Part shown: in pieces, positions 1 through 51,994 of the stretch
How positions within the stretch are numbered: the first letter of the stretch is position 1
Layout: each line of letters begins with the position of its first letter
From: Candidatus Dormiibacterota bacterium
GTDB lineage: Bacteria; Vulcanimicrobiota; Vulcanimicrobiia; Vulcanimicrobiales; Vulcanimicrobiaceae
Assembly (NCBI GenBank): GCA_035532835.1
Contig: DATKQG010000086.1
Coordinates: 1 to 51,994 of the forward strand
Reading direction: 5' to 3'
Length of the DNA: 51,994 bases
The notes under the pieces: model-generated
Told to the model about the DNA's origin: nothing
Database searches by the model: none
Seen by the model: the letters and a program-made list of their open reading frames with translations, nothing else
Program-made: the position numbers and the translations under genes

Positions 1-269
1 ACACCGGTCATTGCCGCGCTGAACAGTGCTAAGCGCATGCCGTCCGACGGCGATCCCCGCTTCAAGCCCCATATCGCGACCGCAATCGAAACGACGGCGT
101 TGATGATGAGGAACGGCGCCGCCGGCAGCGACGACCCGACGTCGATGCGAAGCAACGCGCCGGCTACCACGGGGACGAGCGCGCAATGGAACGGGATCAC
201 GACGGGCAGCAACGCCAGAATCGCCGCGCCGAGCAGCAAAGCAAAAGCCCAAATCCGCGTCGGCGTCAT
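1..269 (-). CDS. membrane protein, C-terminus cut off by window edge
   Basis: An open frame starts with ATG at 269 and runs off the left edge, so only the first 89 residues are visible. It is rich in Ala, Leu, Val and Ile, with hydrophobic stretches at about residues 7-26, 30-40 and 52-68, so it is almost certainly an integral membrane protein. The start lies three bases after the stop of the ArsR-type gene at 273-590, which implies co-transcription and probable control by that regulator. I do not recognise the family from the visible part; a transporter or exporter would fit an ArsR operon but is only a guess. Confidence 0.6.
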   Translation of the reverse strand, partial: MTPTRIWAFALLLGAAILALLPVVIPFHCALVPVVAGALLRIDVGSSLPAAPFLIINAVVSIAVAIWGLKRGSPSDGMRLALFSAAMTG

Positions 270-272
270 GCG

Positions 273-590
273 TTAACGCGTCGCCTCGAAGTGGGCTCGA
301 TTGCTCGAGAGTTGCCGATCGTAAATATCGCGAGCCGTATCGAGCAACTGGAGAATCGCCGCATCGGCGATCGCATAGCGCACCGAGGTGCCCTCGCGCG
401 TGCTCTCCACAAAGCCCTTTGCCCGCAAGACCGCGAGGTGCTGCGAAACGTTCGGTTGCTCGAGCGCGAGAGATTCCTGCAATTCGGCTACGGTAAGCGG
501 CACCTCGCGTAGCGCGTCGAGAATTCGAATTCGGGTGGGATGGGCCAGAATCTTGAAGAATTCGGCCTTAAAATGCCGCATTGCCAGCAT
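273..590 (-). CDS. ArsR/SmtB-family transcriptional regulator
   Basis: This 105-residue protein is a single winged-helix domain of the ArsR family. The conserved HPTRIRILDAL segment (about residues 17-27), the recognition helix QPNVSQHLAVLR and the wing GTSVRYAI are all visible. It contains no cysteine, so it is not a classic thiol-based arsenic or metal sensor; other ligands or a dimer-interface site must be assumed. The first ATG (590) has no clear ribosome binding site, and the ATG three codons later (MRHFK) is an alternative. It sits directly downstream of a 24-bp palindrome and upstream of a membrane protein, so autoregulation of a two-gene operon is likely. A second ArsR copy lies just upstream (645-962). 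Confidence 0.88.
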   Translation of the reverse strand: MLAMRHFKAEFFKILAHPTRIRILDALREVPLTVAELQESLALEQPNVSQHLAVLRAKGFVESTREGTSVRYAIADAAILQLLDTARDIYDRQLSSNRAHFEATR

Positions 591-592
591 AT

Positions 593-616
593 ATTAGCAT
601 ATTCTAATATACTAAT
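593..616. promoter_or_regulatory. 24-bp palindromic ArsR-type operator
   Basis: An AT-rich palindrome stands out in GC-rich surroundings. On the minus strand its left arm is ATTAGTATATT and its right arm AATATGCTAAT, around a central AG. The arms match as inverted repeats at 10 of 11 positions. It ends two bases upstream of the ATG of the ArsR-type gene at 590, where a repressor would block a short-leader or leaderless transcript. AT-rich dyads of this kind are typical ArsR-family operators. Which of the two neighbouring ArsR proteins binds is unknown. Confidence 0.7.
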
Positions 617-644
617 GCAAGCTGGTTTTCTGGCGCCCGACCGC

Positions 645-962
645 TTAGCCGAGGGCTTCGAACATCCTCCGGTTGGCGTGCAACTGCCGCTCGTAGATCT
701 CGCGTGCGATGTCCAAAAGCTCCCAAATGGCCGGGTCGGCGACGCCATAATAGATCGACGTTCCCTCGCGCCTCGCAAGCACGAGCTCGCTCGATCGCAG
801 TGCCGCCAAATGCTGCGAGATCGTCGATTGCTCGATCCCAAGCCGCTCTTGAATGCCGCGCACCGGCATCTCGCCATCGCGCAACGCATCCAGGATCATA
901 ATCCGTATCGGATGGGCCAGCGCCTTAAAAAGGTCCGCTTTGAAGTCTCTAAGCACGCTCAT
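645..962 (-). CDS. ArsR/SmtB-family transcriptional regulator (second copy)
   Basis: A second ArsR-type winged-helix protein, clearly paralogous to the one at 273-590: both share the layout LAHP-RI-ILDALR, QxxxSQHLA-LR and a tail ending (Y)ERQL-NR. It lacks cysteine as well. I choose ATG 962 (MSVLRDF, 105 residues), which matches the length of its paralogue; an upstream start near 998 would add 12 residues. The two regulators are tandem and co-oriented, separated by about 54 bases that hold the palindromic operator. A ferredoxin gene diverges from the other side, so this regulator could also act on that intergenic region. Confidence 0.85.
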   Translation of the reverse strand: MSVLRDFKADLFKALAHPIRIMILDALRDGEMPVRGIQERLGIEQSTISQHLAALRSSELVLARREGTSIYYGVADPAIWELLDIAREIYERQLHANRRMFEALG

Positions 963-1062
963 GGTACTTCCGCGATCGAGCAGGAACATCCGCGACATTT
1001 GTCCGACGGTTCAAGCGACCTGGGGCAGTTACCCCGATGCTCTCTACTGCTATCGTTAACGT

Positions 1063-1314
1063 ATGCCATACGTGATTACGGAACCCTGCGTCGATACCAA
1101 GGATCGTTCCTGCGTCGACGTATGCCCGGTCGACTGCATCCACGGGGAGGAAAGCGACCCGATGCTGTACATCGATCCTGCCATCTGCATCGATTGCGGC
1201 GCCTGCGTGTCGGCCTGCCCGGTCGAGGCGATATACGCCGAGCCGGACGTGCCGCCGAAATGGGAATCGTATGTCGAGATCAACGCGCGCTACTATAGCG
1301 ATGGGCACTCCTAA
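1063..1314 (+). CDS. fdxA: 7Fe-8S ferredoxin
   Basis: This 83-residue protein matches the 7Fe ferredoxins of the FdxA type, small soluble electron carriers. Cysteines 9, 17 and 52 are placed to hold a 3Fe-4S cluster, and Cys21 with Cys42, 45 and 48 (CIDCGAC) to hold a 4Fe-4S cluster; the CPVDCIH segment is typical. The Cys present at position 12 in Azotobacter FdI is threonine here, as in many FdxA proteins. The gene starts with ATG 1063 with no clear ribosome binding site, so a leaderless message is possible. It diverges from the ArsR genes. The partner enzyme is not identified. Confidence 0.9.
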   Translation: MPYVITEPCVDTKDRSCVDVCPVDCIHGEESDPMLYIDPAICIDCGACVSACPVEAIYAEPDVPPKWESYVEINARYYSDGHS

Positions 1315-1377
1315 CACGGGTATGTACTCAAAGACGAAAGCCCGGCGACCAACCGAAAAAGGATGGGAGAGCATACC

Positions 1378-1851
1378 ATGTCCGACGTACGTCCACCCCT
1401 GCCCCCCTTTACCCTTGAAACCGCGATCCAGAAAGTACGCGGCGCGGAAGACGGCTGGAATTCCTGCGATCCCGAACGCGTGGCATTGGCCTATACGGAA
1501 GACAGCCGTTGGCGCAATCGCGATGAGTTCTTTCAGGGACGCCCGGCAATCGTTACGTTCCTAAAGCGAAAATGGAGTAAGGAACTAGAGTATCGGCTCA
1601 TCAAAGAACTGTGGGCGTTCACCGACGAACGCATCGCGGTCCGCTTTGCTTACGAGTGGCACGACGAGCAAGGAAACTGGTTCCGCTCGTACGGAAATGA
1701 GAATTGGCGGTTCGACGAACGAGGCCTGATGCGGCAGCGTTATGCCAGCATCAACGATCTGCCGATACGGGAATCCGATCGAAAGTATCACTGGGATCGA
1801 TCCAAGCCGAGGCCGGCGGAGCATCCCGGCCTTAGCGACCTCAATTTCTAG
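1378..1851 (+). CDS. DUF1348 family (NTF2-like fold) protein
   Basis: A 157-residue soluble protein that matches the DUF1348 group of the NTF2-like superfamily: the start [20 protein letters not shown], the segment [13 protein letters not shown] and the segment [11 protein letters not shown] are characteristic. No catalytic function is established for the family. The start at ATG 1378 is chosen because GGATGGGAGAG lies just upstream. It follows the ferredoxin gene by 63 bases on the same strand and may be read from the same promoter. Confidence 0.85.
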
Positions 1852-1912
1852 ATCGGCGAGGTCGGCTTTGGCGTCCGCTACTGCTAGTCGCGACATCGGT
1901 TGCGCCGCTCAT

Positions 1913-2170
1913 TTATTCGGCTGTGCGCTTGTTGGGGGAAAGATTCGAGGCAAGGTCACGATAGACGTGGCGCATTGCATCGACCATGAGCGAACCGACG
2001 CGAAAGAGGCCGTCTCCGGAGAACGTTACGCCCGTCCATGGTGTCCCGGCGTGTCGATGCACCAGCAAATACGTCTCCTCGCCGACTGCGTAGATAGCAA
2101 ACTGATCCGATTCCGCTAGCGGTTGCAGATCGCGCACGAAAGCCTGATCGAGATTTTCAATGAGTTCCAT
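1913..2170 (-). CDS. hypothetical protein, 85 residues
   Basis: I do not recognise this small protein. The preferred start is ATG 2170 (MELIENLDQ), preceded by GAGGAG about 11 bases upstream; the frame is open further upstream but that part overlaps the 3' end of the neighbouring gene and looks non-coding. The protein has no membrane segment and no cysteine, and looks like a small alpha/beta domain. It lies 142 bases downstream of the four-gene oxidase operon on the same strand, so it may be its last gene or have its own promoter. Confidence 0.55.
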   Translation of the reverse strand: MELIENLDQAFVRDLQPLAESDQFAIYAVGEETYLLVHRHAGTPWTGVTFSGDGLFRVGSLMVDAMRHVYRDLASNLSPNKRTAE

Positions 2171-2312
2171 GCAACAAGGCGCTCCTCTGGCATCCGACGA
2201 TTCATGGCAAATTGACCCGCGTCGATACGTTTTCGAGCGCGTGGGCCTTGCCTCCGCTACCGCCCCAGCCTCACAAAGGGCGGAACGGCGAAGCACGGAG
2301 AGACGGATCGTG

Positions 2313-3557
2313 CTATAGGGGTACTTCATCGCTTGTCCAAGCGCGCCGCGCGGCCACGATCGCGTTCGCAGCCAACGCCATCCACGCAATAAGACCGATC
2401 GCAGCGCCGGAGCCCACGGCGCTCGCGGCGTTAACCAAAAGCCCATAGCAACAAAGAGCTATGGCCAGTTGCATCGCCGCGAACGCAAGCCACGAAAGTC
2501 GCGCGTCGAGCAATGCCGCGGGTCGCGTCTCATCGTCATCCCCGCGAATAACCGTCGCGATAAGACGCACGCCGATATGCAGAAAATGCGCGTTGACCAT
2601 TTGCCCGATCCAGCCTATCAGCATGACGAACACGTAAGCGCTCGCCCACGGCTCGCCAAGCAACAATCCGAATCCAAGCAACGTCGCGACGGTAAGCCAT
2701 ACGACGGACGCAACGACGAACGCTTGTGGCGGACGATGACGTACGGTCGCGCGACGCACGATATCGAGCGTATCGAACGAGTAGCAGAGGGCGCCGGCCC
2801 CTAGGACGATCGCGCCCAGCCACGCAACAGAGCGGATGTCCGCACCTATGCCGATCGCCACGAGGATGGGTCCGAGCAATACCGACGAGGCCACGACGAC
2901 GTGCATCCAGCGATTCCGTGAAAGCACGCCGCAGATCGGGCGCATCGTTCGTGCCGACACGCCATAAACGAGCATGGTAAACCACCCGTAGAGCGCTAGT
3001 TCCGCGTGAACGGCGGGCAACCGCGCCAAGAGCGCCGAGTACCGGCCGCCTGCGAGGCTACCCGCCATCGCGACGCCTATCAGCAACACCACCAGGAAAA
3101 AGGAGAGATTAATCGTTAACGCGCGCCCGATGGCGGATTCAGTCTTACCCGCCTCGGCAGCGTGGCGCAACGTAAAAACGGCAATGAAGTAGTAGCCCAA
3201 AAAAGCTACAGCCATCAGTACGGCGCCGGCCAACACGACGAGCGGAGAAAGGAACCAGCCGGCCACGAAGCACACTATTCCCGCCCCGAAGGGGAGCAGC
3301 GTGAACCGAACGGTACGCTCTCTTAGCCATCGGACGTCGGTGAACCCCGGAACGACGTGGATCAGGATACCTAGCGCAGCCATCGTAAGCCAGCCCAGGG
3401 CGACCGTGTGTATCCAAGCTAGGCCGGCACCATTCACGACCGCGATACCCGCGCTCGCGGCAATTATCGCTAGGAGTATCCACGACACGCCGTGAGCGAC
3501 TTGGGCAAAGATCAATGCGCCCGGCGGTATCCAGTGGCGTCGCGCGGACACCTTCAC
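2313..3557 (-). CDS. NnrS/COX1-like polytopic membrane protein
   Basis: A 414-residue protein with about eleven or twelve hydrophobic segments. It resembles the heme-copper oxidase subunit I-like and NnrS-like membrane proteins that accompany NO and nitrite metabolism genes: the segment WIHTVALGWLTMAALGILIHVVPG holds two spaced histidines followed by a conserved proline-glycine turn, and another histidine lies in MVNAHFLHIGVR. The GTG start at 3557 overlaps the stop of the cytochrome c gene (GTGA), which points to translational coupling and a shared complex or pathway. A related protein is encoded at 8837-10078. It probably binds heme, but the metal ligands cannot be proven by eye. The exact function is unknown. 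Confidence 0.65.
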   Translation of the reverse strand: MKVSARRHWIPPGALIFAQVAHGVSWILLAIIAASAGIAVVNGAGLAWIHTVALGWLTMAALGILIHVVPGFTDVRWLRERTVRFTLLPFGAGIVCFVAGWFLSPLVVLAGAVLMAVAFLGYYFIAVFTLRHAAEAGKTESAIGRALTINLSFFLVVLLIGVAMAGSLAGGRYSALLARLPAVHAELALYGWFTMLVYGVSARTMRPICGVLSRNRWMHVVVASSVLLGPILVAIGIGADIRSVAWLGAIVLGAGALCYSFDTLDIVRRATVRHRPPQAFVVASVVWLTVATLLGFGLLLGEPWASAYVFVMLIGWIGQMVNAHFLHIGVRLIATVIRGDDDETRPAALLDARLSWLAFAAMQLAIALCCYGLLVNAASAVGSGAAIGLIAWMALAANAIVAARRAWTSDEVPL

Positions 3558-4297
3558 AACGTTTCGACGTAGGCAGCTACATCGCGAACGTCGGCGCGGG
3601 AAAGCGTTCCGGGAAAGAGTTTCGGCATCGGCGCGCCCGGATTCATAATCCACTGCTGAGCCTGCTGCAAATTCTTGCGCGTCTTTTCACCTTTTAATGA
3701 CGGGCCTTCCCCTCCGGCTCCTTGGACGCCGTGACATACGGCACAGTTCTGTGAAAACAGGGCGGCACCGCGTACGACATTGGGGGGCCCGGAGTTGCTC
3801 CCCGCATCGCTTGCAACGGCGGAGCGCGCTGGAACGTTTGCGGCTAACGCGCCGGTCGCCGCCGGTGCCACACCGAAGCCCCACGCCGAAGCTATCGCCA
3901 TGAAGAGCAAGCTTAAGCCGGTCACCCAGCCGATCCCCGCGGCGTACCGTTGCCCCGCGTAACCCGTGGCGAACGCGAACCCGATGATGCTCAGGTGCTC
4001 GAGAACGTGTCCCCCCGGATGCCGTTCGAACCATGCATATTCAGAAGGCCACATCAACATCATAACGGCAACCGGAGAGAGAATCGCGACGAGCAACCAC
4101 CCATAATGTGCGGCCCCGGTTTTGTGCGACGGCGCAGCGAACAGCAAGGCTGAAATCAGGGCGCCCGCAATCAGGGCAGCGTGAAGCAAGTGATGTTGTG
4201 CGGTCGGAAGATCGACGGAGCCGAGAAAGAGCGGCACGAGAGCTGCGACGATCGTCAATCCGAGAAGCCCGCCGGCAACCAGACGCATGTTTTTCAT
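3554..4297 (-). CDS. membrane-anchored cytochrome c
   Basis: A 247-residue protein with about five hydrophobic segments (roughly residues 6-26, 36-55, 66-84, 100-115, 125-145) followed by a linker and a C-terminal class I cytochrome c domain. The heme c attachment site CAVCH is at 185-189 and the likely distal ligand is Met224 in GAPMPKL. ATG 4297 is chosen because it overlaps the stop of subunit I by four bases (ATGA). The domain would face the periplasm and pass electrons to the CuA site of subunit II. The membrane part is larger than in simple anchored cytochromes and could be a quinol- or subunit III-like module; I cannot assign it. Confidence 0.82.
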   Translation of the reverse strand: MKNMRLVAGGLLGLTIVAALVPLFLGSVDLPTAQHHLLHAALIAGALISALLFAAPSHKTGAAHYGWLLVAILSPVAVMMLMWPSEYAWFERHPGGHVLEHLSIIGFAFATGYAGQRYAAGIGWVTGLSLLFMAIASAWGFGVAPAATGALAANVPARSAVASDAGSNSGPPNVVRGAALFSQNCAVCHGVQGAGGEGPSLKGEKTRKNLQQAQQWIMNPGAPMPKLFPGTLSRADVRDVAAYVETL

Positions 4298-5763
4298 GCC
4301 ACGGCTCCCGCTCTCTTCAGCCGCGCTAAACGCAACGCCTCGAAGACGGCCAGGAGAAATCCAATCAGCAGAATGACCGCGCCGATCGTAGCGATGCCTG
4401 CGAAATATGGGCCGGGCGCGGGCTCGCTGGCATACCGCCGCGGTACGCCGGCCGCCCCTGCCATGTAAAACGGCATTAGGAACAGTGCGCCCCCACCGAA
4501 CATTCCCAGACCTATCAGCCATCGCATGACGAGGTTGGACGCCGTGCCCGCACGCTGTTCCAAGCTCACGAACGCCCATCCCATGACGAAGAGTAGAACG
4601 CCTTCCAATAGATAGGTATGGAAGTGTCCTGGTACCCATAGGGTGTTGTGCAGATCGACGTTAATCGGAATGGTCGCATCCAAGACTGCAGCCGAGCCGC
4701 CGACCACCCAGCCGATCATGCCGGCGAAGAGGAACATCGACCCGAGGCTCCACTTCATCCCCGAACGGTGGACCAGCATCACGCCGCCATACACGGTTAC
4801 TACGACGACCGGAATCGCGGCCAGATACGACGAGATCTCGCCGATGTATTGCACGATTTGCACCTGCGCGAAATCCATATACAGGTGGTGGAAATACGCG
4901 ATGATCACGAACGTGAGCGTCCCCCACCACGCAACCGCCAGCGGGACCGATGTGTGGTATTCGCGCTTGGTGCACATCGGCAGCCCGACATACACTCCCG
5001 CGACGGCCATATACATCGTTAGGTTGGCAAACGTATGTCCGAATTGATAGATCAGGTTCTTCGCCCACAGCGGATTGATCGCTACGGTAGGGTCGATCCA
5101 ATGCACGATCATCGCAATGACGATTAGGAGCCCCGCGGTGCCTCCGATGAATCCGTCAATCGCGGTAATCGCCGCCGCAAACATCTCGGGCGGCGGGGGC
5201 TCTTGCCCGCTCGCAATGAACGCACGATTTCTAAAGACGTAATCGATAGCGAGCACGCCGCGGATTCCACCGAATCGCTCCAGCAGCGCCCCCAATATCT
5301 GGGCGCACCAGATCATAAAGCCGATCATAACCAGGCTGTTACCGATCAACCACGATCCGGTAGCCCAACTCGGCCAATACGTCCCGGTAAACGGCAACGG
5401 ATAGAGCATGGTCCAAAGCGCGCCATAGTGCCCCGGCACTACGCTAACGATCACGCAGACGACGCCTGCGAGAAAGAATCCGAACGCGAGATAGGCAACA
5501 CCCGCGTTCATCTTGGCATAGCGGCTGACCAGATACCATAAGATACCCAGGCCGGCGATCGCCATAGCGGTGATCATGCCGACGCCGTGAAGGCTCAAGA
5601 GAGAGTAGAACGTCCCCGGATCGATCGTTAGCCATCCGGCCTGGGAGGCACGCATAGCGATGCCCACGAGAACCATTAAGAGAAAAATCGCGAGCCCTGT
5701 CGCAATGTAGGTCCACATTACCCGTTTGCCGACGGGGTTATCTATCGCAACGATGCCGCTCAT
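4294..5763 (-). CDS. heme-copper oxidase/NO reductase superfamily subunit I
   Basis: A 489-residue, roughly 12-helix protein of the heme-copper superfamily. The six metal-ligand histidines are visible: His59 (SLHGVGM) and His382 for the low-spin heme, His380 (PGHFHTYL) for the active-site heme, and His243 (FGHTFAN), His292 and His293 (FHHLYMDFAQ) for CuB. In oxygen reductases of types A and B the residue four after the first CuB histidine is the cross-linked tyrosine; here it is Asn247. The HHLYMDF motif recalls B-type and archaeal Dox-like enzymes. Loss of that tyrosine is known in NO reductases, so NO reduction is a real alternative to O2 reduction. It is coupled to subunit II upstream and the cytochrome c gene downstream by ATGA overlaps. 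Confidence 0.88.
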   Translation of the reverse strand: MSGIVAIDNPVGKRVMWTYIATGLAIFLLMVLVGIAMRASQAGWLTIDPGTFYSLLSLHGVGMITAMAIAGLGILWYLVSRYAKMNAGVAYLAFGFFLAGVVCVIVSVVPGHYGALWTMLYPLPFTGTYWPSWATGSWLIGNSLVMIGFMIWCAQILGALLERFGGIRGVLAIDYVFRNRAFIASGQEPPPPEMFAAAITAIDGFIGGTAGLLIVIAMIVHWIDPTVAINPLWAKNLIYQFGHTFANLTMYMAVAGVYVGLPMCTKREYHTSVPLAVAWWGTLTFVIIAYFHHLYMDFAQVQIVQYIGEISSYLAAIPVVVVTVYGGVMLVHRSGMKWSLGSMFLFAGMIGWVVGGSAAVLDATIPINVDLHNTLWVPGHFHTYLLEGVLLFVMGWAFVSLEQRAGTASNLVMRWLIGLGMFGGGALFLMPFYMAGAAGVPRRYASEPAPGPYFAGIATIGAVILLIGFLLAVFEALRLARLKRAGAVA

Positions 5764-6263
5764 TTAACGTCGAAGCCTCCTTGCATGGCAGCGTGAGCTA
5801 TACCGCAATATTCCAAGCATCGCACCGTGTAGTGGCCTGGAATGGTGAACACCAGGGCGAGATGGTTCACGTAATCGGGCATCGCCTGTACCTGACTGAA
5901 AATGCGGCCATCCGGCGCGTAAATGCCGAATCCGTGGTTTACGTCTTTCGAGGTGACATCGAAAACGACCGGCGTATTCAACGGCACGGTCGAGGGCATC
6001 GCAAAACTATACTGCTGCGCGACGACCGGATAATGTCGAGCATTTTCGTCGGCACGCGCTTTCTGGTACGGAAACTGCGGAATGGTCACCGCGAACACGA
6101 CAACGGCAACGACAAGGGTAAACCAAAACCAGTAACGCCGGATAGCATATCCGGCGGCCGAGACTTCGGACTGCGAGATAGGCTCGGCCGAACGATAATT
6201 CGCGAGCCAGACCATGAGCACGATCGCTAGGCCGGCCACCCCGACGAATATTTCCAGAACCAT
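5760..6263 (-). CDS. heme-copper oxidase subunit II with CuA site
   Basis: A 167-residue subunit II with two transmembrane helices (about 1-21 and 44-63) and a periplasmic cupredoxin domain. All CuA ligands are present: His110 (DVNHGFGIY), then Cys149, Glu151, Cys153, His157 and Met160 in CLEYCGIAHAAM. Electrons from a soluble or anchored cytochrome c would enter here. I place the start at ATG 6263, five bases after GGAGAG; an in-frame TTG at 6275 would add four residues. It is the first gene of the operon, and its stop overlaps the subunit I start (ATGA). Confidence 0.92.
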   Translation of the reverse strand: MVLEIFVGVAGLAIVLMVWLANYRSAEPISQSEVSAAGYAIRRYWFWFTLVVAVVVFAVTIPQFPYQKARADENARHYPVVAQQYSFAMPSTVPLNTPVVFDVTSKDVNHGFGIYAPDGRIFSQVQAMPDYVNHLALVFTIPGHYTVRCLEYCGIAHAAMQGGFDVK

Positions 6264-6476
6264 ATTGCTCTCCAATGACCACCTCCACCGGCTCGTCTAT
6301 CCTGGCTTCGCTCCCGCGACGCTTCGCGCGATGCAGGAAGGATATTACAACTACATCTTCCTTTTCTTTAGTCGGCACCCGTTTCCAGATAGGCCTACCG
6401 TTGATACTGTAGCGAAGGCACTACCGGTCGTAAGCAACCGTGGTTCGCATTCGGCTCAGACAAGGAGCATCTCCTC

Positions 6477-7409
6477 ATGGACGAAGTACGACTCGACGTT
6501 CGAACCCTCGCCCCGCCGCAAAGGCATCCGAAAATCTTTGCGCTGTTTGACGCGCTGGCGCCTGAGAGGACCTTGGTGCTCATTTCCGACCACGAACCGC
6601 GCCCCCTCCGGGCCGAGTTCGAGCATAAGCGACCGGATACGCATCAATGGGCCCAGCGGCACATGGGAGATGGCCGATGGGAGGTTCGACTCCGTCAACT
6701 CAGCATCGGATCGACGCATTCGCCCGTCTCGGCAACCCTAGCCCGTAGCCCGCTCCTGCAACACCTCAATTCGGAGACCTTGGATCATTTAGCGTACCAC
6801 GCGCGTCGCGTCGGCGTGAAACGCAACCACGCGATTGCGGATCAAGCAGTCCATTGGCCGTACATCGGCATCGTAGAGCGAGGCATCGTTCAAGCGACGC
6901 TCGCTACATCGATGGGTCGCGAGCAGACGATGTTTGAGATCTTGCCGAACGACGTCTTCGGTGAGATTGCGCTTCTCGACGGCGGGCACACTCCGCTGCG
7001 CTTCGCTGCGGTTACCGCCGACACGATCGTTCTTCTTTTGCCGATCGAACATATCCGTTCGGTCATCGAGCGCTTTCCTAGCGTCTTGCATGGCCTGGGG
7101 ATGGCGGCGGCACAGCACTTTCGTATCGTCATCGATCACTTCGCAGCGCATCTCTCACAGTCGACGACGGCCCGCGTGGCTCAGGCTCTTCTGTCTTACG
7201 CTCAACCGGCGAGCGGCATGTCGGAGGCGCTCCCGCCCCTGCCGTCGCTAACGCAAAGCGAAATCGCGATGCGAGCGGGCACCGTAAAGGAAGTCGTAAG
7301 CCGCGCCCTCGCCGAGTTAGAAGCTGCGTATGCCCTCGAGCGGCACGCCGGCCACATCGTTCGCCTCGATAGAGCCAAGCTCACACAAGCAGCCAAGACG
7401 GATCAATAG
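6477..7409 (+). CDS. DUF2249-Crp/Fnr fusion transcriptional regulator
   Basis: A 310-residue protein with an unusual layout. Residues 5-75 form a DUF2249 domain (LDVRTLAPPQRHPKIF, DHEPRPLRAEF, WEVRLRQL). Residues about 90-205 form a cyclic-nucleotide-binding-type beta barrel (GIVERGIVQATL, DVFGEIALLDGG), and about 225-295 a Crp-type helix-turn-helix (TQSEIAMRAGTVKEVVSRAL). Fnr-type cysteines for an iron-sulfur cluster are absent, so it is nearer to the Dnr/Crp type. DUF2249 proteins often accompany nitrite and NO metabolism genes. The gene diverges from the oxidase operon across about 210 bases and is the natural candidate to control it. AAGGAG lies upstream of ATG 6477. Confidence 0.85.
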   Translation: MDEVRLDVRTLAPPQRHPKIFALFDALAPERTLVLISDHEPRPLRAEFEHKRPDTHQWAQRHMGDGRWEVRLRQLSIGSTHSPVSATLARSPLLQHLNSETLDHLAYHARRVGVKRNHAIADQAVHWPYIGIVERGIVQATLATSMGREQTMFEILPNDVFGEIALLDGGHTPLRFAAVTADTIVLLLPIEHIRSVIERFPSVLHGLGMAAAQHFRIVIDHFAAHLSQSTTARVAQALLSYAQPASGMSEALPPLPSLTQSEIAMRAGTVKEVVSRALAELEAAYALERHAGHIVRLDRAKLTQAAKTDQ

Positions 7410-7447
7410 AATGGCATGACGGCCGGCATGGTGGTACGTGGTACGAG

Positions 7448-8509
7448 TCATGGTACGTGACGAGCATAGGCGGCCGGTATATGCTCGCAACTAGCATCGC
7501 TACCGAAGGGGTTTCTCGAGGCCGCGTAAGCACGTGCGCGCGATCCGCCACATATCACGTTATATTCGCAAGCCCCACACTTCCCATCGAAAGCGTGGGG
7601 CTCACGAAGGCGTTGCATAATCGGATGGTCGCGATACACGTCGAGTAGATTTTGTTCCCTTACGTTTCCGACCGGTAGCGGAAGAAATCCGCTCGGCTGT
7701 ATGTCCCCGTGATGAGAAACGAAGACAAATCCTCGTCCGTCGCCGATTCCAGCGAAGCGCTCGCGGGACCCCAGCCGTACGGCACGCCCTGCCGCTCGGA
7801 TATCGGAAGAGTGTTGTATCGCGAATCGGCGGTAGTGCGGCGCTTCCGTCGCCTTTACATCGAAGGCTGCACGGGAAGCGATTGAATAAATATCGCCAAA
7901 GGCGGCTTCGGTCTGGTCCGCGGTCAAACACATGTCTTCTGCGGCACGCCCAACCGGCAACACGAAGAACAGGCTCCAGAGCGCTATTCCAAAGGGTCCG
8001 AGCACTTCTTCAAACTCGAGCAAGCGCAGCCGATTATGTTGTGCCACGGTGGTGTTGATCTGGACGCCAATGCCGCAGTCGAGCGCATAGCCTATGCCTT
8101 CGATCGTACGCTTAAAAGAGCCGACAACTCCACGAAACGCATCGTGCGCCTGGGCATCCGGCGCATCGAGGCTTAGCGAAATACGCCGGACCCCGGCCGT
8201 CGCAAGCCGCGTAACTGCCGCTCTTGTCAGCCGTCCCGTCGCACTCGGAGAAACGGACATCGGAATGTTTAGCGATGTGCCATACTCGACAATTTCATAA
8301 ATATCATCGCGCATTAACGGGTCGCCCCCGGTCAAGACGAACACGGGCCGATCGCATGCGTAAACGTCATCCACCAATTTGAAGGCTTCCATTGTCGTTA
8401 ACTCGAGGGGATCGCGCCGTGGGATCGCCTCAGCCCGGCAATGCCGGCAGGCTAGCGCGCACGCACGGGTCATCTCCCAGATGACAATACGAGGCGCGTG
8501 GTCGTACAT
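7448..8509 (-). CDS. radical SAM/SPASM protein (TIGR04053-like)
   Basis: A radical SAM enzyme of about 353 residues. The 4Fe-4S site CX3CX2C is Cys17, 21 and 24 (CALACRHC), followed by GGDPLMR. The C-terminal SPASM-like region has CGACEYNVICGG and a last Cys near 341. The layout follows the TIGR04053 group and is related to the heme-modifying NirJ and AhbD enzymes, but the Cys expected in their CGGC motif is Ser here (CGGS). Start ATG 8509 (MYDHAP) is chosen by comparison with the paralogue at 16917; an in-frame GTG at 8548 would add 13 residues. It lies just downstream of a DUF2249 gene, so the two are likely one operon. The substrate is unknown. Confidence 0.85.
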   Translation of the reverse strand: MYDHAPRIVIWEMTRACALACRHCRAEAIPRRDPLELTTMEAFKLVDDVYACDRPVFVLTGGDPLMRDDIYEIVEYGTSLNIPMSVSPSATGRLTRAAVTRLATAGVRRISLSLDAPDAQAHDAFRGVVGSFKRTIEGIGYALDCGIGVQINTTVAQHNRLRLLEFEEVLGPFGIALWSLFFVLPVGRAAEDMCLTADQTEAAFGDIYSIASRAAFDVKATEAPHYRRFAIQHSSDIRAAGRAVRLGSRERFAGIGDGRGFVFVSHHGDIQPSGFLPLPVGNVREQNLLDVYRDHPIMQRLREPHAFDGKCGACEYNVICGGSRARAYAASRNPFGSDASCEHIPAAYARHVP

Positions 8510-8551
8510 CGTATCTTCGATTGGTCGCGCGCCGATGCTTGGGAACACTTT

Positions 8552-8797
8552 CTATTTGTACTTCTTGATTTCGACTCGCCACGTTTCGGGGCCCTGTTCC
8601 AGATACAACCACTGAAATGTATCCCGGTGCTCCGCATCGAGTTGATAGCGTAGCGGGCGAGGGTCGTGGTCGTTCACGATCACCAACGATTGACCGGGGG
8701 CCAATTTATCGAGACGATCGTATATGGTAGAATGCTTAAAGCGAGGTTCGATAACGCGTAGGTCGAGTTCGCCGGGCGGAGATGTCTTTTTATGCAT
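8552..8797 (-). CDS. stand-alone DUF2249 protein
   Basis: An 81-residue protein consisting of one DUF2249 domain, the same fold as the N-terminal part of the regulator at 6477-7409: shared features are LDLRVIEP, NDHDPRPL, the FQW triplet and a final WRVEI strand. Such small proteins are common beside NO, nitrite and cytochrome genes, and their biochemical role is not settled. ATG 8797 is used because the upstream extension overlaps the presumed promoter of the divergent gene at 8837. It is the first gene of a likely operon with the radical SAM protein, three bases apart from the GTG alternative start of the latter. Confidence 0.82.
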   Translation of the reverse strand: MHKKTSPPGELDLRVIEPRFKHSTIYDRLDKLAPGQSLVIVNDHDPRPLRYQLDAEHRDTFQWLYLEQGPETWRVEIKKYK

Positions 8798-8836
8798 AGC
8801 ACCCCTATAGTATGTGCTGGACAAGCGTAGAACGTC

Positions 8837-10078
8837 TTGCGCCAACCGAGTGTTTCCGGCCCCAGCCTATCGCACTTCAAACGGGCAATCAGCAACCTCG
8901 TGCATTCCCTGCTAGCGACAAAAGATGCAAGCGCAACGATCCCCCCGCCGCACATCCCGCTGCTTTTCGTGTCGATAGCGCTCCTAACGCTCGTCTCTAC
9001 GACCGTTTGGACGCTCGTCGGTACCGTCGCACCCTTGGCGCTGCTTCACGCACTCGCCGTAGGGGTCTTTTTGATGGTGGCGCTGGGTTTGCTTTATCAA
9101 TTCGTCCCGGTGGTGGCCATGGCGCCGTTGCAGTTCCAGCACCTCGCGATCGTGCACGCCGGTATCGCTACGGCCGGTACCGTATGCATCGTTCTAGGAT
9201 TCCAAGAAGGCGCGTTTGCATTGGTCCGTACCGGCGGAGCGCTCGCACTCAGCGGACTTGGAATCGAATTACTCGTGTTGATAGCTACGGCCATGCGCGG
9301 GAAGCCGCCGATCCCCGTCCGGGGATCGCTGCTCGCCCTGTTATGGCTCTGCGCGACGGTGGCGATCGGCTCCTGGATGGCCGAGTTACTGTACCGCGGT
9401 TTTCCGGCCGGTTGGCTGATACGCTATCACGCGGCTTTCGGACTCGTCGGCTTTTTCGTAACGATTATTACTGCGATCACATTCCGCCTATTACGCATGT
9501 TCGAACGCGTAAATCGCGAGCCTCGCGCCCTGCCGGTCGCCATCGGCTCAACTATCGTCGCCGCAGCTCTTGCTTCGGGAAATATTCTCGGCGGCTTGGC
9601 CGCGGTCGCACTCGCGGTACTATTCGGTGCCGAACTCATCGCCATCGGCCGCACGAGAAATCCGGCCTACCAGCGAGAGACCTTTGCCTATAGCGCTCTC
9701 GGTTCCGCGGCAGCGCTCGCAGCCGCGCTTTGTTACGCCTTCGGCATGGTCGCTCCGGCGGTCGAACTCCTGCTGTGGCTCTTTATCGGGACCGCTATTA
9801 TCGGCTACTTACAGCGCATCGTTCCGTTCATCTTGTGGATCGCACGTTCGCGGCGCGAGGGTGCGCGGAACGTCCCTTCGCTACGCGAGATGAACAATTC
9901 CAGGCTTGGCTATTTCATTCTTTGTACTTGGACGCTGGCCGGTCTCGCATGGATCTATCGGCCGTACACACATATCGCTTCGGTCGTTGCTTTGGTGGCC
10001 TACGGAGCGCTCGCCCTCCAGCTCGCGCGGCCGTTTATCTTGAGGAAAGCCGCGCCCGTCGTAACCCAAGAGGGCTAA
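8837..10078 (+). CDS. NnrS/COX1-like polytopic membrane protein (second copy)
   Basis: A 413-residue protein with about twelve hydrophobic segments and the same plan as the protein at 2313-3557: LLHALAVGVFLMVALGLLYQ followed by FVP, then a His-rich helix LIRYHAAFGLVGFF. This matches the heme-copper oxidase subunit I-like/NnrS-like membrane proteins. The longest frame begins with TTG 8837, only 39 bases from the divergent DUF2249 gene; GTG 8900, which starts inside the N-terminal tail, is an equally plausible start. It is probably heme-binding and linked to NO or microaerobic respiration by context; direct proof is lacking. Confidence 0.65.
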   Translation: MRQPSVSGPSLSHFKRAISNLVHSLLATKDASATIPPPHIPLLFVSIALLTLVSTTVWTLVGTVAPLALLHALAVGVFLMVALGLLYQFVPVVAMAPLQFQHLAIVHAGIATAGTVCIVLGFQEGAFALVRTGGALALSGLGIELLVLIATAMRGKPPIPVRGSLLALLWLCATVAIGSWMAELLYRGFPAGWLIRYHAAFGLVGFFVTIITAITFRLLRMFERVNREPRALPVAIGSTIVAAALASGNILGGLAAVALAVLFGAELIAIGRTRNPAYQRETFAYSALGSAAALAAALCYAFGMVAPAVELLLWLFIGTAIIGYLQRIVPFILWIARSRREGARNVPSLREMNNSRLGYFILCTWTLAGLAWIYRPYTHIASVVALVAYGALALQLARPFILRKAAPVVTQEG

Positions 10079-10162
10079 CTGCGATTCTCGGTCTCGAAAT
10101 GTTCTCGTCGCACTGGGGGGCGATTTGCAGTATACCGGCAACGCTCTCGGAAATTAGATCGC

Positions 10163-10720
10163 GTGGAACCCACGCTATTGACGTTAGGCCATGGAACCGC
10201 GAGTGCGGGCGAGATCGCCGCGCTGATCCGCGGTGCGGGTATTGAATCGGTCGTCGACGTTCGAACGGTTCCGAAGAGCCGTCGGCATCCGCACTTCTGG
10301 CGAGAAGAGCTGGAACGCTGGATTCCCGAAGAAAGCGGCAGCTCATATCGTTGGGAACCCGCCCTTGGGGGATTTCGTAAAGCTAACCGGGCGAGCCCTA
10401 ACGTCGCGCTTCGCCACCCGTCGTTTCGCGCCTACGCCGATTACATGGAAACGGCCCCATTCGCCGCCGCGCTGCAAACATTGCTCGGCCAGCTCCTTAC
10501 CTCACGTACCGCCATCATGTGCTCCGAAACGCTCTGGTGGCGTTGCCATCGCCGGCTCATCTCCGATGCGGCGCTTCTTCTGCATGGCGTAACCGTCGAG
10601 CATCTGATGCACGACGGCGTACTGCGCCCGCATATTCCAACCGCAGGCGTCCGCGTGACCGAACAAACGACGCTCCGCTACGACGCTATTTTCCCTACTT
10701 CCGTTGCTCTTGCGAACTGA
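10163..10720 (+). CDS. DUF488 family protein
   Basis: A 185-residue soluble protein of the DUF488 family, recognised by LLTLGHGTASAGEIAALI at the start, VVDVRTVPKSRRHPHF, the segment RHPSFRAYADYM and a C-terminal CSETLWWRCHRRLI motif. The function of the family is unknown. The start codon is GTG 10163. The last 26 bases overlap a short convergent frame (10695-10871). Confidence 0.9.
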   Translation: MEPTLLTLGHGTASAGEIAALIRGAGIESVVDVRTVPKSRRHPHFWREELERWIPEESGSSYRWEPALGGFRKANRASPNVALRHPSFRAYADYMETAPFAAALQTLLGQLLTSRTAIMCSETLWWRCHRRLISDAALLLHGVTVEHLMHDGVLRPHIPTAGVRVTEQTTLRYDAIFPTSVALAN

Positions 10721-10871
10721 TCGGCAGCATCGTTTCGGCCTGCGTAATGAGTTCCTCGCCCGCTATCAAACCCGTCGCATCGGCGCTAATAACCGCTTCT
10801 CGCAGCTCCTCCTTGCGCTCGTCGCTCTCAAGGTGGTCGATCTTCGCATGCTTCTTATCCATACTCGACAT
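10695..10871 (-). CDS. possible small acidic/charged protein, 58 residues
   Basis: A short frame starting MSSMDKKHAKIDHLESD and ending SSQEQRK. It is highly charged, predicted helical and has no cysteine or membrane segment. Two ATG codons (10871, 10862) are possible; neither has a strong ribosome binding site. Its codon positions look coding (GC-rich third positions), it fills an otherwise empty gap between the DUF488 gene and the RsbW-like gene, and it could be the last gene of that operon. No homology recognised. Confidence 0.4.
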   Translation of the reverse strand: MSSMDKKHAKIDHLESDERKEELREAVISADATGLIAGEELITQAETMLPISSQEQRK

Positions 10872-10935
10872 CGTACCCAGGCAAGTCCGCCCTTAAGCTC
10901 TCGATTCGAATGCCGAGCAAAAAACGAGGCGCTCG

Positions 10936-11352
10936 TCAGGTGCCCCGGGATTCATTCCGGATCAGGGGCGCGTGCGCACCGGGATTAAGCTTGATACGTA
11001 CGGCGTTACCGCCCGCAGCTAGCCGCTCGACCGCAACGCAATCCGAATAACGATCGATAAGAAACATTCCCCTGCCTCCTTCGCCGTACAGATCGACGGG
11101 AAGCTCGGGCGCCCAGTCGAACGGCGGCCCTTCGTCGAACACGCACAGCCAATGCGCGTCATCGCGGGCTTCTAAAACGATGCGAATGGCTCCCGGCGCA
11201 TGCCGCACCGTATTTGCAACGACTTCCGTGTAGAGTACTTTCGCGGCAAACTCATCGATAGGTGCGCCGACTTGCAGATGCAGCGCGGCGACGAAATCGT
11301 CCCGAGATCCCAAGGCGGTCTCGGCATCCTCCGACGCAAACTGCCATGCCAT
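10936..11352 (-). CDS. RsbW-like serine kinase / anti-sigma factor (HATPase)
   Basis: A 138-residue GHKL-type ATPase domain like RsbW and SpoIIAB. The N box reads YTEVVANTVRHA (about residues 41-52), the G1-like box VFDEGPPF, and the G2 box GEGGRGMFLID. In partner-switching systems such kinases bind a sigma factor and phosphorylate STAS-domain antagonists on serine. Two STAS genes lie immediately upstream on the same strand (11392-11664 and 11654-12109), which supports that role. No sigma factor is in the window, so the target is unknown. Confidence 0.85.
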   Translation of the reverse strand: MAWQFASEDAETALGSRDDFVAALHLQVGAPIDEFAAKVLYTEVVANTVRHAPGAIRIVLEARDDAHWLCVFDEGPPFDWAPELPVDLYGEGGRGMFLIDRYSDCVAVERLAAGGNAVRIKLNPGAHAPLIRNESRGT

Positions 11353-11391
11353 ATACGCATCTTTCCCGGTGGCTCGCAGAGCCGGCCCGTT

Positions 11392-11664
11392 TCAATTGAT
11401 AAAGAACAACGTGTCGAGCTTCGTTGCGCGCATGGCTTCCGCAAGTTCCGGCCGCACGTTAATTAATCGGAGCTGCGTCCCAGGCTTCTGCCGTCTCCAT
11501 ACTCCAAGATGTCGAATGAGCAGGCTAACCGACGACGCATCCAGGTATTCGGTCGTTGCCATATCGATCACCACGTCGCTGTGCGGCGTGATTGCCGCAA
11601 GTTCGTCGTCCAGCTCAAAGTATCGACGGCTGTCGTAAAATCCTCCGTGCAAACTATTGACCAT
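11392..11664 (-). CDS. STAS-domain anti-sigma factor antagonist
   Basis: A 90-residue single STAS domain. The phosphorylatable serine of this family lies in the DASSVSLL segment (about residues 42-49), after the strand VVIDMATTEYL. This fits an RsbV-type antagonist that would be switched by the kinase encoded 40 bases downstream. ATG 11664 lies inside the end of the preceding STAS gene, an 11-base overlap that suggests coupled translation. Confidence 0.85.
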   Translation of the reverse strand: MVNSLHGGFYDSRRYFELDDELAAITPHSDVVIDMATTEYLDASSVSLLIRHLGVWRRQKPGTQLRLINVRPELAEAMRATKLDTLFFIN

Positions 11665-12109
11665 CGAAATACCGTCCGCGAAAGATCAGCGGCGCTGCCT
11701 GGGTCCGCTCACCAACGTACAACATTTGCGTCTGCGAGTGGACGGTCGCCCTCGCTCCGAGCTTTCTGCCGGCGGATCGCACGAGGGGAAGACGCGCGTC
11801 TGTCTCCGGCACGTCGTAAAATTCCACGTGCGTGTCGAGATGCGTGATGCGAAAGAGCCGAACGATCGAAGGGCGCGCCCCGATGATGTGGAGACACGTG
11901 CTATTACCGGATTGCGCCTCACGCCGGCGCAGCAGGCAAGCCACCGCGTTGATCAGCGTGGAATCCGCAAACCCGACACCGCTAAGATCGATCGTTGCGA
12001 TGGACGCCTCTACGAGCGGGATCAATCCTCGTTCCAAGACAGCCGCGCTCGTCATATCGAGTTCCCCGAAGAAGCAAGCACCACAAACCTTATAAACCCT
12101 CAAAGGCAC
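11654..12109 (-). CDS. STAS-domain protein, second antagonist
   Basis: A 151-residue protein with an N-terminal STAS domain (about 1-100: FGELDMTSAAVLERGL, then IDLSGVGFADSTLINAV with the candidate serine Ser or Thr) and a basic C-terminal tail of about 50 residues without a recognised domain. The start is GTG 12109, or TTG 12103 with GAGGG better spaced. It is the first gene of the STAS-STAS-kinase operon; two different antagonists for one kinase would allow two inputs. Confidence 0.75.
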   Translation of the reverse strand: MPLRVYKVCGACFFGELDMTSAAVLERGLIPLVEASIATIDLSGVGFADSTLINAVACLLRRREAQSGNSTCLHIIGARPSIVRLFRITHLDTHVEFYDVPETDARLPLVRSAGRKLGARATVHSQTQMLYVGERTQAAPLIFRGRYFDGQ

Positions 12110-12203
12110 CCTCTATTCTGCGCCAAGTTTAAGAAAAACGGGCTCATTGGTCTGTATCAAATGAGACAGTTTTCACAGGGATGCCCTCGGCTCTCCGCCG
12201 GCC

Positions 12204-12851
12204 TTAGTACCAACCGTCCGCCAGTTGGGCGAGTTGAGCGGCGAGGCGGTCGAATTCCGGCCCGCCGACCGTCCCCGCTGGGAGCCCGTCGAGTAGCGAC
12301 GAACTCACTGCGTCCTCAAACGCCCGCAGCCGTTGGCGTTTTGCGCCAATGAGGAGCGCGATCTGCACGTCGTTCAACTCGCGAACGATGCGCTCATTGA
12401 CGCGAGCGCGCATATCGTCCACCCGCGAGCGCGCCGCATCGGCTATCGTCGCCGACCGGGTTCCGTCGACGTGCGAGAGCCCAATCGGCGGGGGGACGAA
12501 GGTGTCGAGCGGGTCGAAAGGCCCGTACGTGCGGCCGCTTCCGGCATACATCTGGGCCAGTTCGGCGCGTGCCCGGTTCCGCACCAGGACGACCTCTGCG
12601 CGAAAGCCGGCCATCGCCTCAAGCAATGCATGGGCCGCCTTGCGGGGCAATTCGCGCTCGATCGCCGTACGATACGCCCGATCCGCCGCATCCATCGCCG
12701 AAACCGCCGAAACGAACGAACGAGCGAAGGCTAATTCGTCCCCGCGGAGCCGACAGCGTGCTTGGGCCGCAGACGCAAGCGCAAGCGCAAGAACCGGAAC
12801 GGCGTCCCCGGAGGACCTTAACGCGCCACGATCTGCATCCACAGCGCGCAC
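12204..12851 (-). CDS. predicted secreted protein of unknown function
   Basis: A 215-residue protein with a signal-peptide-like N-terminus: a basic start, the hydrophobic run VPVLALALASAAQA and a likely cleavage after AQA (about residue 31). The mature part is alanine- and arginine-rich and largely helical, with no recognised domain. The GTG start at 12851 is one base after the stop of hemY, so it is the last gene of the heme operon. A role in heme handling in the periplasm is possible but only suggested by position. Confidence 0.7.
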   Translation of the reverse strand: MRAVDADRGALRSSGDAVPVLALALASAAQARCRLRGDELAFARSFVSAVSAMDAADRAYRTAIERELPRKAAHALLEAMAGFRAEVVLVRNRARAELAQMYAGSGRTYGPFDPLDTFVPPPIGLSHVDGTRSATIADAARSRVDDMRARVNERIVRELNDVQIALLIGAKRQRLRAFEDAVSSSLLDGLPAGTVGGPEFDRLAAQLAQLADGWY

Positions 12852-12852
12852 A

Positions 12853-14268
12853 TTAGGCGACCCCTAGATAGGCGCCTTCCAACGAATCGACGACCGCTAG
12901 GGCCGCCCGTTCCGCGCTCGCGACACAATCCGCTATGCCCGCACCGCGATACGCCGACCCCGCAAGCGCGATGCTGCCGATCGCCGTTACCGAACGTTCG
13001 ATCTCGCCGATCACGCCGGTATGACCGACCGAATACTCCGGCAACGCTTCGGGATGGCGATGAACGATCGACCAATTCGCAGGCCCCGCGATCCCGAGCA
13101 ATTCCCGGAATTCGTCACGCACCGCTGCGACGAGGTCGCGATCCTCGAGTTGCAGCACCTCGGATTGCATCGCGCCCCCCACGAATGCCCGCAGAATTGT
13201 CGTGCCTTCCGGCGCGCGATTGACGTACTTCTGGCTCGAGAACGTTGTCGCCATGACTCGCCGCCCCTCGATCTGCGGCACTACGAAACCGGTGCAGCGC
13301 GGCAACGGCGGAATATCGGCGGTGGTAAAGGCCATGGTGACCGTCGCAACCGAGTGATAGGCGATGGAGCGCAGCAGGTTTGCCGTTTGCGGTGCAAACG
13401 GTTCGAAAAGCGGCGCGGCCGCATGCGCCGGAAGCGCACAAATCACCGCATCGACATCGGCATTGGAACCATCCGCCAAGCCGACTTTCCATCCGTCGAT
13501 ACCTCGTCGCAATTCCGTGACCTCGCTCGACGTGCGCACCGTTCCAGCAAGCTCGCGCTCGAGCGATGCGACCAGCGATCCAAGCCCGCCACGCAGGCTC
13601 ACCATGCGGGGGGCCGCACTCGGTGGCTGGTTTCGCGCCATCGCCTGCATCGCGCGAACGAGGCTGCCGTGCTTGCGCTCCATTGCGAGGAATTGCGGCA
13701 GCGTGGCCTGCATGCTCAAGCGCGACGGATCGCCGGAGTAGATGCCGCCGATCAAAGGTTGTGCCAAGCGTTCGAGAATTTCACGTCCGAAACGCCTGGA
13801 AACGAACGAGCCCAAACTCTCGTCGCGCGCCGATGCCGCGGCCGGCACGAACGGTTCCAATGCCGCCCGCAGGATGCCGAACGGCGTGAAGAGGCGGCTG
13901 CCGACGAGCGCCGCAAGCGACATCGGCGTGAAGAGCCGGAAATCGTCCGGTATCGGCACGAGCCGTCCCGCTCGCACGACGCGCGCCCCGCGGTACTCCG
14001 TCAGCATCGGCCGCACCTCGTCCGCAAGGCCGAGCCGACCGATGAGATCTAACGCCGCGGGCTTCTCGGTTATCAACGAATCCGGCCCCATCTCCAGCAC
14101 GCAGCCCTCGTCGTACCGCGTCGCGATGCAGCCGCCGACTCGCGACGCACGCTCGAACACGGTGATCTCGACGTCGCGTCCGCGCTCCCGCGCCAATTCT
14201 CGGCAACGATAGGCTGCCGCGAGGCCGCTGATGCCGCCGCCGATCACCGCTATGCGCCGCGCCGCCAT
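12853..14268 (-). CDS. hemY: protoporphyrinogen/coproporphyrinogen oxidase (HemY type)
   Basis: A 471-residue FAD enzyme. The N-terminal dinucleotide fold IAVIGGGISGLAAAY and ERASRVGG, the central LEMGPDSLI, LIGGIYSGDP and RGGLGSLVASL, and the C-terminal GSAYRGAGIADCVASAE are typical of oxygen-dependent HemY/CgoX. It oxidises the porphyrinogen made by HemE-type steps to the porphyrin for metal insertion. The sequence alone does not show whether it uses protoporphyrinogen or coproporphyrinogen. Its start ATG 14268 overlaps the hemH stop (TGATG). Confidence 0.92.
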   Translation of the reverse strand: MAARRIAVIGGGISGLAAAYRCRELARERGRDVEITVFERASRVGGCIATRYDEGCVLEMGPDSLITEKPAALDLIGRLGLADEVRPMLTEYRGARVVRAGRLVPIPDDFRLFTPMSLAALVGSRLFTPFGILRAALEPFVPAAASARDESLGSFVSRRFGREILERLAQPLIGGIYSGDPSRLSMQATLPQFLAMERKHGSLVRAMQAMARNQPPSAAPRMVSLRGGLGSLVASLERELAGTVRTSSEVTELRRGIDGWKVGLADGSNADVDAVICALPAHAAAPLFEPFAPQTANLLRSIAYHSVATVTMAFTTADIPPLPRCTGFVVPQIEGRRVMATTFSSQKYVNRAPEGTTILRAFVGGAMQSEVLQLEDRDLVAAVRDEFRELLGIAGPANWSIVHRHPEALPEYSVGHTGVIGEIERSVTAIGSIALAGSAYRGAGIADCVASAERAALAVVDSLEGAYLGVA

Positions 14269-15227
14269 CAAGCTCCCTCGCTACCGGGCGCGCGTTGTGC
14301 GCGCTCCAGCGTCAACTCGGCAAGCATGCGAGTAAACCCCGGATGGTCGTTCACGGCCGTCGCTCGCTGCATCCGTACGCCGACGCTTTGCGCGATCGTT
14401 TTTACATCGATATCGAGATCGTATAGCACCTCGACGTGATCGCAAAGGAATCCGATCGGCGCGACGATCGCCGCGCCGATTCCACGCTCGGGTAATCCGC
14501 GCATGACGTCGCGAACGTCCGGGCCGAGCCACGGCTCGCGCGGCGAACCGCTGCGGCTTTGGTACGCGATTTCCCATCGTGCGATCCCCGTCTCCGCGGC
14601 GATCTCCTCGCCCGTTTTTCGCAATTGCCGCACGTAGAGGTCGGCACCCGGCGTCGCCACCGGAATGCTATGCGCGGTGAACACGATCGCCGCATCGTGC
14701 GCGTCCTCTCCGCCCAAATGCGCGCGGGCATCATCGAGGCGATCGGCATGGGCGCCGATAAACGAAGGATGGTCAAAAAAAGGATCGATGTAGTCGACGA
14801 TCGGCGCACCGCCGATGCTTTCGAGAGCGTCTTGCGCGCTCCGAACGTAGGCATCCCAACTCGCGGCGCTCTGATGCGGAGCCAACGGAATCGCGCAGAT
14901 CCGTCGCGCATTTTCGCGCGCGAGCGACTGCATCACGTCCGAAATGAACGGTTCGGCGTGGCGGTACGCCACCACAACGGGCGTATCCACGCCGTATTCG
15001 CGTAGCGCGCGCTGTACGCCGACGGCCTGCCGTCGCGTGAACTCGTTATACGGCGACACGCCGCCGATATCGAAATAATGCCGCACGACCTCTTCGTAGC
15101 GGGAAGGCGGAACCGGCCGTCCCGCCAACACGCGGTCGAGAAATGGGCGAATTTCGGCGGTATTCGTCGGGCCGCCGAACCCTAATAGGACGACCGCATC
15201 GTACCGGGTGGTAGCGACTGCGCTCAT
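14268..15227 (-). CDS. hemH: ferrochelatase
   Basis: A 319-residue ferrochelatase, inserting iron into the porphyrin ring. The conserved VVLLGFGGP near the start, YRHAEPFI, the active-site histidine in FTAHSIP and GFLCDHVEVLYDLD (Glu that guides the metal) are present. The order hemE-hemH-hemY with 4-base overlaps is the familiar bacterial operon. As with hemY, the substrate may be protoporphyrin or coproporphyrin; no hemQ is in the window to decide. Confidence 0.95.
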   Translation of the reverse strand: MSAVATTRYDAVVLLGFGGPTNTAEIRPFLDRVLAGRPVPPSRYEEVVRHYFDIGGVSPYNEFTRRQAVGVQRALREYGVDTPVVVAYRHAEPFISDVMQSLARENARRICAIPLAPHQSAASWDAYVRSAQDALESIGGAPIVDYIDPFFDHPSFIGAHADRLDDARAHLGGEDAHDAAIVFTAHSIPVATPGADLYVRQLRKTGEEIAAETGIARWEIAYQSRSGSPREPWLGPDVRDVMRGLPERGIGAAIVAPIGFLCDHVEVLYDLDIDVKTIAQSVGVRMQRATAVNDHPGFTRMLAELTLERAQRAPGSEGA

Positions 15228-16339
15228 CTTCGACCGTAGGCGTGCACGGCGTCGACCAGAGCGAGCACGTTATCGACCGGCGTTCCAGGCAACACGCCGT
15301 GGCCGAGGTTAAAGATATGTCCGGGCTGCCCGTCCATTCGGGCGAGAATCTCGCGCGCGCCCTTGCGTATCTCGGCAGGCTCGGCGAAGAGTTTTACCGG
15401 GTCGAAGTTTCCCTGGATGCCGACGTTCTCGCCCAGCCGATCGCGAGCCTCATCCAAATCGACGCGCCAATCCACGCCGACGACGTCCGCTCCCGTCATC
15501 CGGATGACGTCCAGCAAACCGGCAGTCATCGTTCCGAAGTAGATGACCGGTACGCTCGATCGCACCGATGCGATCACCTGCTGCGTGTACGGCAAGACGT
15601 AGTCGACGTAATCTCCGGGCGAAAGACAGCCGACCCAACTATCGAAGAGCTGCACCGCATCGGCACCGGCATCGATCTGCATGCGCAGGTACGCCGACGT
15701 GAGCTCCGTCATGTATGCCATCAAACCGTGCCAAACGCGCGGTTCGCGGTACATCAGCTTTTTGGTTTCGGTAAAATTGCGTGACGAACCGCCCTCAATC
15801 GCATACGAAGCAACGGTAAAAGGCGCCCCTGCGAATCCGATAACAGGTACGCTTCCCCGCAGTTCCGCCTGCGTGAGGGCGATCGTCTCACCTACGAACG
15901 CTAAAGTCTCCGCGACGCTCACGTTCGGAAGCCGTTCGATATCCGCGATCCCGCGAATCGGACGTTCTATGTGCGGACCCTCGCCTTTGGCAAATTCCAG
16001 GCCCAGTCCCATCGGCAAGAGCGGCAGCAAAATATCGGCAAAGATAATGGCCGCGTCTACGCCGAGCTTGCGGACGGTCCCCACCGTCACTTCCGCGGCG
16101 GTTTGCGAGTCGCGGCAGAGATCGAGAAAGGAAAGCCGCTCGCGTACGCGCCGATACTCCGGTAGGTAGCGGCCCGCTTGCCGCATGAGCCATACCGGAG
16201 TAAACGGCGTCGATTCTCCGCGGCACGCGCGCAAAAAAGCATGCTCGGCGGCCGGGGCCTCAACATCCGTAAAATGGCTCGCGCAAGCCCACTCCGGTAG
16301 ATCGAGGGTCGGGCTTATGGCGTCATAATGAGCGATCAT
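15224..16339 (-). CDS. hemE: uroporphyrinogen decarboxylase
   Basis: A 371-residue enzyme that converts uroporphyrinogen III to coproporphyrinogen III. The signature PVWLMRQAGRYLPEYR is at about residues 48-63, with GFAGAPFTVASYAIEGG, LFDSWVGCLSP and FNLGHGVLPGTP further on. About 30 residues precede the usual N-terminus, so the true start may lie later than ATG 16339, but no better-supported codon is obvious. It is the first gene of the heme operon. Confidence 0.95.
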   Translation of the reverse strand: MIAHYDAISPTLDLPEWACASHFTDVEAPAAEHAFLRACRGESTPFTPVWLMRQAGRYLPEYRRVRERLSFLDLCRDSQTAAEVTVGTVRKLGVDAAIIFADILLPLLPMGLGLEFAKGEGPHIERPIRGIADIERLPNVSVAETLAFVGETIALTQAELRGSVPVIGFAGAPFTVASYAIEGGSSRNFTETKKLMYREPRVWHGLMAYMTELTSAYLRMQIDAGADAVQLFDSWVGCLSPGDYVDYVLPYTQQVIASVRSSVPVIYFGTMTAGLLDVIRMTGADVVGVDWRVDLDEARDRLGENVGIQGNFDPVKLFAEPAEIRKGAREILARMDGQPGHIFNLGHGVLPGTPVDNVLALVDAVHAYGRR

Positions 16340-16470
16340 CGTGCCGCCAGCATAGCGGCCTTCGAAGATAAAGCGAAGAATGCTCTCTTCGCAACATCTT
16401 CACACATCGTTCACTACCAAGTTGGAGAGCCGCAGATATACTTGGACTTCTATCCAGCGAAAGGCCCACC

Positions 16471-16914
16471 ATGCCGACGCTTCACGCCACCCGCGACGTT
16501 TACTGTCCGTTTACCCAGGCCATCCCGTTAATCCAGCGCTTCTACGCCGCGAGTCGAGTCCGAGTCGGGCCATTTTCCTACGTGTCGCTGGAAGTCGAGT
16601 CCCAAGTCGTTTCGACGCGCGACCTCACCGATCCGACCCGCGATCACGACGCTCTGGTTGTCGAGTGGCACGTCCACGGACCGCTTCCGTTACCGCGCTT
16701 TCGGGGGCTTATTACCGCCCGCCCAAACGGGATTTGCACGACGATCCATATCCAGGGGCATTATACGCCGCCCTTCGGCATCGTCGGCAGGGTGCTCGAT
16801 GCCATACTGGGGCGTCAGGTCGCCCGTAGGACCCTAGAGCGGCTTCTCGATCGCGTTGCGGCATACATCAACGTCTCGTTCGGAAAGGAGCACATGCTCC
16901 GCCCCGACTGGTAA
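16471..16914 (+). CDS. member A of a four-copy START-like paralogous family
   Basis: A 147-residue soluble protein. It shares the C-terminal signature of three other proteins in this window: a strand ending GHYTPPFGIVGRVLDAILGR followed by a helix RRTLERLLDRV. The N-terminal CPFTQAIPLIQRF also matches the others. The pattern resembles SRPBCC/START-like hydrophobic-ligand folds, but this is inference. The gene is divergent from hemE and ends two bases before the stop of the convergent radical SAM gene. Function unknown. Confidence 0.75.
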   Translation: MPTLHATRDVYCPFTQAIPLIQRFYAASRVRVGPFSYVSLEVESQVVSTRDLTDPTRDHDALVVEWHVHGPLPLPRFRGLITARPNGICTTIHIQGHYTPPFGIVGRVLDAILGRQVARRTLERLLDRVAAYINVSFGKEHMLRPDW

Positions 16915-16916
16915 CT

Positions 16917-17996
16917 CTATGCCAGTGCCGATGCAGCTTGCGGCCGATACGAGCAGCTCGGATCGCTTGCGAAAGGATTGCCGGAGGTCGTATACGCTCT
17001 GGCGCGAGAGCCGCCGCAGATGCGACCGAACTCGCAGAGCCCGCACTTGCCTTCGAACGTTTCCGGCCGCCTCAGCCTGCGCATGACCGGATGATCGCGG
17101 TAGATATCCAGTAGGGAATGCTGTAGAACGTTACCGACGGCCTCCGAGAGAAACCCGCTGGGCTGAATGTCGCCGTGATGAGAGACGAAGACGAATCCTC
17201 GGCCGTCGCCGATGCCCGGAAAACGCAACGGCGGGTGTTTTGGCTCGGTCTCACGATCGCGCGGCGGCACGATCTCGTGCTGCAGCGCGTATCGGCGATA
17301 GTGCGGCGCTTCGGTCGTTTTTACCGCGAACGGCGCGCTCGCGGCAACGGCATGAATATCGGCAAAGGCTGCATCGACGTCGGCCGGATCGAGACACATA
17401 TCCAGCCCGGCGCGCCCTACCGGCAGTACGAAGAATAGGCTCCACAAGGCGATGTCGAACGGCGCCAGGACGGCTTCAAATTCGCGCAGACGCGAGCGAT
17501 TCTGCTTCGTTACGGTCGAATTGACCTGAACGCTGATGCCGTAATCGCGCGCGTTCGCAAGAGCTTCCATCGTTCGCCGATACGAACCCTGGACGCCGCG
17601 AAACGCATCGTGCGCCTGCGCATCCGGAGCATCGAGGCTTAGGGATATTCGCCGCGTACCGGCACTTGCAAGGTGACGCATCGTCTCGCGCGTAAGCCGT
17701 CCGCTCGCCGCTGGAGCGACGGACATCGAGAGATTGAGTCCGCTTCCGTACTCGATGATCTTATAAATATCGTCACGCATGAGCGGGTCGCCCCCGGTCA
17801 AAACGAACAGCGGATGATCGCACGCCGCGACATCTTCCACGAGTCGGAACGCCTGCGCCGTCGTCAATTCGTTCGGATCGCGACGTGGAATGGCTTCCGC
17901 CCGACAGTGCCGGCATGAGAGTGGGCACGCGCGAGTCATCTCCCAAATCACGATGCGCGGAGCACGATCGTACATGGGGTCGGTCATCGCCTTCAT
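16917..17996 (-). CDS. radical SAM/SPASM protein (second TIGR04053-like copy)
   Basis: A 359-residue paralogue of the protein at 7448-8509, near-identical in the N-terminal core (RAPRIVIWEMTRAC, CRHCRAEAIPRRDP). The radical SAM site is CPLSCRHC and the SPASM region CGLCEFGRICGGSRARAY, again with Ser where NirJ/AhbD have Cys. The start at 17996 is favoured by AAAGGTGA five bases upstream; MYDRAP at 17975 is the paralogue-like alternative. It lies downstream of an FMN-type flavoprotein gene in the same operon, a plausible electron source or partner. The substrate is unknown. Confidence 0.86.
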   Translation of the reverse strand: MKAMTDPMYDRAPRIVIWEMTRACPLSCRHCRAEAIPRRDPNELTTAQAFRLVEDVAACDHPLFVLTGGDPLMRDDIYKIIEYGSGLNLSMSVAPAASGRLTRETMRHLASAGTRRISLSLDAPDAQAHDAFRGVQGSYRRTMEALANARDYGISVQVNSTVTKQNRSRLREFEAVLAPFDIALWSLFFVLPVGRAGLDMCLDPADVDAAFADIHAVAASAPFAVKTTEAPHYRRYALQHEIVPPRDRETEPKHPPLRFPGIGDGRGFVFVSHHGDIQPSGFLSEAVGNVLQHSLLDIYRDHPVMRRLRRPETFEGKCGLCEFGRICGGSRARAYTTSGNPFASDPSCSYRPQAASALA

Positions 17997-18006
17997 CTAT
18001 TCACCT

Positions 18007-18438
18007 TTATACTCGGCGCTCGTAGCGGCCGGTCTTTTCTTGCAGTTCGATGCGGTACACGATCGAGGCTTCCATGGTGCGGCTCGGGTGAACGGTTTCG
18101 CCCGGCGGCCCTTCCAGGCGTCTCTCGACACCGCGAGCGAGAAGATCTAGTGCCTGGACAGCCGCGTCGCCGTGCATCTCGCTAAAGATGCCCCAGGCGA
18201 TCACACTCTGCCAATCCGCGAAGCCGTCCATCATATCGACCTCGAAACAGACGCGCGGATTCTCTCGCATCATGTGAAACTTCATACCGAGGCGTCCGTG
18301 CCCGTAAATGATGCCCGCCTCATATACGTAGGTGACGGGTACTACATACGTGCGACCGAACGCATGACAGCCAATTCTTCCGACGACGTTGGTAAGCAGC
18401 ATATCTTCTATTTGCTCGCGGCTTAATTCGCCCAACAT
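18007..18438 (-). CDS. pyridoxamine 5'-phosphate oxidase-like flavin-binding protein
   Basis: A 143-residue split-barrel protein of the pyridoxamine-phosphate-oxidase-like/NimA type. Typical features are VVGRIGCHAFGRTYVVPVTYVYE, the YGHGRLGMK segment and PRVCFEVD. Such proteins bind FMN, F420 or heme; which cofactor is used here cannot be read from sequence. It is the first gene of the operon ending with the second radical SAM gene, 10 bases apart. Confidence 0.82.
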   Translation of the reverse strand: MLGELSREQIEDMLLTNVVGRIGCHAFGRTYVVPVTYVYEAGIIYGHGRLGMKFHMMRENPRVCFEVDMMDGFADWQSVIAWGIFSEMHGDAAVQALDLLARGVERRLEGPPGETVHPSRTMEASIVYRIELQEKTGRYERRV

Positions 18439-18478
18439 GGATCGATCGTACGTGCCGCGCAGGAAGATCTGAGGAATG

Positions 18479-18512
18479 AAAACCCCCGATACCGCTGGGT
18501 GCCGGGGGTTTT
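18479..18512 (-). terminator. Rho-independent terminator of the Cyc2-like gene
   Basis: An inverted repeat AAAACCCCCG / CGGGGGTTTT with a 14-base loop, ending in a T run on the minus strand. It starts 8 bases after the stop codon of the Cyc2-like gene (18520-19710) and insulates it from the operon at 16917-18438. The symmetric A/T tails would allow it to act on both strands. Confidence 0.85.
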
Positions 18513-18519
18513 ATTGGAC

Positions 18520-19710
18520 CTAGTTACCGATCGGCGTGCTCCACCATAGGGTGTAACGCCAGTCGGGTCCTCCGTTCGGCGAAGCCGAGTGAGCTCCCAA
18601 CCCCGCTTCGATGTACCCGTGCAGATATTGCAGCCCGGGGACGTTGAAGGCAAAGTCGACGTTGCCGTAATGGAGCACATTTCCAAGCCCGTCATCGGTG
18701 TACTCGTCGCGTAAACCGATCACGGCGTTCCCTTTGAACACGGGCTCGTATATTTCGGCGCTCATCGCGCGGCTCCGCGCCGCCGGCAACTGATTGCCGA
18801 TGAGGTCGAGGCCCGGATTCGTGTCGTTCGCTACCTGGTACATCGCCAGGACACCGGGAACTCCGTGCGATTGCGGATCGCGCTGCAAGTAGCCGGCGAG
18901 CGATGTATATCGATCGACGTCTCCGGTGGATACGATGTAACTCCCCGAGCTACCGTACGCGCCGAATTCCAGCGGTTGGTCGGGCCTAGCATCGGCAAGT
19001 TTCCATTGGAACGTCTTGTCGGTGCCTGGGACCGTGTCGAAGTCGGCACTCCCCAGCCAGCCGTTCCCGCTCAAAAGCCACCCGGCTTCCGCATTGATGG
19101 ACTTATGGGTGTAGCCCAATTTCGCGCCCCAACGATTCCCGTCGAGTTGATAGGCATGCTCGCCAACCGTGATTTCGGGCGTGGCGATGGGCGATAGATC
19201 GAACCACTGGCTAAACGGCGATGGGCCCGGTGCTTCGATTTTGCCTAGAAACAAATGGCCGTCGCGGTGAAACAAGTTGTTGTATGTGATCCACGCCGTA
19301 TCCAGCGTTCCACCCGTCTGATCGCTTGAGATCAACCACTGTTGAACGTGATACGTCCAATCCGGCGCCGCGTAACCCGCGGCGTGGATGGCGAGGTTTC
19401 CGACGGAATTCGTGTAGGTCGGCTGGTTGGCGTTCACGCCTCCGGCACTATCGCCGTTGATTTGCTCGCCGATCCAAATCGGATCTACGGTTTTTAGGAC
19501 GTCGCGATTGAGCGACGCGTATCCCGTCCGTTGTACGTAGCGCCCGTAGGCATTGAGCGCTGGGACTAAAGTGTGACAGACGCTACATTGTACGCCGTAG
19601 GCCTTGGCGAAGATGGGCATGGCGCTCGCATTACGAGCACCCATCCCCGCCACGAGCAGCAGCGTACCCGCAATCGAAGCGACTGCAAGCCGTAGCGGTC
19701 GCCCAATCAT
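18520..19710 (-). CDS. Cyc2-like fused monoheme cytochrome-porin
   Basis: A 396-residue exported protein. Residues 1-30 are a signal peptide (cleavage after ASA). The mature N-terminus has one heme c site, CSVCH at 42-46, followed by PALNAYGRYVQRTGY, which matches the pattern of the Cyc2 family (C-x-x-C-H, then P-x-L-x-x-F/Y-G-R-x-x-x-x-x-G-Y). The rest, about 330 residues, is rich in alternating polar/aromatic strands and fits a beta barrel. Cyc2 proteins carry electrons, for example from Fe(II), across the outer membrane. The gene overlaps a CuA cupredoxin gene upstream (ATGA). Other porin-type electron-transfer proteins share this head, so iron oxidation is not proven. Confidence 0.72.
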   Translation of the reverse strand: MIGRPLRLAVASIAGTLLLVAGMGARNASAMPIFAKAYGVQCSVCHTLVPALNAYGRYVQRTGYASLNRDVLKTVDPIWIGEQINGDSAGGVNANQPTYTNSVGNLAIHAAGYAAPDWTYHVQQWLISSDQTGGTLDTAWITYNNLFHRDGHLFLGKIEAPGPSPFSQWFDLSPIATPEITVGEHAYQLDGNRWGAKLGYTHKSINAEAGWLLSGNGWLGSADFDTVPGTDKTFQWKLADARPDQPLEFGAYGSSGSYIVSTGDVDRYTSLAGYLQRDPQSHGVPGVLAMYQVANDTNPGLDLIGNQLPAARSRAMSAEIYEPVFKGNAVIGLRDEYTDDGLGNVLHYGNVDFAFNVPGLQYLHGYIEAGLGAHSASPNGGPDWRYTLWWSTPIGN

Positions 19711-20069
19711 TGAACGACCTTGACGACCAACACCATGTCAGCGTGGCCGGCTCCGCAAAAGACAGCGCAATGAACCTGGTAAGTGCCGAGTTTCTTAGGC
19801 GTAAACGTGACCGTCACGAATTTTCCCGGCATGATGGTGGTGCTGGGAATCCCAAGCTCGTCCGACTGAATCCCGTGCACTCCTCCGCTAGAGGTCAGGC
19901 GCAGGGTCGTCGGCTCGTTTAGGTGGGCCGTAACGGTTCCGGGTGTAAACTTCCAGTTAGAAGCTACGATGTCGATACTCGGGTGGGCTGCCACCGGAGC
20001 TGCGGCGGATACCCCTAGTCCCAGTGCGAATACCAGAGATGCTAAGGCAACGCCGATCGATTTAAACAT
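19707..20069 (-). CDS. secreted CuA-type cupredoxin
   Basis: A 120-residue protein with a signal peptide (residues 1-28, ending VAA|HP) and one cupredoxin domain. It has the CuA arrangement: His65 (GGVHGIQ), Cys101, Cys105, His109 and Met112 in CAVFCGAGHADM. The Glu that normally lies between the cysteines is Val103. It would be a periplasmic two-copper electron carrier. ATG 20069 is chosen because GGAGA lies nine bases upstream; ATG 20078 is too close to it. It is co-transcribed with the Cyc2-like gene, suggesting that it takes electrons from that protein. Confidence 0.82.
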   Translation of the reverse strand: MFKSIGVALASLVFALGLGVSAAAPVAAHPSIDIVASNWKFTPGTVTAHLNEPTTLRLTSSGGVHGIQSDELGIPSTTIMPGKFVTVTFTPKKLGTYQVHCAVFCGAGHADMVLVVKVVQ

Positions 20070-20174
20070 ATGTTCCATTCTCCAATTTTGGGGCCGTGCG
20101 CAAGGCGCGCACCTTCCTGGCGTAGAGTATCGCATAAAGGGGAACGAGTCGGGAAGAATCAGCGAGGATTCGGC

Positions 20175-20648
20175 TCAGAGCGCATCGTGACGAAGCATAT
20201 CGATTCCGGCCCGAATATCATCGAGCAGAGCCTGCGCGGTGTGCACCGCGATCGAACGCCCCACGGCTGCGTCAAAAGCCGCACCAACGACCGTACCCAA
20301 AGGTGGTTCGTAGGTGCCATCTATTTCCAAGAACGAGCGTTCGGGATCTTCTTCACTCCAGATCGTTAGCCGGCCGGAGAATTCGGGGAACGGGCCGCCG
20401 TCCTCGGGCTTCCAATGGATTCCGAACTCATCGTTCAGGTTCTGTTCGTCCCGCCGCTTGCAAATACGCGCGACGACCGCGCGCGATACGTCTAATTTCC
20501 CGGGAATGCCGAAGTCGCCGAGTGGAAGCCGCAGACGCAGTAGTGTCTTTCCGCTCGCATCGCGGTGCGCCGCAAAATAACGCGGCAGAAGGCGCTCCGC
20601 TTCCGCCTCGGAGCAATCGAGCGGAACGACCGCGCGCGCCCGGTCCAC
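20175..20648 (-). CDS. member B of a four-copy START-like paralogous family
   Basis: A 157-residue soluble protein without signal or membrane segment. It carries the shared family signature: FGIHWKPEDGGPFPEFSGRL, then a strand ending in GTYEPPLGTVVGAAFDAAVGR and the helix TAQALLDDI. A GTG start at 20648 follows the stop of the 35-residue frame at 20650-20757 by one base, so it is the last gene of the operon of the stress protein and SQR-like flavoprotein. Function unknown; a hydrophobic-ligand-binding START-type fold is a guess. Confidence 0.76.
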   Translation of the reverse strand: MDRARAVVPLDCSEAEAERLLPRYFAAHRDASGKTLLRLRLPLGDFGIPGKLDVSRAVVARICKRRDEQNLNDEFGIHWKPEDGGPFPEFSGRLTIWSEEDPERSFLEIDGTYEPPLGTVVGAAFDAAVGRSIAVHTAQALLDDIRAGIDMLRHDAL

Positions 20649-20649
20649 T

Positions 20650-20757
20650 CTAGTGCTCCGGCCCGACCCAGCCGCGCGCTATCGCGTACATCTTTGCGTT
20701 GATGACGATAAAACGCCACAACTGATATGGAATGAAACGTCGGCTGAAAGTACTCAT
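20650..20757 (-). CDS. 35-residue small protein in the SQR-like operon
   Basis: A micro-frame MSTFSRRFIPYQLWRFIV... ending RGWVGPEH. It starts three bases after the stop of the SQR-like gene and ends one base before the start of member B. The tight packing on both sides argues for a real gene. It is basic and amphipathic, with a hydrophobic middle (WRFIVINAKMYAIA) that could sit on or in the membrane beside the flavoprotein. No homology recognised. Confidence 0.6.
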   Translation of the reverse strand: MSTFSRRFIPYQLWRFIVINAKMYAIARGWVGPEH

Positions 20758-20760
20758 ATC

Positions 20761-22200
20761 TTACTCCGGAATCATGCGCCAGCCGGGTTTGGCCTGGAGC
20801 TTCCACATGAACGTTTCGTGCAGGAGGCGCTTCGTCCAGGCCCCCGCCAATCCCACATCGAGATCGCAGAGGTTGAGATCGCGCCCGTACTGTGGGTACC
20901 GCTCGAAGTCGCGCGCCACCGGAACCATGACGATCGATGCCGCCGATCCGTTCCACAGCGAATGCCCCATCGAGGCGATGCACGCCGCCGGCATCTCGCT
21001 CATCCGCGCGTGGTGCGTGGGCTCGCGGCCTTCTATTTGATCTGCGACATTGTAGGCAGCCGTGCGACCCATGATTCCGGCCGCCATGCCCGTGCGGGGA
21101 GCCGTCGCAACGATTGCGGTACCGGCATTGGATTTTTTCCCCTTTGAGAGCGGGTGCGGCGGAGCGAACGCGATACCGACGGCGTAGACGTTCGGGTAGA
21201 GTGGTGAGCGATACGTTGCCGGCCAATCCGCGGCACGATATTCGTCGTAGGTCTTCGACGCGTAATCGGCGTCGACGCGCATAAAACCGCTGGGCAGCGT
21301 CATCGCCGCCGTAATATCGGCCCCCAGTTTATCGATATATTTCAATGGTATGCCGCGAAATTGCGGTATGAGCATCGCGAAATCGAAGTCCAGCGTGGTC
21401 GGGTCCACGCCGATCTGATCGTACGTCAGGCGTCCGGATTCGACATTAGTCACACCGGCGGCCATCAGCGTTCGCACGTGCGATTCGTCGAAGAGTCCTC
21501 GCACCAACGCGGCGCCCGTTACGACCGCGCCGTGCTTGCGCGCCTCGACGCCGTCGACGCCGAAATCGCCGGGTTCCGGCTCGTTGCTCAGCCAGACTAA
21601 GTCGGCCTTGTCCCGCAGGCCGCGATTGCGCAAATCGGCGTCGACGTTCATTAGATACTCGAACGCGGCGCCCTCGCACGTCGCCGCCGGATGTCCGACG
21701 CCGATCACCAAACGTTGGCGCTGGCCTTTACGCATCCGCGCGATGCTCTCGATGTATGCGGCCCGAGCGGCCACCGCGTGATCGACGGAACAGACGCTCT
21801 GGGTGTGGCCCGCGGCCGGCCCCAGGCCCGGCGTTCCCTCGAAATTCAAATACGGGCCCGTGGCGTTGATGAGATAATCGTATGCAATCCTGCGCGTCTG
21901 GCCGTCCGCCGACTGCACCTCAACCCACCGGTCGTCCGGCGCGATCGTTTGCGCGCGCGCGTTCACGTATTCGAAGCCCAGCTTCTCGTACACGGGCGCG
22001 AGCTCGAATTGCACGGCTTCCTCCGACATCGTCCCCGTGCCGACCCAAATTAAGCTTGGGAACCACGTAAAGCGATTGCCCGGAGCAACCACCGTGACCT
22101 CGGCTTTTCCGCTCACCAAGTGGGAGAGATGGAGCGCCGCGGTATGGCCGGCGAATCCCGCCCCGAGAATGAGGATGCGCGGCAACGTTGAGGCGCTCAT
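20761..22200 (-). CDS. sulfide:quinone oxidoreductase-like FAD protein
   Basis: A 479-residue flavoprotein of the two-dinucleotide-binding-domain family. The FAD site ILILGAGFAGHTAAL is at the N-terminus; LINATGPY, the cysteine in HPAATCEGAAFEYLMN and the C-terminal segment SKGKKSNAGTAIVATAPR are visible. The cysteine placement and the amphipathic C-terminus fit sulfide:quinone oxidoreductases, which pass electrons from sulfide to quinone at the membrane. A type II NADH dehydrogenase-like role cannot be excluded. It overlaps the universal stress gene upstream (ATGA) and is followed by a 35-residue frame and member B. Confidence 0.75.
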   Translation of the reverse strand: MSASTLPRILILGAGFAGHTAALHLSHLVSGKAEVTVVAPGNRFTWFPSLIWVGTGTMSEEAVQFELAPVYEKLGFEYVNARAQTIAPDDRWVEVQSADGQTRRIAYDYLINATGPYLNFEGTPGLGPAAGHTQSVCSVDHAVAARAAYIESIARMRKGQRQRLVIGVGHPAATCEGAAFEYLMNVDADLRNRGLRDKADLVWLSNEPEPGDFGVDGVEARKHGAVVTGAALVRGLFDESHVRTLMAAGVTNVESGRLTYDQIGVDPTTLDFDFAMLIPQFRGIPLKYIDKLGADITAAMTLPSGFMRVDADYASKTYDEYRAADWPATYRSPLYPNVYAVGIAFAPPHPLSKGKKSNAGTAIVATAPRTGMAAGIMGRTAAYNVADQIEGREPTHHARMSEMPAACIASMGHSLWNGSAASIVMVPVARDFERYPQYGRDLNLCDLDVGLAGAWTKRLLHETFMWKLQAKPGWRMIPE

Positions 22201-22640
22201 GGCGTGCGCGGCCGCGTGACGAGCACGGGAGCCTCCGCGCGTCGCAGGACGCCCTCGGCAACGCTTCCGAGAAAGAGGCGCGCCAAGCCCTTACGGCCGT
22301 GCGTGCCGATGCAAATTAAGTCGGCCTGCTGCTCTTTTGCGATGCGGAGAATCTCGTCGCTCGGATCGCCCTCTCCAACTACCGTGGAAGCGGTGACGCC
22401 GTCTTTCGCGGCAGCCGCGACGCCCGCGTCGAGACTGGCTTGGCCCTCATCCCGCATGCTTTTAATGGCGTCGACCGGATAGGGCGACTCGTAACCGGAG
22501 AGCGCTAAGAGTGTCGAAAGATCGATGACGGTCACCAGCACCAGTTTGCCGCCGCCCTCTTTCGCAAGGCCGATCGCCAATGCCAGCGCCTGGTGCGAAG
22601 CCTCTGAGGCGTCGGTCGCGACAACGATGTTCCGAAACAT
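22197..22640 (-). CDS. universal stress protein (UspA family)
   Basis: A 147-residue single-domain UspA-type protein. The start FRNIVVATDASEASHQALA and the ATP-binding motif GTHGRKGLARLFLGSVAEGV (G-2x-G-9x-G-S) are complete, so it belongs to the ATP-binding group. ATG 22640 has GGAGGGG seven bases upstream. It leads the operon usp, SQR-like, small frame, member B. A sensing or energy-status role is likely, by family. Confidence 0.92.
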   Translation of the reverse strand: MFRNIVVATDASEASHQALALAIGLAKEGGGKLVLVTVIDLSTLLALSGYESPYPVDAIKSMRDEGQASLDAGVAAAAKDGVTASTVVGEGDPSDEILRIAKEQQADLICIGTHGRKGLARLFLGSVAEGVLRRAEAPVLVTRPRTP

Positions 22641-22777
22641 ACTGCACCCCTCCACGGCCCCGCCAGGAAGGCGGTCGAAGCCCGAATAGTCAAACCCTAT
22701 TTTGGACGCTAGCACACCCGCGGAGCGCACGTTGAGAAGGTCGCCTTCCCAAAATCTGCACCCGAGGGTGAAGCAGG

Positions 22778-23491
22778 ATGGATGTAGATACCGAGGAGAT
22801 GGAAACGCACATTCTGATCGTCGACGACGAGCCCCAAATCGGGGAAGCGCTTGGGGCCTATCTCGAAGCCGACGGGTACACGACGGTCGTCCGCACCACG
22901 CTCGCCGATGCGATGCTCGCGCTCCAAGAAGCAACTCCCGATCTCATGCTACTGGATATCACGCTCCCCGATGGGAGCGGCCTCGATATCTTGCGCCGCG
23001 TCCAAGGCCGCAATATTCCGACGATTATGCTCACCGCGCGCGCAGACGAAGTCGATCGTATCGTAGGGTTAGAATTGGGTGCGGACGATTACATTACGAA
23101 GCCCTTCTCGCCGCGCGAAGTCATGGCCCGCGTGCGAGCGGTCATGCGTCGCTCCGTCGAGCGTCCTCATGCGCTCAACGACGTCGATGATAACATCCTG
23201 CGAATCGGCGAACTCACGATTAATTTCGACGCGCACGAAGTTCGCATCGGATCCGCGCTCGCGCATCTCACACCTTCGGAGTTCAAGCTGCTCGAAGCGC
23301 TCGCGGTCAACTGCGGCCACGCTCTCACCCGAGCCCAGCTTCTCGACAAGCTCAGCGACGACGGCTCGATTTTCGAACGCACGCTCGATCGTCACGTCAA
23401 CAATCTGCGCCGTAAAATCGAGCCCGACGTGCACGACCCGACGTATATAGAAACGGTGTACGGCGTCGGCTATAAAATGAGGAAGGCCTGA
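22778..23491 (+). CDS. OmpR-family response regulator
   Basis: A 237-residue regulator. The receiver domain (about 10-125) has the acidic pair DDEP, the phospho-acceptor Asp60 (DLMLLDITLP) and the Lys in TKPFSPRE. The C-terminal winged-helix domain (about 140-237) has LTPSEFKLLEALA and ERTLDRHVNNLRRKI, with the end YIETVYGVGYKMR. It overlaps the histidine kinase gene (TGATG), so the two form one system. The promoter region lies divergent from the universal stress operon, a possible target. Confidence 0.92.
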   Translation: MDVDTEEMETHILIVDDEPQIGEALGAYLEADGYTTVVRTTLADAMLALQEATPDLMLLDITLPDGSGLDILRRVQGRNIPTIMLTARADEVDRIVGLELGADDYITKPFSPREVMARVRAVMRRSVERPHALNDVDDNILRIGELTINFDAHEVRIGSALAHLTPSEFKLLEALAVNCGHALTRAQLLDKLSDDGSIFERTLDRHVNNLRRKIEPDVHDPTYIETVYGVGYKMRKA

Positions 23492-24357
23492 TGCGCGATA
23501 GGCTCCTCCATGCGATGGATCTGGCCGCGGTACACGATTGGGATGGGTCCAAAGCTTTGCTTGAAAGCATGGACGATCCCATCGCCGGCCGCTTCTTCAT
23601 GCTCGTGTGCGACTTGGAACAAGAAGCGGACTCACGCGCCAAGCACAGTACCATGCTGCGTCACGAAGTAGGCAACGCTCTGACCATCGCGCAAGCCAAT
23701 CTCGAAGGCCTCATCGATGGGGTGCTCGCCTACACACCCGAGCGACTTAACGGCGTGCTCGCATCGGTTGCTTCTGCCAGCGCCATGATCGAGGAAATCG
23801 CGAACGTACCGGCGGCAGTTCCGCTAGGGGACGTCATCCGGATCGAAACGTTTAACATTTGTTCGCTGATCGCCGCGCACGCTGCAGCCATCGCCGGACT
23901 GGCGACCGCCAAGAACGTTCGGATCGTCTACGATCCGTGCGGGGCAGGCCGCGAATCCTGCACCAGCTTTCGAGGCGATATATCCCGCGTCGGCCAGATC
24001 CTGCGCAATGTGCTCCTCAATGCGGTACGCTATACGCCTCCCGGCGGCACGGTTGAAATCCACTGCGATCGACCGGGCTCCGAACTCATGCTGATCGTGA
24101 GCGATACCGGGATCGGGATCGCCAGTGACGACGTTCCGCACCTGTTCGAACCGGGGTACCGCGGCAGAAATGCATCCGGGAAGGGCTCGGGAATCGGCCT
24201 CAACGTCGTCCAGAAGCTGTTGGCCTCGCTTGGCGGCAACGTCAAGGTGGCGACCAGCGAAGGGCGCGGCTCCGCATTCATCATCACCCTGCCGACGATT
24301 CCCCTACTGCCGGCTGCCGCTCGTAACGAAGCGCTCCATCGCGCACGTCAGCCTTAA
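23491..24357 (+). CDS. soluble histidine kinase
   Basis: A 288-residue kinase without any membrane segment or recognised sensor domain. The likely phospho-histidine is His58 in MLRHEVGNALTIAQANLEG, an H box of the RHE-N type. The N box (NVLLNAVRYTPPGG), G1 (SDTGIGI) and G2 (GKGSGIGLNVV) boxes of the ATPase domain follow. The short N-terminus (1-50) is the only place for a signal input, so a cytoplasmic cue or partner protein is expected. The 3' end overlaps the convergent gene D by 74 bases. Confidence 0.88.
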   Translation: MRDRLLHAMDLAAVHDWDGSKALLESMDDPIAGRFFMLVCDLEQEADSRAKHSTMLRHEVGNALTIAQANLEGLIDGVLAYTPERLNGVLASVASASAMIEEIANVPAAVPLGDVIRIETFNICSLIAAHAAAIAGLATAKNVRIVYDPCGAGRESCTSFRGDISRVGQILRNVLLNAVRYTPPGGTVEIHCDRPGSELMLIVSDTGIGIASDDVPHLFEPGYRGRNASGKGSGIGLNVVQKLLASLGGNVKVATSEGRGSAFIITLPTIPLLPAAARNEALHRARQP

Positions 24358-24787
24358 TTTCGTCGGCTAGCCACTGCAAAAATTTCCATAAACTGTTCTT
24401 GGCCGCACCGCGCAGCACGGTTGCATCAAATAACGCACCGACGCTGCCCAACGGCACTTCGTAGGCCCCTTCGAGCCAGAGTTCGCAGTGCGCGTCTACC
24501 GGAACGACCGTAAGCCGCCCGCGGAATTTCGGGAAAAACCGCTCTTTATCGGCTGCTTGGATGTCCAACGCGCAGCGCCACGACTCATCCTCGCGCTGCA
24601 CGCGAGTCCTAATCGGAATCTTTACTTCACCGGTCGTTCCGATCCGCAGATCGCGAAGGGTTACGCTCATCGCCAGCCGTTCATAGGGCGGCTTACCCTG
24701 CGCGACCGCGGGAACGACCCGCAGGAGCGATTCGCAAACGAGATCCGGCGGTGACTTCAGGGGTACGTACATCTCGATAGTCGACAA
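24284..24787 (-). CDS. member D of a four-copy START-like paralogous family
   Basis: A protein of about 167 residues. It carries FFPKFRGRLTVVP, then the strand LWLEGAYEVPLGSVGALFDA and the helix NSLWKFLQWLADEI, the family signature with two substitutions (V for P, S for A). TTG 24787 is used because AAGGAG lies ten bases upstream; ATG 24772 is an alternative. It is 7 bases downstream of member C on the same strand, a tandem duplicate. The C-terminal 24 residues overlap the histidine kinase gene on the other strand. Confidence 0.7.
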   Translation of the reverse strand: MSTIEMYVPLKSPPDLVCESLLRVVPAVAQGKPPYERLAMSVTLRDLRIGTTGEVKIPIRTRVQREDESWRCALDIQAADKERFFPKFRGRLTVVPVDAHCELWLEGAYEVPLGSVGALFDATVLRGAAKNSLWKFLQWLADEIKADVRDGALRYERQPAVGESSAG

Positions 24788-24794
24788 GGCTCTG

Positions 24795-25286
24795 CTACTC
24801 CTTAGGGGTCGACCGCGGCTTAGCGTGTTCGCTTTCACGGTATTCCTTCTCGATGTCGTCGCCGAGCTTGCGCAGCAGCTCTCTGGCGGTTGCCGATGCG
24901 ATACGCGAGCCGACCACCGTATCGAACACTTCGCCAACCGCGCCCAGAGGTGGTTCGTAGGTCCCCACCAATTCGAGGATCGCCGTCTTGTACGTGTCGT
25001 CCGCCCGGACGGTGAGGACGCCGTCGAAATCCGGATACAGCCCCCCGCCCTTGGGGTGCCAATGCACGCTCCAGGGTTGGTCGAAATGCATGGGGTCGAT
25101 CGCAGCCGCAAACGTCACGACCACTTCCTTGCTCATTCCGGCGCCCGGGGTTGCCGCTTCCGAGAGCGCCAAAAGCACTACCTGCGGTTGCCCCGAACTC
25201 GCGGACGGCTGCAAAGTTTTCGCCAAAATATCTTGGGCGCGGTTGTACGGGCACGCGATGTGGCGCTTCTGATACAAGCTGGACAT
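24795..25286 (-). CDS. member C of a four-copy START-like paralogous family
   Basis: A 163-residue soluble protein with the clearest form of the family signature: VHWHPKGGGLYPDFDGVLTV, then LELVGTYEPPLGAVGEVFDT and ATARELLRKLGDDI, with a charged tail. The N-terminal CPYNRAQDILAK matches CPFTQAIPLIQR of member A. It is the first gene of the C-D pair and diverges from the proton ATPase gene. Function unknown. Confidence 0.76.
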   Translation of the reverse strand: MSSLYQKRHIACPYNRAQDILAKTLQPSASSGQPQVVLLALSEAATPGAGMSKEVVVTFAAAIDPMHFDQPWSVHWHPKGGGLYPDFDGVLTVRADDTYKTAILELVGTYEPPLGAVGEVFDTVVGSRIASATARELLRKLGDDIEKEYRESEHAKPRSTPKE

Positions 25287-25310
25287 GGTACGATTATGAC
25301 GATTGTCTGA

Positions 25311-25344
25311 GAAGGTTCAAGGAACGGCCATTCCCGGAACCTTC
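25311..25344. promoter_or_regulatory. imperfect hairpin upstream of the proton ATPase gene
   Basis: Outer arms GAAGGTTC (25311-25318) and GAACCTTC (25337-25344) match perfectly, and an inner GGAA/TTCC pair sits in the loop. There is no T run, so it is not a typical terminator. It lies between the divergent genes of member C and the ATPase. It could be an operator or a structure in the ATPase leader; nothing else shows its function. Confidence 0.35.
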
Positions 25345-25409
25345 GTTGGCCCGTGTGAAGATGGACCGGCCGATCGAAATCAGTCTGGAGCGATGAGAAT
25401 GCGGCGAAC

Positions 25410-27692
25410 ATGGCGTTGCAGAACGGGCTAACGAGCGCGCAGGCGCGCGCGGCACTCGCAAGAGAGGGCCCCAACGAGATCGCGGCGATACGCGTCCCTG
25501 CGATTCTGGATTTATTACGCAAGTTTTGGTCGCCGATTCCATGGTTGCTCGAAGGCGCGATTCTTCTATCCATAGCCGCGGGCCGCGATAAAGATGCCAT
25601 CGCGATCGCCTTCCTGCTGTTTTTCAACGTCGTTCTCGCTTTTCTCCAAGAGCGGCGCGCGCATCGCGCGGTCGCGTTGCTTCACGCCGCCCTCGTCGTC
25701 CATGCCAAAGTGCTGCGGGACGGTGCGTGGACGACCCTCGCATCCCGCGAGGTCGTCCCGGGTGACGTCGTCCGGCTCGTCGTCGGCGATATGGTTCCGG
25801 CCGACATCCAACTGAGCGCCGGCGACGTGCAAATCGACCAAGCCGTACTCACGGGCGAATCGATCCCCCGCGACGCCGGTGCATCCGAGACGATCTATGC
25901 CGGATCGACCGTTAGACGCGGCGATGCAACCGGCGTCGTTGTAGCGACCGGCCCCCGAACCCGCTTTGGAAAAACCGCCGAGCTCGTGCGCGATGCCCGC
26001 GCCGTTGGGAGCATCGAACGCCTGATCTTCGGCATCGTACGGTCGCTCGCGATCGTGAGCGTCGCCGTCGTCGTTGTCGTGGGCATTGCAGCGTACGCAA
26101 TACACGTTACGCTAGCCGAGATTCTCAACTTCGCGCTGGTCGTCGTCTTAGCATCGATTCCGGTCGCTCTCCCGACGGCGTTCACGCTTGCGACGGCCCT
26201 GGGATCGCTGGAACTCGCGCGCTGCGGCGTCCTGGTTACGCATTTGACGGCGATCGAAGATGCCGCCTCAATGGACGTCTTGTGCGCGGATAAAACCGGC
26301 ACGCTGACCGATAACCGCATCAGAGTGGCCGACGTCCGCGCGTGCGCGCCGTACGACCGCGACGACGTCTTACGCTTCGCGGCCGCCGCATCGGAGGCAT
26401 CCGGGCAGGACCCCATCGATCTGGCGATCCTCGCTGCAGCAGCCGAAAGCGCAGCGCCCGACAAGGCGCTGGCCATCGAGCGATTCGTGCCGTTCGATCC
26501 ACAGACGAAGCGCGCGAGCGCGACCGTTCAACTCGCCGGGGGGACGTTCGCGATGGTGGAAAAGGGAGCGCCGGTCGCACTCGGGGTCGCGTTCGCGCAA
26601 GCTGCCGCGTTGGCAGGCTCGGGCTATCGCGTCATCGGCGTCACGGTTACGAGCGGTGGGCAAACCTTACCGGTAGGCTTGCTGGGCCTCGCCGATCCTC
26701 CGCGTTCGGATGCGGCCGAACTCGTACGCGATATCCGCGCGCGCGGGGTCGAAGTGCGGATGCTGACCGGCGACGCGCGCGAGACCGCGCTCCACGTTGC
26801 GGCACAAGTCGGCATCCCGCCCGAATCCGTCGATGCGTCGATCTATCCGGAGCAGAAGCTCCAGATCGTGCAACGGGAGCAGGCCGCCGGGCACGTCGTC
26901 GGCATGACCGGCGACGGGGTGAACGACGCTCCGTCGCTCAAGGCCGCCAACGTCGGCATCGCCGTCTCCAACGCCACCGATATCGCCAAAGCCGCTGCGA
27001 GTATCATCTTGACGCAGCCTGGCCTCGCGAACGTGCGCAACGCCATCGACTCCAGCCGGCGTATCTATCAGCGCATGTTGACCTATGTCGTCGCCAAAAT
27101 CGTGAAATATTTCGAAATCGTATTGGTAACCAGCATAGGTTTCTTCATCTTTCGCCACTTCGTGCTCTCCGCAACATTGATGGTCGCGTTGATGGTGTTC
27201 AACGATTTCGTGACGCTCTCTCTTTCCAGCGATCGCGTCGCACCGTCACGGGGTTTCGATGCTTGGCACGTGAGTCGCCTGGTGACGGCCTCCGCTACCA
27301 TCGGCATCTTCACCTCTGCCGCGATTCTAGCGTTACTGATGTACGAACGGTCGACGGCCCGTCTGGACCTAGCCTCACTACGCGGCCTGGCGTTTTTCGC
27401 TCTAGCCTGCATGGGCCAAGTCGCGATCCTGGCTTTACGAGAACGAGACGCGATCTTCAAGGAACCTCCATCGGCGTTTCTCGTCGGAAGCGCGGTGCTC
27501 GCGATTGCCGGGGTGTCCTGGATGGCGCTACGCGGAGCGCTGATGCCCCCGTTACCGCCCGCCGTTGTAGCGCAAGCGCTGATCGCTATTGCGATCTGGG
27601 GTTTGCTGTTGTTGCTGGTAAAGCTTCCGATCTACCGTTTGTTCGGAGTCGGTCGCGACGTCACTCCCCTCATCGCTTCACATACAGCCTAA
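25410..27692 (+). CDS. P3A-type plasma-membrane proton ATPase
   Basis: A 760-residue P-type ATPase. The actuator TGES is near residue 147 (VLTGESIPRD), the phosphorylated Asp is 294 in CADKTGTLTDN, and the hinge is TGDGVNDAPSLKAANVG. PWLLEGAILLS in the first helices and a helix 6 with FNDFVTLSLSSDRV, which keeps the Asp of the plant/fungal proton pump, fit the P3A class. It would export protons at the expense of ATP. The C-terminal autoinhibitory tail of plant enzymes is absent. No ribosome binding site is obvious before ATG 25410; a GGAG-preceded out-of-frame ATG lies at 25393. Phosphoketolase and acetate kinase genes follow. Confidence 0.87.
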   Translation: MALQNGLTSAQARAALAREGPNEIAAIRVPAILDLLRKFWSPIPWLLEGAILLSIAAGRDKDAIAIAFLLFFNVVLAFLQERRAHRAVALLHAALVVHAKVLRDGAWTTLASREVVPGDVVRLVVGDMVPADIQLSAGDVQIDQAVLTGESIPRDAGASETIYAGSTVRRGDATGVVVATGPRTRFGKTAELVRDARAVGSIERLIFGIVRSLAIVSVAVVVVVGIAAYAIHVTLAEILNFALVVVLASIPVALPTAFTLATALGSLELARCGVLVTHLTAIEDAASMDVLCADKTGTLTDNRIRVADVRACAPYDRDDVLRFAAAASEASGQDPIDLAILAAAAESAAPDKALAIERFVPFDPQTKRASATVQLAGGTFAMVEKGAPVALGVAFAQAAALAGSGYRVIGVTVTSGGQTLPVGLLGLADPPRSDAAELVRDIRARGVEVRMLTGDARETALHVAAQVGIPPESVDASIYPEQKLQIVQREQAAGHVVGMTGDGVNDAPSLKAANVGIAVSNATDIAKAAASIILTQPGLANVRNAIDSSRRIYQRMLTYVVAKIVKYFEIVLVTSIGFFIFRHFVLSATLMVALMVFNDFVTLSLSSDRVAPSRGFDAWHVSRLVTASATIGIFTSAAILALLMYERSTARLDLASLRGLAFFALACMGQVAILALRERDAIFKEPPSAFLVGSAVLAIAGVSWMALRGALMPPLPPAVVAQALIAIAIWGLLLLLVKLPIYRLFGVGRDVTPLIASHTA

Positions 27693-27707
27693 AACGCGAG
27701 GTTTAGC

Positions 27708-30095
27708 ATGCAGACTCACGCCGATACGCCGACGACACCCTTGAGCCAAGACGAACTCCAACGCGTCGATGCTTATTGGCGCGCGGCGAATTATCTCAGC
27801 ATCGGGCAGATCTATCTTCTCGACAATCCTCTGTTGCGGGAGCCTTTACGGATCGAACACATCAAGAAGCGGCTCCTGGGCCATTGGGGCACTTCGCCGG
27901 GACTCAACTTAGTCTACGCCCATATGAACCGGCTCATTGGGCGCAACGATCTCAACGCGATCTTCATCGCCGGACCGGGGCACGGCGGGCCCGCCGTGGT
28001 TGCCAACGCGTATCTCGAAGGCACCTACACCGAGCGTTACGCCCACATTTCGCAAGACGAATCGGGCATGCAGCGGCTCTTCAAGCAGTTCTCCTTTCCC
28101 GGCGGCATTCCGAGCCACGCGTCGCCGGATGCGCCCGGATCGATCCACGAAGGTGGCGAGCTTGGCTACAGTCTGCTTCATGCGTACGGCGCAGCTTTCG
28201 ACAATCCGGACTTATTCGTATGCTGCGTCATCGGCGACGGCGAAGCGGAGACGGGCGCCCTTGCGACCAGTTGGCACGGCAACAAATTCCTCAACCCCGT
28301 GCACGATGGCGCGGTCTTACCGATCCTGCATCTCAACGGCTATAAACTTGCCGGCCCAACGGTCTTGGCGCGTATCGATGAGGACGAATTGCTCTCGCTC
28401 CTGCGCGGGTACGGATACGAACCGCAGCTCGTCGCCGGCGACGACCCGGCGCTCGTGCATCAAGCCTTGGCAGCGGCGCTCGACGCGGCCGTGCTGCGGA
28501 TACGCGGCATTCAATCCGACGCACGCGCGCACGGCTTCTCGGCAAGGCCGCGATGGCCCGCGATCGTACTGCGGACTCCTAAGGGCTGGACGGGCCCGAA
28601 ATACGTTGACGGCTTGCAGATCGAAGGGACGTTCCGCGCGCATCAGATTCCCATCGGGGACTTCGAACACAAGCCCGAGCATCTCGCGCAGTTCGAAGCA
28701 TGGATGCGTTCCTATCGACCCCAAGAGTTATTCGACCAGGACGGGCGGTTGCGTCCCGATATCGCGCGCTTGGCGCCGTCGGCGGATCGCCGCATGAGTG
28801 CCAACCCGCACGCCAACGGCGGGGAATTGCTCGTCCCGCTCGCTCTTCCCGACTTTCGGAACTATGCGGTGACCGTTGAAAAACCCGGCAATAGCGTGGC
28901 TGAGTCCACGCGCGTCGCCGGACTGTTCCTGCGCGATACGATCCGCGCGAACCCGACGACCTTCCGCATATTTGCTCCCGACGAGACCGCCTCGAATCGT
29001 CTCGATGCGCTCTTTGAGATTACCGATCGTTGTTCGACGGCGCACATCATTCCCATCGACGACCACGTCGGCCCGGACGGGCGGGTCATGGAGATCCTGA
29101 GCGAGCACAGCGTACAAGGCTGGCTCGAAGGGTATCTCCTCACTGGGAGGCACGGGCTCTTGACGTCGTACGAAGCGTTCGTGCACGTCGTCGACTCGAT
29201 GTTCAACCAGCATGCAAAGTGGATCGACGCCGCCAATGCCATCGCGTGGCGAGCGCCGATCGCATCGTTCAACTACTTGCTGACATCGCACGTATGGCGC
29301 CAGGATCACAACGGCTTTACGCATCAAGATCCCGGCTTTCTCGATGTAGTGATGAACAAGTCGGCGAGCGTCGTGCGCGTCTATCTGCCGCCCGATGCCA
29401 ACACCCTGCTCTCCGTGACGGATCACTGCTTGCGCAGCAGCAACTACATCAACGTCGTCGTCGCGGGCAAACAGCCCGAGCTTCAGTGGCTGGGAATGGA
29501 GGCGGCCGTCGCCCACTGCACGGAAGGGGTGGGCATCTGGACGTGGGCCAGCAACGACGAGGGCGTGGAGCCCGACGTCGTTATGGCATGCGCGGGAGAC
29601 GTCCCCACGCTCGAAACGCTTGCGGCGGTGGATTTCTTGCGCACGCACGTTCCCGAGATGCGCATCCGCGTCGTCAACGTCGTCGATCTCATGCGCCTTC
29701 AGCCGCAAAGCGCGCATCCGCACGGCATGACCGACCGCGACTTCGATTCGATTTTCACCACCGACAAGCCGGTGATCTTTGCCTTTCACGGGTATCCATG
29801 GCTGGTTCATCGGCTCACCTATCGCCGCACCAATCACGACAATCTGCACGTACACGGTTATAAGGAGAAAGGCACGACGACCACGCCGTTCGACATGACG
29901 GTCCTCAACGAACTCGATCGCTTTCACTTGGCGGGCGATGCCATCGACCGCGTCGCGCGCCTGCAAGAACGCAGCGCGCATGCGAAACAGTTGATTCGCG
30001 ACCGGCTCGTAGAGCATCGCAACTATATCACGACGTTCGGAGACGATCTGCCGGAGGTGAAAAACTGGACGTGGTCCCGGGCCGAAGCACCTTGA
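27708..30095 (+). CDS. xfp: xylulose-5-phosphate/fructose-6-phosphate phosphoketolase
   Basis: A 795-residue thiamine-diphosphate enzyme that splits xylulose 5-phosphate or fructose 6-phosphate into acetyl phosphate plus glyceraldehyde or erythrose phosphate. Near the start GPGHGGPA, then [21 protein letters not shown], the cofactor region [17 protein letters not shown] and [17 protein letters not shown] are typical, as is the full length. It starts 15 bases after the ATPase stop and overlaps the acetate kinase frame. With that kinase it makes ATP from acetyl phosphate. Confidence 0.96.
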
Positions 30096-31195
30096 ACGTC
30101 TTGACGTTGAACTCGGGTTCGTCGTCGCTGAAATACCGAGTTTACGCGACCGACGCCACCGCTACACGGCGCGCCACAAGCTGGAACGACCGCCGGACCC
30201 CGGATCTCGGCGCCGCGTCCGCAGCAGCGAGCGCCGCCGCCGCGGACGCCATCGCCGGCGACGTGCCCATCGACGCGGTGGGATATCGCGTCGTATTCGG
30301 CGGGCCCGACGACCGCCCGGCTCTGGTAACCGCGGCGCTCATCGAGCGCCTGACACAACTCGCCTCGTACGATCCGCTGCATATGCCCGGTGCCCTGGCC
30401 GGCATTATAGCCGCGCGCAACGCGTTTCCATCGATCCCGCACGTCGTCTGCTTCGATACGATGTTCTTTCGCGACATGCCGCAGATCGCGCAGCAAATCG
30501 CGATACCCACGGACGAAGACCCTTATCTGCGACGCTACGGCTTTCACGGACTTTCGTACGAATATCTGCGCACCGCAATCGGCGCCGCACTTCCCGGCCG
30601 CAGCATCTTCGCACACCTCGGAAGCGGGGTAAGTCTGGCGGCGCTGCGCGACGGAAAACCGGTCGAAACCACCATGGGTTTCAGCCCGATGGGCGGCGTC
30701 ATCATGGCAACTCGCCCGGGTGATATCGACCCGGGGCTGCTCCTCTACCTCATTGAAAAACGCGGGCTCGACATCGCTTCGCTGCGATCCATGCTTGAGG
30801 AACGCAGCGGCATCGCGGCGATCTCCGGCGGCGAAGGAAACGTGCAAACGCTGATCGAGCGACGCGGAGACGAACGCGCGACGCTCGCCGTCGAGAGCTT
30901 TGTGCGAAGCGTCGCCAAGGCGGTCGGGGGCCTCGCCACGGTATTACAGGGGCTCGATTTGCTCGTCTTTACCGGAGGCATCGGCGAGCACCTAGCACCG
31001 CTCCGAGCGGCTATAGCTCGACCGTTGGGTCACCTCGGCGTCGAGATCGACGACGCGCTGAACGCGGCGGGATCGGGCACGATCTCCGCGGCCTCTTCGA
31101 AAGTTAGCGTGCGCGTGGTCCCCACGGATGAGAATGCCGTGATCGCTCGCTTGTCATACGACCTTCTCTGCGGGTCGGTCGACGGCCGGCACTAG
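30071..31195 (+). CDS. ackA: acetate kinase
   Basis: A 374-residue acetate kinase, slightly shorter than the usual 400. [10 protein letters not shown] at the N-terminus, [41 protein letters not shown] and FTGGIGEH are recognised. GTG 30071 is preferred because GGAGGT lies 12 bases upstream within the phosphoketolase gene; TTG 30092 would overlap the stop of that gene directly. It converts acetyl phosphate to acetate with ATP formation. It ends by a 4-base overlap with the convergent DUF6496 gene. Confidence 0.94.
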
Positions 31196-31479
31196 CTCTT
31201 TTTTGCGCGAGGCACCTTGGCGCCGGATTTGCGCGCCTCTTCCAAGCCGATCGCTACGGCCTGGTCGCGGCTGGTCACGGGTTTTCCGGAGCCGCCGCTC
31301 TTGAGGGTTCCTTCGTGCATCTCGTGCATCGCGCGTTCGACCTTTTCCGCGGCTTTCGGCCCGTATTTCCGGGTCGTCTTCTTCCGGGACGTTGCCTGCT
31401 TTCGGGATGTCGTCTTCTTGCGTGCGGTCGTCTTGCGCGTCGTTTTTTTGCCGGTTGTCTTTTTGCGGAGTACGGCCAT
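31192..31479 (-). CDS. DUF6496 protein with lysine-rich histone-H1-like N-terminus
   Basis: A 95-residue basic protein. Residues 1-38 are a Lys/Thr/Arg-rich tail with repeated KKTT units, like histone H1 tails. Residues about 39-90 match the DUF6496 domain (KVERAMHEMHEGTLKSGGSG, SRDQAVAIGLEEARKSGAKVP). Nucleic-acid binding is likely from composition. GGAGGATAGAGCC precedes ATG 31479 and the gene begins four bases after the argD stop, so it is probably the last gene of the arginine operon. No metabolic role is obvious. Confidence 0.82.
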   Translation of the reverse strand: MAVLRKKTTGKKTTRKTTARKKTTSRKQATSRKKTTRKYGPKAAEKVERAMHEMHEGTLKSGGSGKPVTSRDQAVAIGLEEARKSGAKVPRAKKS

Positions 31480-31483
31480 GGCT

Positions 31484-32710
31484 CTATCCTCCAGGAACGG
31501 TTTCCATGCTGGTACCCGCCATGGTTTCAGCGCAAACTCTCAACGCGGCAAGCACGCGATCCACGTGCGCGCGCGTCGCGATGAGGGGCGGCGCAAAGCG
31601 CAGCGTGTTCCCGCCCGCGGTTCCGGCCAGTACCCCGCGCTCGCGTAACGCGGCAACGAGGTTCCCGACTTCATGCGGCTCGTGCACCGGCAACCCGAGC
31701 AATAGCCCCATGCCTCGCGGCGTTCCGAATACCGGCGAGTACTCGACCGACAGCTCTTGCAGGCCTTCTTTGAACGTTGCCGCCACGTCTCGTACGTGCT
31801 CCTCGAGGCCCACTTGATCGCGCACGCGTAAATGCGCGATCGCCGCGGCGGCGCTCACGGGCGATCCTCCGAAAGTGGAGCCATGATCGCCCGGTTGCAG
31901 GCCGCTCGCCGCGCGCTCCGCCACCAGCATCGCACCGATCGGAAGCCCGTTCGCCAACGCCTTCGCCATCGTCACCACGTCGGGCACGACGTCGAACGCT
32001 TCAAACGCAAAGAGCGGCCCGAGGCGACCCATTCCACATTGAATCTCATCGAAGATCAACAGCGCGCCGCGCTCGTCGCACAACTGCCGCGCCGCTCGCA
32101 GAAACTCGGGGTCGGCGGGATGCACGCCGCTTTCACCCTGCACGGGCTCGACGATGAATGCCGCGACGTTCGCATCGAGATTTCGCTCCAGCGCCGCGAT
32201 GTCGTTGAACGGCGTAAACGCAAATCCGCCCGGCATCGGTCCAAATCCAACTTTGTACGCATCGTTCGCGGTCGCCGCGAGCGCACCGAGCGTACGTCCG
32301 TGAAACGAACCGCTACACGACAGAATCGTCGTCCGTTCCGGCTCCCCGTTGCGATAGGCGAGTTTGCGCGCGAGCTTGATCGCGGCCTCATTCGCCTCGG
32401 TGCCCGAGTTGCAGAAAAACGCCCGCGCTAAACCCGACCGCTCGACCAGCGTGCGGGCCAGCGTGCCCGATGGTTCGTGATGGTAGAGATTGCTCGTGTG
32501 CACGAGGGTGTTGGCCTGCTCGGCAACCGCATCGGCGATGGCCGGGTGCGCGTGTCCGAGCGCGCACACCGCGATGCCCGCGATAAAATCGAGGTACCGG
32601 TTTCCCTGCGCATCGATCAATTCACAGCCTTCGCCGCGCACGAACGTGACCGGAGCGCGGTTGTAAGTCGCCAGCAGAGCATCGTTCGCCGTCAGCATAG
32701 CCTCGCTCAT
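31484..32710 (-). CDS. argD: acetylornithine aminotransferase
   Basis: A 408-residue PLP enzyme that makes N-acetylornithine from N-acetylglutamate semialdehyde. FIAGIAVCALGHAHPAI, FFCNSGTEANEAAIKLAR, the pyridoxal region IFDEIQCGMGRLG and MAKALANGLPIGAML (active-site Lys) are present. The open frame extends upstream into argJ but the real start is ATG 32710, which overlaps the argJ stop by four bases. Confidence 0.95.
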   Translation of the reverse strand: MSEAMLTANDALLATYNRAPVTFVRGEGCELIDAQGNRYLDFIAGIAVCALGHAHPAIADAVAEQANTLVHTSNLYHHEPSGTLARTLVERSGLARAFFCNSGTEANEAAIKLARKLAYRNGEPERTTILSCSGSFHGRTLGALAATANDAYKVGFGPMPGGFAFTPFNDIAALERNLDANVAAFIVEPVQGESGVHPADPEFLRAARQLCDERGALLIFDEIQCGMGRLGPLFAFEAFDVVPDVVTMAKALANGLPIGAMLVAERAASGLQPGDHGSTFGGSPVSAAAAIAHLRVRDQVGLEEHVRDVAATFKEGLQELSVEYSPVFGTPRGMGLLLGLPVHEPHEVGNLVAALRERGVLAGTAGGNTLRFAPPLIATRAHVDRVLAALRVCAETMAGTSMETVPGG

Positions 32711-33930
32711 GTCCGGTAGCTCGCGTTGATGCGCACGTAGTCGCGCGAAAGATCGCATCCCCACGCGGTCGCGCGTGCATCGCCGACGCCAAGTTGCAGT
32801 TCGACGACGATCTCGTGCAGTTCGAGTTCGCGGTGCGCCTCTGCCTCGGAGAGCGCTTCGATCGCGCCGCGCTCCACCCAGGTTTTTCCATTCAGCAGCA
32901 GCGACCACGTATCCGGATCGAGCCCCACGCGGGCCGCTCCGGCGGCCGCGATCATGCGCCCCCAGTTGGGATCCTCCCCGAACAGCGCCGTCTTCACGAG
33001 ATTACTATTGATGACCGCGCGTGCAACCGCGCGGGCCTGCGACGTGTCGCGCGCACCGGTCACGTGCATCGTGAGCGTCTTGGTCGCGCCCTCACCGTCG
33101 GCCACCATCGCTTGCGCTAAATCCAAGCATACCTGTCGCAGCGCGCGTCCAAAAGCCGGCGGCGGAGCGTCGGTGCCCACCGGTGCGAACGCATACGTGG
33201 CATCGTTGGTCGACATATCACCATCTACCGAGATCATATTGAAACTCTCGTCCACGCATGCGAGCAGTTCGGCTTGCAGCGCGGCACGCGACATCGGTAC
33301 GTCGGTCGCGATAAACGCAAGCATCGTGGCCATGTTCGGCGCGATCATTCCCGAGCCCTTAGCGATGCCGCCCACGACGTGCTTCTTCCCGCCGTGATAG
33401 AACGAGTATGCGGAAAGCTTCGGCACGCGATCGGTCGTCATGATCGCCTCGGCCGCATCGTGGCTGGATTTTCCGCCGTTCTCCAATTGCGCGACACAGC
33501 GCTCGAGCCCGCGCTGCAGGCGATCCATCGGCAACGGCACGCCGATCACACCCGTCGATGCCACCACCACCTCGGTCGGTGCGATATCCAGCAGGGCAGC
33601 CGCTTGGCGTGCCGTCGCGCGAGCGTCGCGGTCACCTCGCTCGCCGGTGCAGGCGTTCGCGCAGCCCGAATTGCAGACCAGCGCGCGCATCGAGTCGCCC
33701 GAAGCTGCCAGGTGCTCCGCGCTCACCAGCACCGGCGCCGCCTTGATTTCGTTGGTGGTGACCGCAGCCGCGCAAACTTGTGGTTCGTCGAAGGCAATCA
33801 ACGCCAGGTCTCGCTTGCGCGCTTTGATTCCGGAGTGCACGCCGGCCAAACGAATGCCCGGCACCGCGCCCAGCCCTCCACGCACGGCAACCAGCCGTAC
33901 GTCGTCTTCAAGCACAAACTGCGCGAGCAT
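32707..33930 (-). CDS. argJ: bifunctional ornithine acetyltransferase / N-acetylglutamate synthase
   Basis: A 407-residue ArgJ. The self-cleavage site is before Thr202 in MIAPNMATMLAF; VCNSGCANACTG, KGSGMIAPNM and DPNWGRMIAAAG are conserved. It recycles the acetyl group from acetylornithine to glutamate. ATG 33930 lies 23 bases inside the end of argC. An argA is not needed when ArgJ is bifunctional, and none is seen in the window. Confidence 0.94.
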   Translation of the reverse strand: MLAQFVLEDDVRLVAVRGGLGAVPGIRLAGVHSGIKARKRDLALIAFDEPQVCAAAVTTNEIKAAPVLVSAEHLAASGDSMRALVCNSGCANACTGERGDRDARATARQAAALLDIAPTEVVVASTGVIGVPLPMDRLQRGLERCVAQLENGGKSSHDAAEAIMTTDRVPKLSAYSFYHGGKKHVVGGIAKGSGMIAPNMATMLAFIATDVPMSRAALQAELLACVDESFNMISVDGDMSTNDATYAFAPVGTDAPPPAFGRALRQVCLDLAQAMVADGEGATKTLTMHVTGARDTSQARAVARAVINSNLVKTALFGEDPNWGRMIAAAGAARVGLDPDTWSLLLNGKTWVERGAIEALSEAEAHRELELHEIVVELQLGVGDARATAWGCDLSRDYVRINASYRT

Positions 33931-34897
33931 GAAATCCCGTCTCCTCCGGATAGCCGAGCATGATGTTCAGATTCTGCACCGCTTGCCCTGCGGCTCCCTT
34001 GCCCAGGTTGTCGATCGCGCAGATCACGCGCACGAGGCTCCCTTGCACGTCGATCCGGAGCTCCGCGTCGTTCGTCCCGACGACCGCTGCAACGCTCGGC
34101 GTCTGCCCGCTTGCAAGCACCCGAACGAACGGGCTGTTCGCGTACGCTTCGCGATACAACGCGTGCACGGCATCCGCGTCCACGGCATCGTCGAAGACGC
34201 AGTATGCATCCACGAGCATGCCGCGCGCGATCGGCACCACGTGCGGCGTAAACGTGAGCGGCGCGTCGAGCGCGTGTTGCGCGAAGATCCGTTCGATCTC
34301 GGGCTGATGCCGGTGCCCGTCGAGTCCATAGGCGCGAATATCGCCGGCGACTTCCGCAAAGAGCGCGCCGACGCTCGGATTACGCCCCGCGCCGGTGATC
34401 CCGCTCTTCGCATCCACGATGATGCGCTGCAACGTCCCGATACCCGCAACGCCCTCGCGCGCGAGCGTGAGCGGCAAGACCGCAAGCAGCGTCGCCGTTG
34501 GGTAGCAACCCGGATTCGCGACCAAGTCCGCATCCAGAATCTGCGCCGCATTCCACTCGCACAGCCCATAGACCGCATCGTCGTCGAACCGAAAATCCGC
34601 CGAAAGATCGATCAGGCGCGCTCCGGCAGCCAGCATCGCCGGCGCGATATCGCGCGCCTCGCCATGCCCGCCCGCCGCGATCACGACGTCGCCCGAACCC
34701 AAGGCCGCCATCAGGCTGCCGCTCGCGGAGAATCGATAGGGCAGCTTCCGCAGTAATGGAAAATGCTCGGCAACCGTTTGCCCGGCGTGGCTCCGGCTTT
34801 CGAGTACGCCCAGCTCCACAAGCGGATGCCCGTCGAGCAACCGAATCGCCTCGGCGGCAGCATACCCGCTGGCTCCCCACACGTGCACGCGCGTCAT
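33908..34897 (-). CDS. argC: N-acetyl-gamma-glutamyl-phosphate reductase
   Basis: A 329-residue reductase. The nucleotide-binding VHVWGASGYAAAEAIRLL at the N-terminus, IDLSADFRFDD, and the active-site Cys in NPGCYPTATLL are clear. ATG 34897 overlaps the argH stop by four bases; the frame stays open upstream but that part is the shadow of argH. Confidence 0.94.
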   Translation of the reverse strand: MTRVHVWGASGYAAAEAIRLLDGHPLVELGVLESRSHAGQTVAEHFPLLRKLPYRFSASGSLMAALGSGDVVIAAGGHGEARDIAPAMLAAGARLIDLSADFRFDDDAVYGLCEWNAAQILDADLVANPGCYPTATLLAVLPLTLAREGVAGIGTLQRIIVDAKSGITGAGRNPSVGALFAEVAGDIRAYGLDGHRHQPEIERIFAQHALDAPLTFTPHVVPIARGMLVDAYCVFDDAVDADAVHALYREAYANSPFVRVLASGQTPSVAAVVGTNDAELRIDVQGSLVRVICAIDNLGKGAAGQAVQNLNIMLGYPEETGFHARAVCA

Positions 34898-36333
34898 AGC
34901 GCCGCCTCGATCGCATCGATCTCGTCGGTCATCGACTCGATGGCCTCGCGCACGGCCTGCGGCCCGGTCGATCCCGGCGTCACCTTGGCGCGCACGCTGC
35001 TGCCGGCCTCGAGCGGCGCCGCCAGGTGTGCGAGATTCGCCTTTCGCGCAAGTTCGGTCAGATCGCCGGCGTCGAGCGCTCGGCCCTGCGCTTCCGCCTC
35101 GCGCACGCGTTCGCCGACCAGCGCGTGCGCCGACCGAGCCGAAACGCCCGCGGCGATGAGCGCGTCGGCCACATCCGTGGCAACCGCATATCCGTCGCCG
35201 GCGCGAGCGTTCATCGCCGCGGGCACGAAGGTCGTATCGCGCAACGCGATATCGAAGGCTTCGAGCATTCGCGCGCCGCGCTCGACGATCTGCAAGCCCA
35301 GGCGCTTGGTTTGCTGTAAATCGCGCTGATATGAGAGCGGCAAACCCGCGAGCGTCCCGAGCGCTCCCGCATACATGCCGTTCAGTTCCGACGCGCCGCC
35401 CCGCACTAATTCGAAGGGATCGGGATTGCGTTTCTGCGGCATCAGACTCGAGCCCGTCGACGAGGCATCGCCGAGGCGCACGTAGCCGTACGCCGGGGTC
35501 GCCCACACGATGAGATCCGCAGCGATGCGCGATGCGTCGAGCACCACCCGCACGTACGCCTGCGCCACGTCGAGCAAATTGTCGCGCGTGCCTACCGCAT
35601 CGAGTGCATTGCGCGAGGGCGCCTGGAATCCTAAGCGCTGCGCCGCGGCATGCCGGGCGAGCGGCAGCGTCGATCCCGCCAGCGCGGCCGAACCCAGCGC
35701 GCACGAACGGGCGGCATCGTTCGCAACGTCCGCAAACCGCCGCGCGCTCCGCACGAACGGCTCGGCCGCCGCCGACAGCCAGAATGCGAGCGAGACCGGC
35801 TGCGCCGGTTGCCAATGCGTCACCGCCGCCAGCAGCGTGCCCTCGACGAATTCCTCGCTCGCCAAGCGCACGAGATGCCGCGCCAGCGCTATCGACGCGG
35901 CAGCGCCCGCGCGCGCGCGCTGCCGCGCATAGAGCGAGAGCGTGGTCGCTACCTGATCGTTGCGGCTACGGCCCGCGTGCAGCCAATCGCCGGCGCCATC
36001 GTCGCACAGTTCGCGCACTCGCCCGTCGATGGCGCCATGCACGTCCTCCGCACCGCTCGCGCGTGCCCACGCCGCAAAACTGCCGCCCTTCACCTCGCTT
36101 GCTACCTGCGCGAGCGCGCGCTGCAGCGATGCCGCCTTCGCTTCATCGACGATCTTTCCGCCGCTCAACGCATCCACGTGCGCTTGCGAACACAGAACGT
36201 CGAAGGGCGCCAACACGAGATCGTCTTCCAATGAGGATCCGAAAGCCAACAAGACCGGGTCCGGCGGCTGCTCGAACCTGCCGCCCCACTGCAAGGCAGC
36301 GGGGGTAGCGTTCGAGCCGTTCAATCCGCTCAT
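34894..36333 (-). CDS. argH: argininosuccinate lyase
   Basis: A 479-residue lyase that releases arginine and fumarate. WGGRF near residue 17, EDVHGAID, AGRSRNDQVATTL and the signature SSLMPQKRNPDPFELVRG are present. It overlaps argG by four bases at its start and argC by four bases at its end. Its composition is alanine-rich, in line with the local GC content. Confidence 0.95.
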   Translation of the reverse strand: MSGLNGSNATPAALQWGGRFEQPPDPVLLAFGSSLEDDLVLAPFDVLCSQAHVDALSGGKIVDEAKAASLQRALAQVASEVKGGSFAAWARASGAEDVHGAIDGRVRELCDDGAGDWLHAGRSRNDQVATTLSLYARQRARAGAAASIALARHLVRLASEEFVEGTLLAAVTHWQPAQPVSLAFWLSAAAEPFVRSARRFADVANDAARSCALGSAALAGSTLPLARHAAAQRLGFQAPSRNALDAVGTRDNLLDVAQAYVRVVLDASRIAADLIVWATPAYGYVRLGDASSTGSSLMPQKRNPDPFELVRGGASELNGMYAGALGTLAGLPLSYQRDLQQTKRLGLQIVERGARMLEAFDIALRDTTFVPAAMNARAGDGYAVATDVADALIAAGVSARSAHALVGERVREAEAQGRALDAGDLTELARKANLAHLAAPLEAGSSVRAKVTPGSTGPQAVREAIESMTDEIDAIEAAL

Positions 36334-37580
36334 CCGGCCGCGACCGGCGCCTTCAACCGCGCGATCCGATCGAGCGGGAGTCCGTAGAGCCGAATGAATC
36401 CATCTGCCGCATGGTGATCGAACGCATCCCCGGCGCCGTACGTTGCCAAGGCTTCGTCATAGAGCGCGAACTCCGAGCGCACGCCGGTGACGGTGACGGC
36501 GCCTTGATGCAGGCGCACCCGCACTTCGCCCGCCATTCGCCGGGCAAAACTGGCATTGAAGGCATCGAGCGCATCGCGCAGCGGCGACATCCAAAGCCCG
36601 TCGTACGCCAGTTCCGCATACTTTTGATCGCACGTCGCTTTGAAGCGCAGTTCGTCGCGCGTAAGCACCAAACGCTCCAGCGCCTTATGGGCCGCAATCA
36701 AAACGCTCGCAGCGGGCGCTTCGTAGACTTCGCGCGATTTCACGCCGATGACGCGGTCCTCAACGATGTCGATGCGTCCGATCCCGTGTTTGCCCGCGAG
36801 CACGTTGAGCGCCGCGATCCCATCGATCGCGTTCAACGTTGTGCCGAGCGCGCCGAAGCCGGGTACTCCCGCCGCGAACGTCAGCACGATCTCGTCGGCG
36901 GCCTGCGGGCGCGTCTGCGGCGATGCGGTCCACGCGTAAGCATCCTCGGGTGGCTCGTTCCACGGGTCTTCCAACACGCCCGCCTCGATCGAGCGCCCCC
37001 AGAGATTCGCATCGATGGAGTACGGCTTGGCCGCGGTATGCGCGATCGGGACGCCGTGCGCCGCGGCGAACGCCATCGCATCCGGCCGAGAAAGCGGCGT
37101 CTCGCGGAGCGGTGCACGCACGTGGAGCGAGGGGTCGAGCGCCCGCACCGCCAGCTCTATACGCACCTGGTCGTTGCCTTTCCCCGTGCAACCGTGCGCG
37201 ACCGTGTCGGCCGAGAAGCGTTGTGCCGTCTCCACCAATAAGGCCGCAATCAGCGGACGCGAAAGCGCGGCCGAGAGCGGATACACGCCCTGATACAACG
37301 CATTGGCTTGCAACGCGGGCCACACGTGTTCGTTGACTAACCGATCGCGCGCGTCGACCACCACCGCATCGTACGCGCCTAGCGCCAGCGCCTTCGCGCG
37401 CACCGCCTCCAGTTCCGATGCGGGGTTGCCGCTCGCCGACCCGGTCTGGAGCGCGGTCGAAGCGTCGCTCTCGCCGAGATCGGCCGTCATGGCGATCACT
37501 TCGTGCCCGTCGAGAATCAATTTCTTGAGCAGCACCGAGGTATCGAGCCCACCTGAGTACGCTAAAACAATCCGGCTCAT
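36330..37580 (-). CDS. argG: argininosuccinate synthase
   Basis: A 416-residue ATP-dependent synthase. The ATP site AYSGGLDTSVLLKKL is at residues 7-21, followed by CTGKGNDQVRIE and EPPEDAYAWTASP. It joins citrulline and aspartate. Its start overlaps the argR stop and its stop overlaps argH. Confidence 0.96.
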   Translation of the reverse strand: MSRIVLAYSGGLDTSVLLKKLILDGHEVIAMTADLGESDASTALQTGSASGNPASELEAVRAKALALGAYDAVVVDARDRLVNEHVWPALQANALYQGVYPLSAALSRPLIAALLVETAQRFSADTVAHGCTGKGNDQVRIELAVRALDPSLHVRAPLRETPLSRPDAMAFAAAHGVPIAHTAAKPYSIDANLWGRSIEAGVLEDPWNEPPEDAYAWTASPQTRPQAADEIVLTFAAGVPGFGALGTTLNAIDGIAALNVLAGKHGIGRIDIVEDRVIGVKSREVYEAPAASVLIAAHKALERLVLTRDELRFKATCDQKYAELAYDGLWMSPLRDALDAFNASFARRMAGEVRVRLHQGAVTVTGVRSEFALYDEALATYGAGDAFDHHAADGFIRLYGLPLDRIARLKAPVAAG

Positions 37581-38050
37581 GCCGCGTTAGTCCCCTTCAG
37601 ATCGAGAAAACGTTGTTTGATCACGGGCATTTCTTCGGCCGACCGTACGATCACCAGGATCGTATCGTCGCCGCCGACGGTGCCGATAATCTCCGGCCAC
37701 GCCGCTTCGTCGATGGCCGATGCCACCATCATCGCGCTCCCGGGCGGCGTGCGCAAGACGATGAGGTTCACGCTCCCTTCCGCACCGAGCACCAGCTCCG
37801 AAACGACCCGATGCAACCGCGAGACGTAATTCACCGTCGCGCTCGGCACGACGTATTTGAAAAGCGCGTCGTCGTCGCTCTCGGTCTTAATCGGCACCTT
37901 GATGAGCCCGAGCTCCTTGATATCGCGCGAAACGGTCGCCTGCGTCACCTCGTAGCCCTGCTTCTCGAGCAGCGCAACGAGTTCGTCTTGCGAATGGATC
38001 GGTCGCGTCGCGACCAGGGTGAGGATGGCGCGTTGACGGCGGTCTTTCAT
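37577..38050 (-). CDS. argR: arginine repressor ArgR
   Basis: A 157-residue regulator. The N-terminal winged helix has ELVALLEKQGYEVTQATVSRDIKELG, and the C-terminal hexamer/arginine-binding domain has the typical GTVGGDDTILVI. Arginine-bound ArgR represses arg genes by binding ARG boxes; two candidate boxes lie in the argF-argB intergenic region. Being inside the operon it would control its own synthesis. Confidence 0.95.
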   Translation of the reverse strand: MKDRRQRAILTLVATRPIHSQDELVALLEKQGYEVTQATVSRDIKELGLIKVPIKTESDDDALFKYVVPSATVNYVSRLHRVVSELVLGAEGSVNLIVLRTPPGSAMMVASAIDEAAWPEIIGTVGGDDTILVIVRSAEEMPVIKQRFLDLKGTNAA

Positions 38051-39024
38051 ACCGGCATTCCCTTACAATCGGTGAGGAGAGCGACAAGCAGCGCCTTCTG
38101 CGCGTGCAAACGATTCTCGGCCTGGTCGAAGACGACGCTATGCTCGCCCTCGATCACGCTTTCGGTGACTTCTTCTCCCCGATGCGCGGGGAGACAGTGC
38201 ATGAAGATGGCATGCGGCTGCGCGTAGCCCAGCAGTTCGTCGGTTACCGCGTACGGGCGCAACATCGCATCGTTGCGTTCGCGATAGCGCTCCTCGCCCA
38301 TCGACGTCCACACGTCGGTATAGAGTACGTCCGCGCCGCGCACCGCCCGCACCGCACTCGAGAACGCGCGGGCCGACCCGCCAGAGGGTGCGCCGAGCGC
38401 CTGCAAGTGCTCCAGGTAGGCTTCGCTCGGCCGATGCGTCGGCGGGCAGCCGAACTGCACCGTCGCGCCGAGCTGCACGGCCGCGACGGCAAGCGAGGCC
38501 GCAACGTTGTTCTTGGCATCGCCCAGATATGCGATCCGCAAGCCTTCGACCGAGCCGAAGCGCTCTTGCATGGTGAGCAGATCGGCCAACGCCTGGCACG
38601 GATGCGCCGCGGCGGAGAGACCGTTAATCACCGGCACGGTGGATGCGCGAGCGAAACGCTCGAGCGGTTCGTGCGCGTGCGTGCGGACCACGATCGCGTC
38701 GACGTATCTCGAGAGCACGCGCGAAACATCTTCGGGCGTTTCGCGGGAGCCGACCATAAATTCGCTGCCCGATGCGAACAGCGTCTCGCCGCCGAGTTGG
38801 TTCATCGCCACCTCGAAGGAAACGCGCGTGCGCAGGCTCGGCTTCTCAAACAGCATTGCAAGCGTCCGGCCTCGGGCCAGCGAGCGCTGCTCCGCTAGCG
38901 GGAGGGTTTTTAGGTAGGTCGCAAGGCGCAGCACCGAACTCAGCTCGGCCGCGGTCAGATCATCTACCTGGAGGACGTTCCTCCCGCGAAGCGTATTCGC
39001 GGGGGATGGCGCTACGGCATACAT
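38047..39024 (-). CDS. argF: ornithine carbamoyltransferase
   Basis: A 325-residue enzyme. The carbamoyl-phosphate motif KPSLRTRVSFEVA, the HPCQALADLLT motif and the C-terminal FMHCLPAHRGEEV are complete. ATG 39024 is the start; the frame is open far upstream but that part is antisense to argB. It is the first gene of the minus-strand arginine operon and diverges from argB. Confidence 0.95.
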   Translation of the reverse strand: MYAVAPSPANTLRGRNVLQVDDLTAAELSSVLRLATYLKTLPLAEQRSLARGRTLAMLFEKPSLRTRVSFEVAMNQLGGETLFASGSEFMVGSRETPEDVSRVLSRYVDAIVVRTHAHEPLERFARASTVPVINGLSAAAHPCQALADLLTMQERFGSVEGLRIAYLGDAKNNVAASLAVAAVQLGATVQFGCPPTHRPSEAYLEHLQALGAPSGGSARAFSSAVRAVRGADVLYTDVWTSMGEERYRERNDAMLRPYAVTDELLGYAQPHAIFMHCLPAHRGEEVTESVIEGEHSVVFDQAENRLHAQKALLVALLTDCKGMPV

Positions 39025-39026
39025 TG

Positions 39027-39044
39027 TGTGTATATTTATGCATA
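39027..39044. promoter_or_regulatory. candidate ARG box 1
   Basis: The core TGTATATTTATGCA (39029-39042) fits the ArgR operator pattern TGAAT-N4-ATTCA at all but two positions and is itself nearly palindromic. It starts three bases upstream of argF. Together with box 2 it covers the promoter region of the divergent argF and argB genes. Confidence 0.55.
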
Positions 39045-39880
39045 GAATGAATGAATATGCAACCCCAGTCGCCTCCGGTCTTCTCGTCGTGAAGTACGGC
39101 GGCAACGCCATGGGCGCGGAAGCCTCCGGAGGGGGCGCGGTCTCGGACCCGGTCCTGCGAGAGATCGCAGGCCTCTGGGCGGCGGGAACCCGCATCGTTC
39201 TGGTCCATGGCGGCGGCCCGGAGATCGACCGCGCGCTAGCGCAGCGCGGCATCCCCACGCGGCGCATCGACGGGATGCGCGTGACCGACGCCCCGACGCT
39301 GGAATCCACTGAAGCCGTCCTCTGCGGCACCATCAATAAGCGCATCGTCCGCGACTGCACCGCACTAGGTATCCCCGCCGCCGGCATCAGCGGCCAAGAC
39401 GGCAAGACGCTCGTTGCCGGAAAACTGCTGCCCGAGAGCGGCGCCGATCTCGGCTTCGTGGGCGAAGTTGTCGCCTGCGATCCAAAGCTTTTGCACGCGT
39501 TGCTCGACGCCGGATTTCTCCCCGTGGTCGCGCCGCTAGCGATCGCCACCGACGCAGCCCACGCCTACAACGTCAACGCCGACCTCGCAGCCGCCGCCAT
39601 CGCCGGCGCATTGAAAGCGAGCGCCTTCATCCTCATCACCAACGTCCCGCGCGTCCTGCGCGACCCTAGCGACCCAACCAGCGGCATCGACCGCCTCACC
39701 ATCGCCGAAGCCCGCACCTTTGCAGCGACCGATGCATGCGACGGCGGCATGAAGCCAAAGATGGATGCGGCGATTCGTGCGGTCGCAGACGGCGCGCTTG
39801 CGTCATATATCAGCTGCGCCGCCGAAAACGGCATTCGCGCCGCCATCGAGCTTGGAAACGCTACGGTCGTCACACTCTAG
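39038..39880 (+). CDS. argB: acetylglutamate kinase
   Basis: A kinase of about 280 residues that phosphorylates N-acetylglutamate. The N-terminal VVKYGGNAMG, VLVHGGGPEID and GINADLAAAAIA-like segment (NVNADLAAAAIAGAL) are typical. Start candidates are ATG 39038, ATG 39047 and GTG 39026; the conserved core begins only after residue 12, so none is decided by homology. All of them overlap the ARG boxes, pointing to a very short leader. Confidence 0.93.
   Translation: MHRMNEYATPVASGLLVVKYGGNAMGAEASGGGAVSDPVLREIAGLWAAGTRIVLVHGGGPEIDRALAQRGIPTRRIDGMRVTDAPTLESTEAVLCGTINKRIVRDCTALGIPAAGISGQDGKTLVAGKLLPESGADLGFVGEVVACDPKLLHALLDAGFLPVVAPLAIATDAAHAYNVNADLAAAAIAGALKASAFILITNVPRVLRDPSDPTSGIDRLTIAEARTFAATDACDGGMKPKMDAAIRAVADGALASYISCAAENGIRAAIELGNATVVTL
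39046..39063. promoter_or_regulatory. candidate ARG box 2
   Basis: The core TGAATGAATATGCA (39048-39061) matches TGAAT-N4-ATTCA with one mismatch, the best match in this region. It is centred 19 bases from box 1, close to the spacing of about one to two helical turns used by paired ARG boxes. It lies within the first codons of argB in all likely start choices, which would block initiation of argB if ArgR binds. Confidence 0.6.
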
Positions 39881-40052
39881 CGGCGCCCTTTCGCGCGGCG
39901 CTAAGCAAGCCTAATTGACCGGGCATTTGCGGAGCCTGGAATAGCTTGATTTCGCCGATCCACCTAATTCGAGAGCGCTGGACGAGATTGAGAACCAGAG
40001 CAGTAAAGCAGATAGACGCGATAACGAACAGCCTCGAATCCGTCGTACTCAT
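39870..40052 (-). CDS. possible small membrane protein, 60 residues
   Basis: A short frame with one hydrophobic segment (about residues 8-24, LFVIASICFTALVLNLV) followed by a basic tail. AAGGG lies upstream of ATG 40052 at a usable distance. It overlaps the 3' end of argB by 11 bases and otherwise occupies the 240-base gap between argB and the GGDEF-EAL gene. No homology recognised; it may be non-coding. Confidence 0.3.
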   Translation of the reverse strand: MSTTDSRLFVIASICFTALVLNLVQRSRIRWIGEIKLFQAPQMPGQLGLLSAARKGAARV

Positions 40053-40123
40053 TAAAGCAGCCCTTTCACGGGCGTGCCCGGGCGCTACCGGCGATGTGCC
40101 GCCCGGCAGCTCCGCCTATCGAA

Positions 40124-42748
40124 TTAGCCCGACCCTTTCGGCGCTGGCGTCAAAAACTGTTCCTCAAACTCAAGTGGCTTCTGCGGAACTCCCAGATAGA
40201 AGCCTTGCCCGAAATCGCACTTCAGACCGATCAATCGTTCGAGCACTTCGGCTGATTCAACGCCTTCTGCGACGACGCGCATATCCAGATCGTGAGCGAG
40301 TTGCACGACCGAGCGTACCAACGCAAGATCGCGATTATCGACGAGCATACTTCCTACAAAGGATCGGTCGACTTTGACAATGCTGATGGGAAGGGTCCGT
40401 AAGAAGGACAGCGAGGAATAGCCAGTACCGAAGTCGTCGACGGCAATTTCGGCGCCTGCGTCCCGCAGAAAAGCGAGCGTCGCCGAAACGCGCTCCGGAT
40501 CGACGAGAATCGCGCTTTCCGTGAGTTCGACACACAGCGACGAGGCCGGCAATCCGGCCCGTTCGAGAATCCGCAGTATGTCGCGCGCGCTTTCCTGACG
40601 CACGAGGTCATTGCTCGAAAAATTGATTGAAAAGCGAAAATCATTCGCAATCTTCGCCCCGCGACGCCAACGATCGAAGCATGCGGCGGCCGTCTCCACG
40701 ACGTACGTGCCGATGCTCGTGATGATCCCGTTATCTTCCGCTAGTTTTATGAAATCCGCGGGCGGTATCGATCCGAATTGCGCATGGTCCCATCGCAGCA
40801 ACGCCTCCACCCCCCACAGGGAACGGTCATCACAGCGAAAGATGGGCTGTACTTCAATGCCGAATTCGCCGCGCGAGAGCGCTGCGTGCAACTGCTGCTC
40901 CACGGAGAGCTGGTTTGCCATCAGCGTTCGAACCTTGGGAGAAAAAGCGCACAACTGGTTGCCGCCACACCGTTTTGCGTCGAACATCGCGACGTCTGCA
41001 TTGCGTAGGAGTTCGTGCATGCCATCTTCGCGCGCGGTCGCGAAACCAGCGCTCACGCTGAGGTGAAGCAGGCGTCCCTCCGCAAAGAACGGCCGCTCGA
41101 ACGCATCGCAAATGCGTTTGGCCAGCATTTCGGCCTCGTTTTCCCGAACGTTCTCGTAAAGCACGGCGAACTCGTCTCCGCCCGTTCGCGCGATCATGTC
41201 ATACGTCCGAATAATGCTACCGACGCGCTGGGTAACGGCGCATAGAAGCCGGTCGCCCGCGTCGTTCCCGAGAGCATCGTTGATGCTCTTGAAACGATCG
41301 ATATCGAAGACGATAAGGGCGTTGAGATGATCGTTCATGAGGGTGCCGCGGCGCGCTAGGCGCTCGGTGAGCGCCCGGCGCGTCGCGGCTCCGGTTAGCG
41401 GCTCGATACCGCTCGAGTTACTCAGCGCGATTTCCGCCGCGGTACTCCGCAGCGCGATGTGCCTACGGCGAATCGCGCGAGCGAGTTGCATTTCTCCGAA
41501 TGTCCACGGCCGCGAGTACACGTGCATATTCGCACCAACACACTCAGTCGCGATCGAGCACGCCCGACACTCTACCGGCAGGCTCGCGTCGATCGTTGGT
41601 GCGCTCGGCCGGAACCATGCAAGATACTCCTCGCCGCGCGAGGTTAGCGGAAGGATGAGCAGCCCTCCGGACCAGCCATACTTCGACGCTATCTCCGGGT
41701 GCTCGATGCCCAGCGACCGGGTCGCGAAGACATCCTCGCCATGCAACGCACAGAGCGCGGCAACGAGTTCGTCGATACCGCCGCTTGCCGGCGCAATGCC
41801 CTCGAGCGTTCGGGTTTGGGCATAGCGAGCGGCTGAGCCCGATGCTTGAATGAGCGCCAAAGGCTCTTCGAGCAATTGGGCATCAGCCAAGACGGCCGGA
41901 GCATTCCCGTCCTGGCAACTCATCAGCTTGGCGGACACGCCGCCACCGAAAAGTCGACATGCGGCCAACATATCATCGGGCGGGCATGATGCCTGCGAAA
42001 GGGCTCCGATGAGCACGCCGTAGAGATTCCCGCTCACAAGGATTGGGATGACCGCGATCGTGTGCGGTGCATACTGTTCGGCGAGGGCTCCGTACCCATT
42101 CGCGATCGCCGAACCCGCAGCCAGGGCATCGATATGCCGTTCGATGGTACTCCAGGGGCCGCTCAACGCCGTGGCTTTAGGGCAAAGCGTGAAGCCGCCC
42201 GTCTGTTGCAACGAGAAAAGAAACTGCTCGTCGAAGCGCTGCCGCAACGTGCGCAGGCAGATGTCCGGCTTGTCCTCCGAAGCTTCATCCACGAGCCATA
42301 AGCGCGTACCGTCGGCATGCCATAGAGAGGCGCGCTCGAATCCCCCGAGCCGGCGAAAAGCCCGCACGGCAGTCGCGCACAGATCCGCCTCAGTATTGCC
42401 GAGTCCGCTAAGCGCGGCCTCAACGCGAGCCATCCATACGGGAGAGTCCGCAGCACCGCGCGCGTGGCAAGATTGGTGTACGATGTAGGAGTCGGACGAA
42501 ATGAGGGCCGCACCGCGCACGGTGTGGTCGTCGGCGTACCGATAAAACTCGCGCTGCTGAGAAATCGCCGCGAGCGCATCCTCGCCGAGTTCCTCAAGAA
42601 GCCCCCGCCCCAGGGCGCTGGAAGCATAGTCCGATCCGCAGGTTGCAGTAATCCGCAGACTGCTACGATCGATCACCATAAAACGGTGCGAACACGTACG
42701 TCGATCGGCGATATCCGGTACCCGCCTTTCAGGGTTATGCTGTATCAT
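40124..42748 (-). CDS. GGDEF-EAL protein with phytochrome-like sensory part
   Basis: A large cyclic-di-GMP enzyme of about 874 residues. The N-terminal half (1-430) has PAS-, GAF- and PHY-like segments: HRFMVIDRSSLRI near the start, the PHY-like YLAWFRP (about 375) and PWTFGEMQLARAIRR (about 410). The DIP motif and the usual N-terminal chromophore cysteine of bacteriophytochromes are not visible. GGDEF is intact at 523-527 with an RTYD inhibitory site before it, and EAL is intact at 648-650, with DDFGTGYSSL and AEGVES. So both diguanylate cyclase and phosphodiesterase activities are possible. Start ATG 42748 is uncertain; ATG 42679 is an alternative. It diverges from a chemoreceptor gene. Confidence 0.85.
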   Translation of the reverse strand: MIQHNPERRVPDIADRRTCSHRFMVIDRSSLRITATCGSDYASSALGRGLLEELGEDALAAISQQREFYRYADDHTVRGAALISSDSYIVHQSCHARGAADSPVWMARVEAALSGLGNTEADLCATAVRAFRRLGGFERASLWHADGTRLWLVDEASEDKPDICLRTLRQRFDEQFLFSLQQTGGFTLCPKATALSGPWSTIERHIDALAAGSAIANGYGALAEQYAPHTIAVIPILVSGNLYGVLIGALSQASCPPDDMLAACRLFGGGVSAKLMSCQDGNAPAVLADAQLLEEPLALIQASGSAARYAQTRTLEGIAPASGGIDELVAALCALHGEDVFATRSLGIEHPEIASKYGWSGGLLILPLTSRGEEYLAWFRPSAPTIDASLPVECRACSIATECVGANMHVYSRPWTFGEMQLARAIRRRHIALRSTAAEIALSNSSGIEPLTGAATRRALTERLARRGTLMNDHLNALIVFDIDRFKSINDALGNDAGDRLLCAVTQRVGSIIRTYDMIARTGGDEFAVLYENVRENEAEMLAKRICDAFERPFFAEGRLLHLSVSAGFATAREDGMHELLRNADVAMFDAKRCGGNQLCAFSPKVRTLMANQLSVEQQLHAALSRGEFGIEVQPIFRCDDRSLWGVEALLRWDHAQFGSIPPADFIKLAEDNGIITSIGTYVVETAAACFDRWRRGAKIANDFRFSINFSSNDLVRQESARDILRILERAGLPASSLCVELTESAILVDPERVSATLAFLRDAGAEIAVDDFGTGYSSLSFLRTLPISIVKVDRSFVGSMLVDNRDLALVRSVVQLAHDLDMRVVAEGVESAEVLERLIGLKCDFGQGFYLGVPQKPLEFEEQFLTPAPKGSG

Positions 42749-42874
42749 TACCGTATCTACGGAATCTACGGCGTAACGGCAAAAGCGACGATTATCGCCT
42801 TGCGGTAACGACCCGGTTACGATATCGCCTCGGGTGGTAGCGCCCGCTTGCCGCAGGACCGAGGACTGAACTAT

Positions 42875-44350
42875 ATGGGTATCGCGCTCGCGGCCGTTGC
42901 TATAGCTGCCAGTGCAGCTTTGCTGTTTGCATATCGCAAGCACAGACTTGCGGCGAACCGCCATGCCGCGCTGCAAGCCGAATGCGATACATGGCGCGAG
43001 CAGGCGCGAGATAGTGAAAAACTCATCGAGCACCTCTCTCTCGCGCTCGCGCGGCCCGGCATTGGCGTGGCCGCTCTGGATTCCGGCAACCTTGTATGGA
43101 GTAGCGGCACGTGGCAGGAGCTCTCTGCCCAATACGAGTTTTCACCGTTACTGCTACGGCTACGGGGCTCGACGCGTCCCGAACAGACGGCCTGGGAGTG
43201 GTTTGCCGCCGGGGACGAATGCTTCCGCATTCATGCAGTCCGGGACGGTCGTATCCTGTACGTAACGGTCGAGCAATTCAGTGAGGTCGGCCGCTGTGTC
43301 ACGAATCTCAAGGAAGCGATCGCGACCTGTTTGAGCGGCGGGGCGCATCTTGAGATACCTCATTCCGGCACGCCCTTCGACGCGCTTACGACGGATATCC
43401 AACTCTTGGCTCATGCGTTTGCGGCGATTGAAGCCCCGCTCGGGGCATCGAGCGACCCAACACCTACTCTCTATGAAGGATGGAGCGAAGAAATCATCTC
43501 GCTCCGCGAAGAATTGCAGCGCATTCGCTCGATCGTCGCCGATGCAGCCCACAAGCTGATTCCCACCTTCGTCGGCCTAGACGAAAAAGTGAAGCGGCAG
43601 TTCGAACTCGCCGAGGACCTGCTACGAAACCGCGACGTGACGTCGGCCGGCGCCGAGCAATGCGCGGTCGAGCTATTTTTAGAGCAAATGCGAGAGTCGT
43701 TCGAGGGGATCGTCGCGCAACTGCAGAGCAATGCCGTGGTCGTCGGCGAACTGGCGACCCGCATCGATCAACTCAATGCGGGCATTCACGGCGTCGTCGA
43801 GTTGTTTGGGGACATCGATCGCATGAGCGATCAGACGAAGATGCTCGCGCTCAATGCGTCCATCGAAGCCGCGCGGGCCGGCAGCGCCGGCAGGGGTTTT
43901 GCGGTCGTCGCCAGCGAGGTGCGCAAACTCTCCGAGCGCTCCTCCACGATCACGAAGCAAATGCGCGCAGTCCTCTCACAGCTTGCGGGCGAAGTCGAAC
44001 GTCACATGCAAAGCCTAAAAGAAAGCGATGAGATGATCGCGCGTTCCTCTCAGGAACGATTCCATGAGGTCATCGAGCAAATGCGTAGCGCCGAACAGAT
44101 CATCACGCTCTCGCTCGATGAGATGAGCCGTCTTGCCGGAGGCGTTTCCGATGATGTCCGGCAAGCGGTGATTTGTCTGCAGTTTCCCGATCTAGTCATA
44201 CAACTGCTCGATCATGCCGAAAGTCGAATGACTTCGTTAGAGGCGGGCTTGGCAAGCCCACAGACACATTATAAAGCGATTTTAGGCGAAACCACCTCGC
44301 ACGCGGTGGCACAGCGAGAGATGACCGCAGGAAGCGTTCATCTCTTCTAA
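42875..44350 (+). CDS. methyl-accepting chemotaxis protein, single N-terminal helix
   Basis: A 491-residue chemoreceptor. One N-terminal transmembrane helix (about 2-19, [18 protein letters not shown]) is followed by a PAS-like cytoplasmic segment (about 60-150), a long coiled coil and the signalling tip [38 protein letters not shown] (about 330-370; quoted here in parts only). ATG 42875 is preferred because GAGGA lies nine bases upstream; TTG 42848 would add nine residues. It leads the cheY-cheA operon. Confidence 0.9.
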
Positions 44351-44362
44351 TTTGGAGTATGT

Positions 44363-44725
44363 ATGGAACGAACGATTCTAGCGGTTGACGATTCCCCGTC
44401 GATCCGGCAAATGGTCGCCTTCACGCTCAAAGCCGAAGGATACGCCGTTACCGAGGCTGCCGATGGAGAGGACGCACTCGCCAAAGCCAAAGAACGCGCC
44501 TTTTCGCTCGTGCTAACGGATCAGAATATGCCGAAAATGGATGGGCTCACGCTGATCCGTCGCCTGCGTGAGTTGTCCACCTACAGGAACACGCCGATTC
44601 TGATCCTCACCACGGAGTCGGGAACACAGATGAAAGAACAGGGACGTGATGCCGGCGCAACGGGCTGGCTGGTAAAGCCGTTTGACCCCGAGCGTCTGCT
44701 GGAAGTCGTACGCAAGGTGCTCTAG
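44363..44725 (+). CDS. cheY: CheY-type single-domain response regulator
   Basis: A 120-residue receiver domain. Residues include the acidic pair AVDDSPS, the phospho-acceptor Asp in LVLTDQNMPKMDGL (about residue 53), the Thr/Ser in ILTTES and the Lys in LVKPFDP. It lies between the chemoreceptor and cheA, with cheA starting two bases after its stop, so it is the output regulator of this cluster. Confidence 0.93.
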   Translation: MERTILAVDDSPSIRQMVAFTLKAEGYAVTEAADGEDALAKAKERAFSLVLTDQNMPKMDGLTLIRRLRELSTYRNTPILILTTESGTQMKEQGRDAGATGWLVKPFDPERLLEVVRKVL

Positions 44726-44726
44726 C

Positions 44727-46643
44727 GTGCCCATAGATATCAAACAGTTCTATCAGGGCTTCTTCGACGAGGTCGCCGAGCACCTAGAGCATTTGGAAGC
44801 ACTCGCCGTCGCCATCGATGTCGAAAATCCGGAAAAGGAACACATCGCGGCGCTCTTTCGTATCGCGCATTCGATCAAAGGCGCGAGCGGGACGTTTGGT
44901 TTTTCCTCGATGACGACGTTGACGCACGCAATGGAGACCCTCCTCGACCGCGTGCGGCAAGGAAGGCTCGCGATGTCGGCCGAGATGATCGATGTGCTCC
45001 TGAGCGCACGGGACGTGCTGCAGCTCCAACTCGAAGCGTATCGCGCCGACACCGAAATCGATCCTGGGGCCGCCAAGCAAATGGAAACCGAGCTGCTTCG
45101 ATTCGCCGCCGAAACCATGACCGGTGCTCAGCATACCTTCGAAGTACTCTACTCCTGTAAGCAAATCGGAGCCGATCGCGCCGCGGCCCTGGACGCACTA
45201 TCCGACGCATTTTCCAACCTGGGCGTCGTACGATTGCGCCCACAGGATGCCGAGCAGCCTATCTGGCGCTTTGCGCTTCGTACCCCGGCAGCCGAACAAG
45301 AAATCCGCGATCTCTGCGCCTATCTCGGCGGACCGCGTGATGGCGTAGAGATCGTCAATGCGGGGGTGCGCGACCGCGGTGAGATGGTCGCTCGCACGAA
45401 GCCTCCCCAAGAGAATGAAAGCTATGGGTTCTTCGAACCCGTGCGGCCCGCGCGAACCGAACCGGCTACGCCTTCGATCATCCCGGCCGGAGGCGATTCA
45501 GATGCTTCGACGATTCGCGTGCGGCTCGATAAGGTCGAACGGCTCATCAATTTGGCGGGCGAGATGATCGTTACGACCTCAACGCTCGCTCAATCCGTTC
45601 AGGATGTCGATTCAGCCGTGCATGCAACCCTGATGAGCACCGTGGAGGTGTTGGAACGGCAGACGCGCGACCTGCGCGAAGGCGTCATGGCGGTACGCAT
45701 GATGCAGGTGGGGATGCTTTTCGCACGGTTTACGCGCGTCGTACGGGAGGCCGCGCACAAACTCGGGAAGGATGCTGTTCTAGTCACCTCCGGTGACGAT
45801 ACGGAACTCGATAAGGGTCTCATGGAGCAGATCGCCGATCCGCTCGCGCATCTGATCCGTAACGCGATCGACCACGGAATCGAACCGCCGGCACTCCGCG
45901 AATCCCTCGGCAAAGAACGGCGCGGCACGATTCGACTGCGGGCGCGGCAAGAAAGCGGCCGCGTCCTCATTGAGGTGTCCGACGATGGACGCGGGCTGAA
46001 CCGAGAAGCCATCCTTGCGAAAGCGCGAGCGCTCGGGAATGAAGTCCCCGCCGATGCGCCCGACGCGCAGGTTTGGGCCCTAGTCTTCGCCCCGGGCCTT
46101 TCTACGGCAAGCGAGGTCTCCGATATCTCGGGCCGAGGGGTTGGAATGGACATCGTGCTGGCCAACGTCACGCGCCTAGGCGGCCGCGTCGACATCGCTT
46201 CGAAAGAAGGGCTCGGAACGACGGTCACGCTTAGCGTTCCCTTGACGCTTGCGATCATCGATGGATTAGCGGTTCGCGCTGATGGACAGACCTATGTGAT
46301 TCCGCTGGAAACCATCGTGGAATCCTTTTCGCTCGGTGAGCGCTCCGTGCATACCATCGGCTCTGCGCATCGGGTCGTCGAATTCCGCGGCCGGCAAGTA
46401 CCGCTCGTTTCAATCACTGGAATGTCCGAAGCGGCAACTGCGCATCGCCCTATCGCAGTAGTCGTGGAGAGCGAAGGCGCCATCGCTGCACTATGCGTTG
46501 ACGAACTCGAAGGCCAATACCAGGTTGTCGTAAAGAGCCTCGAAGCCAACTTCCGACGCGTGCCCGGGTTGATCGGTGCCACCGTCATGGGAAGCGGCGA
46601 GGTTGCGTTTATCCTCGACGTTCCCGCTGTCGTCGCATCGTAG
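44727..46643 (+). CDS. cheA: chemotaxis histidine kinase CheA
   Basis: A 638-residue CheA. The HPt domain has the phospho-histidine His48 in FRIAHSIKGASGTFGF. After a variable P2-like region come the dimerisation helices (LDKVERLINLAGEMIV), the ATPase domain (LIRNAIDHGIEPP, DDGRGLN, GRGVGMDIV) and the C-terminal CheW-like domain. GTG 44727 is the start, with AAGGTG 8 bases before it; an upstream frame is the shadow of cheY. Its 3' end overlaps cheB by 35 bases on the other strand. Confidence 0.95.
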   Translation: MPIDIKQFYQGFFDEVAEHLEHLEALAVAIDVENPEKEHIAALFRIAHSIKGASGTFGFSSMTTLTHAMETLLDRVRQGRLAMSAEMIDVLLSARDVLQLQLEAYRADTEIDPGAAKQMETELLRFAAETMTGAQHTFEVLYSCKQIGADRAAALDALSDAFSNLGVVRLRPQDAEQPIWRFALRTPAAEQEIRDLCAYLGGPRDGVEIVNAGVRDRGEMVARTKPPQENESYGFFEPVRPARTEPATPSIIPAGGDSDASTIRVRLDKVERLINLAGEMIVTTSTLAQSVQDVDSAVHATLMSTVEVLERQTRDLREGVMAVRMMQVGMLFARFTRVVREAAHKLGKDAVLVTSGDDTELDKGLMEQIADPLAHLIRNAIDHGIEPPALRESLGKERRGTIRLRARQESGRVLIEVSDDGRGLNREAILAKARALGNEVPADAPDAQVWALVFAPGLSTASEVSDISGRGVGMDIVLANVTRLGGRVDIASKEGLGTTVTLSVPLTLAIIDGLAVRADGQTYVIPLETIVESFSLGERSVHTIGSAHRVVEFRGRQVPLVSITGMSEAATAHRPIAVVVESEGAIAALCVDELEGQYQVVVKSLEANFRRVPGLIGATVMGSGEVAFILDVPAVVAS

Positions 46644-47625
46644 CGACGATCCGTTGCGCGATGAGTTCCAAGGGTACGATTTCGCATGCGGCTCCGAGAT
46701 CGATCGCCGCTTTCGGCATGCCGAACACCATCGAGGATTCCTCATCTTGGGCCACCGTATGAGCGCCGGCCCGACGTAACGCGAGCAGCCCCTTTGCGCC
46801 ATCGGCTCCCATGCCCGTGAGTAGTATGCCGACCGCATCAGAACTCGCGACCTTGGCAGCCGACTCAAAAAGAACGTCCACGGATGGGCGATGGCGGTTG
46901 ACTCGCGGCCCCTCATCCAGGACGGCACGGTATTCGCCGGGACGCCCGGCGACGCGCAGGTGCATATCCCCCGGAGCAATGTATGCATGTCCGGGAAGCA
47001 GCGCATCGAGATTCGCCGCTTCGTGAACTCTCAGCGCGCTCGATCTATCCATTCGCTCGGCGAACGACCTCGTGAACAGCTTGGGCATGTGCTGCGTAAC
47101 GACGACGGGCGAGAGCGTCGCGGGTAACGCGGCGAGGATCGTTCGCAAAGCCTCGGCTCCGCCGGTCGATGCACCGATCAAGATAAGGCCGTTGCGGGAC
47201 TCCCCGGCGGGCGTCCGCATGCGCGCGCGCCTAGCCGCTTGTACCTTTTCGTAAAGAAGATCGGCGAAGGCACCAAAATCCGAGGGGTTCGATACGATCG
47301 GTTTCAATACGAAATCCACCGCGCCCAATTCGAGCGCGCGCAGCGTGAGTTCGGTACTCGCCACGGTCGGCGAGGAGAGCATGATCACCGGTAGCGGGCG
47401 AACCTGCATAATCTGTTCCAGGAAGGTAAGCCCGTCCATTCCCGGCATATCGATGTCGAGCGTCATCACATCCGGCACCAACATTTCGATTGCCTCACGT
47501 GCTTGCTCGGCATCGGCCGCCTCTCCCACAACCGCTATCCCCGGCATTGCCGTGATGACCGCACGAAGAACGCTACGCATGATCGACGAATCGTCGACGA
47601 TGAGCAAACGCGTGATAGGGGTCAC
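46609..47625 (-). CDS. cheB: chemotaxis methylesterase/glutamine deamidase CheB
   Basis: A 338-residue CheB. The N-terminal receiver domain has LLIVDDSSIMRSVL and LDIDMPGMDGL; the C-terminal esterase has the catalytic Ser in GASTGGAEAL, His in VTQHMP and Asp in LLTGMGADGAKGL. It removes methyl groups from chemoreceptors. It overlaps cheD by four bases upstream and cheA by 35 bases downstream. Confidence 0.94.
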   Translation of the reverse strand: MTPITRLLIVDDSSIMRSVLRAVITAMPGIAVVGEAADAEQAREAIEMLVPDVMTLDIDMPGMDGLTFLEQIMQVRPLPVIMLSSPTVASTELTLRALELGAVDFVLKPIVSNPSDFGAFADLLYEKVQAARRARMRTPAGESRNGLILIGASTGGAEALRTILAALPATLSPVVVTQHMPKLFTRSFAERMDRSSALRVHEAANLDALLPGHAYIAPGDMHLRVAGRPGEYRAVLDEGPRVNRHRPSVDVLFESAAKVASSDAVGILLTGMGADGAKGLLALRRAGAHTVAQDEESSMVFGMPKAAIDLGAACEIVPLELIAQRIVATMRRQRERRG

Positions 47626-48230
47626 GAGAAAATATCCACGTCGCCATAGATCGTCTGGCGTGAGAGCTTTTCCATATATTCGACATCACGGGCCGACACC
47701 GTGTCGTTCGTGACCGTACGCAGGTATTTAACGTGCACGACGCCGGTGCGCGGAAAAAAGTAGATCTTCCTGGGCACGTCGCCCAAGAGATCCTCCGATG
47801 CGAGACGGATTTTCTCCACCTTCAAGTACTCCCGAACGAATACGGCGTTATCTACCCCGATGTTGAGTTGAGTGAATGCTTTCACGACCGCCGCACCGCC
47901 GAAAACTTTGGCCTCGAGATTTTCTCTGCGGCACCCGTGTTTGATAAGTTCGTTGATAACCAGTTCCATCGCGTAGGATCCGTAGCGCATGCCCAGTGTA
48001 TGCCCGATCTTGACGCCGTCTTGGCTGCGAATGGCGGGCAGCATAAAATGGTTCATGCCACCCTTGCCGCTAGTGACGTCGCGGATGCACGCCGCAATGC
48101 ACGATCCAAGCACGGTCACGATGGCGACGTCTTCATCCGTAACGTAATACTGTCCGGGCGTAAGCTTGACCGTATCGGTCTTGAAATACGTATCGAAATA
48201 ACGATTCGGAAGCAGGGGGTTGTCGTTCAC
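47622..48230 (-). CDS. cheD: chemoreceptor glutamine deamidase CheD
   Basis: A 202-residue CheD. The catalytic Cys lies in VTVLGSCIAACIRD and the His in GGMNHFMLP, with AKVFGGAA further on. CheD deamidates receptor glutamines and can bind CheC or CheB-type partners. GTG 48230 is the start, four bases after the cheR stop. The C-terminal part is about 40 residues longer than the minimal family form. Confidence 0.92.
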   Translation of the reverse strand: MNDNPLLPNRYFDTYFKTDTVKLTPGQYYVTDEDVAIVTVLGSCIAACIRDVTSGKGGMNHFMLPAIRSQDGVKIGHTLGMRYGSYAMELVINELIKHGCRRENLEAKVFGGAAVVKAFTQLNIGVDNAVFVREYLKVEKIRLASEDLLGDVPRKIYFFPRTGVVHVKYLRTVTNDTVSARDVEYMEKLSRQTIYGDVDIFS

Positions 48231-48234
48231 AGGG

Positions 48235-49056
48235 TCAGGCCGTGCTTGTGCGTTCGTAGGTTGTACGGCCGACTGGTTTGAGGCTTTCGTTAAATCCGCT
48301 GATGAGTTCGGAATGCCCGGTAAAGAGCAAGCCCCCCGGCCGCAGCAGCCCCACCATTCGCCCGATCACGTCGCGCTGCGTGGGCTTATCGAAATAGATA
48401 AGCACATTCCGGCAAAAAATCACGTCTAGATCTCCGTTTAACGGCCACGCATTGGAACGAAGATTTGTTTCGCGAAACACGACCAGACTGCGCACCTCTG
48501 GGCGAACGCGAACGAAGCCTTCGTTCGGCCCGCTCCCCCGAAGAAAAAATGCATGGAGGCGCTCCTGGGTCAGATCCTTGCAGCGATCCAAGGCATAGAC
48601 GCCTGCCTCGCCTTGCGCCAAGACCTCGGTATTGATATCCGTGGCAAGAACGTTGCACGGCGGCTCCAGCGTCCGTAGCGATTCACATGCCGTCATCACG
48701 ATGGAGTATGGTTCTTCGCCGGTAGACGCGGCGGAGCACCAGATTCTCATCGGCCGCTTAGCCTTGCGCAAAAATGCATCCAGCATCACGAAATGCGTGG
48801 GTTCCCGAAAAAACGCGGTCAGGTTCGTCGTCAGCGCGTTGACGAATGCCACGCGTTCGCACTCGTCGCTACCGATTACATCGAGATATTCGTGAAACGA
48901 CTCGATCTTAAGAGCGCGAAGCCGTCGCGAGAGGCGGTTGTACACCATCTCGCGCTTGACATCCCCTAGAGCGATCCCCGCCAATTCGCGGATAAGGGCG
49001 CGAACTCGGCGGAAATCGCTCTCGGTGAAGCCGTACGATTCTAGAATGTTTTCCAA
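48235..49056 (-). CDS. cheR: chemotaxis protein methyltransferase CheR
   Basis: A 273-residue SAM-dependent methyltransferase. The N-terminal helical domain (about 1-80) is followed by the SAM-binding site [28 protein letters not shown] and [11 protein letters not shown]. It methylates glutamates of the receptors. The start is TTG 49056, inside the end of the upstream receptor gene, with no strong ribosome binding site, which suggests translational coupling. Confidence 0.93.
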
Positions 49057-51554
49057 TCGGCATCAGCTTGAGTTTTTGCACCGCGCCTTACGGGCGCTCC
49101 CCGTCCGTTCTTCGCCGGCTTCGCCAGTGCCAGCGCCGGTGTTGCCGGCGCACCGGCGAGCGGAAGCACCCCATCGACACGGAAGGTTCCAACCGTTATT
49201 GCGAGCGAGCGAGCCTGCTCTTCGAGCGAAACCGCGGCAGCAGCGGCTTCTTCTACAACGGCGGCATTCTGCTGTGTGATCTGATCCATCTGCATGACCG
49301 CCTTGTTCACTTGTTCGATGCCGCTACTCTGTTCCAGCGACGCCTGCGCGATGTCGCCGATCAATTCGGTAACGCGCTTCACCGAATCGACGATTTCCTT
49401 CATCGTCGTGCCGGCCTGTTGCACCAGACGCGTGCCGCCTTCGACTTTTTCAACCGATCCCCCGATAAGCGTCTTGATCTCTTTGGCGGCTGCAGCACTG
49501 CGTTGTGCGAGGTTGCGCACCTCCCCGGCCACGACCGCGAAGCCGCGCCCCTGTTCCCCTGCCCGTGCGGCTTCTACCGCGGCATTCAGAGCCAGGATAT
49601 TGGTTTGGAACGCGATGCCGTCGATGACGCTGATGATCTCGACGATCTTGCGCGAACTGTCGTTGATCGCGCTCATCGTGACAACGACCTGTTCGACCAC
49701 GTCGCCGCCCTTGATCGCCACGTCGCGCGCCCCCAGGCCGAGCTGGTTGGCTTGCCGCGCATTCTCCGCACTTTGACGCACGGTAGCGGTGAGCTCTTCC
49801 ATGCTGGAAGCGGTTTCTTCCAGACTGGAGGCCTGTTCTTCCGTGCGCTGTGAGAGATCGGCGTTGCCGGCGGCGATCTCTTCGGCAGCACTCTTTACGG
49901 CGTCGACCGCCGTCTTGATTTGCTGGATCAGCATCTGCAAGCTGCTCGACGTCGCGTTTGCGTCGTCTTTCAATTGCCCAAACATACCGCCGTAGTCGGC
50001 CTCGATACGCTCCGTGAGATCGCCGCGCGAAAATGCGGCCAAGACGCGCATGACGTCGCCTAGTCCCATCTCGCAGATATCGATCAACGTATTGATCGAT
50101 GCGGCGAGTGCGTGGAAGAAGCCATCTTTGCCGGCTAGGATAATGCGCTGCGAGAAGTCGCCGCCGGAAGCCGCCGAAACGATGTCGCCGACCTCCTTTT
50201 CGACCTGTACCTCCGCGGTACGATCGACCCATTCTACAACGGCGCCGTGGCGTGCGCCCTTCTCGTCCATAATGGCATTAGCGGACAATACAAAGGTACG
50301 CCCGCCGATCGTGACCTCGGAACGGTGTGTGTCCGTAATGCTGCCCAAGATGCGCCTCTGATGCGCGGGCACCTTGTGGAATTCGTCGATACTCGTACCG
50401 AGGAGACGCTCGACGTGCATGTTGGGGAGATCTTTTTGGATGTCTTTCTCCGCCACACGGAACATATCGAGAATCGCCTTATTCATATAGACGATCTTCA
50501 TATTTTCGTCGGCTAACATCGTATTCGTCGAAACGTTATCGAGCGCCGTCTTGATCCGTAACATCTCCGCTTTGCGACGTTCCTCCTCGGCCTGCTCCTT
50601 CAGATCCGCGGTACAGTCGTACCATTCGACCACCGTACCGATGCGATCGCCGCTATCGCTAAAGACCGCATTTGCCGCTAGATCGAAAAAGCGGCTGCCG
50701 ATGCTTATACGCGCTTTATACGCATCGCCGCGCATCGATGAGAGAATGTCTCTCTGATGCTGCGCTCGCTTGTGGAAATCATCGATACACGTGCCCAGTA
50801 GCGCCTTCGGATCGAAATGCGGAAGGTCTTTGCGAATGTCGACAAGGGCTTCTTCGAACATCTTCTGAACCGCGCGGTTCAGAAATACGATGCGGAAATC
50901 ATTGTCGGCGATCATGATGTTCGTCGACACGTTATCGACCGCGCAAAGCAGGCGGGCACTTTCCGCACTCAGACGCTGCTGCTCGCCTTCAAAAAGAAGA
51001 GCCGCAGTACAGTCGTCCCATTCAACCACCGTGCCTATGCGCTCGCCGGCATCGCTATAGACAGCGTTTGCCGAAAGATCGAAAGAACGCCCGCCGATCG
51101 CAATACGCGATTTGTACGAGTCCTTCTGAAGGGCCGACAGAATGCGGCGCTGGTGCGCGGGATCGCGGTGGAACTCGTCGATGCAGCGACCGCTCAGACT
51201 TGTCGGGTCGAAGCCCGGAATCTGCTTGCGGATGTCTGCTGCCGCGTTCTGGAACATGTTCTCTATCGACCGGTTCATGTACACGATCCGAAACTCGTTG
51301 TCTGCGATCATGATGTTGGTCGAAACATTCTGCAGCGCGCATTGGAGCCGTAAAAATTCGTCTTCTTGTTTGTTGCGCTGTTCGCGCAAACCGGCTTGCA
51401 AGGAGTGGAGCCCCTCTACGATCTCGCGCAGAGGATCGCCTCCGTCGGAGGGCAGCGAGACGTCGTAATTGCCGCCGGCTATACGGGTGAGAGCGGCTGA
51501 AATGTCGGCGCAACGCCGCGCGACTTGTCCGTTCAAATCGATAAGGATTGGCAT
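49041..51554 (-). CDS. soluble chemoreceptor with three tandem Aer2-like PAS domains
   Basis: An 837-residue receptor without membrane helices. Three PAS repeats of about 132 residues (about 70-190, 202-322, 334-450) are followed by a HAMP-like linker, a coiled coil and the tip [20 protein letters not shown]. Each PAS repeat has a His in an FH(R/K)xx(A/P)xHQR motif (His129, His261, His393) and a Trp in VVEW (Trp179, 311, 442) about 50 residues later. That arrangement recalls the heme-PAS domain of Pseudomonas Aer2, so O2 or NO binding is plausible. AAGGAGG precedes ATG 51554. The end is short and alanine/lysine-rich. Confidence 0.88.
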
Positions 51555-51570
51555 TGGTAAAACCTCCTTG

Positions 51571-51994
51571 TCAAGCGCTCGCGGCCGTTTCGACGAGTTC
51601 CATGTCCTCGCTGGACATGAGCTTCTCGATATCGACCAGAATCAGCATGCGTTCTTCAACCGAAGCTATGCCCAGGATGTACTGGATGTCGACGTGCGTT
51701 CCCATATGCGGAACGGGTTTGATCTGGGTATGCGCGAGCATGATGACGTCGGAGACGGCATCGACGACGATACCCATGGTTTTGCCGCAAACATTGATGA
51801 TGATTGCAACGGTGAACTGATCGTATTCAACCGTCGAAAGCCGGAACTTGATCCGAAGGTCGACGATCGGGACGATGATTCCGCGTAAATCGATGACCCC
51901 GAGAATAAACTCCGGCGTGTTTGCGATCTTCGTCACTAGCTCGAACCCACGGATCTCCTGGACGCGTAGGATATCGATGCCGTATTCTTCCGCG
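51571..51994 (-). CDS. cheW: CheW-type coupling protein, N-terminus cut off
   Basis: The last 141 residues of a CheW-like protein, with the upstream part beyond the right edge (frame open as [19 protein letters not shown]). The features [16 protein letters not shown] and [10 protein letters not shown] are typical of CheW domains, which link chemoreceptors to CheA. It ends 16 bases before the receptor gene at 51554, so it is upstream in the same operon. Confidence 0.9.

Follow-up and report, generated by a model that had tools for sequence, protein, structure and literature searches.

In the rus operon the genes run in the order Cyc2, Cyc1, AcoP, CoxBACD and rusticyanin. The dinuclear copper centre CuA, with a midpoint potential around +0.25 V, has otherwise been described in subunit II of oxidases and in nitrous-oxide reductase. 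The rus system belongs to Acidithiobacillus ferrooxidans, for which the components have been described (PMC10654088), and the copper site of its AcoP is mononuclear, formed by H85, C159, H166 and M171 (PMC4059628). Cyc2 itself, as known from Mariprofundus and Acidithiobacillus, combines a signal peptide and a single N-terminal CXXCH with a 16-strand barrel resembling the phosphate porins, which have been named as its structural homologues, and the motif AXPXFAR[Q/K][T/Y], located ahead of CXXCH, has been called unique to Cyc2 (Keffer et al. 2021, PMC8406198). Cyc572 of Leptospirillum is highly diverged from Cyc2 and has Cyc579 as its partner cytochrome (PMC10654088). Acid mine drainage has yielded an Eremiobacterota MAG for which Cyc2-like genes were reported (PMC8357290).

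Here we describe, from a soil-dwelling member of Eremiobacterota, a cytochrome-porin gene that overlaps the gene of a secreted CuA-type cupredoxin in the window, by which we mean the whole analysed stretch of 51,994 nucleotides. The arrangement is like the rus operon of A. ferrooxidans in that a cytochrome-porin, a copper protein and a terminal oxidase are encoded together; however, the AcoP and rusticyanin sites are mononuclear, whereas the cupredoxin in the window carries the two-cysteine dinuclear CuA motif. Likewise, the partner of Cyc2 is a soluble cytochrome, in contrast with the predicted CuA partner of the window porin.

The cytochrome-porin and its likeness to Cyc2

The porin gene and its parts are as follows.

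18520..19710, minus strand: monohaem cytochrome-porin gene, 396 aa, with a putative signal peptide
19573..19587, minus strand: CSVCH haem c attachment motif, residues 42-46; C42, C45 and H46 are invariant in aligned relatives
19519..19563, minus strand: PALNAYGRYVQRTGY, a Cyc2-like segment 3' of the haem motif, residues 50-64, aligned with Cyc2 proteins
18532..19479, minus strand: predicted 16-strand beta barrel, residues 78-393; AlphaFold2 mean pLDDT 82.4, pTM 0.81; OprP/OprO Z 23.9-23.7
18479..18512, minus strand: terminator-like hairpin 3' of the porin gene, -22.7 kcal/mol, z -4.02

In the predicted model (AlphaFold2, 43 sequences), a short helical haem head precedes exactly 16 barrel strands, and a structure search of solved proteins placed the model closest to the phosphate porins OprP/OprO, with general porins close behind. 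The initial annotation had proposed a monohaem CXXCH head with a presumed barrel and had named structure prediction as a check; the CSVCH motif, the 16 predicted strands with the scores listed above and the OprP/OprO matches all agree with it. The call of a signal peptide is based on the sequence together with a helix predicted at the N-terminus. No Pfam or NCBIfam family could be assigned to the porin, and neither a single-sequence nor a profile query of the PDB gave a sequence match. The dN/dS values of the porin and the cupredoxin against the closest relative were 0.036 and 0.085, respectively, so the two are constrained genes under purifying selection. Directly past the porin stop, the hairpin is followed by a U run and was equalled in stability by 0/200 shuffles; it looks like a transcript end. 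Met31 of the porin (AMP; 19618-19620, minus strand) is invariant in 43 aligned porins, which is partly built in because relatives were found partly by the AMP pattern, and is Leu/Val/Ile in Cyc2 proteins and Ile/Val in paralogues. This residue may be the mature N-terminus or an axial haem ligand.

To judge membership of Cyc2, we used the criteria of Keffer et al. 2021. The window porin shares with Cyc2 (Mariprofundus, Acidithiobacillus; PMC8406198) the signal peptide, the single N-terminal CXXCH and the 16-strand phosphate-porin-like barrel, and at 396 aa it lies above the minimum of at least 365 aa. PXL occurs a few residues past CXXCH in both (CSVCHTLVPAL in the window porin) and GRxxxxxGY is shared, so the PxLxxYGRxxxxxGY motif noted initially is indeed common to the two. 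However, where Cyc2 has AXPXFAR[Q/K][T/Y], the window porin reads AMPIFAKAY and its relatives mostly AMPxFAQAY. The motif itself varies among six plasmid-borne Cyc2-type proteins that we aligned, from Caballeronia, Paraburkholderia, Ideonella, Methylocystis, Acidithiobacillus and Polymorphobacter: three have FARQT, one FNRQT and two FAAQT. Considering that the latter two lack the Arg, the motif is not absolute. A c-type cytochrome gene lies next to or near the Cyc2-type gene in 6/6 of these loci, and no CuA gene is annotated in the examined part of any of the six. As such, the view of the initial annotation, by which known Cyc2 systems have soluble cytochromes or copper proteins of the mononuclear kind as partners, held in these loci and for AcoP.

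Sequence similarity to Cyc2 is concentrated in the haem head. With two of the plasmid-borne Cyc2-type proteins, the window porin aligned over the head only, with 29-49% identity and a pairwise E of about 1e-9, and at database scale the head similarity had an E of 4e-3. A home-made Cyc2 profile matched in the host genome at 4.1e-8 over 53 positions, and a profile-profile comparison with Cyc2 that spanned 264 columns gave a probability of 96.3% and an E of 1.6e-9, the clear identity being confined to the head. Set against a threshold of E 1e-5, these values fall on both sides, the one at database scale being the weakest. Judged by these alignments, the haem head is homologous to that of Cyc2 and the similarity of the barrel is weak. 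We therefore did not keep the Cyc2 label given initially, considering AMPIFAKAY at the motif site and the restriction of pairwise similarity to the head; Cyc2 in the strict sense was rejected for want of AXPXFAR[Q/K][T/Y]. On sequence grounds, the window porin belongs to a related cytochrome-porin family that is Cyc2-like in plan and outside strict Cyc2. Cyc572, compared by its description, likewise fuses an N-terminal haem to a 16-strand barrel. Screens for Cyc2 that require PXFAR[Q/K][T/Y] would miss porins of the window type. Separately, the Cyc2-type gene on plasmid pACMV3 of Acidiphilium multivorum (L136, 3890-5258) is annotated as two hypothetical ORFs, and an intact relative of it lies on an A. 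ferrooxidans plasmid (L134).

The CuA cupredoxin and its coupling to the porin

19707..20069, minus strand: secreted CuA-type cupredoxin gene, 120 aa; PF13473 1.7e-10, PF00116 1.1e-5
19875..19877, minus strand: CuA ligand His65
19734..19769, minus strand: CuA ligand loop C101-x3-C105-x3-H109-x2-M112
19707..19710, minus strand: ATGA overlap of cupredoxin stop and porin start, CAATGATT (ATG/TGA, 4 nt)

The cupredoxin was taken to begin with MFKSIG at 20069, a conserved start; the longest open reading frame extends to 20135. It scored above the cut-off for both Cupredoxin_1 and COX2 in Pfam, the latter also being matched by 27/32 relatives. When the PDB was searched with the single sequence, the nearest solved relative was the CuA domain of the Thermus ba3 oxidase (4.4e-9), and with a profile 6pty (3.7e-15) and 2cua (1.6e-13) came first, followed by another cupredoxin, 4hcf (2.2e-9), and then by more oxidase subunits II. 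The CuA domain of ba3 subunit II (PDB 2cua, 6pty), thus the best sequence match, has all CuA ligands in common with the window protein, and the identity with the CuA domain of CoxB from a related locus was 23%. His65 and the four ligands of the loop are invariant in 32/32 relatives, partly through selection as these were collected with the CuA motif; the window protein itself was not so chosen. The initial annotation had placed a CuA site at H65, C101, C105, H109 and M112, and its numbering proved exact, with homology to solved CuA domains in addition. The protein is of CuA type by sequence, with a predicted two-copper site. While subunit II of the ba3 oxidase is membrane-anchored, the window cupredoxin is soluble and secreted without an anchor, and in some relatives the CuA domain is tethered to a predicted outer-membrane barrel. 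At residue 29 (19983-19985, minus strand), cleavage after AxA would leave His first (AHPSID), as in most relatives, and this N-terminal His of the mature protein could serve as a ligand of a further metal ion.

The translational coupling proposed initially is supported by the ATGA overlap, which is conserved in relatives, where the pair in some cases becomes a gene fusion. An identical 4-nt overlap was found in 30/40 adjacent pairs on named Eremiobacterota contigs. Among 99 genomes of the family of the host, porin homologues were present in 94 and cupredoxin matches in 96. A CuA gene lay at most 150 nt upstream on the same strand for 44/70 porin homologues (E < 1e-50), from 17 genera; it was downstream only or fused for three, elsewhere within 3 kb for four, and no CuA match was present within 3 kb for 19. 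The upstream arrangement was also seen in 8/19 more distant porin homologues. By chance, an adjacency of about 0.1% is expected, given about three cupredoxin genes per ~2500 genes; kinship of the genomes lowers the effective number of observations in the adjacency count, and 17 genera remain. A profile scan of named genomes yielded 59 relatives, mostly labelled Eremiobacterota, Eremiobacteria, Eremiobacter or WPS-2, and the others, mostly MAGs, carry no phylum label. Tandem pairs also occur, in the order CuA-porin-CuA-porin in L070, and L069 has a second CuA gene 3' of the porin.

In L084, L087 and L123, on named contigs, and in L030, a single protein comprises the haem head, the barrel, an Ala/Pro-rich linker and a CuA domain in which the five ligands are kept. 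In the AlphaFold2 model of the L084 protein, the barrel has 16 strands and is joined through a disordered linker (383-414) to a cupredoxin for which pLDDT is mostly >=90. As the top 50 Foldseek matches of this fused model were all barrels, the evidence for a cupredoxin fold in the fusion comes from sequence homology and from the local confidence of the model. Alignment A4 had the unfused porins out of register at their final barrel strand, and the model of the fused barrel may be weaker at its end for this reason. L071 and L095 are not counted as fusions, since the apparent fusion or deep overlap there was due to the choice of an upstream start, and L124 was left out because of its short porin reading frame. 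A free second CuA-like gene lies 3' of the fusion gene in L084, L087 and L123, and the order in L030 is a CuA gene, the porin-CuA fusion, another CuA gene and another porin.

CuA is not the only domain that is found at the end of the barrel. In L027 the barrel is followed at its C-terminus by a class I cytochrome c domain, as it is in two host paralogues; these paralogues, L002 (G000 contig 72) and L003 (contig 48), are 507 and 598 aa long and consist of the haem head, the barrel and the C-terminal class I cytochrome c. Trihaem cytochrome genes are present in most loci without an adjacent CuA gene, the cytochrome family occurring in 16/57 named loci. In the fusions and REPLACEMENTS, one C-terminal position is thus occupied by CuA or by cytochrome c, and this interchange is the best argument for CuA as the electron partner of the porin. 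Furthermore, because the strand count is even, the two ends of the barrel come out on the same side, and the haem head and CuA would thus share a compartment.

Proposed electron uptake and its alternatives

Clustering of neighbouring ORFs in 57 named loci found a haem-copper oxidase subunit I in 15, whereas three copies per genome would predict roughly one such locus; 13-14 loci had a two-component pair and 11 had universal stress proteins. From their sequences, some of the 15 oxidase matches may be NO-reductase-like, and the oxidase of L068 scores like the window protein encoded at 4294-5763. In three loci (L105, L106, L107), CoxB, CoxA, CuA and porin genes stand in a row on one strand. The host assembly consists of 120 contigs that total 2.89 Mb. 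RuBisCO is encoded in it, along with four CuA-domain matches and three haem-copper oxidase subunit I genes.

The pair is probably a two-gene electron-uptake module of Eremiobacterota, in which electrons would pass from an outer-membrane haem barrel to CuA and on to a haem-copper oxidase. By analogy with Cyc2, the barrel would be in the outer membrane with its covalent haem head plugging the periplasmic mouth. A small reduced donor would enter the pore from outside and give one electron to the haem, which would pass it to the co-produced periplasmic CuA protein, free in the host genome and barrel-tethered in some relatives. CuA would then deliver the electron to a haem-copper oxidase, alone or via a further CuA or c-type carrier. 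We infer the outer-membrane location, the periplasm-facing haem plug, the transfer from haem to CuA and the inward flow to an oxidase; the predicted models carry neither haem nor copper. The likeliest donor would be Fe(II), by analogy with Cyc2 and considering the Cyc2-like genes of the acid mine drainage Eremiobacterota MAG (PMC8357290). Several points stand against the uptake module, however. The sequence fixes neither the donor nor the direction of flow, the diagnostic motif of Cyc2 is absent, and 19/70 homologues lack CuA within 3 kb. In addition, CuA potentials would be a poor match for Fe(II) oxidation at very low pH, although in soil that is mildly acidic or near neutral they could be adequate.

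A narrower version of the same proposal, in which the porin is a genuine Fe(II) oxidase, a Cyc2 homologue that takes electrons from Fe2+ for autotrophic growth, seems somewhat less likely than its negation. The homology of the head with Cyc2 is in line with it, as is a 16-strand barrel nearest to OprP/OprO, phosphate porins having been named for Cyc2 as well (PMC8406198); RuBisCO and oxidases in the host genome and the Cyc2-like genes of the Eremiobacterota MAG from acid mine drainage (PMC8357290) would also fit. However, AXPXFAR[Q/K][T/Y] is replaced, the barrel sequence is barely related to that of Cyc2, and none of the sequence features examined selects Fe(II).

Flow in the opposite direction was also considered, with the module passing respiratory electrons from the periplasm to an acceptor outside. 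Monohaem porins are reversible in principle, which would permit such export, but the neighbours are haem-copper oxidases, an electron sink, and a single haem in a narrow barrel is not a multihaem wire; we regard export as improbable. We give equally little credence to a role in copper handling, with the cupredoxin as an assembly factor for copper or the CuA site, the barrel as a porin for metal or copper compounds and the haem as a sensor or structural element. Some small periplasmic cupredoxins do handle copper, and adjacent oxidase genes would require CuA loading; nevertheless, both the C-terminal fusion of CuA and its exchange for cytochrome c, as a domain or as a separate gene, speak for electron transfer and against copper delivery. 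Finally, an ordinary Cyc2 that a CoxB-like gene adjoins by chance is hardly credible and was rejected. CuA domains are indeed common in the genomes of the family, with several per genome, but the adjacency is conserved in 17 genera with an identical 4-nt overlap and with fusions.

Cytochrome-porins, CuA domains and mononuclear copper proteins near Cyc2 in A. ferrooxidans are already known. As far as could be found, the coupling or fusion of a cytochrome-porin with a CuA carrier is new: in the open-access literature searched, which gives weak evidence of absence, no paper joined CuA or a cupredoxin with the Cyc2-like porins of Eremiobacterota. If the uptake module is real, a dedicated CuA carrier together with an outer-membrane haem porin would be a new way of moving electrons across the periplasm, and possible electron-uptake lithotrophy would extend to a common, hardly cultivated soil phylum. 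The chances seem evenly balanced that much of Eremiobacterota has its own CuA-based outer-membrane conduit, consisting of a cytochrome-porin beyond present Cyc2 definitions and a free or tethered oxidase-derived CuA carrier, with haem-copper oxidases fed from extracellular donors. The natural barrel-CuA fusions offer a ready construct for measuring electron transfer from haem to CuA.

Other genes in the window

Two genes upstream of the pair lie on the same strand.

20175..20648, minus strand: small SRPBCC-like gene; a similar-looking family, judged by eye, occurs in 21 related loci; candidate operon member
20761..22200, minus strand: FAD/NAD-linked oxidoreductase, PF07992 5.6e-10; possibly in the same operon

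The product of 20761..22200 has weak similarity to type III sulfide:quinone reductase (NF049943 3.6e-14, far under the cut-off). Elsewhere in the window (4294-6275, minus strand), a gene for a CuA subunit II immediately precedes one for a haem-copper oxidase subunit I (PF00115). In this oxidase, GHTFANLTMY replaces the usual GHPxVY, without the cross-linked Tyr, and from its sequence it may be a CuA-type NO reductase. The surrounding genes encode a cytochrome c, a regulator of the CRP family and two multi-pass membrane proteins.

At 7448-8548 and 16917-17996 (minus strand) lie two radical SAM genes that are related to each other and akin to haem b synthase AhbD and NirJ; the second matches TIGR04053 above the cut-off, and between the two is a cluster at 12853-16339 of HemE, ferrochelatase and protoporphyrinogen oxidase-like genes. 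By their ORF translations, consecutive genes at 27708-31195 on the plus strand are phosphoketolase-like and acetate kinase-like, and a P-type cation ATPase comes before them.
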